DNA of 64,000 nt from Hermatobates lingyangjiaoensis (Eukaryota > Arthropoda > Insecta > Hemiptera > Hermatobatidae): the NCBI GenBank assembly GCA_026182355.1, contig JAPFBL010000227.1, forward strand, positions 233,501 through 297,500, written 5' to 3'. The notes beneath the pieces were generated by a model. The model had not been told where the DNA came from. It ran no database searches and saw only the letters and a list, made by a program, of their open reading frames with translations. Positions 1 to 64,000 of the stretch are shown one piece after another (within the stretch, counting starts at the first letter, position 1; each line of letters begins with the position of its first letter). The position numbers were made by a program, and so were the translations under genes.

Positions 1-3000
1 TAGCCTTGAGTATGTAAAATTTTTCAATTTTTAAAATGAATGTGATCTAGATAACATAAATTTTCATTGTTTTGGGTTTTAGCCCAGTCATATGTTTCAA
101 AAAAGTGTAATGATATACTCGTATGTAATACATTTTATTTATGAACCTTTCTCCAACAACGAGCTTTGACAAAACTATGAGCTGAACATACCAGGTACAT
201 TTTATCTAATCAAAGCAGCTTTCGATTTTTATATTTTAATTGAAAAGACAAAATATTAAATAAAAAAAATGTATTTTCATCTATTTTTTTTTTCAATTTA
301 AAAATCGAACTGAGAGTAATTCAACCGAAAAAAGTTAGTCTGCATAACTAATTTATAAAATTTATAGAACAAATTCATAATTACAATAATAATAGCATAT
401 TTGTTGCAAGCTAATTAATAGTTTATTATGAATGCATAACTCGTCTAAATAAAAACAATATTAAAATTCAACTTTTCCCCTTGTTTTGTCTTTAAATAAA
501 ATTCATTATAATTTATTTCCAGTATACTAAACACGTTCATTGGAAGAATGAGCTTCGATTTTAAAGTAGTTGCAGCTATTTTCAATCAACGAAGTCATTT
601 GCATTGTTATCGAGTGTATTATAATAAATGCGAAAGATTTATTTGCCCTGAACGGGGCTAAAAGGAATACAAAACACTGGGATTTATTCTGACTATTCCA
701 TGCGAGCATCTTTTTTTGAATTTACTAAGCAATTCAATGAAAATTAATCATTTCATCGTTATTCAATAATAATTAGAAAACTTGATAGTAATAATCAAGT
801 TCATTATATTTACCAAAAATGATTCTATGGACATTCATGCTTAAAAATTTAATATTTAATCAGCTGAAGTATACTGGCTAATGGTATCTAAAGCTATCAG
901 TTATTAGAGTGCCATTTCAAGTGGAAACTGGAATGTTGTACCCACACCAACACCTGCAGAGAACTTAACAATTTGCTCGAGCCTGTATTATTGCCGGCAG
1001 CCGTTAAGATACTCTATTGAAATGAACTTGATTAAGAAGAAATATAGGTGTTTCGATACAGAATGGAGGCGTTTTTTGGTTTTGATGGATCACAAATAGG
1101 TATCATATAATAACATTATCGCCAATTCCGCTTCTGGAAGGTTATAAAAGACTTAAAAAATACCCTACAAAAAATCATATATTTAACTGTTTAATCATCA
1201 ATTAAATTTTGATGAGCCATGAGGTGTAAACTGCGCTTCATTTGTTTTTTTATTTTACAATAGCACAATACCATCATATGATGGTTCATAACAAACATGC
1301 AACACAAAATCATAAAAAGTATTACAAAAATTTCTTCATATACAACAAATTGTCAACCACAAATTATATTTGAAACGTAGAGTCCATAAATTTTATTCTC
1401 ATCAAGTCAAATGTATCGCGCGAGATTAGATAAAGAGTTGCAGTATGAGAGGAAAGCAAATGAAGCTCGGTTCTATAAGATATCACGTAGGACAGACAAA
1501 TAGTGGCATCCTCAGGCAGTCTAGATTATCCCCAATTCTTAACGGTCAATCGAGGAAAAATATAGCGCAAACAGTTTGAGAATTCCAATAACTTATTTCC
1601 AATGAATAATCTTCGTATTTCTCATGCTTCAATGTTTTATTTCATGCTTTTTTCTAAATTATTATCATAACTATATGATAAAGTGATTAAAACATGATTA
1701 TTAAGCATACATAGAAACTAATAAAATTCAGCCATCTATTCTACCTACTAGTCAAGCTGATGATAGTAACCCTTGTCTAAACTAACAGTTAACCTTTATC
1801 GACCATTAATGCCTTTATCGACAAGCTTTCAAAGCTATCTCAATTATTTTATTAAACTATTGGATAATATAAAAGAAATAAAATGAGCAAAAGTCTCCTC
1901 GTACACTATTTGAATAAAAACAATGCGTTTTGAACATAAAGTGTTCTTCTACAGATTGCAACAACTGTTGTGATGGACTAAAGAAAACTAGGTGACTTCT
2001 CACTGGCGTTTATTCTTCTAACATGAGTAATTAATTGAATATCTTATAACGGTACATATAGTACCTAATACACATTTATAAGTGTATACTATATAAACTA
2101 ATAAGCATTTCTCATTTAGAGATATAAATGAAACCTTACTAATTCTGTGTTGATTTTACAAAAATAAAAAACCATAAAGTCCTCTATGGGAGATGAAATA
2201 TCAAAAGAGGTAATATACACTGAGTTAAGATTTGACTCTGACGAAGACTGTTTGCTACGGCTAAAAAAGCTTAATCTTTTTCTGACTTCTTCTTGTGGTT
2301 TCAATGTTGATTTTTATTTTATTTGTTTATTATAAAATTTTGTTATGTATAGAGTTATACTACTCGACAACTGGAATTTTAAAAGTAAATCAAAATTGAA
2401 ATAATGATGAAGCCTGTTTTTTTGTCAAGATCATGCACATGCCTTTCATCTTATTATTCGCATGATACTCATTATTATCTTGAGATATTTGGTAGTGTTT
2501 ATAGACCATAATTATTTATAAAACTTCTCCTGACGACAAAACTTGCAAGTTTTCATCACATGAAATTTTCGTGGCTTATCTCAAAACAAATAAAAGCTGA
2601 CTAAACTATGGAACATCAGGTTGTCACCTTTGTTTAAATTTCCTAAATCTAGATAGTATTACATGATAGAGTTCTAGTAAATGTTACTTAGAAACTAAAT
2701 AAATTATGAATAATAACTTAAGTAAATTCAAATATTAACTGCTTTTTAGCTAAATTTTGTTTTAATAATATAACATTAATTTATAAAAGTTTTCTATCTG
2801 CTATATAGATAGGAATAATTTGCAAACATTAATGGCTAAATAACATCTCCAAACTCAAGAAATAATACTTATAAACTTCTGTTTCTCTTTTATCCACTCG
2901 TTTTAAAGTTTTTAATGACTTTGTCCAATACTCCTACTCTCAATATAGGATTTTATCTTCTTTAAAAGAGATTAGGAAAATCTCGTTGTTGACATAACCT

Positions 3001-3340
3001 CATTTACGAGTTCCGTTTATTAAATATTGTCTTTTCCCTGAACCCCTGAATCCATAACTTTATTTTATTCCCTTTTCTAACCTTCTGTTGATGAAATCAA
3101 ATCCCGTTTGAATATTAAATTTTAATGTATAATATATTTCAGATACTTGATACATAAAATGTTACATAAGTTTATTAATATACTTTTTGTATGCTGCTTA
3201 ATATAATTGTAACAGGACTGATTCATCTTTAGGAATAAGACACTATCAGATAGATATTCATCATTTAAAAGCATGCCTTCGATAAACAACGTATATGGAT
3301 ATACACCATGTTATAATGGGTTTAGGACGGATCCACACAA
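1..3340. other. Anonymous AT-rich non-coding DNA
   Basis: No reading frame with protein-like composition, RNA gene or recognisable repeat was found. Short frames at 527 and 2116 are AT-driven. A TTTGACTCTGACGAAGACTG segment at ~2231 followed by TTGCTACGGCTAAAAAAGCT is a diverged solitary copy of the structured unit described elsewhere. Confidence 0.6.
2228..2300 (+). repeat. Diverged copy of the GACTCTGACGAAGAC structured unit
   Basis: It reads GACTCTGACGAAGACTG, TTTGCTACGGCTAAAAAAGC, TTAATCTTTTTCTGACTTC. This corresponds to the younger copies at 16021, 42911 and 43046 (GACTCTGACGAAGACCG, CTTGTTACGGTTGAAAGATC, TTAGTC). There is no flanking (TA)n and the GAAA box has decayed, so it is an old copy. 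Confidence 0.6.
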
Positions 3341-3345
3341 CACGC

Positions 3346-3451
3346 ACTCTCTCTCTCTCTCTCTCTCACTCTCTCTCTCTCTCTCTCTCTCTCTCCGTCT
3401 CCTAACTATCTTTCACACCCACACATACACACACGCACACATACATACACA

Positions 3452-3496
<45 letters not shown>

Positions 3497-3500
3497 TATA
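3346..3500. repeat. (CT)n and (AC)n compound microsatellite
   Basis: About 48 bp of CT repeats (3346..3394) interrupted once, then CACACA with minor interruptions to about 3494, then a short TATATG tract. The reading frame across it is purely repeat-encoded. Confidence 0.95.
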
Positions 3501-3651
3501 TGTATATATATAAATTAATAATCAACATAGCTCTTGATATAATATATGAATTCAATTAACAATAAACAAATATATATTAATTAAAATGTAAGACCTTTCG
3601 TTACAACATCATCACAGAGCTAAATGAAACAAACAAAAAATATAATACGTT

Positions 3652-3653
3652 AT

Positions 3654-3684
<31 letters not shown>

Positions 3685-3755
3685 GTATATATATATATAT
3701 TTATATATGTGTGTGTGTGTGTGTGTGTGTGCATGTGTGTGTGTGTGTGTGTGGG
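3652..3755. repeat. (TA)n / (TG)n compound microsatellite
   Basis: TATATA with occasional TG runs to about 3707, followed by TGTGTG to 3752 with one GCATG interruption. Such purine-pyrimidine alternation can form Z-DNA or cruciforms. Confidence 0.95.
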
Positions 3756-3839
3756 GGTGTGTTTGTGTTTGTTCGTTATTTTCACTAGTTTATTCGTAAA
3801 TCTGAAACTATCTCAATACCAATAAATTAATACTACTTA

Positions 3840-5770
3840 AGATTAGTAGATTATTTTATCTGCAAAGTTTTCTTGTCTTTTTTTTCTTTTTAATTATATA
3901 CATTCAAACACTGAACTGGGTTCAGGGAATCTCAACTATCAACAGAATGACACGAGAGTATATGACTGAGAGACAATTATGTTCTTTAGATGAAATGAAT
4001 GAGTATGAATAAGAGGCCAGCTTGGTATGCAAAGTTTTCCTATACTAAAACATGCATTGTTACAAAGCACTTGATAAAACTGTTTAACAATTAAGTTGTA
4101 AAATTCAGTCTTACCTATTCAAAGATGAGTAATCGCTGTTTGTTATTTATTTTAAGTTCAGTGATTCATTCAACAGAACATGAGTCTCACAAATTCATTG
4201 CGTTATATAGTAGTGATTGAATCAGTAAGATTCAATATATCAGTAATAAAGCATTCATTCTGAAGAAATCAATTTCAAAAGGCTTGCTAAGTTCACAATA
4301 ATTGTTAAATTATTATCAATTATTATCATTATTATCAACTTAATTGTTAAACAGTTTTATCAAGTGCTTTGTAACAATGCAATACTGTTTCTTCAGTATT
4401 TCCAAAAAGTTTAAAATTCACAACATTAGTTAAGAGACAGTAGTTTTACGTGCCATTCTACTCTAACATTGAATTATGACTAATTCTAGTTCAATTTATA
4501 ATAGTTCATTAGAATGATCTCATTATGATTCAGGGAATTGTTTAGTTTGAATTGTATCAGGATTGTGAAATAAACGTTTGTTATTGATATAAGTAAACAA
4601 CAAAATGTATCTGTTATGTTATATTTAAAATAAAATTCTGATAAAAATCAGAGTGAACATAATTCTAGATACAAGGTTAAATTATTTTGTAGTCAGCGCT
4701 AAATTTAAAGCCCCTAATATTAAATAGAAACATTTATCTTATCTGCAGGATGGGTGGAGTGATTAAGTAATTTATAGGATAGAAGGAGAGAAAATAAACC
4801 ATCTAGAGGCAACATTAACTCTACAACCAAGCGGCTCCGAGTGCCATAAAATTTTTATTGTTAGTGACACAAATGGTTGCAAATGTGAAATATGGGTAGG
4901 AATTAGTTTGTTCTAAAGCATTTGCCAAAATAAAAGGTAGGCACTAGACATTTGTCAAGCGTGCAGGTTCAAGACAATTGCTACCGCCATTCTATTGTAT
5001 AAGCTCCGTTAGATATTCTTAATTAAACATCTACCATGTCTGATAGGCACAAAATTATCAAAAAAAAACGGCAAACAATTTCAAGTTGTTGTAAATTTTA
5101 ATTTATGAACTCATAAATTATTCAGATATATTAGCTCAGAAATAGACTTTTCATTTATATATAATATTAATTTGTTAATTTCTTCAAATAGCAGCCATCA
5201 GATAAATAATGCAATATACAAATATACTAATTAAATACAAACGGCAATGCTCCTAAATTTAAATTGCACTGGGTCCACCACCACATTTTATAGGCGGCTG
5301 GCCATGCTCCTTGCGTCCGGAGCCCCTAAAAAACTTACCTAGAATACTAACCAAGTAAAATAAACTACACGACTGTTAAACATCAACATATGAATTATTG
5401 CCAAAGAAAATGTCTGTAGGTACTATAGATAAGCAAAGGACAGTGTATGGACCAGCATGTAGTTTTACTAATACGCTGAAACTGTATTCTTTTTTTTTAT
5501 CTTAACATTTGAATTTAGTTATTTATTTTTTTAGTTTAATAATTTATTAATTTCTATTGAATTTTTTCTATATTTCTCTGCTTTCATTTTCTCCTTCTTT
5601 AGCATTCCTAGTACTTTTTTTTAACTTTCCTTGCCTCTAATCTGCCTATATTCTGATAAGCTCTTTGTTCAGCTGGATTTCGTATTCTCTCCATACTACT
5701 TCCTTTTCTGAGGATGACCATCATTCGGGCGAAATTATTGAAAATGAGTTATAATCATTAGTTTTTATTC
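3840..5770. other. Non-coding AT-rich DNA around the 46 bp inverted repeat
   Basis: No coding signal. A slightly GC-richer segment at 5260-5335 (GGCGGCTGGCCATGCTCC) is isolated and unrecognised. Confidence 0.5.
4053..4381. repeat. Long inverted repeat, arms of 46 bp
   Basis: The left arm 4053..4098 (TGCATTGTTACAAAGCACTT...) is the exact reverse complement of 4336..4381. The 237 bp spacer contains weaker internal symmetry (ATTCAATCAC-like segments) and a CTGAAGAAAT. It looks like a foldback or paired insertion related to the other inverted units, but without (TA)n flanks. Confidence 0.8.
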
Positions 5771-5784
5771 AATATGTTTCTGTT

Positions 5785-5823
<39 letters not shown>

Positions 5824-5954
5824 TAGTACAGAGCCAATCTCACCTTCCACCCATAGACGAACTTCGTTTCGAGATATTGATCATAGTAAGTGTTTTCGTT
5901 CTATATATGTTGTTTTTGTTCAGATATATATATATATACATATATATATATATT

Positions 5955-6107
5955 AGTATATTTTTGGAGCAGAGCTTCATTTAGACATGTTTTATTAAAG
6001 AGTATGCCGATCTTCATTTTCGTTCGTTTTTTATTTAACTTCTCCAGTTTTCTAAACTTGGTTTTTAACCCTTTAGGTAAACTAAACACTAACTCACTAA
6101 TCCTCAT
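5955..6107 (-). pseudogene. Inverted copy of the retroelement N-terminal fragment
   Basis: On the minus strand, from 6107, it reads MRISELVFSLPKGLKTKFRK, LEKLNKKRTKMKIGI and LFNKTCLNEALLQKYTN, then the frame enters (TA)n as IYIY. It is ~90% identical to the plus-strand fragment at 6476 but goes 12 residues further. The end point YTN is shared with fragments at 7290 and 12555. Confidence 0.55.
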
Positions 6108-6118
6108 ATTGTAAATCC

Positions 6119-6145
6119 CTGAAGATGGTCAAAGTGACCGAAACG
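6119..6145 (+). ncRNA. Hammerhead-like structured motif, copy 1
   Basis: Box CTGAAGA (6119..6125), one base T, stem arms GGTC (6127..6130) and GACC (6136..6139) with loop AAAGT, then GAAACG. The order equals the hammerhead core C3-A9, stem II, G12-A14, with a single extra base between A9 and the first G-C pair. A cleavage triplet and stem I were not identified, so catalysis is unproven. Confidence 0.5.
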
Positions 6146-6380
6146 TTGGAATAATTTAATGTATAGTTTGTTTGTTTTTAGTTAGGTTTAGTGTGTATTA
6201 TTCGATTACTACTATGGAACTCAAGAATATGGAACCTCCAATATTTGTAACCTCCTTGTTGTCTTGATGTTTTCTATTCATTATGTTAGCTATGTAATAA
6301 TTCGCGACTAGATTGTTTGTAATAATTATTGTTAGTGTTTTTCCTTAAGTTAAGTTGTTTAATCGTCATATTGTAAATCC

Positions 6381-6407
6381 CTGAAGATGGTTAAAGTGAC
6401 CGAAACG
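6381..6407 (+). ncRNA. Hammerhead-like structured motif, copy 2
   Basis: This matches copy 1 except that the stem arm GGTC is GGTT. The last pair against GACC thus becomes U-G, which keeps the helix. It lies in the second of two direct repeats, 70 bp upstream of an ATG that opens a coding fragment. Confidence 0.5.
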
Positions 6408-6475
6408 TTGGAATAATCTAATGCATAGTTTGTTTGTTTTTAGTTAGGTTTAGAGTGTATTATTCGATTACTACT

Positions 6476-6610
6476 ATGGAACTCAAGAATAAATCTTTCG
6501 GAGAGTTAGTGTTTAGTTTACCTGAAGGGTTAAAAACCAAGTTTAGAAAACTGGAGAAATTAAATAAAAAACGAACGAAAATGAAGATCGGCATATTCTT
6601 TAATAAAACA
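6476..6610 (+). pseudogene. N-terminal coding fragment of a retroelement ORF
   Basis: From ATG at 6476 it reads MELKNKSFGELVFSLPEGLK, then TKFRKLEKLNKKRTKMKIGI, then FFNKT, before collapsing into TATATA. It is basic (many Lys/Arg), as expected of a nucleic-acid-binding N-terminus. The same protein is encoded in reverse at 5955..6107, where it extends to LFNKTCLNEALLQKYTN. A recognisably related fragment occurs at 12.5-12.9 kb. The rest of the ORF is missing. Confidence 0.55.
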
Positions 6611-6734
6611 TATATATATATATGTTATATATAATATGTAAACATATATATAATATGTAAACATACATATATATTATATATATATATATATATACCATGA
6701 TAAACGAAAAACGATCCAGCAGGACAGATAGCAT

Positions 6735-6901
6735 TTAAAATAAACTGTGACACATAGACTGAAACATAACAAAGACTCAATTTTCAATATGTCGACCGTA
6801 ATAGCGGTCGTCCTCTGGAGAAGAAATGAATTCTTCACGGTCGAAATATTGAAAGGTGAGTCTTTGTTATGTTTCAGTCTATGTGTCACAGTTTATTTTA
6901 A
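6735..6901. repeat. Large hairpin: inverted pair of structured units
   Basis: Arms of about 60 bp (6735..6797 and 6838..6901, for example TAAAATAAACTGTGACACAT) flank a 40 bp centre. The reverse-strand arm contains GACCG, loop CTATTA, CGGTC followed by GACAT. The forward arm has ACGGTCGAAATATTG followed by AAAGGTGAGTC, a splice-donor-like sequence. (TA)n tracts lie on both outer sides. Confidence 0.8.
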
Positions 6902-6903
6902 GT

Positions 6904-6934
<31 letters not shown>

Positions 6935-7003
6935 TATTCTTATTATTAACATTTTCAGCAGCTTTGATATACAAGATTTCACCCTAATAACAATCAATGC
7001 TCA

Positions 7004-7164
7004 AACAAAAATATGAAATTTGTTGTTTCACAATATGAGTAACACAGTATATTGCAGAATATGTATCTATAATACAATATCAGTTGGGTTTTTGACTCTG
7101 ACGATAACCACTTGTTACGGTTGAAAGACCTTCGTCTTTTTTTCTCCATTTCATATTGTGATAC

Positions 7165-7190
<26 letters not shown>
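7004..7190. repeat. Structured unit of the CTGACGA subfamily, inverted partial pair
   Basis: The forward unit begins ATCAGTTGGGTTTTTGACTC at 7078, followed by TGACGATAACCACTTGTTAC, GGTTGAAAGACC and a TCATATTGTGATAC end, running into (TA)n. A short reverse segment (TTGTTGTTTCACAATATGAG) precedes it. Confidence 0.75.
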
Positions 7191-7195
<5 letters not shown>

Positions 7196-7280
7196 AAATG
7201 TACCGCAGCTTCGGTATTAGCCGAAGCTGCGGTACATTTCAACAAAATATGCCTCCAAGAAGATTTGCTGCCAACCTATA

Positions 7281-7290
<10 letters not shown>
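7191..7290. repeat. Perfect 24 bp hairpin fused to a retroelement coding tail
   Basis: 7191..7214 is perfectly complementary to 7221..7244 with loop TATTAG. This is an unusually GC-rich and intact stem (TACCGCAGCTTCGG). To the right the plus-strand frame reads HFNKICLQEDLLPTYTN and then enters (TA)n. That matches the end of the fragments at 5.96 kb and 12.55 kb. It is probably a foldback junction between two opposite copies. Confidence 0.8.
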
Positions 7291-7310
<20 letters not shown>

Positions 7311-7325
<15 letters not shown>

Positions 7326-7440
7326 CAGATTTCACATAAACACGTAAAACAACAATCAATGATCAAACCACAATATGAAAGATCTTAATCTTCTTTTCCT
7401 ATTTTATACTGTGGTTTTATCATATATATATATATATATC
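7311..7440. repeat. Truncated unit flanked by (TA)n
   Basis: It contains AGATTTCACATAAACACGT and AACAACAATCAATGATCAAA, the reverse-strand tail of the GACTCTGACGAAGAC unit, joined to a forward copy of its end (AAAGATCTTAATCTTCTTTT, CTGTGGTTTTATCAT). The motif itself is missing. The downstream frame to 7755 is AT-driven and not recognised. Confidence 0.65.
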
Positions 7441-7895
7441 ACAGTCACGCTATTTACTATATATTTTACGGCATTGCTGCTATTTGTTGTTGTTTTTGAC
7501 ATTAGTTTGACAGAATATTTCAACTTTAGTGCAATAGGGATGGTTAGTGTGGCACATTTCTTATTTGACGGCCACGGAGTAGTAAGTGTACTTTGTTTAT
7601 TCTATATTTTAATTCGGACTTCACTTCATAGGTGCTATGAAATTCGTCAGGTCTACATGTGTGAGTGTTGGATAAAAAGACAAACATTATTGAAATTAAT
7701 TTATAGTAAAGTAATATATCACCAGTCGGTTGATAAAAAGATTAAAGAAGGCTGACAAGCCAAAGTTAGTTGCAAATTTGATTATAATGTGTACATTGAA
7801 TGACACGATGTAGCTTAAATAAAAGAGGAGTTTAAGGTAGTGTGACAGACACTTGTGAGCAAGAGAAGGGGAGTAGTTAGCTAGAAGGACTGCAG

Positions 7896-8040
7896 CAGTA
7901 TCAGCTCTGTTGAGACAGGTGACAGTGCTCTGGCACCACCTGGCACGCCAACTTCATCCCAAACATCCCCTCGAGGCTACAACTTAATACTGACATCCAT
8001 TCAGCTAAATATTCCATTTACTCAAGACGAAACTTTGTAA
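7896..8040 (+). CDS. Possible unrecognised exon or conserved coding fragment
   Basis: An open stretch in an otherwise AT-rich background, less AT-biased than its surroundings, follows CTGCAG (7895). It reads ISSVETGDSALAPPGTPTSS, then QTSPRGYNLILTS, then IQLNIPFTQDETL, then TAA at 8038. The Ser/Pro/Thr-rich composition resembles a disordered region of a real protein. Against it: no good polypyrimidine tract precedes the AG, no donor is clear, and I do not recognise the protein. It could be a terminal exon, a processed fragment or chance. Confidence 0.22.
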
Positions 8041-8892
8041 AAAGAAGCAAAATATTGTTTATCACTTCAAAAAAAAAAGTGGCTATAAAAGTGAAAATTA
8101 TTCTACACTTTATATGAACAGCACTCTTTGTCAGTCTGTCTGCACTATCTCATACAATGCTTATTTGATTACCTAATCCTATTATGATTACTGTTGAAAA
8201 CCAAATAACAATAAATGATCATACAATGTGGTCATAATCAACAAGCATATATTATGTATGTTGCATTTATACATAGTACATAGAATAAAAAAATCTTCAT
8301 CCTTCACTTTGTGACTAATGAAATCCGATAATTTGATTTGAGTTAATACTATTATAAAGACAGAAGTATGAAACTTTCCAAATTAAGAACAATGAAACGT
8401 TACAACGAAAGTTTGTCTAAGAAACCACTATAAAAAGATAATATCATTGTAAACGGAGCTAATAACAACCCTTCGAAACGATTAAGAGCATCCCCTTACC
8501 GACTGAGGAGTCAACTATTCATAATACTCTTTTAGATAACTAACCTAGAAAAGTCGAGACTATGATACAACCAGTAGCATCGTATGTATGGAATCAGTAC
8601 ATACAGTACTCTAATGTATGTATAGAAATAACAAGTTGCAATAAAAGGTTTTATTGATATAGTTTACCATATTGATGACTCTGACATTAAGAACGTACTA
8701 AGGTTATGAAAAATGCATACAGAAAGAAGTTGTTCTTAATGATTGTATTTTTTTTTTAATTGTACATATATATTATATTCAAGAAAAACTTTTTTCAAAG
8801 TTTAGGAGGTAATATACATAACTAAAAGATAGATATAATCATATAAACAAATACTTTATTCTCTTATTTTGGTATACAGGAGCATTTTCCTC

Positions 8893-8920
8893 CTGACGTT
8901 GAGTGGTAAACACTTGAAAC
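8893..8920 (+). ncRNA. Solitary hammerhead-like motif
   Basis: Box CTGACGT (8893..8899), extra T, stem arms GAGTG and CACTT with loop GTAAA, then GAAAC at 8916..8920 and ATGTTGAG. Core position A9 has become T. It is not next to a (TA)n tract, so it may be an older copy. Confidence 0.4.
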
Positions 8921-9084
8921 ATGTTGAGTATTACAAATATTATATTTACGGGAGAAATAACTTATCTGCTTTTTAGGAATATTGAAAAGCTGATGAAAAC
9001 AACAAGTTTCAGTCAATAAAGGTCAATAAAATATGCAATTAATCAAAATCGGATATATATATATATGTTGTATTAAAATCAATG

Positions 9085-9965
9085 CCCTTGATTACACTTA
9101 CCTTTTTTATACTTACAGGGATCAATTTATAGTTAAATTAAATTGGCTAATTAACTAATGAAGTTTTTCAAACTTCTTAGCTAATTATCTGTCTTCAAGT
9201 TTGAGTTGGTGGATAATTTCAGCAAAACTGCTAATCAAACTCACTATTTTATTGGATGTTGTACTTAAACTAAATTTAACAATTATATTAAATTAAAACT
9301 AAAATGTTGAAATGTCGACATCCTCTCATCCTAACTTGAATTTTATCTTTCTACCATCCATCTTATAATCTTTTGAAAACTTAATGTAACCAGGTTTGAA
9401 CTGTAGTGTATGTTTTTTCCTCCATGTTAAATTTACATAGCTGCATAGTAGATAAAATATCAGTAACATTCAGAAGATGGTTGTAGGCAACCAAAACATG
9501 TCAACATGTTAGTTTTAATTGATTAGTTAAATTTAGTTTAGGTACAACATCCAAAAAATATTGATCTTGAACAGCAGTTTTGCTGAAGTTATTCACCAAC
9601 TCAACCTTGAAAGCATAAAATTCTAGGAGGTTTGAAAAACTTCATAAAAAAGAGGTACGTGGAACCAAGGGCATTCAGTTTAATACAACATGTATAAAGG
9701 ATCTGATTCCTATTTTAATATATATTTGTAAATTTTTGCAGCAGTCTCTCCTTGACACACACATCATCAAAAATGACACCAAACTTAGCTGATACCTGTT
9801 TCTTAACAAGTTTCTCAATTGTCTAAATAACACTCTCGTTATGTCGCCCATACTGTAAAGTAATCTCCTATAGTCGACATTTTTCGAATGATCAACATTC
9901 ATCATCAGGACCTTAATAAGCTCTTGGTAAATTTTCTGGTTTATAATATATATACTTTGCATGGT
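9085..9965 (+). mobile_element. Longer Penelope-like candidate: inverted 5' part plus decayed coding region
   Basis: 9085..9320 is largely the inverse of 9480..9690 (shared GTTGTAC, TGCTGAAAT-like and GAAGTTTTTCAAAC segments). The forward arm carries the structured motif at 9471. Downstream the plus strand can be read as QFNTTCIKDLIPILIYICKF, then LQQSLLDTHIIKNDTKLS, a stop and YLFLNKFLNCLNNTLVMSPI, with several stops up to 9960. This copy therefore runs past the point (LIYI, encoded by AATATATATTTG) at which the short copies end. That suggests the short copies are truncated at a naturally TA-rich stretch of the ORF. Confidence 0.45.
9471..9497 (+). ncRNA. Hammerhead-like motif within the 9.1-9.96 kb element
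   Basis: Box CAGAAGA (consensus CTGAAGA), extra T, stem GGTTG paired with CAACC over loop TAGG, then AAAAC. The GAAA box has lost its G, so this copy would be inactive as a hammerhead. The five-pair stem remains intact. Confidence 0.45.
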
Positions 9966-9980
9966 CTCCCTTTCTCTTTT

Positions 9981-10068
9981 CTCCTGAAGACGGATTACCC
10001 GAAAATTTGAGTCTGTAAGTGTGTTTCCTTACTCTGTGTGTTTCTCTTTTTGAATTTTGAACTCGTGT

Positions 10069-10080
<12 letters not shown>
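9981..10080 (+). repeat. Structured unit, GGATTACCC subfamily, with splice-donor-like sequence
   Basis: CTCCTGAAGACGG, loop, CCC then GAAAATTTGAG, TCTGTAAGTGTG and a T-rich tail ending in TTGAACTCGTGTATA before (TA)n. CTGUAAGU is a strong donor match ~13 bases after GAAA. Close relatives lie at 53255-53545, 60035-60130 and 58855-58940. Confidence 0.75.

Positions 10081-10120
<40 letters not shown>
10081..10120. repeat. (TA)n microsatellite
   Basis: About 38 bp of uninterrupted TA joining two oppositely classed structured units. Confidence 0.9.
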
Positions 10121-10125
<5 letters not shown>

Positions 10126-10126
<1 letters not shown>

Positions 10127-10256
10127 ATTGAGTCGTTATCAGCCTTTGGAGCGATTCACTTCTTTTCCTGAAGACGAAGACATCGAAATATAGTAGTGAG
10201 TTCAGTGGTTTCCTTTCTATGTGTTCTTTTTTAAATTCTAGTTTATATATATATAT
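10126..10256 (+). repeat. Structured unit, GAAGACATC subfamily, copy A
   Basis: GAGTCGTTATCAGCCTTTGG leads to CCTGAAGACGA, loop AGACA, TC then GAAATATAGTAGTGAGTTC and a tail ending TTCTAGTTTATATA. It is nearly identical to the minus-strand copy at 43288..43415, so one subfamily has moved within this 64 kb. GTAGTGAGTT is donor-like. Confidence 0.8.
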
Positions 10257-10445
10257 GCAAAGTGAAGACAGTAGGGGTTGTTTTTCTTCAAGTTTAAGAT
10301 AAGATGGTCGTTAATACTGTGGAGTGAGTAGCCTTCGGCCTATGTTACTACCTGCAATGATTACTGGATGTCCTTGATATGAATTAAAGAGAGACTTATT
10401 AAGAAACAAGTATCAGCTAAGTTTGGTGTCATTTTCAGTAATATA

Positions 10446-10745
10446 TATATATTCTGAGGTAAAATGGATAAACAAACAAAAGTCTCCACACAAATGAAGT
10501 TTTATTCGAAAGCAACAACGCGTTTCAAACACTTTGTGTTTGAAATAATAAAATTCAATTAAGAGAATTCAAGACTTAATTGAATTTTATTATTTCACTC
10601 TACTTTTGTAACTAATTAGATATAATTTGTATTATAGTGTCTTACTGATGATGAACACAAAGTGTTCGAAACGCGTTGTTGCTGTTGAATAAAACTTCAT
10701 TTGTGTGAAAACTTTTGTATATTTATCCATATTACCTCAGAATGA
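10446..10745. repeat. Inverted pair of structured units, GAACAC subfamily
   Basis: The left (minus) and right (plus) copies share ~90 bp: GAAACGCGTTGTTGCT, ATAAAACTTCATTTGTGTG, TTTATCCAT and TACCTCAGAAT. The right stem is GAACAC/GTGTTC with loop AAA after CTGATGA and T (10645..10673). The left stem is AAACAC/GTGTTT. The G-C to A-T change on both sides keeps pairing, a compensatory change. The centre is unrelated sequence that includes an AATTAAGTCTTGAATT-like partial palindrome. Confidence 0.8.
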
Positions 10746-10779
10746 GTAAATACCACACAATTACGGATTGCAAAACTAA

Positions 10780-12400
10780 TGATTTTGATAATATATATAT
10801 AGTTTAAACTAGAAAATAACATCTATCTACTTTATACACACTTGAAACGATGTTTTCTCCTACTTTATAAAGCAATTTCCTATTGACTAAGGATCCGACA
10901 GATGATAGCTGTGCTATTCTCCCCATACTAATGCCCAATTCCCTGTAAAACTAAGTTAGGCTTTAAAAAAAAGAACCACTCAAGTTTTCTTAAAATAAGT
11001 TTTTCAAACCACCGCTAAGTGCTCTTCTCAAAGTTATTCCTGTTCCACAACAGTTGCAAATTTACCAACTCAACCTACATTTTTTATCAATACTTTTGTC
11101 CTTTCATGAATAATTTTGCAAAGCCCTTTTTTTAAGAAATTCCCTCTTTATACTCTTTACTTTGTTAATATCTCCCTTTAAAATTCAAATACTTATCACA
11201 ACATTTCCTTTTTTTTTGCCGGTTGTAAGATTTTTTATTTTCAACCAATTATTTGCCATAAAATATTATTATATATTAATTCATATGAAAGTTTATGCGT
11301 AGTAAAAGACGAAAGTAACGATTAATTTGCAAACTGGAAATGAAAAGAATCTTCAGTTAACAATAAGCGGTATAAAATTGTAGTATGGACTTACATTAAT
11401 TTCATGGTATTTTACTGAATTATTTAAAATAAAAAAAAAAGTAATGCATTAAGATAATTTTGAAACTTATTCATGATTGAATAATATAGATTCATGTCAG
11501 TTTGAATTCACCCTTTTACTGTTTAACTCTAGATTGCCTAAGGAAGTCATTTTGGATGTTTTTCAATTTCAATTAGAATAAGATTGTTTATAGAATGACA
11601 GCTTCTTAGAATTTTCCAAAAGAAAAAAAATTTTTATTGCTAATACTTACTAATAACTTGTTTTATGACTGTAAATAATATAAAAAAATGATTAAACAAA
11701 TTTCTTTACACATTAGTTATTCTTTCACAATGCAGTTATTTTGACTGCTTTGGGGCAATATAAGTATATACTAAGTTTCAGTCTTTCTAGTGTTAAAGTC
11801 GACTTTAAAGTATTTTGTGTGAGTTCGTGGTAGAAATTCGAACCACACATTATAAAAATAAATACACAGTGAATATATTTTAGTGTTTCTGAAAATGGAA
11901 AAACAAATAACTTATAGTAAATATTTCCATAAAGTTACAAACTGAGTTATGTTTGGAATATTTTTTTCTTTAATATCATTTCAACTGACTTGTGAAGTAA
12001 AAGATTGCAATATAAATAACAAATCTGGCAATATTTGCCCGTCGTTTAGGTCAATTGGGAGGGCAGTAAATAAACAGAATAAGGGTGTAAAATGAAATAG
12101 GTGGGCGGCTGTAACTCACTCTGGAGTCATTAGGCAAAATTTAGATGGCAGGTACGGCTTAGAAGGGACTTTGGCTGAGTTGAACCCGGAGGGTGACAGC
12201 CTGTTTGGCTTGCCTAGGCCTGTTATAAGCCGACTATATTACTCCCCCTGAGAAAAACACACCATGTGTTTGTTATTTACTGTATTAACGATGTTAAATA
12301 GTAGCTTTGAGACATATTTTTAGATATTTGAAAATCAAAAACACTAAAATATAATAATACTAGCTCAACACTCATTGCTTCACTAACGGATATAATAACT
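10780..12400. other. AT-rich non-coding DNA
   Basis: No gene. A GC-richer block at 12030-12240 (GGCGGCTGTAACTCACTCTG, GAACCCGGAGGGTGACAGCC) is unlike its surroundings and ends before TACTCCCCCTGAG. It may be part of an unrecognised repeat; no protein-like frame was seen. Confidence 0.5.
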
Positions 12401-12402
12401 TT

Positions 12403-12405
12403 GTG

Positions 12406-12448
<43 letters not shown>

Positions 12449-12450
12449 CA
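12403..12450. repeat. (AC)n / (TA)n microsatellite
   Basis: CACACA for ~25 bp followed by TATATA for ~20 bp. A second (TA)n lies at 12526..12551. Confidence 0.9.
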
Positions 12451-12519
12451 ATTAAATCTGAGCTTGTCCTAATAAACGTATATTCTATTTCTATTTTACG
12501 GTTGATACTTTATAATATA

Positions 12520-12524
<5 letters not shown>

Positions 12525-12550
<26 letters not shown>

Positions 12551-12915
12551 TTGTAAAATTTGGGAGCAGTCCTTCATTCAAGAATATTTCATTGAACAAC
12601 TGACCGTGTTTCACTGATGTCATTTTCTTCACCAGTTTTTTGAGGTTTCTGAATATGTTCTTCTTTCCTTCATCCAAACGTTGGGAACCGACATATTTCG
12701 ACTGGCTTCCAATCATCTTTAGGGTAATTAAAAATTTTTTTAATTTTTCCCTGAAGATGACTGGAAGTCAGTCGAAACATGTCGGTTCCCCCTTATTTAA
12801 TATTCTCCAACGTTTGGATGAAGGAAAGAATAACGTATTCAAAACCACTAAAAACTGGTGAAGAAAATGACATCATTGAAATACGGTCAGTTATTCAATG
12901 AATATATATATATCC
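12525..12915. mobile_element. Inverted pair of retroelement 5' ends with structured motif and coding fragment
   Basis: Two opposite copies meet near 12735. The minus copy has box CTAAAGA, T, stem GATTG/CAGTC, GAAAT. It continues through QRLDEGKKNIFRNLKKLVKK to LFNEIFLNEGLLPNFTN and ends at (TA)n, 12551. The plus copy has CTGAAGA, T, stem GACTG/CAGTC over loop GAAGT, GAAAC (12751..12778), and the related frame QRLDEGKNNVFKTTKNW then a stop, KKMTSLKYGQLFNE, ending in (TA)n at 12902. One stem pair differs (T-G versus C-G) yet pairing is kept. The motif is here part of the same reading frame region (KMTGSQSKHVGS), about 30 bp upstream of the conserved basic segment. Confidence 0.6.
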
Positions 12916-12929
12916 AAAAATCAAAAAAA

Positions 12930-13890
12930 AAAAAACGAAGGATACAGAAACAATTTTCTCATTCTGAAACGTATTTAATGAATCTTATTTACAAAATGAA
13001 AATTAATAACCTAAACTATTTGCCTCGCTTTGAAAATGATTCATTTTAGGATATACTTCCGTGATTCTTTAACAAATAGGGCAAATATATTTCCTATGGA
13101 ATCATTTTAATGAATCATAGGTCGTACTATTTGCGAATAGCATATTTATATATACGCAAGAAACATATTTACCATTTGAATCCTCCTAATATATCTAACC
13201 GTAAAATAATACGTATCTTTATATCCATGTCTATTTTGTTTCCTTTACATATCCACATAATTTATGAATACACAACATTTCTGTGCTGTGTAAACTGAAA
13301 ATTTTTTTCACACAAAATGAATAAATGTTGACTTATGATGCAATCTGAAATTTTGTGAAGTGGATATAGGCAATACTGTTTGAAAGATCAGAATGAAATC
13401 ATACCTAAGATAGAGCATTATTTGAAGGTTGACATAAAGTATTTTATTTTAAAGTTACATTTCCCAAATGAAGTATTATGGTATATTTTATGTTTTTTAA
13501 AAAAAAAAATTTACTGCTAAACCACGTACCTTAGAACAATGATATTGTGCTAAAAAACTAAACCTAAAACTAACAATTAACCAAAAAAATCTCATACAAT
13601 ATTGATTATAGCAAAGGGCAATATACCTATATAAACTATAAATCCATCGTGGTATAATGGATTACTTGCTACACCTGTCGGATTTGTTTACATTTGTAAG
13701 GGAGGACTGACACGGCTTCTTCTATAATAGTGTAAATAAGAATAATTATTTATAGCTATGCAGTAAATATAGAATTCCCTGCCTGAATCATCGCTATGAA
13801 TACTTATAATTGAAAATGTGAACCTTGCGGTCAAACAGGACGTACTAACAATTAAGTAGACAAACAACAAAGAAAATCCTGTATTTTTAG
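12930..13890. other. AT-rich non-coding DNA
   Basis: No recognisable gene or repeat. Short frames at 12858, 13110 and 13688 have AT-driven composition. Confidence 0.5.
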
Positions 13891-13898
13891 CGTCATTT

Positions 13899-14222
13899 GG
13901 GGCCAGGTTAGCTCAGTGGTTAATGTACTTGCCTCTGGGCAAATAGTCTGGGGTTCGATCCCCACCCGGCTCTCGATTTATTCACGCAGGAGGTGAATAA
14001 ATCTGAGTATGTCGTCTCTCGGAGAGTACATTAATGCCGTCGGTCCCGATCCTGTACGATGTCAGGTATTGATTAAAGATCCCCTACTCGAAATGCACTT
14101 GAGTTAGGCAAAATGTAGGACTCCTAATGTAGAATCTTGTAATATCACCGATCAAACAAAAAGTCAGTAAACGGCTGACGTTATCATCTGCTAGGGGATC
14201 GGTTTAAACAAAAAAAAAAAAA
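13899..14222 (+). mobile_element. tRNA-derived SINE, full length with poly(A) tail
   Basis: The head is tRNA-like, with an A box TTAGCTCAGTGG at 13909 and a B box GGTTCGATCCC at 13953, both RNA polymerase III promoter elements. The body includes TCTCGGAGAG and CGTCGGTCCCGA and ends in an A-rich tail. The flanks carry a short direct repeat GTCATT (13892..13897 and 14223..14228), consistent with target-primed insertion. The tRNA part has lost a clean cloverleaf, so this is not a functional tRNA gene. It shares its body with the second copy at 58354, which defines a family. Confidence 0.85.
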
Positions 14223-14229
14223 GTCATTA

Positions 14230-15160
14230 GCCAGGAATAAAAAGTGAAAGATATTCCCTCTCTAGGTCTCTTTCAAATTAAATTCTACTGTTCAAATTTT
14301 TGATTCAGTTTGTGCTTTGTTCTGTTCTGTGTTGTGTTTTGTTTTATTATTGTTTTTACCAATCTGATATAGCAAAATTTAGTTTAAGTAACTGTATATT
14401 ACGAACAAAAATAAATGTACCCATTCAATTATTACAAAAAACAATAGATTTTATCATCCCTGTGGTCATTCTCAGGCTAGTTTATTTGACGATCTACAGA
14501 TATCTTTAGGTTCGAATTCATAGTTAACTCTCGACATTCAGTAACAAAATCGACACTTCTCTTTTTCAGACACACATCTGAAATCCAGTTAAAAAAACTA
14601 GTAGCATTCAGTTTGATAAAGAACACAGTTCAATATGATCCCCAATGTAACCATGTAACTCATAATTTTTGTATCATCTTGAAAAATTATTTTGACGTTT
14701 ATTGATAAACCTGTACATGTATCACAATATAGGGAATTTAGATAAAAGTTTAGTACTTAAGTCAGATTCATTTTATTATTATTAAACAAAAGATTATTAT
14801 TACTTAATATAGTTCAGATTTTTTTCAAGAAATATTTTTTATGTTTATACAGTTCTTTGATTTATTAGTTTCAGAAACTTTTATGGTATTATCCTTTCTA
14901 CATTTTTAATAAGGGTCGATAAAACGTTTAAGCGCACTAAAAACTTTGTTATTTCCTTCGACATTTTTTTATCATTCCTTTTAAAATGTTCAAATTATCG
15001 ATACTACGATTTCCAATACCACTGCTATCTAACCTAACTATATTTCACTTATAGTAAGAAAGTAAGCAAATAATCGAAACGAAGAATAATTACTGACTTC
15101 TTTAATAACTTTACCACAAGTGATAGATATTGTTACTAGGGGTAATAATATACAGGGTCA
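14230..15160. other. AT-rich non-coding DNA
   Basis: Nothing recognisable. The frame at 14300 is hydrophobic and Cys-rich only because of TTTTGTTTT-type sequence. Confidence 0.5.
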
Positions 15161-15163
15161 GGT

Positions 15164-15864
15164 AAAATGATATGATATATTTGTGTGTTTAATAAAAGAC
15201 AAATAAAGTGAAGACACAAAAATGTGTTGTTATTTTCGAAAAGAACATATAATGATTATTTTGTTTTGTTTCTTTTTAATACCATTTTTAGCGTTTATAA
15301 TGTCATTTCCAATTGCGTAATTGCCATTGTAACAACGTTAGAGTGACTGTGAACTCAGATCGATATTGACTTTTCTCAGACAAACATTGAATATGCTCCA
15401 CGACTTGAACAACATTTGGTTTCAGCAGAATGGAGTTACATCCTACACTTCTCGACGTGCGATGGGACTTTAAGGGAGATGTTCCTGGTCAAATTGTTAC
15501 CTCTCATTGCGTGGTGACATCTGTTGGCCCGCCCGCTGAACTGATTTAAATCCGTGCAAGTCTTTCCTCTAGGGATATCTCAAGTGAGAGGAATATAGTT
15601 ATCGCTCTCAATCTATTGAACAACTTATGAATGCAATTCGTCAAGAAATTACGTCCATTCCACATGAAATGACCCGCCGAGTTATAGGCAACTTTTGTGA
15701 ACATTTTCAAAAGTTTCTGGACAATAATGGATTCCATTTGACTGATTTGATTTTTAAAACATAATGAAGCAGAATGGCATTATATTTACTTTTCGAAAAT
15801 AAAAAACGCGTTTCTTTTTTTTTTTATTTGGCTTTTATTAAACATACAAATGTGTCAGATCATT

Positions 15865-15866
<2 letters not shown>
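15164..15866 (+). mobile_element. Decayed Tc1/mariner-superfamily transposon with ~85 bp inverted ends
   Basis: The two ends are long imperfect inverted repeats. The left end runs ATTTGTGTGTTTAATAAAAG, CAAATAAA, and later TTATTTTCGAAAAG near 15230. The right end, read inward, gives ATTTGTATGTTTAATAAAAG, CAAATAAA and TTATTTTCGAAAAG. About 0.7 kb long, it keeps only the end of a transposase gene, so the front was deleted. It is followed by a (TA)n tract at 15870-15900. Confidence 0.8.
15418..15763 (+). pseudogene. Tc1/mariner-type transposase, C-terminal remnant with stops
   Basis: Broken reading frames on the plus strand give WFQQNGVTSYTSRRAMGL then a stop, followed by a shifted frame with LRGDICWPAR, a stop, TDLNPCKSF, a stop, GYLK. 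The final part is open: EQLMNAIRQEITSIP, HEMTRRVIGNFCEHFQKFLD, NNGFHLTDLIFKT. The relatives of this arthropod transposase family carry FQQDGATSHT and WPARSPDLNPCDYFLWGYLK. Here the Asp of QQDG has become Asn, several stops are present and the N-terminal half is missing. It is an old dead copy. Confidence 0.85.
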
Positions 15867-15899
<33 letters not shown>

Positions 15900-15902
<3 letters not shown>

Positions 15903-16097
15903 TATAAAGATCACGTAAACACGTGAAACAACAATCATATCGATAACCACAATAAGAAATGGGAAAACAAGACTAAGAACTTTCGCAACACTCTTTCAAC
16001 TATATATATCAGTTGGGTTTATTGACTCTGACGAAGACCGCTTGTTACGGTTGAAAGATCTTAGTCTTGTTTTCCATTTCTTATTGTTGGTTTGATC

Positions 16098-16136
<39 letters not shown>

Positions 16137-16405
16137 ATGACAAACAGTTTGTTTCATTTCATATTGTGGTTTGTATATACTAGATAAATGATCCACATAA
16201 ACACGTGGAATAATAATCAATGATCAACACAGATAAAAATGGGAAAACAACTTAAGAACTGTTCAACCGTCACAAGCGTCTCGTCAGAGTCAAATCACTC
16301 TGGGTCATTGGTTTTTTGACTCTGACGAAGACCGCTTGTTACGGTTGAGAGATCTTAGTCTTGTTTTCCCATTTTTTATTGGTTTGAACATATATATATA
16401 TATAT
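15900..16405. repeat. Cluster of four structured units, CTGACGA subfamily, alternating orientation
   Basis: Reverse (15905..15990), forward (16010..16105), reverse (16185..16300) and forward (16312..16390), separated by TATATA. The forward copy at 16028 has box CTGACGA, A, stem GACCG/CGGTT over loop CTTGTTA, then GAAAG. The unit starts CAGTTGGGTTTTTGACT and ends in GATCATTGA or in the longer AACAACAATCA / TTTCACGTGTTTACGTG palindromic end. Confidence 0.85.
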
Positions 16406-16409
16406 ATTA

Positions 16410-16640
16410 TCAACAGGAAAATGATCCACAAAGGTCAACAAACGTTTCACAGTAAACTATATACACAGAGTAAAGAGACAAGCACACTTATAGTCTCTAA
16501 TTTTTGGTTGAACCGTCGCTTCGCAAGCGATGGTCGCTTAGGAAGTGCGCTTGGTGTGCCTATCTCTACTTTCCTGATGACGGTTCAACTGAAAAATAAA
16601 GACTGTAAGTGTGTACATATCTTTACATATTGTGTCAAAT
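16410..16640. repeat. Inverted unit pair with donor-like ACTGTAAGT
   Basis: The left (reverse) half holds TACACAGAGTAAAGAGACAA and CACACTTATAGTCTC. The right half has CCTGATGACGGTTCAACTGA, AAAATAAAGACTGTAAGTGT. Between them is CGTCGCTTCGCAAGCGATGG, a small GC-rich palindrome. The apparent 90-codon frame across it is repeat-derived. Confidence 0.7.
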
Positions 16641-16699
16641 TTTTAGTTGTGCTGTACATCACAAAACTCTTATCAACAACAAATCAAGTTTAGTCACTA

Positions 16700-17640
16700 T
16701 TACATTTAATTTACCATCAACGTTTATTTAAAAATGATTTAAGCAATAATAATACATATTAACATAATAAACGTCAAGCATAACTAACTATTTAATGATT
16801 TTATCATGTTATATATTATTCGAAAATATACATTCATCCTTTTGTTATGTTATATGAAAGTTTTGGTTAAGTAACCATAAATGAGTTACTAAACTAATGT
16901 TAATAATCCTTGAGAGAAATTCTTCAACATTTAAGAAGTAGGGAAATAAAAAATGTAGAAAAGAAAACTCGTATTAAACAAAGACTGTAAAATTAAATTT
17001 AGATAGACTGGGTAGAGTGTTAATTGTGAAAAGTTGTTACAAACAATTAAGCCTCAGATAAAGTTTGCCCACTAAGCCAGCGTCTGGCTGCAGTTGTAAA
17101 TATTCATTTATTTCCCAAAACTTGCTACTTGAACAGGTTTTTTTTTTCCGTTTTTAAGTCTGAATCAATGAAATACTTCAAATAATTTGTGTGCATCTAA
17201 GAAAAAAGTGAAATAGATTATTAATTTATTTCAATTAAGTATTATTATTAGCTTTATCAATAGGAAACGTTTAGAAAAAACATAAATGTTTTATAGCAAT
17301 ACAATGGAATTTATTTTAATTAAGTGCGTTCAGAAAGTTGCGAATAATATTATAGTTTGTGTAGCTTCTAGTGACGGATTACGCAAGAACATCGCTAACT
17401 TGTGCACTTTGTGCACAACATTTCATTATAATTTTTTTTTAAAGTATATTCAGAGTAGTAATATTTAATTGATACATGCCATCGGAACTAAATAGGGAAG
17501 ACAGTGCAATGTCCTTTCTAAGTAACTGCAAAACCACATTTATCCATATCTGTATCCTCTGACCTTCATAACACTCTAACAACACCAGACCCAACACAAC
17601 AAAACATTTATCGACTGTGGAAATGAATAAATTAAAATTA
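16700..17640. other. AT-rich non-coding DNA
   Basis: No gene recognised. Confidence 0.5.
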
Positions 17641-17654
17641 TTTTTCACCTCTTA

Positions 17655-17830
17655 AAGGTGAAGCGCACTGAACCAGTGCGCTTAGTTTCCCTCTCTTATC
17701 TCTCCTGAAGACGATTTAAACCGAAAATTAGAGACTCTAAGTGTGTTCTTTTGATTTTTCCATGTTTCTTTGTCTATATGAACTAGTGTGTCCAGTTTGG
17801 ATCTTATTTCTAACGAATAAAGTTCTTTAT
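17655..17830 (+). repeat. Structured unit with perfect 10 bp hairpin and downstream GTCC/GGA palindrome
   Basis: AAGCGCACTG (17661..17670) pairs perfectly with CAGTGCGCTT (17674..17683) over AAC. The unit follows: CTCCTGAAGACGATTTAAAC, CGAAAATTAGAGACTCTAAG, TGTG. Further on, TGTCCAGTTTGGATC at ~17790 is the second small palindrome seen in several units. Confidence 0.65.
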
Positions 17831-17839
17831 TCAGTTTTC

Positions 17840-20140
17840 TGATGAAAAATTTGTTTCAAAAGTCCTATCGAGATGTAATTAACGTGTTTTTTTACAAATA
17901 GAAAATATGAAAAAAAATCTTATAGAACTAAAGGGTAATTTGTAAAACTAGTTCACGTTCTTCAAGGAAACAAGTTAAAAAACTAAAGACAGATCGGTGA
18001 AAAGTACTACTAAAAGATTAAATTGTGAACGAACTTAAAATTATCTCAAAAAATATCTGTCTTCCAAGAACTTAAAAATGGTTAAATATAACTTATAACA
18101 TAATGAACTTTAATGTTGATTTTCATTTTCAATTGAATGAATCAATATTTTATTAATAAATCAGAAAGGTGAATAAAATTTGGGGAGTTTTAGTTATCTA
18201 ACAACTCGTATCTAAGCAATAATTATTTTACATTGAAATGTACGTTTAAAAAAACTAAACAAAAATTAACAGAAAAACATGTAATAAAAAAAAAAAATGG
18301 CATATTTTACAACAAATAATAATTATATGGCAAAAAGAAAAATCCTTAAGAAATGAAGAGCTCTTTAAGAAAATGGTTGAATCAGAAATTGGTAATAACA
18401 TCAAGAAATTAATGAGGCATATTCAGCTTTGTACCAATTGACACGTGCAATCCAATAGTTATTATTGATGACACTGGTTTAGAGGTTGTTCAGAAGGTTT
18501 TTTGAGTAGATTTTGACACATCCTAAGCTAACTGGTATCACTCAAGGCGCTATATATATGAAATAATGTAATTTGACAAGCTATTTACTGTATTAATGCA
18601 TGCTAGTGAACAGAAACTAATAATTCAGGTAGAATAAATGAAAAAAGTAAAAAAAAATCCCTTTAAGCAAAAATAATTTCCGATTCAATTAAATGGTCTA
18701 GAAAAGAAAAAATTCACGACCAGACAAGAAATACCAATATAAATAAAAAGTTGAATTATATTTTCATAATCAAAAATATAACAAGACATTGGAGGCCTTT
18801 CAAACTATCAGCTGAACTATGTGTTGATAAAATTCAAGTATATGACACATATTATATATAAAGATAAACAATCATTAGACTGTGTTCTACAGCGTTAACA
18901 TCTTTATATATCAATAATATATTCATTAATTTATTCATGTGAAATGTTAAAAAATTTTATTACAGTTGAATTTTTTTTTTGTAATTTTTGTTCAATACTG
19001 ATTAACCCCGAACACATTAATGCAGTTAATATTTGTTAATATAAACAAAACTTGATAACGATGAACCCTGTGAACACTTTTTGAGATATTTCGCTACCCT
19101 TAGTTAAATTATACGGTGGGGGTTTTCTAAAAGTTTCTGAACTGCTTTTGACAAAACCCTCTTCTTGGCCGCTCTGATTTGTTTGATGTGGACATTTGCA
19201 TTTAGCTACCTTCCCTTTACTACTACCTTCTTCACAAAATCTTATTTGCCCAATTGTTAGCAGCTTTTCTTTGTCTAGATAATTTTTTATGATTTATTCC
19301 ACTGATTCAGTTTAACTTTTCAGCCTTCAAATTATTACAATTTAAAATCAGAGAAACAATAATTTTTGGTTGTTTTATCTTCATTGCCTTGAATTTAGCC
19401 TTCTTTTATATTACCTTACTGCAAATGAAAACATTTGTAAAAAAAAATACAAAGATGATTCCTATAAATCAGTGATTCCTTACCGTCTTTAAACTGATGA
19501 CACATTCCACTATTCTTTATTTATACACTAAACCTTCATAATAATTAAACTAATGGGTTTTTTCTTCAATATTTATTTTATTATGCTTGTAGCGAATTCT
19601 TATAATGAAACATAAAACCAGTTAAATAATTTATTGAAACGAAATTGGGCTTTTTTTAGTTTCATATCATATTTTCGAATTCCTGTTTCCTATTAAAAAC
19701 ATGAATCTATAGCTTATTATTCTCAAACCAGTAATATCTATCCTTATACTTATCTTTAGTATGATTACATCAATACATTGAAGTAGGGAATCACAAGTGG
19801 AGGACTGTGAACGTTTATTCGGACTATGAAGTCGACTGTTCACTACGGCTTAAATACCGCTATACAATGTAACGTGATCACCGGTAGGCGATGTGGCACA
19901 GGCAGAGTCAAATCAAGGGTGGAAGTATTGAACACTTATACAGAATGTTTCATGGGTATATCCACTGAGAACTATATAGTAAGATAAATCAATAAAACTT
20001 CTACTGTAGTACGGATATATTATCTAAAATTCTTGTAAACTTCATAATATTCTGACAAGTGTTATAAAATATATTTTCGTAAAGGAAACTTTTAAAATAG
20101 TCGAGTTTAGAATCCCTGTTAAATCTTCAACACTAGAAAT
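17840..20140. other. AT-rich non-coding DNA
   Basis: No gene or repeat recognised across ~2.3 kb. Confidence 0.5.
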
Positions 20141-20147
20141 TATACAT

Positions 20148-20400
20148 GCATATTGTTATTACCACTGAGGTTAGTATGATTTATATTATAAATCATACTA
20201 ATATTTATAATATAAAAAAATATTAGACATTTCTAATACAAAAATTTGTTTTTTCTATATTAAAAAAACCGTCATATCTCGTCACACCTCATACAATGTC
20301 TCCAAGAAGATCTTACGAGGTATGTCCTATTTCTTAATTTTCTTACTTGGTATTACCTCCAAGAACATCATACGGTTTTCCCTATTTCTATATAAACTAG
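20148..20400. repeat. Fragment of the dispersed ATTACCACTGAGG repeat
   Basis: TATTGTTATTACCACTGAGG then TTAGTATGATT at 20151..20181 is the reverse complement of 48497..48527 and partly of 60540..60580. It is followed by a 15 bp palindromic ATTATAAATCATAC region and degenerate AACCGTCATATCTCGT, as at 60510. The segment is therefore one of at least three copies of one repeat. Confidence 0.6.
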
Positions 20401-20409
20401 AAATTATAC

Positions 20410-20640
20410 TGAAATAAATGGATAAAACAAAGTCTCCACAAAAAAAAAATATTTATTCTACTTATTTCGAAAACTTCATGTTCATCGTCATGTAAACTTC
20501 TACGATACAAACACTTACGTCGTAACGATGTAAATGTATATGTTAATTACGTATTACATTTGTTACACTTCGACGATGAACACGAACACCTACAATAAAA
20601 ATATTCCTTTTGTGTGAAGACTTTATCCATTTACCCTAGT
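20410..20640. repeat. Diverged inverted unit pair, GAACAC subfamily
   Basis: The reverse copy 20412..20495 and forward copy 20565..20640 share ATTTTTATT-type spacers and the outer ends AAGTCTCCACA and TGTGTGAAGACTTTATCCAT, also found at 10.45-10.75 kb. The core reads GACGATGAACA then GTTTTCGAAAT in the reverse copy; the stem is degraded. Confidence 0.6.
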
Positions 20641-20659
20641 ATGTGCAAATACAACATGG

Positions 20660-23330
20660 ACTATAGAACTAATGAGTTAAGAAATAGTTAATAAGAAATA
20701 CTTATTGGTATTTAATATTTTCAAATCTTTTCGGTAAGATTATTTAAGCATAATTGAGGAGCTGTTATGTTTGCTAGCCTCCTCCACATTCAAATGGTAG
20801 TGTCGCTTGTGTACGCTGAGATTTGTCAAAGCCTATAGTTATCCTACAGAAACATTTTATTCTACCAGTCCAGGTGAAAAATCACTGATTTTGGGGCCTT
20901 TTTGCGTATTTTTTCAGAATAAATGTCACATGTTTTAATAATGTTCAAATTTTGTAGTTATTTTAGACCCAAAAAGTTAAAACTTTGAAATTTGAACAGA
21001 TCGTTGTCTGAAATAAGTATATAAATTACTGAACGTAGTTACTGTTTAATAGTATGCATAACTCATAAATTTATGAAATGATAATGTAAAAATTAACTTT
21101 GAATTGTGGATGCAAACATATTTAATTTTCTTCCAACTTAAGTTAATGAGTCATATTAATAGTTGTTTTCCTATCTCATTATATATAATCTCCAATAATT
21201 TTCAACCATATTAATATCGTAAAAAAAATATTTCACAAGGGTGGAATAAATATTCACGGAATCCACGTGATATCTCCAAGCCTCATACATATTCCCCTTC
21301 TGTTAGTCCTCGCATGAATATCCTGCGAGTTCGCATACGTGTTTCTGATATTATGAAAACTGTCAGAAGCTTTAAAAATCTGGGACTCTATAAAAAAAAG
21401 ACCTTTCAACTAAACACAAAACTGTTAAGATTTTTTTGACAAATATCTTTCTGCATTATTTTACTAATGTCATGTCATTATAATGTATCATTTTTAGAAA
21501 GCCTCGCTAATAATCGTCACCTCTACACATTTTCGTATTAAAATAAAAATTTACTAAAATTTAAGACAACTTCTATTCTTTTTCTAATAAAATATAAATG
21601 GATTCATCTGATCTTTCAATGTTCTAAAACGGTAGATTTTTTTTTTGGATCGAATAAATTGTTACTAATATCAACTATATTATCCATGAACGTACAGTTT
21701 TCATAAATAATAAAAATAATAGCTCAGTTTTATTAGGACTTACTAGAGTTCTGTCTCAGCTAGCATGAAAAACAAAATTTAATTTTATGTTGAAGCAACA
21801 AGTCGCAGAACCCATGAAATTATTATCAGAATCCTGGAGATTTACAGATATCGCATTGGAGACTTCTGGCACAGGTAAACTTTTATGCTTCTCTTAAATA
21901 GAGCAGAGAGCAGAATTTTACTTCTACTTTTTTTTCTAAATGTTGAAAGAATAAATGTCATTACAGAGAAAATCCACTCGAATAAAAGTTACAGGCAATC
22001 AAATTTTTAATCAACCATGCGTTTCTAGATTTTTGTTTGTAAAATATTTCTCTATAAACAATTTGGTGTATTCCTTTTTTGGATACTTTGCACTTATAAA
22101 GTTTACATATTCTAACTGCGACACGATCCAAAAAACTCTACCATAAAAAGTTTATCATATTGTTAATAACAATACTTGATTACTATATGGTACGACAATT
22201 TACGGTAATCGAGAAAAAATACAAAAAATGGACTTCTTATAATTGAAAACGAATTGAAATTATATATGAATCAGTTTTTTTGGTTTTTTTAACCAATCTT
22301 CACCAAAAATGACACATTAAACTTAAATTTTAAGCACTTTAAAAGTTATTTTTTAAAATATATTTTATTCTTCTTTCATAAGAAGCGCAGCATAGAATAT
22401 GCTAACACTGTTCTACAGTGCAAGTATTAAGCTTTTGTTTAGTCGAATATTATAATTAAGATTTTTAATGAATATAATACAGGTGCAGAGAAAATCCTTT
22501 GCATCTCTGGGAGATAGCAAAAAAAATGTTTTCTTTTTAAACATAAAAAGACAAGGACACCATACTGGACAAGACAACTAAACTTCTGGCGTCCTCAGAA
22601 ACTCACTCACATTTCTACTTCATTCTACAGGGGGTCACCAGTTATTGTTATTAACATAGATAACATATCAGCATAGTTTACTTTTTTAAACCATTGGCAA
22701 TTTTAAAAACCATTAATAGAATTGATACATGCGAAAAATTAATAATATTTTACACCAATGCTTAACATAACCATACAAAAATCACTAATACTTCGCTCAC
22801 GAAACCCCAAGCTTTCATCCCAACGTAAAGCCCAATTGCTATTTCTTAAGTTGACCTGTAATTTTCATTTAAGGAAAGTTTTATCCAAAATTTCCAACTT
22901 GAGAATTAATTTAATACGAAACTTATTATGGAGTGAGTTTGGAAATTCTTAACAGAATCTTTTCTTTTCAATAAAGGTTCCTTTAGCAATAATTTATATA
23001 TTTCATTAAAACTTAAAATATTCTTCAACTTGTTGTTAAAGCTGAAGATGGAGGTTAATTAACTAATTTTTATTGGGGGTTAATACTAATAATTAATGAT
23101 AAATTATTAGTATAGTAGATAAGGTTGTTAGCATACAGTTATGGTAAATAATTATCATATGCATGGTCGATAAATATTACATTTAATGTGATTATTTCAT
23201 CAGAATTCACAGGCTTATTGAAAAACAATATCATTTAATATAATATTATTAATATCATGAACCGTTAAACGTACGTTTTCCTCAATCGTTTGCATTAATG
23301 CTTCCATATTACGTTACTAATATTTTAAAA
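20660..23330. other. AT-rich non-coding DNA
   Basis: No gene. A CACCAGTTATTGTTATTAAC segment near 22640 is unremarkable. Confidence 0.5.
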
Positions 23331-23344
23331 ACTCTTGAGTTTTA

Positions 23345-23400
23345 CTCTTGAAGATAGGAACCAGTAGGACCCGAAACCAGTCTAGTTTTCCAGAGATTAC
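23345..23400 (+). repeat. Diverged structured motif
   Basis: CTTGAAGATAGGAACCAGTA, GGACCCGAAACCAGTCTAG: box TTGAAGA, T, a GG/CC-type stem and GAAAC. It resembles the 48.3 kb element. Confidence 0.4.
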
Positions 23401-23739
23401 ACGAGGTATGAAAGGTATTATTACTATTAATTCTAATTTTAAAACTTATTTCTTTAATCGTTAATACTCTGTGACTTCGTTAAGTCTTAGTTTATATGTG
23501 TCAATTCCAAAGAATATATTTGTTTTGTATGTTATAATAGAAAAGGAACAACTCATTCAGTTTCTTTCTGGAATAACCTGTATAACATTTTAGATTGCAG
23601 GGAACATGGAGAATAACTATATTAAAACTAACACAGACGTTATAGGCTTTTTATATTTTTGGAATAAAAACCATACCAACAGTTGATGTCATATTTACAT
23701 TTGTATATTAATTAAAATCTGCAACGGGAGAACACAAAA

Positions 23740-23940
23740 AAAGAGACTAACACTCACATTGTCCATCATTTAGGATTTATGGTTGTCTTAAGGAGAAAAG
23801 AAAAAGAAGAAGAAACACAGGTGTGACGTGAAAGTGCCCACTCTTATTCTTTTTCTTTTCCTCACTCCTGAAGACGGCAAGGAAGCCGAAATGATCGAGA
23901 ATCGTGAGGTTAGTCTCTCTTTTTGTGTTTTCTAGTTGTA
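23740..23940. repeat. Inverted unit pair, GGC/GCC stem
   Basis: The forward copy has CTGAAGA (23868..23874), C, stem GGC/GCC over AAGGAA, GAAAT and then GATCGAGAATCGTGAGGTTAG, followed by TCTCTTTTTGTGTTTTC. The reverse partner at 23750..23790 (AACACAAAAAAAGAGACTAA) matches the tail. Confidence 0.7.
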
Positions 23941-24359
23941 ACTTTAATTATGTTTGTTTGAACTATCTGTTTTTAATTCAAGTGTCATATGTATATTTAG
24001 CCATTTCTTGTTTAGGCATGTCAAACCACCTAGTGTTAGATGGCTCTGACAGACAAAAATAATTTTATATCGGAACCAAAATTTGATGTATAATATAATT
24101 TTTTTTTTCATATTTTATCTTACATAAACTTTAGTTAAACATTTTATTAATTATTAAGGTTTATAGTCGAGATATATGAATATTACATCCTTTAAAAGGT
24201 GTGACACCTTCAGGATGAATATGGCATCTGAAGCAAAAATAACTTCTATATGAAATTTGAATGAAAAGAGCAAGTGTATACTATTAGAAGTCCATTTATT
24301 AAAAACTGAGTTCATTTTCAGATATTTAAACTTATGCGATATTAAAACGAGACTGTAAG

Positions 24360-24590
24360 GATTGGTTCGGCACCACTTATTGGCTATTCGGGGTTACCCT
24401 GATAACGATCGGGTCGTATAGGGCATTACGCTATCCGCCACCTGCGGACCCGCCTGGTAGTCAGCCCATTCTACACGAATCGACGGCACTATAACCAATT
24501 TACATGTTTCAAGAACTATTAATAAGTAAACGAGCAAACAATTAGAAAAAATGTGTTCCACTAAATATAAACTAAACCGAGCCAACACAC
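24360..24590. other. GC-richer island of unknown nature
   Basis: A ~130 bp block (24365..24495) with GGTTCGGCACCACTTATTGG, GGGTTACCCTGATAACGATC and CCGCCACCTGCGGACCCGCC stands out from the AT-rich surroundings. A minus-strand frame of 64 codons crosses it but is not recognised. It abuts the tandem repeat array and could be part of the same element. Confidence 0.4.
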
Positions 24591-24604
24591 TTTAATTAAA
24601 TGCG

Positions 24605-25235
24605 CATATAACACTTATTACTAAAAGGAACTGCATACAGCGAGAAGAAGAAAAAAGCAACTATGCCTATTTATAGACCTCAAATACTTCTCTACTCTAC
24701 AGCATGTGAGTTACATGTACGAGTAGAATGAGATTAAACACCCAACAATAAATGTAAATATCATAAACATTTATATATTCAACAACTACAACAACAAATA
24801 AATTAATGATGCAATCACACATTATTAAAATCTGAAAAGCGTTTCTGCCCCAAAACATAGATGCTATATAGGAGACTAAAATTAAAACAGTTGTGTAAAT
24901 CTAAACTTAACGATAGAAAAACGCATACATAGTCAACATATTTACCTTGATATGCATAGTTAAAAATTGAAATAAAAATGCAATCACTTTTTGATAGACC
25001 TGAAAAACGTTTCTACTCCAAACCATATAAGTTATATAAGAGACGAAAAAGAAATAGTTCTGTAAATCTAAACTTAAAGATAAGAAAACATGTATCTATT
25101 CAACAACTATAACTTAATTTACACAGTAAAATTAAAATGAAAATGCAATCATACCTTTTGATGCTTCTAAAATGTGTTTCTATCCCTGAAACATATAAGT
25201 TATATAAGAGACTATCATTAAAACACGTGAGGCAT
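24605..25235. repeat. Tandem repeat array, unit ~165-169 bp, about 3.6 copies
   Basis: Landmarks recur at regular spacing: GCAATCAC/T at 24811, 24980 and 25145; TTTCTRCYCC...CATA and AGTTATATAAGAGAC about 25-60 bp after each; and a first, more diverged copy from ~24640 (CTTCTCTACTCTACAGC). Copies are only moderately similar, so this is an old local array, perhaps a satellite remnant. Confidence 0.75.
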
Positions 25236-25384
25236 TACGGATACATGAGGCAGTTGGCTTGAAATACCTCAACGAAGTCAGGCTCCCGATGATGAAGGTC
25301 TCATTGCTAATCTTCATTTCAGGATACACACTTTGCTCCAGTATTAGGTGATTTCATGTTTGTAGTCTTTATAATGTTTTGAGA

Positions 25385-26010
25385 CAGTGGTTCTAAAGCT
25401 GCTTGAAGTCGTGGAGCTCTGAAGCCAACAAATAGTTGAAGACACACCATATACGAATCTAAGGACATTTTATTACTAAGTCAAATACTATTTGAAAAAA
25501 ATTAAGTCTTAAAAACTATGAAAAATGAATCTTACCTCCAGTTTATTTATTCTTGTGCTCAAAAAATATGAATTTGATGAGTCTCAGGGTCTTCTTCAGT
25601 GGTTGTAGCTACAGGTGTGTTTGGTAGGGAGCTCGCATTTCTTCTTTAACACTTGAAATATCCTTTTATGCTTAGCCTGTTTTGACTGAAAAGTAATGTT
25701 TTCCCAAAGCGTAGAATTTTTCTGGGTATAGTGAACAAATTTTATTTCGCCATTGGTAAAACGAATTCACTGCCAGTGAGACGTAAAACTGTAAGTCTAG
25801 TTAATAGGTAAAACGAATTACCTATCTGCAGTGAGTAGCTCTACTTTAGAAGAAAATCGCTATTACTTATCACTCATAATAATGATGTGTTCGCAAAAGG
25901 AGATATAATGGGTAAGGTGAGGTATGGTAACTCGTTTTTTATATCTGGATACATTATTCTGTATCACTGAAGACCCAAGAAATCTCATAGATACCCTTTG
26001 AGAATCACTG
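25385..26010. mobile_element. Probable non-autonomous hAT-like element
   Basis: The left end CAGTGGTTCTAAAG and the right end, read inward, CAGTGATTCTCAAAGG resemble the CAGTG(G/A)TTCTCAAA termini common in hAT transposons. The element is ~625 bp without a long reading frame. No convincing 8 bp target duplication was found; an 8-base match TTCTAAAG lies just inside the left end and just outside the right, so the left boundary may be off by a few bases. Confidence 0.45.
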
Positions 26011-26462
26011 TTCTAAAGACCTAACAGATCACGATCAGTCTGGAAGAACAGTGGAAGTGAGAGGGTTTAGAACAGTGTATGAGTTGCAATGTTTGCTTGA
26101 TTTCCATACCGCTTTCACAGTTATCAATGTAAACATTCTTTACAATATAAACATAATGGTAACCTGAGCAACGTTGGGTACTGTAATAAGTATCACATCT
26201 AACCTAAACGCATAAACATACAATGATTTCGTGCACTAAATTCATAAACATGCTCACTTACCTGTGTACAGGTATCCTTTCGTCTGTACCTGCAACAGTA
26301 CACTCTTGTTAATACTAACACAATGGTAAAGTAAAATACTGTGGACTTTTGGCCAGTCATGTTGTGACTAGCCGTAATCAAATAGTTTTATTACTTTCTT
26401 ATTACATACTATGGTCAATCAGTGCGTACGAGGGTATGTAGTGCCTATGGTAATTGTTTATA

Positions 26463-26479
26463 CCCCCCCCCCCCCCCCC
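26463..26479. repeat. Poly(C) tract of 17 bases
   Basis: Uninterrupted C17 in an AT-rich genome; the complement is G17, able in principle to form a G-quadruplex. Confidence 0.9.
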
Positions 26480-26499
26480 AACAGGTAACGTAACATCAT

Positions 26500-27561
26500 A
26501 ATGACAAAAAAAAATTAATATATGTGACAAAATAAACTATAATATAATAATTAAATTTTACTAAATGTAATTTATTATATACCATCAGTATCATCAAAAA
26601 GAGTTGGCTGTACATAAAAAAATGTGCTTATCAAGTTATTTGAATGAATAAATAATTTAAATAAAAGAAAACTTATTGATATATATATATATAAAATGAA
26701 TAAATAAATATTCAACATAAGTATGGGTTAAAAATTATAATTAAAACATAAACCAGTTTAGCATGTTTTATTAATTATTCTTGTTTTATTCATTCGCAAA
26801 TATACCATTATATACTAATAATGTTATCCATTCGCAACATCTCTTTTAATAGTATTACAGATGTATTTGTACATTGTTCATATTCAACAGAAGAGCAAAA
26901 GTATGAAATACCCTATGAAACATACATCTAAATGTGATTCAAATAAAGTAAAAAAAGTAAGCTGATTAACTCAATAACGGTTACTATAATGAACTCATAA
27001 ATTATAAAATAGGAAGAATATTTATAGAAATTATAATGAAAATCAATAATTAATTATTACTCTTGAGGATAATTGAAATTTTTTTTCAATTATGATTGAA
27101 ATTAACTCTTGAGTTAGTATTCAAACTTTATCTCAATAGAAAACTATATACTGGACTCCATTCACTGTATTAATAAGGCAAACGTAAACAGATTTAGAGA
27201 GAAAATCACCATTTTTTATTTTTTTTCTATATTATTAAAGTACAAAGTATACAAACTGAATATTGTTATCACGATTTTAATATTGTAGGATAATTAAATG
27301 GCAAATTTATAAACCATAAGACTGACTAAAGCAAAAAATAATTAGTTTTTATATTAGCATAAACTATTATAAAGTACAAATAACGTTCCCATTTGGAAGT
27401 ATATGGTTGATAGTGAGCGTGTGTTGTATTGTGATAGGTGTTTTCTGTGTGTGCATGATGTGTATGGTATGAGAGAGTGAACATGAGATGGATATGTGAA
27501 TGTGTGGGTTTCATCAAATGCAAGGCTTAGGTTTGTGTTTAGCATTCATTTTCACTTGATT

Positions 27562-27592
<31 letters not shown>

Positions 27593-30500
27593 TATAAAAA
27601 AAAAGGACTAGCAGCCTGCTTATAAAAAAAATAGTAATAGATGTGTCATCCGAGCTTCAGCAGAGTCACTTAATATATTAGTTCTCATGAACACAAGGGA
27701 GCTGCGAATCCCTTCCTTCAATATCGAGGTGTCTTACACTTCACTTATATTCTCGAGCACCAAAAATTCAAATGGAGAAAGAACATGGTAGTCGTTTGAC
27801 TAGGGAAATGCTAGTGGATGGAATTTCCGTCCTTATTACTAATAACAATACCTTCATTTACAACTATTGGAGGTATTGTTTATTAAAGAAAAATTCCCAT
27901 CACTAAATTGTCAAATAAATGATATGTTTGTTATTCTTAGTTCAAGAGATGTTAACCTTACATCTTAATGATAAAAAGTGATACTGTTAGTTGAACTACT
28001 CAGCGCTAGTGGCGCTAGTATGTTGTATCTCTTTCCTATATCACCTGTTATCACTGTATAGTTCAATACTTATATATATGACCACAACGATAGCACACTT
28101 AAAGAAATGGCCCAGCATTGGCTAGAAGGATTCAAAAATTTACTGAACATTTACATAAGATGAAGAAACACGCTTACTATCTCTAATTGTTTGTGGTACC
28201 ATTGAACGAGATTAGATTGCAAGAGAGTTTCTCTATATTTAGTGTGATACTTGTTTTCTTTCTAAGTTAGTATTCATATAAATTGCCAACAGCCGTTTTT
28301 CAGTGAGCCTATTCTCTAAAACTTGATTCGCCATAAATAAAATGTTAATATTATCACTTAAAATACAGTAGCCTTGAAAACTGCCAATTGCTAACTGTCG
28401 ATTATTCCTGTACCATAATTTATTGATTTTTCGATGCCGCCTTGAAGTTAATATGTAATTTCATTACAATATTCCTTATATGTTATAAAATATATTTCTT
28501 TTATTTTTGATACTTTACACATTTATTTTATACATTTGCGCTTATGCTTCTCAGTATAAATAAATGAGTTTTTGTACTTCTTTATACTTGTAAAAGGTAG
28601 TAAAAACCCAGCATACCTACCCATAAAATTTACCAGTTATTTCAATAAAGTGTTTTAATTGTTAAATCAAAACTAAGCTCAATATCTAAATGTTTAAAAT
28701 ATATTAAATACCCAACAAAGAGATATTGTCCATTTAATTTAAAATAATTCTTATTTTCATACCCATACAAGATGGGTATGAAATACATAATTTTCTGTAA
28801 AAATAATGATTTTAATATTTAAAATCAAGGAACGAATGTTACTTATGAATGGAAAGTTTGACATCAACTTTTAACTTTGTTACCTCCAGTTTCAGAAGAT
28901 AATGTTGATCATAGCCATATTCATGATTGATTAAATCTTTAGTATTGGTTTCATTAATGAGCAAGTTAATTTAATTTCTATTCGTGAAACTATTGAAGAT
29001 AAGTTTGATAAGGAATTGTATCAAGGAAGACAAATGGACAGATTTGAATGTTAACTCATTACCAGGTTTATTGTAATAAATCATTTTTCAAAAATTTCAT
29101 TGAATACAACTTCTTTTTTCTAATTAATATTGTACTGGACAAAACTATTATAAAATCTAGTTTAAACAGAAATCTCTTAGTTAAGTTTACATTTGATTTC
29201 AAAGAAACGAGTGATTTAAACAGAAAATTGTTTCATTCCTGATTTAATTAATTAGATAGAAACTAATTCAACACTATTTCATTTAAATATGTCATGGCAG
29301 ACATCTTGAACAATCCAAAAATCGATCGAAATGTGGACACTACTTAAGCTTGTAATAGCAGGGCCCCCAATAGTGCATTTGAACCAAATTATCTTATTAT
29401 TTCATCTTCTGTGACTCAGCTCTCCTCAAATGGATTCCGGGGTCACAAATTAATTTTACAATATAATAGCTATTTTAAGCTTGTTTGACATTTGTTGTAT
29501 ATAGTAGACATGAAATCATAAAACTTATCTTTATGCATATAGAATCGACACAAAGAACCATGTCAAGATAAAATACCAAATGAGATTATCCATGAACAAA
29601 GAAGAATTGATAATATTACCTTAAAATAATAGCGCAGTGAATTTTCCACCAGGTTTCTTTGACGAAGAGAAGAGCCCCACGATTGCATAAACATGATCCA
29701 AAAAAACATCCACCATGACTGCTTTTTTTAACCTGTTCAATGATAAATGTAAATGTTATTAAAATTTAGCTATAAATTTTATGTTTATGCTTTATAGTTT
29801 ACAACAATAAAGAACTGAGAATATAATTTAAATTTAAAATGTCATAATTTTCTTTAAAATACTTTCCGAAATAAGTTATTACTAAATGATTTAACAATGG
29901 GTTCAGGCTGCAGTATTTTACTTCACTTAAGTAAAATGCAGTGATAATGAAACAATTTGATTTTGAAAGGTTCATGAATTTAAATGTATTGATGTGTTGG
30001 AAACCATTTCAGATATTGCTTTGATGATGTCTGAGTGTTTGTGGGTTAGAATGATTCCTACAAGTTAACAAAAAATTATGAAATTCTTGTTACAAATAAT
30101 TCCTCAATAGGAGAAGAACAGCATAGCATTTGTCAATGTTGAACTATGATAAAGGTGTTTGTTGGAAATGTATGTCAAAACAATAACTACTGTTTCAGTT
30201 CTTTTGGAGAAAAATGTTCTAAAAAATTAGGATTTTGCACATAACATAAGCACAATATTAAATTCAGTAGAAAATAAATTTTGATTTCGATACTAAAAAG
30301 GCAAATAAAGTCAAATAATAACTTCCTTCTGTGATTACTTGTCAGAAGCACATTCTTACAATGTTAAATAATAATTTGTATTTATTTATAAAAAAAAATC
30401 AGCAAATCAAGTCAACGCTTGAACCAAAATTAAAAAAAATTTTAGGTGATATTTCATTTATTCAACATATTAAACTTGTAAAACTTTAAAATGAAAAATG

Positions 30501-33500
30501 ATTGCATAATACATTTGATTGATTTCTGTGAAGGGGCAATATGCAATTCTCTTAATCGTTGATATAATTATCATTAAATATATTGTAATTATTATTACTA
30601 TTACGTACATGTAGAAGAGTAATTGTTGACTACTTAATATAAAGGATTATACTACAGATATAAGCTAGCTAAATGTAGGACTGACTATAAACAGAAATAT
30701 TGAACAAAGTATAATTTGTATACAACATATAAAATGGAATAGGATAGACTCAATATTACTATAGGTAAATATATTATCAAACTCATTAATATTAAACTTA
30801 ATTAATTTTTTATTAGAATGTGGTTGTCTTCATTATTGAAATTATAAAAAGAATATAATAAATAGTCAATTAATTTTGGAAAAATATTTGCAGTTCTTAA
30901 ATGGAAGTCTTAAAACCATTAGAGGGATCTTTATACTTTCAAAATAAGTTGCAAGCAGGAGACCTGCATTCTAGGAACTTGAATAACATTTCAGATGTTA
31001 CTTGATTTAATCTACATTCTAATATATCTGGAAACATGTTACTAGTTGTAATGAAAATGTAATCAATAATTAAAGCTGTTGAACAAATTCTGGAGTGGAC
31101 ATTATTAAACTTTACTTTTCTATATAAATAAAGCTTATACATCACAAATTAATTTAATTATTAAGATTTAAACCGTGAATTATAGCAATTTACCTAGATA
31201 GGCTCAAAATATTTATTTTAAAGAAATAGACAGTAAATAAATATAACAAATTAATAAATAACTGGCAGTAAATATCAATTCGTTCAATATACAAGTGTAA
31301 ACCTAATTAATGCTACAATTTCAAAATAATGTTTAACATTACCCATTACGTATCAATACCCATTACAAAAATGAAATGTCTTTCTTATTTAAAATTACAA
31401 TCATAGTATAATATTCACTACTTATCAATAACATGTTAAGTACACTTACTATAATTTACGATAAAACTTTAATTAATATTATCCCATTTCTAGGATATCT
31501 AAGTTATAATTTGCTTCCTACATACAATGTTATCTTAAACTGTATTATGATTACAGTGTATAATAATTATGATGTAACTTAGTAAGTATAACTTATAAGT
31601 AACATATAACACATATGAGTATAAGTATATCCTTAAAAGGATAAGTACCAAAAATATTATTTCTTCGTTTATCTTAAATTACAGTCGTTGTACACAATCA
31701 ATAAATTTCGTACACTTTCAAATTAATTAAGCAAAATCACCTTAATTTACAAAATATTTCTAATTAAGGTTGGTCTAATTTTTGTGCATATTACCATATT
31801 CTGTGACAATTGTGCACTGTTAATAAAATGCAATATTAGACTGCATAAATAATGAATTTATGAGCACTTTGAGTTTTTGTAAAGACAAGTTTAATCAACA
31901 AAACTTTATTTTAGCAAAAAAGGTATAAAATGTGTTAACCTAAAAGAACGTTAATTTAGAACAGACGCCATTCATTGAAATCAGTTATTAAGCAACTAAC
32001 TATTCATTTTCATATTACATTAATATGAAACAATATAATTAGTTATTATACCGCAGAAATAAATCGAAACGAAAATCATACTTACTATTTTAAGTTATCA
32101 TTGTATAAAATACCAAGTTAAATGAATAATCTTCTAAATTATTAAAGGCACTTTCAAGCGCGTAACACATAATGGAAGAACAATGGCCACAGTTCTGTTT
32201 TAACAATAATTTTCTTAAAATAAAAATTATTCTCATAAAAAATTAATTCGTTTAGTTCTTTCTTTAAAAAAATTCTAGTTTAATAATAACTATTTAAGAA
32301 TTAATTTAATTTAATAAATAAATTTGTTACCAAAATCAAGAATAATGAATGTTTCAATGTCGAACAATTTAATTTAACATTGGTTCCCAGCCAATGAACT
32401 TATAAAGAGTTTATAAGAAATAAACTCAACATTTATGACTTATTGCTATCTTTTCTTGCCCTTATGATTAAGTTTTGCACTTATCAACCCATTAAATAAT
32501 GGTAAATAGCTAACTGTAGTTAATCAGGCAACGTTTACATTATTTAAATAGAGAATAGGACTTTGTTCATTCATCACATATTATTTAATTCTGTGAATAC
32601 AATAATATAGTTCATCAAACAAGACATAAAACATCAATGAGAATATAACAAGTTTAACATTTGTAACCTATTGTTAATTATGATTGAGAGTTATCTTTCT
32701 CTCTAATAGCTTCTTTAATTTAGAAATTATTATGTCAAAGGATTTAAACAAATTTACATAGCCAGGAAAATAACAAGAAATCCTTTATTAAATTGAAAGG
32801 TTTGCTTTCTTTGATTTCTTCTACGACAGTATTCCATGTATAATCTATAATGTCAGTTAAACAAAGGAACAAAAACTGCTTATATTTTCCTTAAATGTAA
32901 TTATTGCAAACATATCTAGATGTAATATTCATTTGAATTTAAGTTAACATAGAGGATCATCCAGTCTGATTATTATTGTATGAAATAATATGTTGCTTAT
33001 ATCTATCTCCAGATATAAACCAAATGATACGTTTTTACTAAACCAATATTAAGACATATCTGTTAATTCATTCAGCATTCATTATTTGTTCTTTGTATAA
33101 TAACATAAACATTTTGTTAATACAATTATATTCTTCATAGAACAAAAAATATAAATTCCGTATGATGATAGAAAGTCAGAGAGATATTATTTGAGTCAGA
33201 CTTGTGATATATCTGGGTTAACAGAGTCATGTTTTTTTTTTATTTCAATCGTAAAATCCTATGCACTTGGATCTAAAAATTACTCTTCAATCATTTGTTT
33301 AACCTTCCTGATGGTTTCGTTGTGAATGTTACCATCTTTTCATATATTCTATCAGTTTATACTTTATTCTACATTTGTTAGCTAATCAAATATTAGTTGT
33401 CTTCATTCTGTATTAATTGAGACTTCATTGTTTTTATAAAAGTTACTATTACCGTTCTTCGAAGAGTATGTAAAATCATTATTGAAGGAATTATTTCAAT

Positions 33501-36500
33501 TACAACCTATTTTGTTAATAGTATTTTTGATATTTTTACTTTTTATTACCAAATACAGGTTGTATTCAACATGCATTGGCTATTTTTTTCTGTATTTCTC
33601 CCTAAAGTTGATCAATCTCTAATATGTAGGATCTTGCTGAAAGATGAAGAGTAGGTTTCTGCATAAATCTTATTTTAGTACCATATTTTGCTAAATTTAT
33701 ATCAATATTGATTATACTAACTTATTAACGTCATGCTAAGTTTAGACTACAAAAATGAACATGTAGTTAAATTAAAAGAAATAAACATTACAGGAAAACT
33801 GAGGTGAATAAGAAAAAAAATAGAACCACTGTTTTAACTATATAAAGAGCACTATTTTATTATAAATTATTTTGATTTAATCAAGTTTATTAGGAGGACT
33901 ATTCTTTTATTAACTGACACTAGTCAGGCTTGTAATTTATGCTGATTTGACAGAGCAATTATTCTTTGATATTGGAGAATGTTTAACACAGTTTCATGTC
34001 ATTTGTTCTTTGATTTTTAATTATATTCTGAGAGTGAGTAGAACTAATCAAAATAACTATGAATATTAAGGAATACATTTAGAATCTACTTCTTTAATTA
34101 CAATCAGCATTGATTAACTAACTCATTGCGGATTAGTTGTCGACTAAGCAATTTTCAAAAAAAGAATAATTCGTAAATCAGTGTCCAAAAGGAAAAGTTG
34201 ACAAGACTGATGGGGGAAAAGTTGCTAGAAATCGAACCTTCGACCTTCTTCTATTTCCTCCCTTTTAAAACCGACTTCCGACCAACTTGAACCAATCCAT
34301 TGTCATCGACTTCTTCTTCACCTATTACTAATTCATAGGCCAACACTTTCGTACATGGGGTCCGACAATCTAGAGACGTGTATTAATTATTGAAATCAAT
34401 CAGATCCACTGAGGGTGAGAAAGTTACACCCTCCTGGACCCCAATCATCAATTATTCATAGTGCATTCTTTAATCCCTTCCACCTCGACCCTCCTTGGCA
34501 GAGCAAATCTTTCACCCTCTCCCCCTTAAATGAGCCAGGCCTTCTTATCTTTTCAAGTTTAGCAAAATTGCTTTTTAAACCCTCACACCCACTGCTTCCT
34601 AATAAACCAAGCTATCAATTTTTCTTATACTTTTTTTTTTGGATAAATTATCAGGCCTCCTTTAAAGTTATGCAAAAAATGAAAGCTTTCTTTTTTTTTT
34701 GGAAAAAATACGTTTTGTTTCCAATTGGTTTCTCCATCCAATAACACAAAAATTCCATTTAAAACAATTCTAGCATGCCTTCTTTTTTATATCTGTGACA
34801 AAAGTTTCGAGATGTTGCAATTTATGTTCACATTCAAAATTAATAACTTTAAAAAATCGCATTTAATAACGAGATCACGTTTATCCTATTATTATTATTT
34901 TATTTCAATATTTAAATGAAGATAGATTCTAATTAATAATAAATATTAATTCAATTTCTTATTGAAAAGTAAATTCGTTTACAGTGAATGACATATTTGA
35001 CAAAATGGCATAAATTTTAGGAATTTTTATCATATTTCAACATCATTTCAGAAAAAACTCTTGTTTTAGATGCCAGTCCTTAAACTTTACGTGAAAGTTT
35101 GGACAGTTCCTTAATTCATCTTCTTAATGAAGATTCCATTCTTGAAAGAGGCCTTGATGTGCTTTTCCTGTGGCGTGAATGTCTTGTCGATTACATCAAT
35201 GGTATTTTTACTCTTTATTAAATTCTATAATGATCTAATAACTACCTTTTCTTCGGAGGCACACCAATTGGTTTGAAGGTTTAATAGCGCAAGAATAGAA
35301 GTAAAGTATGCAGTAACTAGACATGTCCCTCAGTTAGTTTTGCTCTATATTGATGATCTGAATAACGATGCTATCACAAATATAATTAATACATCTATTA
35401 CTAAGTGAAATTGAACCACATTTCATAATCATAACTTCTTTTTTGTAATATAACTTGAAATAAATTTCATACAGTTATTTCAATAAAATTCTGTTTTAAG
35501 TTTTTGTTTCTTAATCAATGCAATGTATAATAATATATAATGCAATACGAAATTAATAAATCAATTAAGAGTACTAACAGAAAAAAAAAGAAACAAGTTA
35601 TTGAAAATATAACTTGAGAAGTAACTTCTAACTTTAAATATTATTATTTGAAATAAGATGATTATCCATTAGAGTTAACAACTAGTATTTCTTTTGTTTG
35701 TACAGGGATTGTGTTAGTTTCAAAAAGGTTAGGGCTTACTGAACTATATATAAAAACTTGAGTCCTAAATATGCCCATTTGGGTTAAAAAAATGATGTAT
35801 TTTTTTTTAATTAGAAATATTTTGAGCTTATACCACTCAACATTTTAATTTATACATCAACAGTGAGTGTATAAAAAGAACACTGTTTCCATCAATACAT
35901 AATTGTTCAAGATCTAATAAATATTTCTTGCAAAGATCTAAGGAAACATATTCTCAGGAAGATAAGAGATAGGCTAGGTTAGGTTAGGTTGCAGTGGCCG
36001 GATCAGAGATAACTGACCAATTCCTGATAGTATTACTTGGAATCAAACCAACGGAATCAACGAATTCGATTTTAAACAAGAATTGAACGCTAGTAAACCA
36101 ATTTTGTTTTACAAGAACCAGCAGGTATATACTTTCACATACTAAATACTGGTTTTATACACTGTACAAACACGAAACACGAATCTCTATTCGTTTTTCT
36201 AGACAATGCAAATAGTCTAACTTTGCATTGCTCGAAGACTATTTAACCATTCATTTAGGAAATAACAGTAGTGATAGAATCTGCACAATCAGATCAAGAA
36301 TAGCTTCTGCTTATCTGAAATTATAGAATATTTTACGTATTTCGTGTTATTATATTATTATTATTATTATATTATGTTATTATTTTTCCACTATCATTGT
36401 TTAAACTGAAAGAACATACAAATGAATCTTTAAAGCTAAATTGAGAAAATGATAAAAATACATAAACAAATGCTTCAAAATTAAAACAAGATTATTCTCC

Positions 36501-37150
36501 GTATAACCGTTCATAATATTGCAAGAAAAAAAAAATAAATAAAAACCTTGCTTTATTTATTTAAATTCTTTGTGTTTCTCTTTGATCGTTATTAACACGA
36601 TGAAAAAAAAGTCATGAAATGAGTGTTTATTGCAGTAGTTTTTGTGAAATTCACGGTTAGACGATACGTTTTCAACAAATGACTTTGCTTGAGAGCAATA
36701 TCATTTCTCGTCGGAATTTTGTGGCTAAATGAATTTCAAAACTCTGCTAGCTTTTATGGGACTTCTAATATACTATTTCCTTTTTGTAAATACTAGCAGT
36801 TTTTTTTCATGTCAGTTGTGCATTAGTTTTGTTTTATATGATATCTCAGCAGATATTTTATTTATTTTTTTATCTTTAAAATAATACAAATGTTACCTGA
36901 TTTTGTTATTAAAATCAATAACAACATTCTGTAAACTATCCAGTGAAAAACTTGTAAAATTGTTGCTTTTGTGATATTTATTGTTATAAATAACTCAATT
37001 CTTCATTGCTTTCCTAAGTTGTATGTATAAAATGAGTAACATTTATGAGTATCCTACCAAACATCAACGAATATATTCCAGATCCGTAGAACTTGAACAA
37101 AAAAAGGCAAAGATGCCTCAGCAGTTGTCAAGGTAGGGACGGCTGATCCC
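26500..37150. other. Ten kilobases of repeat-poor AT-rich DNA
   Basis: Neither genes nor copies of the structured unit were found, apart from a (TA)n at 27562..27595 and scattered poly(T) or poly(A). CCTCCTGGACCCCAATCATC and similar C-rich text at 34420-34620 gives a 109-codon frame that looks like low-complexity. The contrast with the dense repeat clusters on both sides is striking. Confidence 0.5.
35974..35990. repeat. Short TTAGG-type run
   Basis: CTAGGTTAGGTTAGGTT contains three units of the arthropod telomere repeat TTAGG. It is too short to call a telomeric insertion. Confidence 0.5.
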
Positions 37151-37157
37151 TGGACCT

Positions 37158-37403
37158 TCCAACGACCAACGAATGTATCCGCGCACTATAGTGCACGTCG
37201 TAACTAGCAGTTCCAGACCAAAGGCCTTCTACTGCTCGATTACTGTGCTGCTATAACTTGGACTGTCAATAATTCATGTCAGATATTAAGTTCGTCTATA
37301 CAGTAATGACGTCGTATTCGCAGTCATGTGGTCTCGTTAGTCATAGTTTTCAATGTTTTTAGTCATGCGTTGGAAAAATAGCCAGTGGATGAAGTGATTA
37401 TTT
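37158..37403 (+). repeat. Direct repeat, copy 1 (~246 bp)
   Basis: Begins CCAACGACCAACGAATGTAT and includes CACTATAGTGCACGTCGTAA, CTAGCAGTTCCAGACC, GGCCTTCTACTGCT and AGTCATGTGGTCT. It ends CCAGTGGATGAAGTGATTAT. Its upstream flank has GGACGGCTGATCCCTGGACC. No coding content or terminal repeats were seen. Confidence 0.85.
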
Positions 37404-37919
37404 AAAAGAATAGCTTATTATACAGAATATCAATGAATGGTATAATATGACGTCACAAATTACTTAATATCAATAATCTCAAGCAGTGTAAAACACATAA
37501 CTCTAGATAAAATAGAATTACAGCCTAATTTGTTCTCGTTATCCTTAAACAAGTTCACGTAGTGTCGCGAGGACTAGTTTATAAATGAAACCCTATTGTC
37601 ATTGTTAACATCTGTAATAAAAAAAACAAAATGTCAATATAAATAAAAAACTGTACTGCGCAAACTGTAGTCCAGAAAAATGACAATCATGATTCTGAAA
37701 TATCTCTTTAAGATTCTGGCTAGCTTGTTTTGTACTCCGCATTATTGTGTTTCAATATAATCACATATTGGTTACAGAAGTGATTATTCCAAATATGTTT
37801 TGTTTTACAACATCCCAAATGATTGTAACCTTCCCTCTTCTGTTTTTCAAATACTGCTATTGTATTCATTTCTCTAAACTTTATCTAAATGCTTTTATCA
37901 TTATTTAAGCTTTTGAGAA

Positions 37920-38172
37920 TCCAACGACCAACGAATATAACCGCACACTATAGTGCACGTCGTAACTAGCAGTTCCAGACCAGAGGCCTTCTACTGCTTG
38001 ATTACTGTGCTACTATAACATGGAATATCAGTAATTCATGTCGGATATTAAGTTAGTCTGTACAGTAATGATGTCGTATTCGCGGTCATGTGGTCTTGTT
38101 AGTCATAGCTTTCAATGCTTTTAGTCGTGAACTGGAAGGGTAGTCAGATAGTCACTGGATGAAGTAATTATT
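37920..38172 (+). repeat. Direct repeat, copy 2 (~253 bp)
   Basis: Aligns along its length to copy 1 (same landmarks, with CCGCACACTATAGTGCACGT, AGTCATAGCTTTCAATGC and CACTGGATGAAGTAATTATT). A 10-base insertion is present near its end. The intervening 516 bp is unrelated, so this is a dispersed or split duplication rather than a simple tandem. Confidence 0.85.
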
Positions 38173-38179
38173 CAGTGAT

Positions 38180-41160
38180 GTTGAGGAAGGTTGGCGACAG
38201 GATTTAGAGTTTTTACAAGGAAGTTTGGATGACTAGATAGTTTCTTGTCTTCATAAGTCGGGTGATGTAGCTATCTATGGATTCCATTTTCAAATCATGG
38301 TGAATATCAACATTACGGGCGTACCAAAGATTTTGAGAATGTTTTATTTAATGTTAGTTTAAGTATATTTACCTATTTGATGATGATTTTTGTAAAAAGT
38401 CGAAGGCTTGTATATTCAAAATATAATATAGTGACTTATGAAGTTATTTAATAAATTCAACATCTGGACTATCTTCAAGATATTGTATTTTAAAATATCT
38501 TCATAAAAGATATTTTATAAATTCAATATCTTTGGGACAATTCCGGTGAAAACTTTCCCACTCCCTACGAAAACTAGTGAGAAAACTAGAAAATATCAGC
38601 AGGGAAGTCTTGAACGGGGAAGCTGCCGTGCATTTTAGTTATATATAACACTATTTTTCTTTTTTATCCAGGTTTCGTCTAGCTTCCATAGAAATAAAAT
38701 GATCCGGATGTCGTAGCTGGTAAACGTATCCTAATGTTACCTTGATCCATCTTCCATATCACTTTGCAACCATAATGTCTACCCTATTCATGGTTTCCAA
38801 TACTTCCAGCAAATGTTACAACTGGTTTGCGCTCATTGTGATTATTCGAGTGTCGGTATAGCTTTTAAAATGAGGATAGAGCTTCAGTTAGTCAGTAATA
38901 TTAATGTTTTACTACAACATCTTAGAAAAAAAATTCAATACACTGACACGAATCGGATGTCAGGTAACTAAAAGAAATTATTTTATCACATGTTTTTGTA
39001 TATTAAATTACACTTTAAAAATTTCAAAGCCTACCTAAGCTATATTTTAAAGATTAAATTTGACAACTGACCAAAATAGCGGATGATATTAAAACTGTAA
39101 CAATATTGACTGTCAAATTAAAATTTAATAATAAAATAATAGTGAAATAAAAAAGCAACTAATGCTTTAAGGTTTTATGAAGAAATGGATTACTAAGTAA
39201 TATACGTTTATTGAACTCGTATTTTTATAAATTCCTTCAATGTTTTATTTATTTGTGCTGATCTATGAAATGTGTGTTATTTAAATATGTTGTGGTAAAA
39301 TTATGACATTTAATATCATGTCTAGAAACTAGGTTTCTGTTACTGCATTAACGAAAGTCTTATTATGACTGGCATTTCTGTTTTCATTATTATGGGAGGT
39401 ATTTTAATGAGCGAACTATAGAAATAATGTTAATTTCAACAGCAAGAAGTTGTTTTATTAGTAGCCCACACTTACAGATTATAACAAAGTGTGTCTTATA
39501 ATATTTTAATATTTCTGAGACAGGTAGAATAAAATAGAAATAAGAAAGAACAATAGTATGTTTAGTGTGTACACACTAAAACGCAAGTCTTTAGAGAATC
39601 TGTAAGTATGTAAATCTAGGAAGGGCAATGCACAACTTACTTATTCATTGAAATGAAGTGAATTTGGTTACAAAGTGTCTTTATCGATAGATTTATGGCA
39701 ACAACTATAATATATCGTCAATATATACAAATATTTTATTTTGGTAAGATAGAATTGAATTTTATATTTTAGTTTGAAAGAATTCATAAATAAAGTCCTC
39801 AGCATGGGTGATCAGTCCATTGAAATTAATCATCGATGGACTAAATTTTTATTTGAAAATTTATTTTACAAAAACAATTTATAAATCTTGAATCTTCAGG
39901 TGTAACATGTAAAGTTTGCCCTTATAGTTTCATAACAAAAAGACATATCTATTTTAGATTTTCTTTATATTTAGTTTATTAAAGAACAAATTAGAACATC
40001 TCTCTCAAAAGCATCAATTTGTTTCTTTCGTTTTTAAAGTTATTTTTTTTTAAATTTCATTTCAATTCAATCGTCTAAATTAAAGGTGTTAAAACTACAA
40101 CGGAATTTATGTTGAATGAATTTTTACAAAGTAAAAGGAAAAGAATAAAGTACAATTTGGACTAGGAAATTTGTAAAAAGAAATTGGCTAAAAGGTAAGT
40201 GGAGTGTAGGGTGGTGGAAGTTGTCAATTAGAAGAAGGGCCTGAACAGACACCCTTCTTATTTACCCTCCCCCGCAATGTCTTCTTTATACTACTTTCCG
40301 CTTGGATTTTACATAACGATTAAAAATTACTACGCAAGGTAAATTAACCGTTATTTCATTAGTATTCAGAACACTTCAACTGCAATATCCTATTAGAAAA
40401 AAAAAGTATAAAATTTATGCATATTTAATGTAAAAGATTCTTTGCATAATCTCAATGAAATGAGAAGCTTAGTCATTTACTATATATTTATATTAAATAA
40501 CTAATTTAAGTACAATGCATTTCAACATAGTCTTTTTTTTAAAGTTTCGCAAATATTTTATATTCTTAATACATACTTTTTCAGAAGCTGTTAATATAAT
40601 TAGAATTATCTGTGAACTCTTTTACAAAAATGTCGAATATACTAATTGACTACTACAAAAAGAGTAGAACAAAAAGAATGTTTTCGTAAATGTAAATTAC
40701 AGTAGAATTTGTGAAATTGCAAGCTTTTCAGAGAAGCTTGTTTCATTTTTATCTATTTTACCAAAGTATGTTGTTGGTATGAATGAGAACAAAATAACCG
40801 TAATCTCAGAACAAAATAACCGTAATCTCCCCTTAAAACCTTTTCTTTCTGTTTTAAGATATCGCTGAGCAGCATTATTATTTTCGCACTGTCACTACTT
40901 AAGGGATACAATTACGCATAAGACACGATAATATTAAATTAATTTGGTCAGAAACATTATAAAAGTTAAAGTTTAACTGAGATTATTTTGAGAAAAAATT
41001 AGAATTTGATGTATTAACAAATTTTTCAAAAACTAGATGAAACAGTTTCACCAAAAATTAAATTAAGTGTTACAAAGTTTTCAATTATAACTAGTTTCTT
41101 AATGCATAGTAACTTAGAATACAATTTGTACGCATTTATTTAGAGCACATGGTATCATGA
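38180..41160. other. AT-rich non-coding DNA
   Basis: No gene. A small tandem duplication of AATCTCAGAACAAAATAACC/GT occurs at 40786..40828. Confidence 0.5.
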
Positions 41161-41167
41161 TTTAAAA

Positions 41168-41395
41168 ATAGTAACAAGATTTCATGTAAATACGTGAGAT
41201 AAAAATCAATGATCAAACCAAAATAAGAAATGAGAAAAAAAGAGACTAAGATCTTTCAACCACAACAAGCGGTCTTCGTCAGAGTCAAAAACCCAAGGTT
41301 GTGTTGCGTTTTTGACTCTGATGAAGACTGCTTGTTGTGGTTGAAAGATCGTAGTCTTTTTTTCCCATTTCATATCGTGGTTTGATTATTTATAT
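41168..41395. repeat. Inverted pair of structured units, CTGACGA subfamily
   Basis: The reverse copy 41180..41292 and forward copy 41305..41395 each hold the GACTCTGA.GAAGAC box, CTTGTTGTGGTTGAAAGATC and the CCCATTTCATAT tail. The pair is mirror-like about CCAAGGTTGTGTTGC. No (TA)n lies beside it. Confidence 0.8.
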
Positions 41396-41399
41396 AGAG

Positions 41400-42770
41400 C
41401 GTTAAGATACATGTATTTCTTGCTATAATTCCATCAAAAGTAAAACAGTTATGAAACTAACTCAAATCTAAATTAAATAATACAATTTATCATAGCGTCT
41501 TTTATAATAAGGTCTTTTCAAAGAAAACATGTATTGTTTTTTTTATAATATTTTTGGTCAAAATAATATTGCTTGAATAAAATAATATAGTTTTAACCTT
41601 CCTTAAAAACCTCACTTTTCGTTAGATATAAGAACTGAAGAGTGCGCATTATATATAACTCAAATGTAAACTAAATTAGTACTTCTTTCATTTCATTTTA
41701 TAATTACAGTTTCAATTTTATTAAGTATCGTTCATCAGAAGAAAAGGTGATGGGCGACACAGTACTCCGGCAGTATGATGTTGAGGAAATGACATTGTTA
41801 TCACGGCCATTTCGTTCTGATTAATACTAATATTTCGTGAAACACTAATTTTCATTTTTTTTTTGTATAATTGATGTTTCGTGAGAATTTCTTATACTGC
41901 AGTTAGAATTTTAATAATAACTTAAAGATTGAATGAATAGAGTATATAAAAATAATGCATCAAAACTCACTTCTATATTGTAACACTATTACAAAGAACT
42001 GAGTTTCTTTATTTTAAATAGATTAATTAAACAATTTATTTTTTTTTGTATTTCGTTAATTAGAAAGAGAAAATATGTTTTGATGGACACCGGAATACAT
42101 AATAGGATTAAGTTCGTCAACTAATGCACGACTAGACTATGAAGGAATGTAGATTTTGAGCAGTTAGTTTCTATCACACACTGGTCTATCAGTATTTGAT
42201 TAAGGTAAGAGTCAGGTCGATTACTTATGAAACCCTGCAATCAGTCATATCTTGTAGAAGGTTTACCTACTGAATTATTGAAAATAATCTCAACCGAAGA
42301 CTTATTAATATTGTATATGTGAGGGCATCGTATGTGACTTCCACACATCAAGGTTCAATTTAAAGGAATACGTGGGTTATTAACTGAGGTAGACACCATC
42401 CAGTAGATGCGGGAGAAGTCTGTTCAGCACTGTGACAAGGCGTGACGTTTCCAGATATACCGTCATCTTGTCGACTATGTTTATAAATTAATTAACTCAA
42501 TCCTCATCATTCTGATATGACTTACAAATCATTTATGATTTATTTACATTATTCATATTTATATTGTTGTTATTGATACTGAATGAAATACGTTCTTTTC
42601 AATTTTCATTATAATAAGGTCATATTCATGAATAACTATTATATATATAATTAAAGTTACTACTACAAAACACAAAAAAGAGTTTCTCGATCATCTTTTG
42701 TCTTCAAGACAAGAGAAAAAGGAGAAAAAAGACAGGAGAGGAGACGTGAAAGCTACCGCCGACCGATGCA
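41400..42770. other. AT-rich non-coding DNA
   Basis: No gene recognised. Confidence 0.5.
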
Positions 42771-42784
42771 AGTATATGGTATAT

Positions 42785-43135
42785 ATATAATGATGAAACC
42801 ACAATAAGAAATGGGAAACAAGACTAAGATCTTTCAACCGTAACAAGCGGTCTTTGTCAGAGTCAAAAACCAAACTCATGACAAAAACCCAATTTATCAG
42901 TTGGGTTCTTGACTCTGACGAAGACCGTTTGTTACGGTTGAAAGATCTTAGTCTTGTTTTCCCATTTCTTATTGCGGTTTGATCATTGATTGTTGTTTCA
43001 CTTGGTTATATGAAATCTTTATATATATATAAATCAGTTGGGTTTTTGACTCTGACGAAGACCGCTTGTTGCCGTTGAAAGATCTTAGTCTTGTTTTCCC
43101 ATTTTCTTATTGTTGTTTGATCATTGATATATATT
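42785..43135. repeat. Three structured units, CTGACGA subfamily (reverse, forward, forward)
   Basis: Reverse 42789..42872; forward 42900..43017 with the complete right end (TTGATCATTGATTGTTGTTT, CACTTGGTTATATGAAATCT, TT then TATATA); forward 43033..43130. Each carries CTGACGAAGACCG, CTTGTTRCSGTTGAAAGATC and TTAGTCTTGTTTTCCCATTT. These near-identical copies are the youngest in the window. Confidence 0.88.
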
Positions 43136-43139
43136 AGTA

Positions 43140-43248
43140 TAAATATAGAGCAGACCTTCTGTTATACAAATTGCGTTAAACTGAATTGCCTTAATCAAAC
43201 TGCTCAAAAGAAAGGTATGTTTGATTAAGGCAATTCAGTTTAACACAA

Positions 43249-43255
<7 letters not shown>
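43140..43255. repeat. Foldback of a retroelement coding tail
   Basis: 43165..43198 (AATTGCGTTAAACTGAATTG, CCTTAATCAAAC) is the inverse of 43217..43248. On the minus strand the segment is related to the QFNTTCIKDLIPILIY fragment of 9.68 kb and ends at the same ATACTAATATATA junction with (TA)n. Confidence 0.65.
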
Positions 43256-43287
<32 letters not shown>

Positions 43288-43296
<9 letters not shown>

Positions 43297-43430
43297 GAAT
43301 TTAAAAAAGAACACATAGAAAGGAAACCACTGAACTCACTACTATATTTCGATGTCCTCGTCTTCAGGAAAAGAAGTGAATCGCTCCAAAGGCTGATAAC
43401 GACTCCAAACGCTGATATATATATATATAT
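43288..43430 (-). repeat. Structured unit, GAAGACATC subfamily, copy B
   Basis: Almost identical to copy A at 10126..10256 in opposite orientation: minus strand GATAACGACTCCAAACG is the distal end, then CCTGAAGACGAGGACATCGA, AATATAGTAGTGAGTTCAGT, and the tail AATTCTAGTTTATATA. Relative to copy A, one loop base differs (A to G). Confidence 0.85.
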
Positions 43431-43436
43431 ATATAT

Positions 43437-43516
43437 AAATTCACATAAGGGGTTATTGAGAATTTTGGTCATATGACCAAATGACCAAAATCCTCAATAA
43501 CCCCTTATGTGAATTT
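43437..43516. repeat. Near-perfect 36 bp hairpin
   Basis: 43437..43472 (AAATTCACATAAGGGGTTAT...) and 43481..43516 are reverse complements with one mismatch and an 8-base loop. A TTGAAATATCAG follows. It resembles the hairpin at 7191 in sitting beside (TA)n and being an abrupt foldback, but its sequence is different. Confidence 0.9.
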
Positions 43517-43560
43517 GAAATATCAGTGGTTGAGAAACTATATCAATATATATATAAATA

Positions 43561-43820
43561 CAAAACTAAAGTTTATCGGGACTCGGTCAGTTCTTCAGGT
43601 TCAAATTAAACTCTCATTGCCAACGTTTTGGTATTTATTTAAAACCTTTTTCATAGACCTACAAAAACAGAGGAAATATAAGAAATATTACAATGATTTA
43701 AAAATCAAACATACATTTTTATAGGCCTATGAAAAAGGTTTTAAATAAAGACCGAAACGTTGGCAATGAGAGTTTAATTTGAACCTGAAGAACTGGCTGA
43801 GTCCCGATAAACTTTAGTTT
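43561..43820. repeat. Inverted pair, GACCGAAACGTTGGCAATGAG subfamily
   Basis: 43561..43665 and 43715..43820 are inverse: AACTAAAGTTTATCGGGACT, CGGTCAGTTCTTCAGGTTCA, AATTAAACTCTCATTGCCAA, CGTT. The forward copy has GGTTTTAAATAAAGACCGAA, ACGTTGGC: a GGT...ACC stem then GAAAC. The CTGAAGA box is replaced by CTATGAA. Relatives at 51775..52065 and a fragment at 46195..46235. Confidence 0.8.
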
Positions 43821-43864
43821 TTTTTCTATTCCACAGTTGATACTCTTATTAAAATTTATAGATA

Positions 43865-43990
43865 TATATAAAAAGATTTCACATAAACACGTGAAATAGT
43901 TGGGTTTTTGACTCTGACGAAGATCGCTTGTTACGGTTGAAAGATCTTAGTCTTGTTTTCCCATTTCTTATTGTGGTTTTATCATTGATA
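43865..43990. repeat. Structured unit, CTGACGA subfamily, recombinant copy
   Basis: The distal end AAAGATTTCACATAAACACG lies directly before TAGTTGGGTTTTTGACTCTG, ACGAAGATCGCTTGTTACGG, TTGAAAGATC. In other copies that end lies on the far side, so this copy is a junction between two units. The stem base GACCG has changed to GATCG. Confidence 0.8.
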
Positions 43991-44055
43991 CATATACAAA
44001 GTGTGAAAATAAAGTAGTGAGACTGATTTTTTTTAAATTTTCTATTCAAATATAA

Positions 44056-44425
44056 TTACAATGTGATATTGTCACCTTCAAAATAGTTCCCTTCGGAAGC
44101 CACCCAGCGCTGGAGACGGTCCTTCCAATCATTGTAGCATTGCTGGAACTCGGATTCTGGAATGGCCTTCAGCTGGTCGGTTGCAGCAGTTTGTATATTT
44201 TGTAGTGTCCCGAAATGAGTTCCCTTGAGGTGATTTTTCAATCTCGGGAAGTGGAAAAAGTCACAAGGACTCAAGTCTGGTGAATAAGGAGGCTGAGGAG
44301 CAACAGGAATGTTTTTACTGGCCAAAAACTCGTTTATTGAAATGGCAGTGTGACAGGGCGCGTTGTTGTGATGCAACACCCACTTGTCTTTGATGTTTGG
44401 CCGCACACGAAGGACTCTTTTTCGA
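44056..44425 (-). pseudogene. Mariner transposase, C-terminal catalytic part
   Basis: In a frame different from the N-terminal segment, this encodes RVLRVRPNIKDKWVLHHNNA, then PCHTA and a C-terminal half ending WVASEGNYFEGDNITL. The second catalytic Asp of the D,D34D triad is changed to Asn (HHNNAPCH where relatives have HHDNAPCH). The third Asp is kept in YSPDLSPCDFF, exactly 34 residues further on. The junction with the N-terminal part has a short duplicated GATCGAA sequence, consistent with repair of an internal gap. Loss of the first Asp, the frame change and the Asp-to-Asn change each predict inactivity. Confidence 0.92.
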
Positions 44426-44725
44426 TCATTCGATCATTCTGACTGTCAAGCGTCGATCTGAACGCACAAGGTTCCGTACTCTGTTGACATTTTCATCGGT
44501 GTTTGCACTTGAAGGCCTTCCGCTTCGTGGTTCATCTTCAATCGACTCTCTTCCTTCTGAAAATTCCTTAAACCACCGAAAAGCCTGTGCCCTTGATAAA
44601 ACACGTTCTCCATAGGCCTCCTGAAGTTTTTCAAAAGTTTCGGTTGCATTATGTCCAAGTCTGAAGCAAAATTTGATTGCACACCGCTGCTCAACTTTGA
44701 GGTCACTCATTTTTAAAACGCTCAA
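44426..44725 (-). pseudogene. Mariner transposase, N-terminal part (HTH DNA-binding domain)
   Basis: About 99 residues from an ATG at 44725. They carry the mariner N-terminal paired-type helix-turn-helix region: CAIKFCFRLGHNATETFEKL, then QAFRWFKEFSEGRESIEDEP, then RSGRPSSANTDENVNRVRNL. This part binds the terminal inverted repeats. It ends at RMIE followed by TGA at the edge of an internal deletion. The deletion removes the linker and the first catalytic Asp, so no active transposase can be made. Confidence 0.9.
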
Positions 44726-44926
44726 GAAAAAACCATTTCACGAAAACCAACGCTACGGACAAACAAATGACTGTGGCGAGTTCAGATTCACACTGGAGGC
44801 GCATCACACGTGCACCTGACGCTACTCAAGGCCAGATTGAGTAGGCCAGATTCGATCTGGCAACGTCTCCAGCGTTGCCAGATCGAAAGCGACGTTGCCA
44901 GTCTCACTACTTTATTTACACACCTC

Positions 44927-44927
<1 letters not shown>

Positions 44928-44962
<35 letters not shown>
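44928..44962. repeat. (TA)n at the mariner edge
   Basis: About 30 bp of TATATA immediately outside the transposon's TA target site. Confidence 0.9.
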
Positions 44963-44964
<2 letters not shown>

Positions 44965-44965
<1 letters not shown>

Positions 44966-47900
44966 GTATACTTTTCATGAGTTTTTAGAATTTTTTTTAG
45001 TTATCAATATGTATTATCGAATGTTAGTAAAACTAACGCTAGAAGCAGCAGTATAGACTGATTTGAATACAATGGTTATGTAGTTATTTCCTTGCAAGAA
45101 CAAAATACCAAGGTAATTAATAACGTAACTTATCATTATGTTAATAAAATTAAATTATATTAATTAAATAACGTAACTTATAACATTTTTTTCGTGTTAC
45201 TGTAATTTAATGCCTACAAAAATAGATGAAACGTCGGCTGATAAGTGTTGTATAATTTGAAGATAGACCAAACCTCGATAAAAAAGAAAAATAGTGTAAA
45301 ATATTTTACTAAGTAGAAGTGATTAATTAATTCTAACAAAGCACGAATCTGATCCACACTACATACATCATTTACTGAACTTTATTTAAAAAACTCAGCT
45401 GTTACCACCAGAGTGGATACTAAAAACCTTCAACGTTATTCACAGACTCATAGGAATGTTTGAACATGAGTTCTATATAAGCAATAATTACTAATTTCAT
45501 ATTGTATTCAAACTTTGCCCATAGTATATTGTACTCATTGCTGCTCATATTTTAATTATGACATTTCCTTTATGTAATGTTCTCAATAATGAATGTGGGT
45601 TCTATTTCACCAAGTTTGACAAACAGTAAACTCCCTCCATTCTTGTTTCTTTCTTGTCAGACCTTTAAAATTGACTTTCTCAAATTTAAAATATATATAG
45701 GTGATATTGTTGAAATAAGTATTAGAACTTTGTACGTTGAACACTAGGAAAAGTTTAATAATTCGGTAATCATTAATTTTTTCATGATTTCAGAAAAAAA
45801 GTTGATACTTTGGTCTAACGCATTTTGAGTGATGTGAAATTACTAAGTTTCTTTAAGTAATGTAAGTTTTATTACGTCTGTTTCCGTGCTGAAAATTGGC
45901 CAAATAGGTAGGTGGGAATCTAGCGTGCAGAACTATTTCGCTGCTCCGGAAATTATCTTATGGTTTGTAGATTAGCCAAAAAATTATGCATGTAATGATT
46001 TGTTATCTTTCCTATTCTGTTATTGTCGTAGCCTATTAATTACTGTCATTAAATGTATGTATGCTGAAACATGTAAATACTATGAAAAGTTCTAGTGCTA
46101 CTTAGGATGATTTAGTTTATTGTAGAGTGGGTTTCTATCTTTTCAAATTTTGGTTATACATAGGTGTATTATGCAATCGATATTGGTCAATTTTTTAGGT
46201 TCAATATCAAACTCTCGTTGCTGACGTTCAAAAATCAAACCCACGATCCGGTTTTGTTTTGTTTTTTGTTTGCAAAATATCCAACATTTTTTTTTAACTA
46301 TAACCTTTATAAACCATATAGAAAAGCGGAAAAGAATATTGTTAACAGTATCACAAAAACTTGAATTAATTAAAGAATTGGAAAGTGGTATATCGGAAAC
46401 ATCGGACAATCGAGGACTATTGAACCAATCTTCCTCCCTTTTAGTCTGTTAAACCGGACATGAGTGTGTTTCATATGTTGCTAAATACAGTTGAAAGAAA
46501 AATTTTCATTGTTTAATTTTGCTATGAAATGTTCAATGGAAATGAAACAGTCATAGTGAAATAACTACAAAAGAGTTACGACAGGGACGGTTAAGTTAAG
46601 AAGATGATTATTTAGTTTTAGTTTTAAAGAAACTAAGTCTTCTTTTGGAGTAAAGTTTTAATAAGCGAAAATATTTCCTCTTTTGTGGTACTCTGAACAC
46701 ACTTTTATTTTCTTTCAAGTTGAAACTGCTTTCAAAATAATAAATAACTCCCCCAGATATTTTTTTATTTACACAGAAACTGATGCGAACTAGAATATAG
46801 TTCTTAATTGAAAACCAACTCGTGTTTCGTTCATATGTTCATTTGTTATCTGTTCGTCCAATCCATCAATTAAGACAGTTGTACGAGACATGTTTCTAAA
46901 AGCATGTAACATTTTCAGTTATAAGAAAAAATTATTTTTTAAATATCATTGTCACTAAGGTTGTCAACAGCGCATATTAATGATTTTAAGAAGAAAGCTG
47001 CACAATTACTATTGTCCACAAATAATGAAGTGGGGTTCTCAACAAGACGTACGAGTATATCATGAATTTCATAAAGTCGTTGCCTATAAGGCATTCGGTC
47101 ATTAGTGAAGACACTAATTACGAGTACAATGATGATAATTTAACAAATCACCTAAAATACAATCATCACTAATTTAATACCAAGTTTGAGTCAATTGAAA
47201 ACCATATTCAAGTGCAGGAATATGTTTGACTAACAAGTACAGATATTTTTACAAATTTTCAATCTTAAGGGAAGAGAAAACAAATGCTATGTTACAACAT
47301 ATTAAAATCATACCATCAAATAGAACAATGCTAAAAAGAAATATTTTTAAATGGCAAAAGAATGTTTAAATGTCATCTATAGCATCGGATTTGGTTCAAT
47401 TAGCCATCAAACTAATTGGCACTTTATGCAGAATAAGGCAGGCAAATATGAAGGAAGCTGACTACTTTTTCAGCTGAAACAGTCAGAATTTACCTAGTCA
47501 ATTGTCTGCTATTTCCTCTTCTTTGAAAACACTTAGAATTTCATTGCGATTAACCCTAAGATGTATTAATATACTTGCATAAATAATACCATTCACACTT
47601 GAATCTTCATTAAAAGTTGATATTATATGTTAATATAAATGGACGTTAATTATAATAAAATATTAATATTATTAAAAAATGTTAAATAATGTGTTATATA
47701 GGTGAGTGATATTAGTAACCTGTATTATTTGAACTGCATACTACTATTCTAAGATTCATTATATAAATATAAATATATTATAATATTCCAGTTCCATTTT
47801 AATGTCCACTAAATAAGCTTATTTTGCAATAAACTGCAGATTCTAAAAGTAAAAATGGCTATTTTATTATGCTTTATATTCTTTATTTTATATAAAATCG

Positions 47901-48300
47901 AAGTTTATATAAAATAAGAAAAAACAGCTAGGTACGTTATCTCAGTATAAAAGTAGAGAACAAACTCAAAAAACACTAAGTCGGGTTGATCTAAACTAAT
48001 TCTTTTAAGAACTTCAGAGTGTAGAACACTATAGGTGTTTTCAGTTCTAGTTTAGAATAATTAGTAATAATGTTTATTTGGTGACCTGAATATGACATAC
48101 ATGGCATGACTCTAGGTCGATTGTACTCTTTACACATTGCGTAGATGGTTACTAGGGTCGTTAATGACAGGACTTGTACATCGCTGTAAAAATATATAAA
48201 GAAAGAGTAACCATGTTTGCACATGCGAGAATTATTAATAAACTGAATAGTTATTTTGACAGAAAAAAAAACAAACCATGACGAACTTAATGTAATCATT
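44965..48300. other. AT-rich non-coding DNA
   Basis: No gene. A fragment TTTTTTAGGTTCAATATCAA, ACTCTCGTTGCTGACGTTC at 46190..46235 belongs to the 43.56 kb subfamily. Short opposite-strand frames near 46.2-46.4 kb are not recognisable proteins. Confidence 0.5.
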
Positions 48301-48302
48301 AA

Positions 48303-48530
48303 TACTAGAAATAGAATAAAGTCTTACTTCGTATACTGCTACTGGAGCTATTCCACCGATTTCGGGCGTCAACCATCTTCGAAAGAAACTGATCTAAAGA
48401 ACTTTTGAAGAACTTTTGTTGAAGCTTGAAACCGGTCAAATAGCTTCCGTAACAGTATAAGAGGTAAGACGGTTTATTCTATTTCTAATGTTAATCATAC
48501 TAACCTCAGTGGTAATAACAATATGCAATA
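48303..48530. repeat. Inverted-arm element with structured motif
   Basis: Arms AGAAATAGAATAAAGTCTTA (48307..) and, inverse, TAAGACGGTTTATTCTATTT (48472..48491), then AATGTTAATCATACTAACCT, CAGTGGTAATAACAATATGC. Read on the minus strand the left half has GAAGATGGTTGACGCCCGAA, ATCGGTGGAATAG: box, T, GG/CC stem, GAAAT. The right half has GAAGCTTGAAACCGGTCAAA, TAGCTTCC. The same flanks occur at 20.15 kb and 60.5 kb. Confidence 0.65.
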
Positions 48531-48534
48531 ATTT

Positions 48535-50080
48535 AATGGAAGTAGATTGATCATAATAACTGCAACTAACATTCACTCCCTGAACCCATACTTATAGTAG
48601 AACCGTTAATTGAGCAGTAGTATATCTAGGAGCAAAAACTGCTAAAACACTTAGAGTAAAGGGTGTAAGACAGTGACATTAATGTTGGTTATTTGTTTGT
48701 TGGAAAGAGATAGTTTTCGATTACTCAAATGACTTTGAAGCATCAATCAATGAAGTCTTCCATAATTTGTGTTCCATTGGATTTTAATTAAAACTCTATA
48801 CAATGTTATATTGAAATTGAAATATATTTCAAGTCGCATTATTGGATATGATGCATCACTCAAAACAAACTGCACTAACAGATCCACTCTTATTTAATAT
48901 AATTGCCAATATCAGCCTCTACAAACTGCGCATCGAAAATTAAAAGCAACAGGAGATAGTGCTTCCCTATTTCCAGTTGTTTAACAGAGGGCTCATATTA
49001 TACTCACTATTGCAGAGGTAATTAAAATTGTTTCTCGTTTCTGCTACATTCAGGGTAACATAATTTCTATCATTTGGAATAATCAGGATGTTTTATATGA
49101 CTGCGTTCACATGCATTTCTCAATACCCAGTAAAAGAACTAAGATTATACAACAATAATAATTGACAAGAACTCTTGAAAGTTATTTTCTTTTAAGAAAT
49201 AGTCAAAACGAAATGACACAGAGTGCTGGCAATCAAGTAACCGCTATGCTATCAATGATTCAAAGCTCTCGGTGTGACCTTCTTTTAGTGGGTTTAACTT
49301 AATGATTCAGAAGAGGACAGGTTGGCTGACTAAGCAGCAATATAATTACTGACAAGACAATGATTAGTCAGGCTGCAAAAAAGGCATCAACTGATTGGTA
49401 TAACAGCATTGACTATTTGACGAAAGAACGGATTTTTCACCACCAATTAAAAATTTAACTAGGCTGTTGCTTCTTAAAAAATATGATGAGGCTAATGTTC
49501 TCACCACGTTTGTTGTTCATTTCAATAGCTTGTTGTGCTAAAACTAGACATTCCAGCAACATTACGACAGGAGTCATTTTGAAAGATGACCGTATAAAGT
49601 ACCGTACACAAAATGAAGTGTATTGACGTATATCACTGAGAATAGACTTTCATATACCTGACAATTCAGAAAAAGAATATTGATTCGTATTAGTCGATTT
49701 AAAGGCTTACATTCTTGAAGGATATATTTCCTCACCAAAACATCAAGGAAATGGAGTTCAGTTGTGTATTCTAGTTACAATAAAACAAGATCTTACCACT
49801 AAGTCCTTCATTAAGACATTAACAACATTTTTATTGTAAAAATGTAATTTTACCACTTTTTTAAGGTTAATTATTTCACATTCTGACTTTACAATATCAT
49901 GCAATTATTTGCTGTCTCTTCTGAAGGAAAGATTTAAAAAAAGCAAAAAGTGATGTCTGTTATTAAATGTTATATCAGACATTAAATGTTATAACTAAGT
50001 AATTATGGTCATACATATAACCTTTTTATTACATTCATTATTTGAGGAATGTGTTATGTGGTAATTGAGGGATATATATA
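48535..50080. other. Non-coding DNA
   Basis: Slightly richer in GC than the 26-37 kb region but with no protein-like frame recognised. Confidence 0.4.
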
Positions 50081-50084
50081 TATC

Positions 50085-50270
50085 AAAAACGAAGAAAAGC
50101 AACACGCAGAGAAAGAGACAGATTTACGAACTGAAATTTTTGGATGATCCGTCTTGAGGAGAAAAGTGAATGGGCGACCAAGCACGACGGAATCACAACG
50201 GTAGGAAATCCCCTTCGTTTTTGAGCTGATTTGCGTCCAGTTTGGACCGTTTTTTCAAATTTTGAATGAT
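50085..50270. repeat. Structured unit (reverse) with GTCCAGTTTGGACC palindrome
   Basis: Reverse copy: AAAAACGAAGAAAAGCAACA, CGCAGAGAAAGAGACAGATT, TACGAACTGAAATTTTTGGA, TGATCCGTCTTGAGGAG, the inverse of the 9981 subfamily. On the right, CGTCCAGTTTGGACCGTTTT (50228) is the second small palindrome. Confidence 0.7.
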
Positions 50271-50299
50271 ATATATATATGGTATATATATATATATAT

Positions 50300-50535
50300 A
50301 TATATGAGTTGCGATTTGCTTCTCAACGCCAGTATCTCGTACTCTTCTTCCTCATGACGACATATGTTGAAATATCGAAGTGAGTTTCTGTAGCGACTTA
50401 CTCTGTTTCTTTCCTATTTGTTAAAGTTTATATATATATGCATATATTTCAATGATCAAACCAAAACATGAAATGGGAAAAAAGACGAAAATCTTTCAAG
50501 CGTAACAAACGGTCCTCGTCAGAATAAAAATTTAA
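50300..50535. repeat. Structured units: GACATATGTT subfamily (forward) and CTGACGA subfamily (reverse)
   Basis: Forward 50305..50435: CCTCATGACGACATATGTTG, AAATATCGAAGTGAGTTTC with stem GACA/TGTT and donor-like AAGTGAGT, tail ending AAAGTTTATATATA. Reverse 50455..50525: GATCAAACCAAAACATGAAA, TCTTTCAAGCGTAACAAACG, GTCCTCGTCAG. Confidence 0.75.
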
Positions 50536-50917
50536 CTGAAACACTAGATGCAGAAACATAATGGTGGGAGGTTGAGAGGAGTGGGAGGATATATATATAT
50601 ATCATTAAAATTAACCGCAGTCTCGGCATTCACGATCTTAAGACTGAGAGATTCGATCCTACGAACTAACCTCCTGCTAACAGGGTTCAACTGGAAAAGG
50701 AGTTGGCTAAGTGATATGTTAAATTAAAATCGATGACTCATACTTAGTCATTGCTATAAATAGATTAAAAGGATAGTACAAGTTAATATAAAGAGAAGGT
50801 CAAAGGTCAATAAAAAACAAGAAACAAGCGGTTAGAATAAAAGAGTTGAAAGGTCAACGGTAAAACTGGACTAATAGAGAATAAATAGATTAAGAATATT
50901 AAAGTGAATGAAGGATA

Positions 50918-51062
50918 TATATATATATATATAATATACAATATATAATATATATATAAAAATTTTACATAACACGTGAAATAACAATCAATTATCAAAT
51001 CACAATAAGAAATGGAAAAACGAGACTAAGATCTTTCAACCGTAAAACCGTAAGATCTTTCG
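50918..51062. repeat. (TA)n and truncated reverse CTGACGA unit
   Basis: TATATA with TACAA interruptions, then AAATTTTACATAACACGTGA, AATAACAATCAATTATCAAA, CGAGACTAAGATCTTTCAAC, CGTAAAACCG. The unit stops inside the stem-loop and is joined to another family. Confidence 0.75.
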
Positions 51063-51067
51063 TCTCA

Positions 51068-51305
51068 AAACAAAAAGATTTTAATATGAAACTAACAACG
51101 AGTTTCGAACACTTAGTGCTCTTATTCTGGTTAACATCTAAAAAATATATATAAATGTGAGCTTTAAGGCCTTTAGATAATCAAGTAATTTACTATGATG
51201 ATCTTAAAAGTCACATATATGTATATTTTTTAGATATTATCCTGAAGAAGAACACTAAGTGTTCGAAACACATTGTTAGTTTCATATCGAACTTTTTGTT
51301 TTGTA
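51068..51305. repeat. Inverted pair, GAACAC subfamily
   Basis: Forward: CTGAAGA (51242..51248), A, stem GAACAC/GTGTTC over TAA, GAAACA, then CATTGTTAGTTTCATA. Reverse (51070..51128): the same stem as GAGCAC/GTGTTC, a G-U pair in place of A-U, with box CAGAATA. The arms CAAAAAG/TTTTTGTTTTG and AGATATTATCCTGAAG are shared. Confidence 0.8.
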
Positions 51306-51309
51306 TGGA

Positions 51310-51770
51310 GATGTAACTCTTGAATTCTCCCGATATGACTGTTTTATGAATTATATATCTCCTTCGATCTCTATAATAACTCCTTAAATCAGTGATAACA
51401 TGTATGAAAGTAAAATATAAATTTTGTAAGAAGATAAATTTTGCCTCATTCCATTAACCAAACATTTAATATAAATATCTACAACGAATGGTTCTACCAA
51501 ACAAACTTTTTCTGGCTTTTTGGTTGATTTGTGTCTATGATCTTTAATCAGTCTATTATAGTGCTGTTTCTTTAGACATTTATTCCTAAGTAATTATTAA
51601 TAAGACATAGCTACCGTTATTTAAAATTTATTAACTGTGGATCTTTATAATAAAGAAAAAATCGGCTTTCATTACGTTGAAATAATGTAAGAATTGTCAG
51701 AAATAACATACATTGAAGTTCTTATACCTTATATACATAAATAAATTATTAAATATATAAATAATATATA
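51310..51770. other. AT-rich non-coding DNA
   Basis: Nothing recognisable. Confidence 0.5.
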
Positions 51771-51774
51771 AACA

Positions 51775-52070
51775 AAAATTATCAGGACTGGGTCAGTACT
51801 TCAGGTTCAAATTAAACTATCATTGGCAACGTTTCGACTTTTACTTAAAACTTTTTTTTGTTGACAGAAGTTAACAATTTTGATACAGAAAAACTTAAAT
51901 ATTAAATTTAATATTTAAAGTATTACTTAATTTTTAAGTATTACTACTTAATGCATTTTACCTTTAAAAATGTTATACTTCATCAATGAATAAATTTTAA
52001 ATATTAACCGAAAAATTAACAATAGGAGTTTAATTTGAACCTGAAGAACTGAACAAGTCCTGAAAAATTT
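51775..52070. repeat. Inverted pair, GAAACGTTG subfamily, second locus
   Basis: The left (reverse) copy ATTATCAGGACTGGGTCAGT, ACTTCAGGTTCAAATTAAAC, TATCATTGGCAACGTTTCGA matches 43570..43630. The right copy ATAGGAGTTTAATTTGAACC, TGAAGAACTGAACAAGTCCT matches 43765..43805, though its GAAACGTTG core has decayed. The interior is AT-rich and unrelated. Confidence 0.75.
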
Positions 52071-52139
52071 TTATTTTGTTTCTACTTTGCGGTAGAGAAT
52101 TTTATCAATATAAATTATATATATATATATATATAATTA

Positions 52140-53250
52140 AATTCAATAAATAATGATTTATGATTACGCTATTTAATGTCAAATATTATATATTCAAGAA
52201 ATTAATTGACATGATAAAAATTTACGTTAATTATTTTTACATTTATTTTTGGTTCTTAGTTAAAATATAGTTTATACTATTCTTTAAACGAATATTTTAT
52301 TAGTGAGTGGATAATGTTCAGATTTCTACTACAACAGTTTCAGTTAACAACAATAAACTTTGCTACACCCTGATTAAAAATGTGTTGAGTGCAGATGAAG
52401 TTTGCATAATTTTTAAAGGTTTTCGTTTTCATAAATGGCATGAAATAAGGCTAAAGTCATGTCATAGGAGTGCAGGCTGGCTATATCGTACAAGGATCTT
52501 TGTGTTACCTGTCAGACAGCTTGTTAAGGCCAAGTGACGAGTCAGTCACGCGAGCCCTTAGTAAAAACTACCAGCCCCAGCGGGTTTTTAACACCATCAT
52601 GACACGTTAATTATGGAAACTTGTTTGCTTTCAACGCTCTTAAAGCTACCCTGAGCAGTTTTATACTCTTAAATCTAACAGAGGAAAACACAAAACAAAT
52701 CAGTGTCTGCAAAAAAAAATTCCATTATTTCTTTTTATTTGGAAACCACGAAAGAGACCACTTATGAACAACGCAATATAATAATAAAAAAAATGATTTC
52801 TTGGCCTCATAGTGTATATTTCTATCTCATAATCTTGAAGCGTGACAAAATTCTCAATTTTGAACTTCTCATCTGTCTTCTTACTATAAAGAGCTATACC
52901 TAAAGAAGAACTGTATGAATTCAAAATGTGATATTTCTCAAATAAAATATTGTTTGGTTAATGATTTTTTACGTTGTTGTAAAATGTTTAAATACATTAC
53001 TTTTCACTGATTTAAATGGCACAGTGCCTTTTGTAATATTTGTAGTGGATTTAATAAACAGACTGATGAAATATGGATGATTGCGGAAATAAGGTTGAAT
53101 AGTGATCGATATTAATTTTAGTTAAATTTAATTTTTTAATTAAGTTAAATACAATGTAATATTAACTATTGAAATATCTAATGTACTTTCTGTATTAATG
53201 AACTGAACTTCTAGAAATCTTACTACTTTATGACGAGCTCAAAATCAAAG
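52140..53250. other. Non-coding DNA
   Basis: A 76-codon frame at 52307 and a moderately GC-rich patch (52440-52620, CCAGCCCCAGCGGGTTTTTA) were examined. No recognisable protein was found. Confidence 0.4.
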
Positions 53251-53254
53251 ACGA

Positions 53255-53545
53255 GTAATACACAGAGAAAAGAAACACGCTTAGTCTGTTTTATTTGAGT
53301 TAAAGAAACTCAAATTCTCGGGCAATCCGTCTTCAGGAGAAAAGAGAGAGAGACCAAACACGTTGGAGGCGCAGCGGCAAGTCATCCGTTACTTGTGTTA
53401 ACAAGCGTATATAACGTGTTTTGTCTTCGTCATTCTTTTCTCCTGAAGACGGATTACCCAAAAATTTGAGTTTATAAGTGTGATATTTTACTCTGTTTGT
53501 TCCTCTTCTACGATTTTGAATTCGTATTGTGTGCAGTTAGTCTTT
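53255..53545. repeat. Inverted pair, GGATTACCC subfamily
   Basis: Reverse 53240..53342 (AGACGAGTAATACACAGAGA, TCTCGGGCAATCCGTCTTCA, GGAGAAAAGAG) and forward 53425..53530 (TTCTCCTGAAGACGGATTAC, CCAAAAATTTGAGTTTATAA, GTGTG). The forward copy has lost the G of GAAA (CCCAAAAAT). The reverse copy has CCCGAGAAT. Confidence 0.75.
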
Positions 53546-53754
53546 CTATTTTATAGTTGATTTAATGAACAGTTAAATCAAACTGATTACATATGGACGA
53601 TGACGAAAATAAAGTATAATAGGGATTATAATTAAACTTAATTATTTAATAAAGTTAAATAGAATATAATATTAATCTATTAAAATCTCTAATGTACTTT
53701 CTTTATTAATGAATTGAACTTCTATAACTCTTATTATTACATCATATAACTTTA

Positions 53755-53960
53755 AGTTAGACAAAACACGACACAGAAAAAAGAAAAAATATACACTTAC
53801 TGAATTCAATTCTTCAAAATGTTGTTCGTTCTATCTTCTATTCTTTTCCTGATGACGAACAACAGTTCAAAATATTGAATTTAGTAAGTGTGTATCTTTT
53901 TTTCTGTGTCGTGTTTAGAGTAATTTATAGTTTTACAGTCCGTGTGGACCGTTTCTTCAA
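53755..53960. repeat. Inverted pair, GAAC/GTTC subfamily, with GTCC..GGAC palindrome
   Basis: Arms of ~50 bp (53762 AACACGACACAGAAAAAAGA and 53895 TCTTTTTTTCTGTGTCGTGT). Forward copy: CTGATGA (53849..53855), C, stem GAAC/GTTC over AACA, AAAAT, then ATTGAATTTAGTAAGTGTG, a donor-like site. Right of it AGTCCGTGTGGACCGTTTC (53937) repeats the second palindrome with altered bases. Confidence 0.8.
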
Positions 53961-53964
53961 GTTA

Positions 53965-54770
53965 GTATTTCGTCACGTAGGCAGATTAGCACAGTCCACT
54001 GAGATGTTCTGCTGTTGATCTTTATAAAGCTAACTTTTACAGCTGACTATGACAGCTATGACTTCTTCGCTCTGACCAGACTTATACAACGTGGCCTTCG
54101 TTTCTTGAATTGTCACGATCATACCAATTCATTCTCAATGGTGAAGGTCCAGATGTTCTGCTTTGTTTCTTGTAGATTATACTTAAATAGCTCGAAATGA
54201 TGACTGTTTCTCAATTAATTTATAATTTCTCAAAATGCACAAAACTAAATCACTCTTCTAACTACTTCTATTCTTCTTCTACTTCTAAACCATACACTTT
54301 GATATTAGAGCCTAAGCAGCAATTATATTTGTCTAGTATTATCCTTTGCTACCTGTAAGTTATGGGGTTGTTTAACATTTTAACCTACTAAAAGTAGCTA
54401 TAAGGAATTCCCCCAAAACATCATCTGCTGCTAGATATGGCAGCTGAATCAAACTGTGGTAACTTTAAACAAAAGAAAACCAGATTACACCTGAACTGTA
54501 ATAAAAAAAATATGCAATTTCTTGTGAGCATGTGTTCAAGTGACACTTGATATTCTTACACTTTTGTTTTAAATCTGACTTACTCAAAATCTGTGAGATA
54601 TTTGCCTTGATATAGAAAAGGCCATCATACGTTTATTTAAAACAATTTCAAATATGCATTTTCTTTTCATTTCTTAATAATTTAAAATTACGCCTTAACT
54701 ATTTTTTTTATCAACTCTATTGTTAATATATTATGCAGATATATTTGTACTTTTTTATTTCTGATATTTC
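53965..54770. other. Non-coding DNA with a slightly GC-rich patch
   Basis: A frame at 54015..54200 (ADYDSYDFFALTRLIQRGLR) after TTTTACAG looks briefly protein-like but has no clear donor and no recognised family. Confidence 0.35.
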
Positions 54771-54774
54771 TGTA

Positions 54775-54845
54775 TCATCATCATCATCATCATCATCATC
54801 GTCATCGTCGTCGTCGTCAACAACAACAATAACAACATCATCATG
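54775..54845. repeat. (TCA)n/(TCG)n/(AAC)n trinucleotide repeat
   Basis: TCATCATCA for ~25 bp, then TCGTCGTCG, then AACAACAAT and ATCATCATG. Followed by several short (TA)n tracts to ~54900. Confidence 0.95.
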
Positions 54846-54884
54846 AAAGATATATATATATAATGTCTGTATATACATATATAT

Positions 54885-55003
54885 ATATACATATATATAG
54901 AAAATGTCTGTTCATATTTCGAGTGGAAATATATATATATAAATAGTGAAATATTTATCTTTCTCACTGCAAAGATATAGAAGACGTTCAATCATTTAAT
55001 CTT

Positions 55004-55037
<34 letters not shown>

Positions 55038-55140
55038 ATATTTCCACTCGAAATATGAACAGACATGTTCTAAATAAAGATTAAATGATTGAACGTCTCC
55101 TATATCTTTGCAGTGAGAAAGATAAATATTTCACTTTTCT
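54885..55140. repeat. Nested inverted repeats around (TA)n
   Basis: TCATATTTCGAGTGGAAATA (54914) is inverse to TATTTCCACTCGAAATATGA (55039). AGTGAAATATTTATCTTTCT, CACTGCAAAGATATAG, AAGACGTTCAATCATTTAAT, CTTT (54946..55004) is inverse to 55074..55134. The inner and outer parts have swapped order relative to a simple palindrome, implying rearrangement of two units through (TA)n. Confidence 0.8.
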
Positions 55141-55149
55141 TTTTCTTTT

Positions 55150-57370
55150 TTTTTTAGAAAATCATTTGTACGTAACATGTAGTTGTGATTACAAGTAATG
55201 AATTTGTAAATATTTGCAATGAATGAATAGATAATACATTGATTTAGGGCCAGAAGTGGAAGATCTTGCCTTCAATAATGGAACTTTTGGGAAGGTTTCC
55301 AACATAAGAAAATATGTATCACTGCAAGATCAGAAAGGTAATCCAATTCATTCTCTTGGCCTATTAAATTATAAAAAAGTGTAGGTCTCATTTTAAAGAA
55401 TTTAAAATGTTAATGATGTTTATTGATACCACTATGTTTGATGGTGTGCAGTATTTATTATAATGCCATTAACTTCTCATACGTTTTGTTGGTGGTTCTT
55501 TCTAATTTATGTTTAGACAATGTCTTTAAAGTTAGGTTTCACTATATCGTATAATTATTTGAATTGAAATAATGAAGTTAAGCCCATTCGAATCAAAATT
55601 TGAATATGAAAAAAAAGGTAGCTTTTAAAGGTTTAATTTAGTGAATATACTCAAAAGATCGAAAATGAATAAATTTACATTAAAAATGTATTGATGACTA
55701 AATAAAGGATTCAGAAAATACCAAAGTTAATTGAGTGTTAAGGCGCTAAAATGGAAAATTTTGCAATTCTCAGTAAAAAAAAAAAGAGTGATTACTTCGT
55801 ATAATGACGGTCATAAAAAAATACAGCCTCAGAGCCGAAGGTACAAAAGCACTACATTTCCTTGGTTTAAATATTAAACTAAAAAGAGGTATAAGTGTAA
55901 AAAGCGTTAGGTGGCTGTGGACAGGAAAAAGGGAGAATGATAAACACTGATTCGAAATAATTAAAATACCGCTTGGCAAAGGGTTGGAAAAAGTGGTAGC
56001 ATTACGGAGGGCAGGTTAATAACGAGTCATTTGGGGGATGCGACCGCTAAAAACCCACCCTTCCTAGCGAGAAATTAGGTTCAGCCCCTCCCCAACCCCC
56101 CCGAAAAGGGAGCCAGTCACCAGATTGTCTCCTAATTCGATCAAACGAATAGAATAAAATCCTGTCGTCCAGTTAACCAAGTGATCCATATTGTTTAAAC
56201 TTTCACAACGATATAACTTGCACCACTTTAATATCTTCCTCCATTTGTATTTCCCATTCAACTCTCGCATCTCTCTTCAATATTAACCACTCTGTTTTTA
56301 ACCTATAATTTGAATACCCTCTCTACTCTATTAATCAACTTTCCACGTTAATTTTCTATGCATTGTACTACGTGAAAATTTAATCACAAAATAAACCTTT
56401 TTTTTTCTTTTTTCCTTTTAATGAGTACTCTAATATTTCAAACGATTTTTAATAGAATTCACTAAACATTCTGACAGTTTATATAAGACCGTCATAAATA
56501 AATTTATAATATATATTACAATTAGAAGACAAATACTATTTTTATTAAAGAAATTTAATTTTTATAACAGTAAATAAAGAACTGTATTTATTTTAATATT
56601 TTATTATAAATCCTCAGTTCGAATCAATCAAAGACGTAAGATAGTTTTATTAAAATAATATCGAACGATATTCAATGATTTAACAAAATATCATATATAA
56701 ATAACATCTTCATGAGCAGCCTACACTCAACTTCACTATAACTAAGCATAGTTGTGTGCCATCGCGAAGATGTAATATCGAACTTTCTGCCAAGTGTTTT
56801 TGAATCTACAAAATATTCAGTTTAATGATTCCATTTATTTTAGTGTCTGAACCCTTTCATCAGTAGTAAAAATTGAGAATCATTGATATAGAAGGATCTA
56901 AAAACTTATGATAATTAGCATGAACCAAACCATATCAATCCACTTTCTGAAATGACAAACCTTCTAATGATTCATTACAAATCCCAGTCTTTGCATTAGT
57001 TTCTTTTTTAATCGTAGTTGCCATGAATGTTCATCTTCTTAACTTCTGATTGCTTCCTACTAATAGGATCCCTAGAAACCCTAATATTTACTACTAAAAT
57101 AATTTATATGATATTTAGTGACGTCTGGTACACATCATGCTCATAATATTTGGTTCATAGTTCACTGTTCTAAAGGGTGGTTCAGAGAATGTGTTCATCA
57201 TACTTGCGGTAATCTTCGGGGTCATAAACTTGTTTAAACAATTTAATTCAATTTATTTGATTTTGAAAAAAAAATATTCCTATATAATATTTCAGAATGG
57301 GTAGTTAACTGATGCGAAACTTTGACATAGGAATGTAGTGATACATGGCCCTGGCACAAGCACGATATTA
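55150..57370. other. Non-coding DNA with one GC-rich patch
   Basis: A patch at 55980-56130 (GGTTCAGCCCCTCCCCAACC, CCCCGAAAAGGGAGCC) gives a 68-codon minus frame without recognised similarity. The rest is AT-rich. Confidence 0.4.
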
Positions 57371-57378
57371 ATGGATTA

Positions 57379-57829
57379 CAAAAATCCCTCCTACTTCGCG
57401 TGGGTTATGATCTAAACGTACCCGCGAAATAAAAACGAATTTTTTTTTTTGAAGTTTGAACCATAATTTTAACACTTCAGAAGATTTAGACTGTTTTCTA
57501 TACTTTTGTAACTCCTATACATATACAGGTCATTCGCGACGCAAAGACTCCTATACATATACCTTAGCGACGCAACGAGGCTGACAGCGTATTGCTATGT
57601 CTAAATGAAGGCCAACGCCGTATAGAGAACGCCCTGAAGTCACATAATAAAGTATACTGTATTGACTCTTTGTTTTATTTCATTTTTCATAACTTATCAT
57701 TATTAAATAAAAATTGAAAACTCGAGTAGCCGCGTGACCTTGTGAATTGACGAGACTTCTAGGAAAGGAAACTGATATTTTTTTTTTAAACTGATATAGA
57801 GCTAAGCCGCGAAGTAGGAGAGTTAACTG
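57379..57829. mobile_element. Pogo/Tigger-like MITE (Tc1/mariner superfamily)
   Basis: Imperfect terminal inverted repeats share CTCCTACTTCGCG. The right end, read on the minus strand, begins CAGTTAACTCTCC followed by TACTTCGCGG, as in pogo/Tigger elements. The left end is CA followed by diverged bases, then CCTCCTACTTCGCG. Both ends abut TA, the expected target duplication. An internal ACCCGCGAAA segment near the left end is also pogo-like. At ~450 bp there is no transposase reading frame, so it is non-autonomous. It lies about 120 bp upstream of the Ig exon, within its intron. Confidence 0.65.
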
Positions 57830-57949
57830 TATATAGTTTTGTTGATTTGCATATCCTCATTGTGATTTATATTAATATTTTTTTTAATTTTTTTCATTTG
57901 AATGATGTCTCCCCCCATATTGAGTGATGTGAAATCCTTTGTGTTGCAG

Positions 57950-58078
57950 TCCTCAGCGTGGAAGGCCCCGTGCTAAACATCAGCCGAGTTAGTCGTCTGC
58001 ACATGGGTCCTTATTTGTGCATCGCCAGCAACGGAGTCCCACCTACTGTCAGCAAACGCATCATGCTCATCGTGCATT
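57950..58078 (+). CDS. Internal exon of a DIP/lachesin-like immunoglobulin-superfamily adhesion gene
   Basis: The exon follows a gtgttgcag acceptor and ends at a TT|GTACGT donor. It is 129 bp, with 2 bases completing a split codon, 42 whole codons and one trailing base, so both flanking introns are phase 1 and skipping would keep the frame. It encodes LSVEGPVLNISRV, then SRLHMGPYLCIASNGVPP, then TVSKRIMLIVH: the E, F and G strands of a C2/I-type Ig domain with the F-strand Tyr-x-Cys. The pattern LNISRVSRLHMG.YLCIASNGVPP.VSKRIMLIVHF is known from arthropod DIP/lachesin-like proteins, which are GPI- or membrane-linked Ig proteins binding Dpr partners in neuronal recognition. It probably belongs to the second Ig domain. 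A Pro sits where relatives usually have Ala in GAYLC. The first Ig Cys and the rest of the protein lie on exons not in the window. DIP and lachesin paralogues cannot be told apart from this piece. Confidence 0.9.
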
Positions 58079-58353
58079 GTACGTTTTATATCTTTAAAAT
58101 ATTTTCCATAAATTTTTTTTGTATATTTTTGCTGTTTTTTTTTTTTTTTTTTTTGATATATAATGATGTGGATATTTATGTTTGAAACACTTCGGTTTAT
58201 AAAGTAACAACAGTAGCTGCAATGAAGATAACACATTGAGGTCATTCTCAAAAGAAGAAAAAAATTTATTTATGTCTAACAATCACCGTAATATCTTACG
58301 GATAGGCTGTAACAACTACTCATATCTTTAAATTATTACTTACATAATGAATG

Positions 58354-58694
58354 TGGGAGCCAGGTTAGCTCAGTGGTTAATGTACTCGATACTGATGAGT
58401 GGTTAACTGATAGGACCGGGATTCGATCCCCATCTGGCCCTCGATTTAATCACGCGGAAAATGAATAAATCTCAGCACGTCGTCCCTCGGAGAAAGACGT
58501 TAAACCGTCGGTCCCGAGCCTATACGATGTCAGGTACTCGTTGAAGATCCCTACTCTAAACACACTTGAGTTAGGCAAAATTTAGGATTCCCACTGAAGA
58601 ATCAATCTTCATTGTGTGGTATCACAAAGGGCCACTGCTTGACCCACGTGTGTTCCCTTGTGGGACTGCCACTGCAACTGACTGACTGTAGAAC
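58354..58694 (+). mobile_element. tRNA-derived SINE, second copy with (ACTG)n tail
   Basis: This copy has the same head as the 13.9 kb element: A box TTAGCTCAGTGG and B box GATTCGATCCC. Its body is clearly related (CTCGGAGAAAGACG, CCGTCGGTCCCGAG, ACGATGTCAGGTA, CTTGAGTTAGGCAAAA). It lacks the poly(A) tail and ends in CTGCAACTGACTGACTG. TAATGAA flanks both sides (58345 and 58695) as a likely target duplication. It is inserted ~280 bp downstream of the Ig exon in the same orientation. The 3' half after the TTAGG.TTCC segment differs from the other copy, so there may be two tail subfamilies. Confidence 0.85.
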
Positions 58695-58854
58695 TAATGA
58701 AGCAGATTTATGTGTTGCTACTTTTTTCCATGTACAATTCATCAAAGATGACGTTTCGGTTTTAAATGCTCAATTTTAACCAAGAGATCTAATATATTTG
58801 ATTTCCAACAAATATGGATTATTATGAATAGAATTTCAAAATCGAAGAACAGTA

Positions 58855-58945
58855 ACACAAACAATAAAGAAGCACACTTGCAATCTAAAATTTTTTAATA
58901 ATTCGTCTTCATGTGAAAATAGAAAAAGAGAGAGAGAGTGAGACC
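58855..58945 (-). repeat. Structured unit, GGATTACCC-related, degenerate
   Basis: Minus strand: CACATGAAGACGAATTATTA, AAAAATTTTAGATTGCAAGT, GTGCTTCTTTATTGTTTGTG. The box is ATGAAGA and the stem is lost. A (GA)n run follows at 58928. Confidence 0.6.
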
Positions 58946-59521
58946 GCAGATTAACTGTCGTTATATTTATAGCGTGCTTGCTATAATTCTCACTCTTTTA
59001 TCTATCATTCTGATATGATAGATATATATTTTTAACAATCCCAGAACATCGTACTAAAGAAAAAAATGAACTTAATTAAAAATATATTAAATTGGTCGTT
59101 ACATAAACGAGCTACACATCAGTGGATAATATTAAATAATTTCAAGGGTTAAGTATATTTATTTGAGCGTAGAAGAGACCTAATAACACAGTAATGAAGG
59201 GATTTGGCTTATATTAGTAAATATTGATTAGATAATGAAAAATTAGTCACTTTTATCTGTATCAAAATAATTAATGGAGCTATTAAATAAACTGAAGTAC
59301 ATTGCTTAGAAAATTGTGTGTTTTGTTCAAACTGATTATTTATTACTAATTATCTTTTATAATATTCACGAAAATCGGATTTTACTTAACTAGAAATAAT
59401 GATTGCCTCATTAAACTTTAGAGCCAGCCAATATGTTTAGATCGTGTTAAACAACATAATGCATTTAAGATAAATGTGATATTTGAAAATAATGAATTAA
59501 CATTAATTCAACTAAGTTGTA

Positions 59522-59650
59522 TTATTTATATATATATATATATATATATAAACTATATTCACAAAAAAACACGCAGAAATGAAACAGAGACTCACTACTA
59601 CATTTTGATGGTCTCATCATCAGGAAGATAGATATGAGCCGCTCCTCAAA
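59522..59650 (-). repeat. (TA)n and structured unit, GATGAGACC subfamily
   Basis: Minus strand: CTTCCTGATGATGAGACCAT, CAAAATGTAGTAGTGAGTCT, CTGTTTCATTTCTGCGTGTT, ending TGAATATAGTTTATATATA. Box CTGATGA, T, GAGACCATC then AAAAT; donor-like AGTAGTGAGT. Confidence 0.7.
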
Positions 59651-59824
59651 ACAACAGGCAGGGACTGTAGTTATATAAACTCGTGTTCATTCAGACTACA
59701 GTTGTTGTTGAAATACACATACTATTTTTCTTTGTAAAACAATTTGTAATGTAATACTTAGTTTTTCTGTTTCAAAATTCATACTTCTGTTCATTTTTAG
59801 TTAATTTTCTTTCTGTAGTTAGTA

Positions 59825-60020
59825 GTCTTACCTAAGGCGGCCACCAGAGTGCGTGCATGTTCGTCGCGTTCGACCGTCCGCTCAGTTAGCTTCAGCTACT
59901 CAAAGGGACTACTTCTGCACTATGACGACAAATGTCGAAATACCGTTGTGAGTCATTTTTGTGTGTGTTTTTATCTGTTTTTCTCTTTCCTTTGTGAACT
60001 AGTAGTCCTGTAGGACCGTT
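59825..60020 (+). repeat. Structured unit, GACAAATGTC subfamily (forward)
   Basis: The GC-rich lead (GGCGGCCACCAGAGTGCGTG) is unique. Then CTATGACGACAAATGTCGAA, ATACCGTTGTGAGTCATTT: C, stem GACA/TGTC, GAAAT, donor-like TTGTGAGT. The tail ends at AGTCCTGTAGGACCGTTATA (60003), the second palindrome, and (TA)n. Confidence 0.8.
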
Positions 60021-60034
60021 ATATATATATATAC

Positions 60035-60320
60035 AAGTTCAAAATTCAAGAAGAGTAACACACAGAGTAAACAAGCACTCTTACAAACTCAAATTTTTGG
60101 GCAATCTGACCTCAGGAGAAAAGAGTAAAGGAGACCAAGCACGTTGTAGTTGCAACGGCAAGTAATCGATTCCAACATATATATATAGTTCACAAAGGAA
60201 AGAGAAAAACAGATCAAAACACACACAAAAAAGACTCACAACGTTATTTCGACATTCGTCATCATCGGGGAGAAGTAGTCCCTTTGAGTAGCTGAAGCTA
60301 ACACTTAACACTGAAGCTAA
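60035..60320 (-). repeat. Two reverse structured units (GGATTACCC and GACAAATGTC subfamilies)
   Basis: 60038..60125: GTTCAAAATTCAAGAAGAGT, CAAACTCAAATTTTTGGGCA, ATCTGACCTCAGGAGAAAAG. 60187..60310: GTTCACAAAGGAAAGAGAAA, ACTCACAACGTTATTTCGAC, ATTCGTCATCATCGGGGAG, ending CCCTTTGAGTAGCTGAAGCT. The second is the inverse of 59888..60000, giving an inverted pair ~200 bp apart. An extended frame across them is a repeat artefact. Confidence 0.8.
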
Positions 60321-60499
60321 CAATATATATATATATATGCCTATAAAAAAACTTAGGACAATATTTTGTTATCAAATGGCAGCAGTAGAAAATGTTTTTG
60401 CATTATAAAAATAACATAAACATTTAAAGTAAACGCGGAAAGCGGATATTCAAAATCAAAACCTAGATTCTTTGAAATCATTACCGTATATTTATATTA

Positions 60500-60600
60500 G
60501 AAATAGGTAAAACCGTCATACCTCGTATATAAATCATAATAAATCATACCGTTAATAACCTCAGTGGGATTAACAATATGCATGTATTACTGTATATTCC
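60500..60600. repeat. Fragment of the ATTACCACTGAGG repeat, third copy
   Basis: AGAAATAGGTAAAACCGTCA, TACCTCGTATATAAATCATA, CCGTTAATAACCTCAGTGGG, ATTAACAATATGCATG align with 48480..48530 and, inversely, 20150..20290. Confidence 0.6.
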
Positions 60601-61439
60601 TGAACTGTGGTTGGAAATACTCGTAAGTCTATGACGACCTGTTTATTAACATAGTAAGTAATTGATACCTTATGAGAGTTTTACAAACAACAAATGCAGA
60701 AACAGGAACTTTTCCAAACATGAAATTGTTAACTACTTCCTATCCTGAATTTTAAATTTTAAAATCACAATCCTATCTTTATTTATCAATTTTATCAATT
60801 TTTTTTGTAAAATAACTACCTACAAGATAGTTATTAATGTAGTGTTTTTACAAGAGTTTTCATATAGTCTATTAATGAAATTTTATGTAATGAAAACGTT
60901 GAAAAAAGTTGATGAAACTGTTTCATAATAAGTAAGATATTTTACATTCCTTAATTAAAATCTGTTCCATTACTTCCACTTTGTGAACAAGTAAATTATT
61001 AAAGGTTGACAGAAAGAGATGACAGAGCACCTCAAACAGACGGCGCTCGCACTATTTAAAGAAGTTGTTTTATCTCTTTGAATTTGTTCAATTTCATGTC
61101 CTCTTATTAAGCGTTTCCTTATAATTCTTAATACTGGAACATTTTTCAAAATTCCTTATCTTCTAAATTAAATTTTCATTATTTAAATATGTTCAATTAT
61201 TAAACTTTTCCTTTTTGAAGGGCAAAATTAATATTATGCATTCAGTAAGTCAGAAAAGCTTTTACTTCCTAATATAGAAGAATTTTTAAAAAAGCTATTA
61301 CATATTATGAGCGTACATGAGTAAAACGTACTTCATAACTCATAAATGAAAGAAGGTAGTCTGAAAAAAAATTCAAGGGAATTAAAGATAAATTTTAGTA
61401 ATATTACCTTTTGTTTCGCTACATTTTGAGCGGTGCAGG

Positions 61440-61540
61440 AAAAAACCCCGTGGAAGAAATAAACCCCCTGGGGAAAAATCCCCTCCCCCTCAAAAAATCC
61501 TGCCAACCCCCTCGCAAAAAAAAAAGAAAAAAGGAAATGA
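61440..61540. repeat. C-rich/A-rich cryptically repetitive patch
   Basis: AACCCCGTGGAAGAAATAAA, CCCCCTGGGGAAAAATCCCC, TCCCCCTCAAAAAATCC, followed by poly(A). Repeats of CCCC...AAAA with drifting spacing, cause unknown. Confidence 0.5.
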
Positions 61541-62411
61541 ATCTATTTTTTCACTAGAAGTTGTATATTAAACCAATACCAAATTAACAACAAATATAAA
61601 AACTTCTGAAAATTTTAAATAATCTTTACTGGTCATTATTTAAACAAAAACTGAAAAATAGGACAATATGAAAATGCTAAAGTAAATCAAATTCATCAGT
61701 CATATAAAACAAATTAAAATAATAACCAATATATTTTTCGAAATAAAAATGACAAAATCATTCTCACTACACTCATAGTAGTACCACATTCTTAGAAAGT
61801 ACTATATTCTTAGTAACCAAATATTTCGTAATGCAAAAACCATTTTATTACCAATTTTTCTTTCTCTGTAAATATTAACTATTTACAGTAAAACTATTGA
61901 AGTCACTTTTTGGTATGAAACTGGGAAACATTATAAAAAATCCATAACTGTTCATAATTGTTGAATAGTATTTTGTCATAATTTTATTGATCATGATTTT
62001 AGATAAAACTAATCATAAATTTAGTTTTTTATTTTATTTTAATAATTTGAAAGATTTCACTTAATTCCAAATCTGAATGATAGTGGGAACAATACTTGTC
62101 AAAGCATATAATGAATTTGAACACAAAAAAAAATTATTACATCATTTCAATGATGTAATACAGTCAATATCATTATATGAGATTCTTTATCATAACCTGT
62201 AGTTAATGAGTATTTTAATTATTTCATTAAATTTGTGTATTATTATAAAACAATATCACGGTTGTCTTTAAAAGACAAAATGTTCACAGAATCCTAAAAA
62301 GCCCACAATGCGTAGTATCGGAATTGCTTACGTTTATCGAGTTAACTATTTACTGATTCAAGCAAAGCAGATTTATTAGATTGAAAAAAGTTTTTATTCT
62401 GAAAATCAGGC

Positions 62412-62445
62412 CCCAGATGAAGGTGTCGCACCGTGGAAATATATG
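62412..62445 (+). repeat. Possible degenerate structured motif
   Basis: CCCAGATGAAGGTGTCGCAC, CGTGGAAATATATGTC: box CAGATGA, A, stem GGTG/CACC over TCG, then GTGGAAAT. Two extra bases separate the stem and GAAA. Single copy, no flanking (TA)n. Confidence 0.3.
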
Positions 62446-64000
62446 TCTAGAAATAGCCCAGCTTAAAAAATCATCAAACAATTGAATTGATTTACAGGCC
62501 AACAACAACAAAACTGGATTTTCATGGTGCCTAAGATGTTTTTAACTAATTTAAAGGCGCTGATTCTAGAAATGCTATTGCTTATCTCTCTATCAGGTCT
62601 ATTTTTTCTGCTGTGGTATACCTGTCTCTCTCTTTAAGAAAGCAATAACGACCATGAAGACAGGCAAGTCGAGAAAACAATACCTTCCTTTAACTTTAAA
62701 ACACGTATTCATTAATCAGAACAAAATATTTGCAATACGTATACAAATACGTATCTAATACCTTCCAATGTATATTGCCCGCAAAAATTGCAAAATTTTT
62801 GCAAAAAAAAAATAAAACACATTTGCTTTATTTAAACAACGTCCCTTTGGGAAAGATGTAACCATGCTTAATTTTTTGCAACACAAGTAAAAGATTTAAG
62901 GTTTGTGATGTAATAATCATTTAAAATAGATCACAATAAAACCTGCGATTGTAATCATGACGCTAGAATATGTTTAGAAACGCACCTAATTAAAAGATTA
63001 AAAGATTAAAAAAGGTATGAAATAGCAAATATCTCAATACTAGACCTGATTAGAAAAAATAATATGACCAATACTCTTTGATTAATCTTAATCAGCTTAG
63101 AAACTTTGGATACCGAAAAATGTGTTGCCCAATGTTATCTATTAAGAGATTTCTTTCATTCATATAGCAGTTTCTTTTATACTATGAATAGCAAGGAGTA
63201 AAAAATTATTATACGTTCAAAACTTTGCTTCATCAAAACTATGAGTCAAAGAATACATTTTTCAGTGGTTTCACTTTTACTATATCAAATCACGCATGAC
63301 ACACCAGTGAACACAAAGCAGTAGTTGTGCTTTTCAGTCCTATCAGCTGAGATGTAGTCTGTGTTTTAGCATCACTTCCATTTCCTGCATCTAGTACTGG
63401 CAGTAATCTTAAAACCTTTTAACTGAAATTATACTTCTAATTAAATTATTTTAATTATACTTTTTACTTAAGTGCAAAAAATCCTGTTTGAATCTTCATT
63501 CAGACAGGTTTTCAAAAACAAGCGTCCTTGTAGTGGTCGGCATATAATATTCCATGAAGATACTCCAGTCAGAAAAACTTCAGTAAGGTAAAATACAGAA
63601 GTAGTGACGAAAAATCAATCTCACAATAACAACCTTGGGTAGTGGAATATCCCCTTAGGGAACAGTAGGGATCTGCTGACCCTTTATTATGAATAAAACA
63701 TTTACGCTAAGTCAGTGAGTCAGAATTACTACTAGTTTTGACTTGTAGTAAACAGGTATGTTACTAGTCAAATTTTTTTTTAGAACATATCTATTAATAA
63801 ACTAGTATCACTTCTTGTACTACAGATATTGTTAATAACATTATTCTAGGTATAACACATTTTAGTTAGTGGATAATCTACTTCGGATAATCGATTTTGG
63901 AATTTGTTGATCATTATGTACTTCTTGCTATAATGATTTTGTATGTATTCTAAAACTGGTTGGCAGAGAAAAAACATGCTAAGAAAGGTTTTCTATATGG

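What the first reader, a model, noticed from the sequence alone, without database searches (positions are those of the whole stretch)
6119..6145. Dispersed RNA-like motif with the order of the hammerhead core plus one extra base
Seen: many units share CTGANGA, one variable base, a stem-loop, then GAAA. Examples: 6119 (GGTC/GACC), 12751 (GACTG/CAGTC), 10645 and 51242 (GAACAC/GTGTTC), 23868 (GGC/GCC), 16028 (GACCG/CGGTT), 53849 (GAAC/GTTC), 8893 (GAGTG/CACTT). Known: hammerhead ribozymes have conserved C3-U4-G5-A6-N7-G8-A9, stem II (first pair usually G-C), then G12-A13-A14. Here the stem is displaced by one nucleotide in all copies. Inference: a variant or derelict hammerhead carried by a retroelement. 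The cleavage triplet, stem I and stem III were not identified, so activity is uncertain.
Basis: partly seen in the sequence, partly recalled or inferred. Interest (0 to 1): 0.82.

Follow-up and report, generated by a model that had tools for sequence, protein, structure and literature searches.

The report
Minimal hammerhead ribozymes of Penelope-like retroelements
The repeated motif has the build of the small self-cleaving RNA carried by Penelope-like jumping genes, a known kind, here with one extra base at a fixed place; copies are very abundant in this animal's genome.

Summary
Copies follow one plan: stem I (3-4 bp), CUGANGA, one extra base, stem II, GAA, a short palindrome A...U (stem III), one base not G, predicted cut, stem I again. 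The full descriptor finds 16 sites in the window, 15 with exactly one extra base; shuffles average 0.65. In 200 kb sampled elsewhere in this 910-Mb genome, 30 of 32 hits, and all 24 with palindromic stem III, have one extra base; the reversed control gives 2 hits, neither palindromic. The carrier, shown for the 6119 family, is a Penelope-like element: an ORF start follows, a GIY-YIG-like end precedes, copies end beside (AT)n with or without a ~37-nt tail, and often lie head to head. The carrier of the commonest family is not shown. Minimal type I hammerheads in such elements, thought to act as dimers, are already published. The extra base need not be decay: 122 otherwise complete type I hammerheads in viral contigs carry it, U in 110. 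Verdict: new members of a known kind. Self-cleavage was not testable here.

The parts
6116..6150 (+). Hammerhead copy: stem I UCC 6116-6118, CUGAAGA 6119-6125, extra U 6126, stem II GGUCA/UGACC 6127-6139, GAA 6140-6142, ACGU palindrome (stem III) 6143-6146, H17 = U 6147, predicted cut 6147/6148, stem I GGA 6148-6150
   Evidence: sequence
6378..6412 (+). second hammerhead copy, same plan, in the direct repeat of the pseudo-LTR
6098..6229 (+). first direct copy of the pseudo-LTR stretch (96% to 6360-6491)
   Evidence: family D6
6360..6491 (+). second direct copy of the pseudo-LTR stretch
   Evidence: family D6
6476..6610 (+). start of the element's ORF (MELKNKSFGELVFSLPEGLKTKFRKLEKLNKKRTKMKIGIFFNKT), ending at an (AT)n run: the short 3' end
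   Evidence: sequence; relatives
5979..6095 (-). head-to-head inverted copy of the ORF-start region (arm of I2); the reading 5901-6128 minus runs on through the longer tail (..CLNEALLQKYTN) to an (AT)n run
8890..8928 (+). hammerhead copy with A9 changed to U: stem I CUC/GAG, stem II GAGUG/CACUU, stem III ACAUGU
9872..9912 (-). hammerhead copy: stem I GGUC/GACU, stem II GAAUG/CAUUC, stem III AAAUGU (not fully palindromic)
10645..10671 (+). CUGAUGA-U-GAACAC/GUGUUC-GAAA; ACGCGU follows; stem I not formed in this copy (UUC/GAA in the relatives in L321)
12687..12725 (-). hammerhead copy (CUAAAGA core): stem I ACC/GGU, stem II GAUUGG/CCAGUC, stem III AUAUGU (one G-U)
12525..12767 (-). reading downstream of the 12722 copy whose last part matches the 6119 family's ORF start (24 of 43 residues identical) and ends at (AT)n
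12749..12785 (+). hammerhead copy: CUGAAGA-U-GACUG../..CAGUC, ACAUGU, stem I only CC/GG
16024..16066 (+). hammerhead copy of the commonest family: stem I GACU/AGUC, extra A, stem II GACCG/CGGUU, stem III AGAUCU
16318..16360 (+). same family, GAA changed to GAG
23865..23899 (+). hammerhead copy: stem I CUC/GAG, extra C, stem II GGC/GCC, stem III AUGAU (middle base unpaired)
41244..41286 (-). GACU/AGUC family; head to head with a decayed copy at 41318 (+)
42822..42864 (-). GACU/AGUC family, core CUGACAA; head to head with 42915
42911..42953 (+). GACU/AGUC family, perfect core, stem II 6 bp
43048..43090 (+). GACU/AGUC family
43910..43952 (+). GACU/AGUC family
43716..43829 (+). stretch with stem II, GAAA, ACGU and GCC/GGC but with CTATGAAAAA where CUGANGA should be; inverted copy at 43554-43667; 63 bases match (94%) the region behind an RT and GIY-YIG frame in L300
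50347..50380 (+). hammerhead copy (CUCAUGA core): stem I CUUC/GAAG, stem III AUAU
51242..51268 (+). CUGAAGA-A-GAACAC/GUGUUC-GAAA copy; stems I and III decayed
53846..53879 (+). hammerhead copy (GAA changed to AAA): stem I UUC/GAA, extra C, stem II GAAC/GUUC, stem III AUAU

Best explanation
The motif is the minimal type I hammerhead ribozyme of Penelope-like retroelements, placed in their pseudo-LTRs. It differs from the textbook core by one unpaired base between A9 and stem II: U in many families, A in the commonest one, C in a few. Shown here: the core, the stems, the predicted cleavage position, covariation between families, and the element context for the 6119 family. Inferred: in a transcript, a lone copy has almost no stem III, so it folds poorly; two copies pair through the palindrome (ACGU, ACAUGU, AGAUCU, ACGCGU) and form a double hammerhead that cuts after base 17. 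Tandem pseudo-LTRs, or binding by the element's own protein as reported for Poseidon of Anolis, would switch cleavage on. Cleavage would trim tandem read-through transcripts to element units. The copies seen in the window are mostly short 5'-truncated insertions.
For: Full descriptor: 16 sites against a shuffle mean of 0.65, 15 of 16 with one extra base. 20 arbitrary 10-kb stretches: 32 hits, 30 with one extra base; 19 of 19 core-perfect and 24 of 24 palindromic hits have one extra base; reversed control 2 hits, none core-perfect or palindromic. 3690 genome matches to a one-extra-base pattern against 1 for the reversed pattern. Of 60 places fetched in listing order, 52 have a palindromic stem III; of these 38 pair at least 3 bp of stem I, against 13.7% with flanks swapped between copies of different stem II. 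Carrier of the 6119 family: ORF start downstream with relatives at E 5.5e-10 and 1.3e-7; a GIY-YIG-like end upstream whose relatives (best 1.8e-27) match Pfam GIY-YIG, 7 of 8 aligned members at E up to 1, best 2.6e-5; two 3' ends differing by ~37 nt beside (AT)n, as the published Penelope tail (PMC11167929, PMC3846280). The 12.7-kb copies lead to a related ORF start. Complete type I hammerheads with the same extra base occur in viral contigs, 122 distinct.
Against: No cleavage was tested. Rfam gives no hammerhead match in the window at E 5, nor for the 6119 copy alone at E 10, where a textbook viral hammerhead is found at E 0.00075, though below its cut-off (23 of 34 bits). Stem I is short, and 14 of 52 copies have fewer than 3 pairs; sliding the partner by 3 also gave 19 of 52, and by -1 or +2 gave 8 sites each in the window. 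17 of the 38 stem I pairings are one sequence (UUG/CAA), so copies are not independent. A cofold of two 6119 copies prefers another dimer (-21.7) to the double hammerhead (-14.7 kcal/mol), which itself beats two monomers (-11.2). The reverse transcriptase of the 6119 family was not seen; its GIY-YIG stretch alone has no Pfam hit and a longer frame of L014 only a sub-threshold one (E 0.068). The carriers of the other families, the commonest included, were not identified.
Confidence: 0.86

Rival explanations
1. The fold is kept in the element RNA for a job other than cleavage, for example as a landing site for the element's protein or in template use; the ribozyme itself is dead because of the extra base.
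For: The extra base departs from the textbook core; stem I is short; the stretch at 43.55-43.83 kb and its relative in L300 have lost CUGANGA but keep stem II and the ACGU palindrome. PMC11167929 reports that ribozyme-dead mutants do not change insertion in vitro and that its ribozyme shows no cleavage without protein.
Against: The bases that matter for catalysis are kept across families with different stems, with 19 core-perfect hits of 32 in 200 kb (the descriptor allowed at most one mismatch, so this is biased upwards). 122 otherwise complete viral hammerheads have the same extra base.
Confidence: 0.11
2. The motif is part of a palindromic DNA element (inverted-repeat MITE) and has no RNA role.
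For: Many copies lie in long inverted repeats (I2, I8, I9, I22). In the first 100 places, 12 of 12 same-motif pairs under 3 kb are minus then plus; in those, 9 of 10 (one pair is in both lists).
Against: The fold is complete within each arm, away from the palindrome centre; copies with no inverted partner nearby in the descriptor list (8893, 23868, 53849) and direct tandems (6119 and 6381) exist; head-to-head pseudo-LTRs are described for Penelope elements (PMC3846280, passages); the stems covary between families.
Confidence: 0.03

Closest known systems
Minimal type I hammerheads in pseudo-LTRs of Penelope-like elements (Cervera and de la Pena 2014; Lunse, Weinberg and Breaker 2017; known to me only through citing papers, as neither is held)
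   Same: Carrier, position, short or missing helix III, dispersed and tandem copies, action as dimers proposed (passages in PMC7761336, PMC6155905, PMC6466107, PMC7229834)
   Different: I could not read whether those alignments carry the extra base; here nearly every copy has it
Poseidon (PAc) hammerhead of Anolis carolinensis, PMC11167929 (main text read; figures not held)
   Same: Hammerhead at the pseudo-LTR/ORF junction; C3 and G8 lie before an ATG that opens at stem II, which fits CUGANG-AUG-G, i.e. an extra U (my inference)
   Different: There the ORF starts inside the ribozyme; here the ORF of the 6119 family starts 95 nt after C3 (6381 to 6476). PAc needs its protein for cleavage; untested here
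Repeat-associated hammerheads with palindromic stem III, PMC3088659 (section 8 and passages)
   Same: Palindromic stem III and loop, dimer proposed, weak stems III called very common; core insertions such as A6a and U13a described
   Different: The parts I saw name no insertion after A9
Type I hammerheads in viral contigs (L001, L002, L016 and others)
   Same: Same core, and 122 distinct ones have the same one extra base, U in 110
   Different: They have true stems I and III; the animal copies have only a short palindrome for stem III
Rfam RF00163 Hammerhead_1
   Same: Order and identity of core bases
   Different: No match reported for the window copies; stem II starts one base further from A9

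Membership tests
Hammerhead ribozyme, type I | C3 U4 G5 A6 N7 G8 A9 and G12 A13 A14 | tested here: met
Hammerhead ribozyme, type I | stem II, with no more than one or two inserted bases between CUGANGA and the stem (the limit stated for known alignments in PMC10085705) | tested here: met
   one extra base in 15 of 16 and 30 of 32; a first pair of G with C or U was required by the descriptor
Textbook hammerhead core (strict) | stem II begins directly after A9 | tested here: not met
   one base intervenes
Hammerhead ribozyme, type I | A15.1 and U16.1, base 17 not G | tested here: met
   U16.1 and H17 required by the descriptor, A15.1 counted as core; frequency against shuffles and reversed sequence
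Hammerhead ribozyme, type I | stem I pairs the flank before C3 with the flank after the cut | tested here: met
   38 of 52 at least 3 bp against 13.7% with swapped flanks; 8 of the 60 copies had no palindromic stem III and were not scored
Canonical monomeric hammerhead | stem III of several pairs within the monomer | tested here: not met
   only a 4-6 nt palindrome, which can pair between two copies (52 of 60); published minimal Penelope hammerheads lack helix III too (PMC7761336, PMC6155905, passages)
Hammerhead ribozyme, type I | self-cleavage at the site | not testable with these tools
   needs transcription in vitro
Penelope-like element | reverse transcriptase followed by GIY-YIG endonuclease | tested here: inconclusive
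   L300 has RVT_1 (2.2e-8) and GIY-YIG (3.6e-6) in one frame and, 290 nt behind its stop, a stretch like window 43.7 kb; for the 6119 family only a GIY-YIG-like end was seen
Penelope-like element | pseudo-LTRs that include the start of the ORF, direct and inverted, with an optional 30-40 bp tail | tested here: met
   6119 family; compared with passages of PMC3846280 and the text of PMC11167929
Penelope-like element | insertion next to AT-rich DNA | tested here: met
   8 of 9 distinct loci among L006-L015 (L007 and L008 overlap) end at one of the two 3' ends beside an AT run; L006 breaks off earlier

The most novel reading that the evidence does not exclude
Hammerheads with one base (mostly U) between A9 and stem II are a distinct, stable subclass shared by Penelope-like elements and phages. 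The extra base works as a built-in brake: lone copies stay uncut, and cleavage waits for a longer stem II, a second copy or the element's protein, so that a transcript is cut only when tandem or bound. In viral contigs the extra base goes with a longer stem II (95 of 122 at least 5 bp, against 75 of 181 without it; relatedness not corrected for).
Probability: 0.25. Interest if true: 0.65.

Novelty: new member of a known kind. Interest (0 to 1): 0.42.

Why it matters
The fold occurs at roughly one copy per 8 kb in one animal genome (24 palindromic hits in 200 kb; about 1e5 in 910 Mb if the sample is typical), in several families whose stems differ yet stay paired. That makes one genome a natural mutation library for asking what a minimal, dimer-dependent hammerhead tolerates, and why Penelope-like elements keep it. 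It also warns that standard searches miss it: Rfam at its cut-offs finds neither these copies nor the eight viral hammerheads I tried, and the core should also be searched with one extra base.

Tried and rejected
Octopus as source: an early guess in my notebook from simple repeats and a transposase-like reading; not tested, dropped.

Rfam as judge: no hit at cut-off; 34 matches at E 5, nearly all microRNA families, none hammerhead. Not taken as decisive, since eight viral hammerheads (four textbook: L136, L139, L148, L158; four with the extra base: L016, L040, L131, L132) also give no hammerhead match at cut-off, and L139 reaches 23 of 34 bits. It remains a point against that the 6119 copy is not listed at E 10 where L139 is.

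Pfam on the short N-terminal readings gave nothing useful. Profile search of solved structures: nothing relevant. Cofolding: inconclusive, and that script stopped with an error after the first target structure.

The two hits without the extra base and one of the three (L003) show no such fold by eye.

First pass over 60 genome copies missed 31 minus-strand ones through my own coordinate slip; rerun complete.

Not done: genome-wide counts for zero and two extra bases, because the search machine did not answer; the 200-kb sample stands in for them. No covariance model was built.

Papers not held: PMC4209133, msab225, msu232, PMC5785218, PMC5850863. I do not claim that the extra base is undescribed; searches were made, and PMC10085705 implies that one-base insertions are known.

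Full report
WHAT WAS CHECKED. The window is AT-rich (26-33% GC per 4 kb), with no ORF of 150 aa, in a 909.9-Mb assembly of 1629 contigs. Of the eight named examples six have a perfect core; 53849 has lost G12 and 8893 has A9 changed to T.

THE MISSING PARTS. In the 6119 copy UCC before CUGAAGA pairs with GGA, which follows GAA-ACGU-U; in the commonest family GACU pairs with AGUC, which follows GAA-AGAUCU-U. A descriptor with stem I of at least 3 bp, CUGANGA, 0-3 extra bases, stem II of at least 3 bp starting with G, GAAA, U16.1, a base other than G at 17, and the second strand of stem I directly behind it, G-U pairs and one core mismatch allowed, finds 16 sites: 15 with one extra base, 1 with none. 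200 dinucleotide shuffles give a mean of 0.65 and a maximum of 4. Palindromy of stem III beyond A15.1 and U16.1 was not required; 14 of 16 are palindromic (G-U allowed; one has an unpaired middle base); with a perfect core 8, against 0 in all shuffles. Sliding the stem I partner by -3, -2, +1 or +3 leaves 2, 1, 1 and 1 sites; by -1 or +2 it leaves 8 each, none palindromic.

GENOME-WIDE. The 27-mer of the 6119 copy has 602 matches with up to 3 mismatches, its reversed control none. The looser pattern CTGANGANGGN{4,12}CCGAAAC has 3690 matches against 1 in the reversed control. I fetched 60 of the 100 places listed, in listing order. The extra base is U in 59 and C in 1. Stem II continues beyond the two pairs fixed by the pattern in 58 of 60, with clearly different stems (GGTG/CACC, GGTC/GACC, GGTT/AACC, GGAC/GTCC, GGGT/ACCC). 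52 of 60 have a 4- or 6-nt palindrome from A15.1 to U16.1 followed by a base other than G (ACATGT 36, ACGT 12, ACCGGT 3, ACGTGT 1). At the place fixed by that palindrome, stem I has at least 3 pairs in 38 of 52; with flanks swapped between copies of different stem II it is 13.7% of 18,448 trials. Slides of -2, -1, 1, 2 and 3 give 0, 1, 0, 0 and 19; the 19 is a result against perfect register, perhaps from the A/T-rich flank of one family. There are 13 stem I strings, 8 if only the first three pairs are compared (UUG/CAA 17 copies, UGC 6, ACU/AGU 5, and others); some use G-U pairs.

AN UNSELECTED SAMPLE. 20 stretches of 10 kb at round coordinates give 32 descriptor hits with 0-4 extra bases allowed: 30 with one, 1 with none, 1 with three. 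All 19 with a perfect core and all 24 with a palindromic stem III have exactly one extra base. Reversed sequences give 2 hits, none perfect or palindromic. 13 of 20 stretches hold a hit; by my count 18 of the 32 belong to the GACU/AGUC family. The extra base is A in 20, U in 8 and C in 2, so it differs by family. Scaling 24 per 200 kb gives about 1e5 copies, a rough figure.

THE CARRIER. Copies of the 6119 family (L006-L015) run through the motif to an ATG 95 nt after C3 in the window, then MELKNKSFGELVFSLPEELKTKFRKLEKLNKKRTKMKIGILFNKT, and stop there or after a further ~37 nt (..CLNEGLLPKYTN), beside an AT run, in 8 of 9 distinct loci. That matches the optional tail of Penelope-like elements, which PMC11167929 explains by two start sites of reverse transcription within the ORF and PMC3846280 describes as a 31-bp extension. 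Two database proteins share and continue this N-terminus (E 5.5e-10 and 1.3e-7). In the window, the reading behind the 12722 copy ends in a related peptide (24 of 43 identical). Upstream of the motif, L010 and L014 have a GIY-YIG-like stretch, and L006 and L009 a partial or decayed one. Its relatives (7 proteins, best 1.8e-27) align with invariant Y, C, C, YIG, R and H positions; 7 of 8 members match Pfam GIY-YIG at E up to 1, best 2.6e-5, although the L010 stretch itself does not. Another locus, L300, has a 378-aa frame with RVT_1 (2.2e-8) and GIY-YIG (3.6e-6); 290 nt behind its stop lies a stretch 94% identical over 63 bases to window 43718-43780. Copies form direct tandems (6098-6229 and 6360-6491) and head-to-head pairs. 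In the first 100 places, all 12 same-motif pairs closer than 3 kb are minus then plus, 9 of 10. PMC3846280 calls head-to-head the arrangement most often observed for inverted repeats of Penelope elements. The carriers of the other families were not identified; they may be non-autonomous.

IS THE EXTRA BASE DAMAGE? Probably not. A scan of viral contigs with an extra base returned 3 loci, two of which (L001, L002) are complete type I hammerheads: stem III of 5 and 8 bp, GUC site, stem I of 5 bp, and one extra U. Inside the loci returned, 307 distinct full hammerheads were found: 185 without and 122 with one extra base (U in 110), none with two or three; reversed control none. Because the scans were seeded with both forms, this shows that the form exists in number, not how common it is. 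It goes with a longer stem II (95 of 122 at least 5 bp, against 75 of 181, a slightly stricter rescan with 303). [quoted passage not shown]

HOW IT LIKELY WORKS. Shown: fold, predicted site and, for one family, carrier. Inferred: with stem III reduced to a palindrome, cleavage needs two copies or a helper. Dimer action is the published view for such elements (PMC7761336, PMC6466107, passages), and PMC11167929 reports that the Anolis Poseidon hammerhead cuts only with its protein present, with C3G and G8C abolishing and the double change partly restoring activity. Its ORF is said to begin at stem II with C3 and G8 before the ATG; the simplest sequence that fits is CUGANG-AUG-G, i.e. the same extra U. 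That is my inference; the figure is not held.

WHAT IT IS NOT. A DNA-only palindrome is disfavoured by solo and direct copies and by pairing within each arm. A fossil is true of many single copies: of the 16 window sites 7 have a core mismatch, and at 43.55-43.83 kb both inverted copies, like L300, read CTATGAAAAA where CUGANGA should be; the two stretches of this kind at 51.7-52.1 kb are decayed further.

VERDICT. New members of a known kind, well supported by structure and, for one family, by context; catalysis untested. The extra base, present in nearly every copy sampled here and recurring in viral hammerheads, is the part worth an experiment.

Noticed in passing
window 43554-43829; L300 from 1428: A Penelope-like lineage whose hammerhead keeps stem II and the ACGU palindrome but reads CTATGAAAAA in place of CUGANGA in three of five stretches looked at; in the window copies a CUGAAGA block follows about 20 nt on.
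   Followed up: partly
window 9984, 17705, 53849: By eye, in these copies the motif is followed closely by a splice-donor-like stretch (GTAAGTGTG or near it); PMC3846280 mentions an intron within a Penelope ORF.
   Followed up: no
G000, pairs: Same-family copies under 3 kb apart are almost always head to head (12 of 12 and 9 of 10 among the places listed), which would fit priming on both target strands.
   Followed up: partly
window 44056-44737, minus strand: Frames that look by eye like a decayed mariner-type transposase; no family search was run.
   Followed up: no
window 57928-58185, plus strand: A frame that looks by eye like an immunoglobulin-domain exon; not searched.
   Followed up: no
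L132 2806-2875 and 3609-3678: Two Pistol ribozymes (69 and 60 bits) in the same viral contig stretch as a hammerhead with the extra base.
   Followed up: no
L136, L139, L148, L158: Structurally complete viral type I hammerheads that Rfam 15 does not list at its cut-off; L139 scores 23 of 34 bits.
   Followed up: partly
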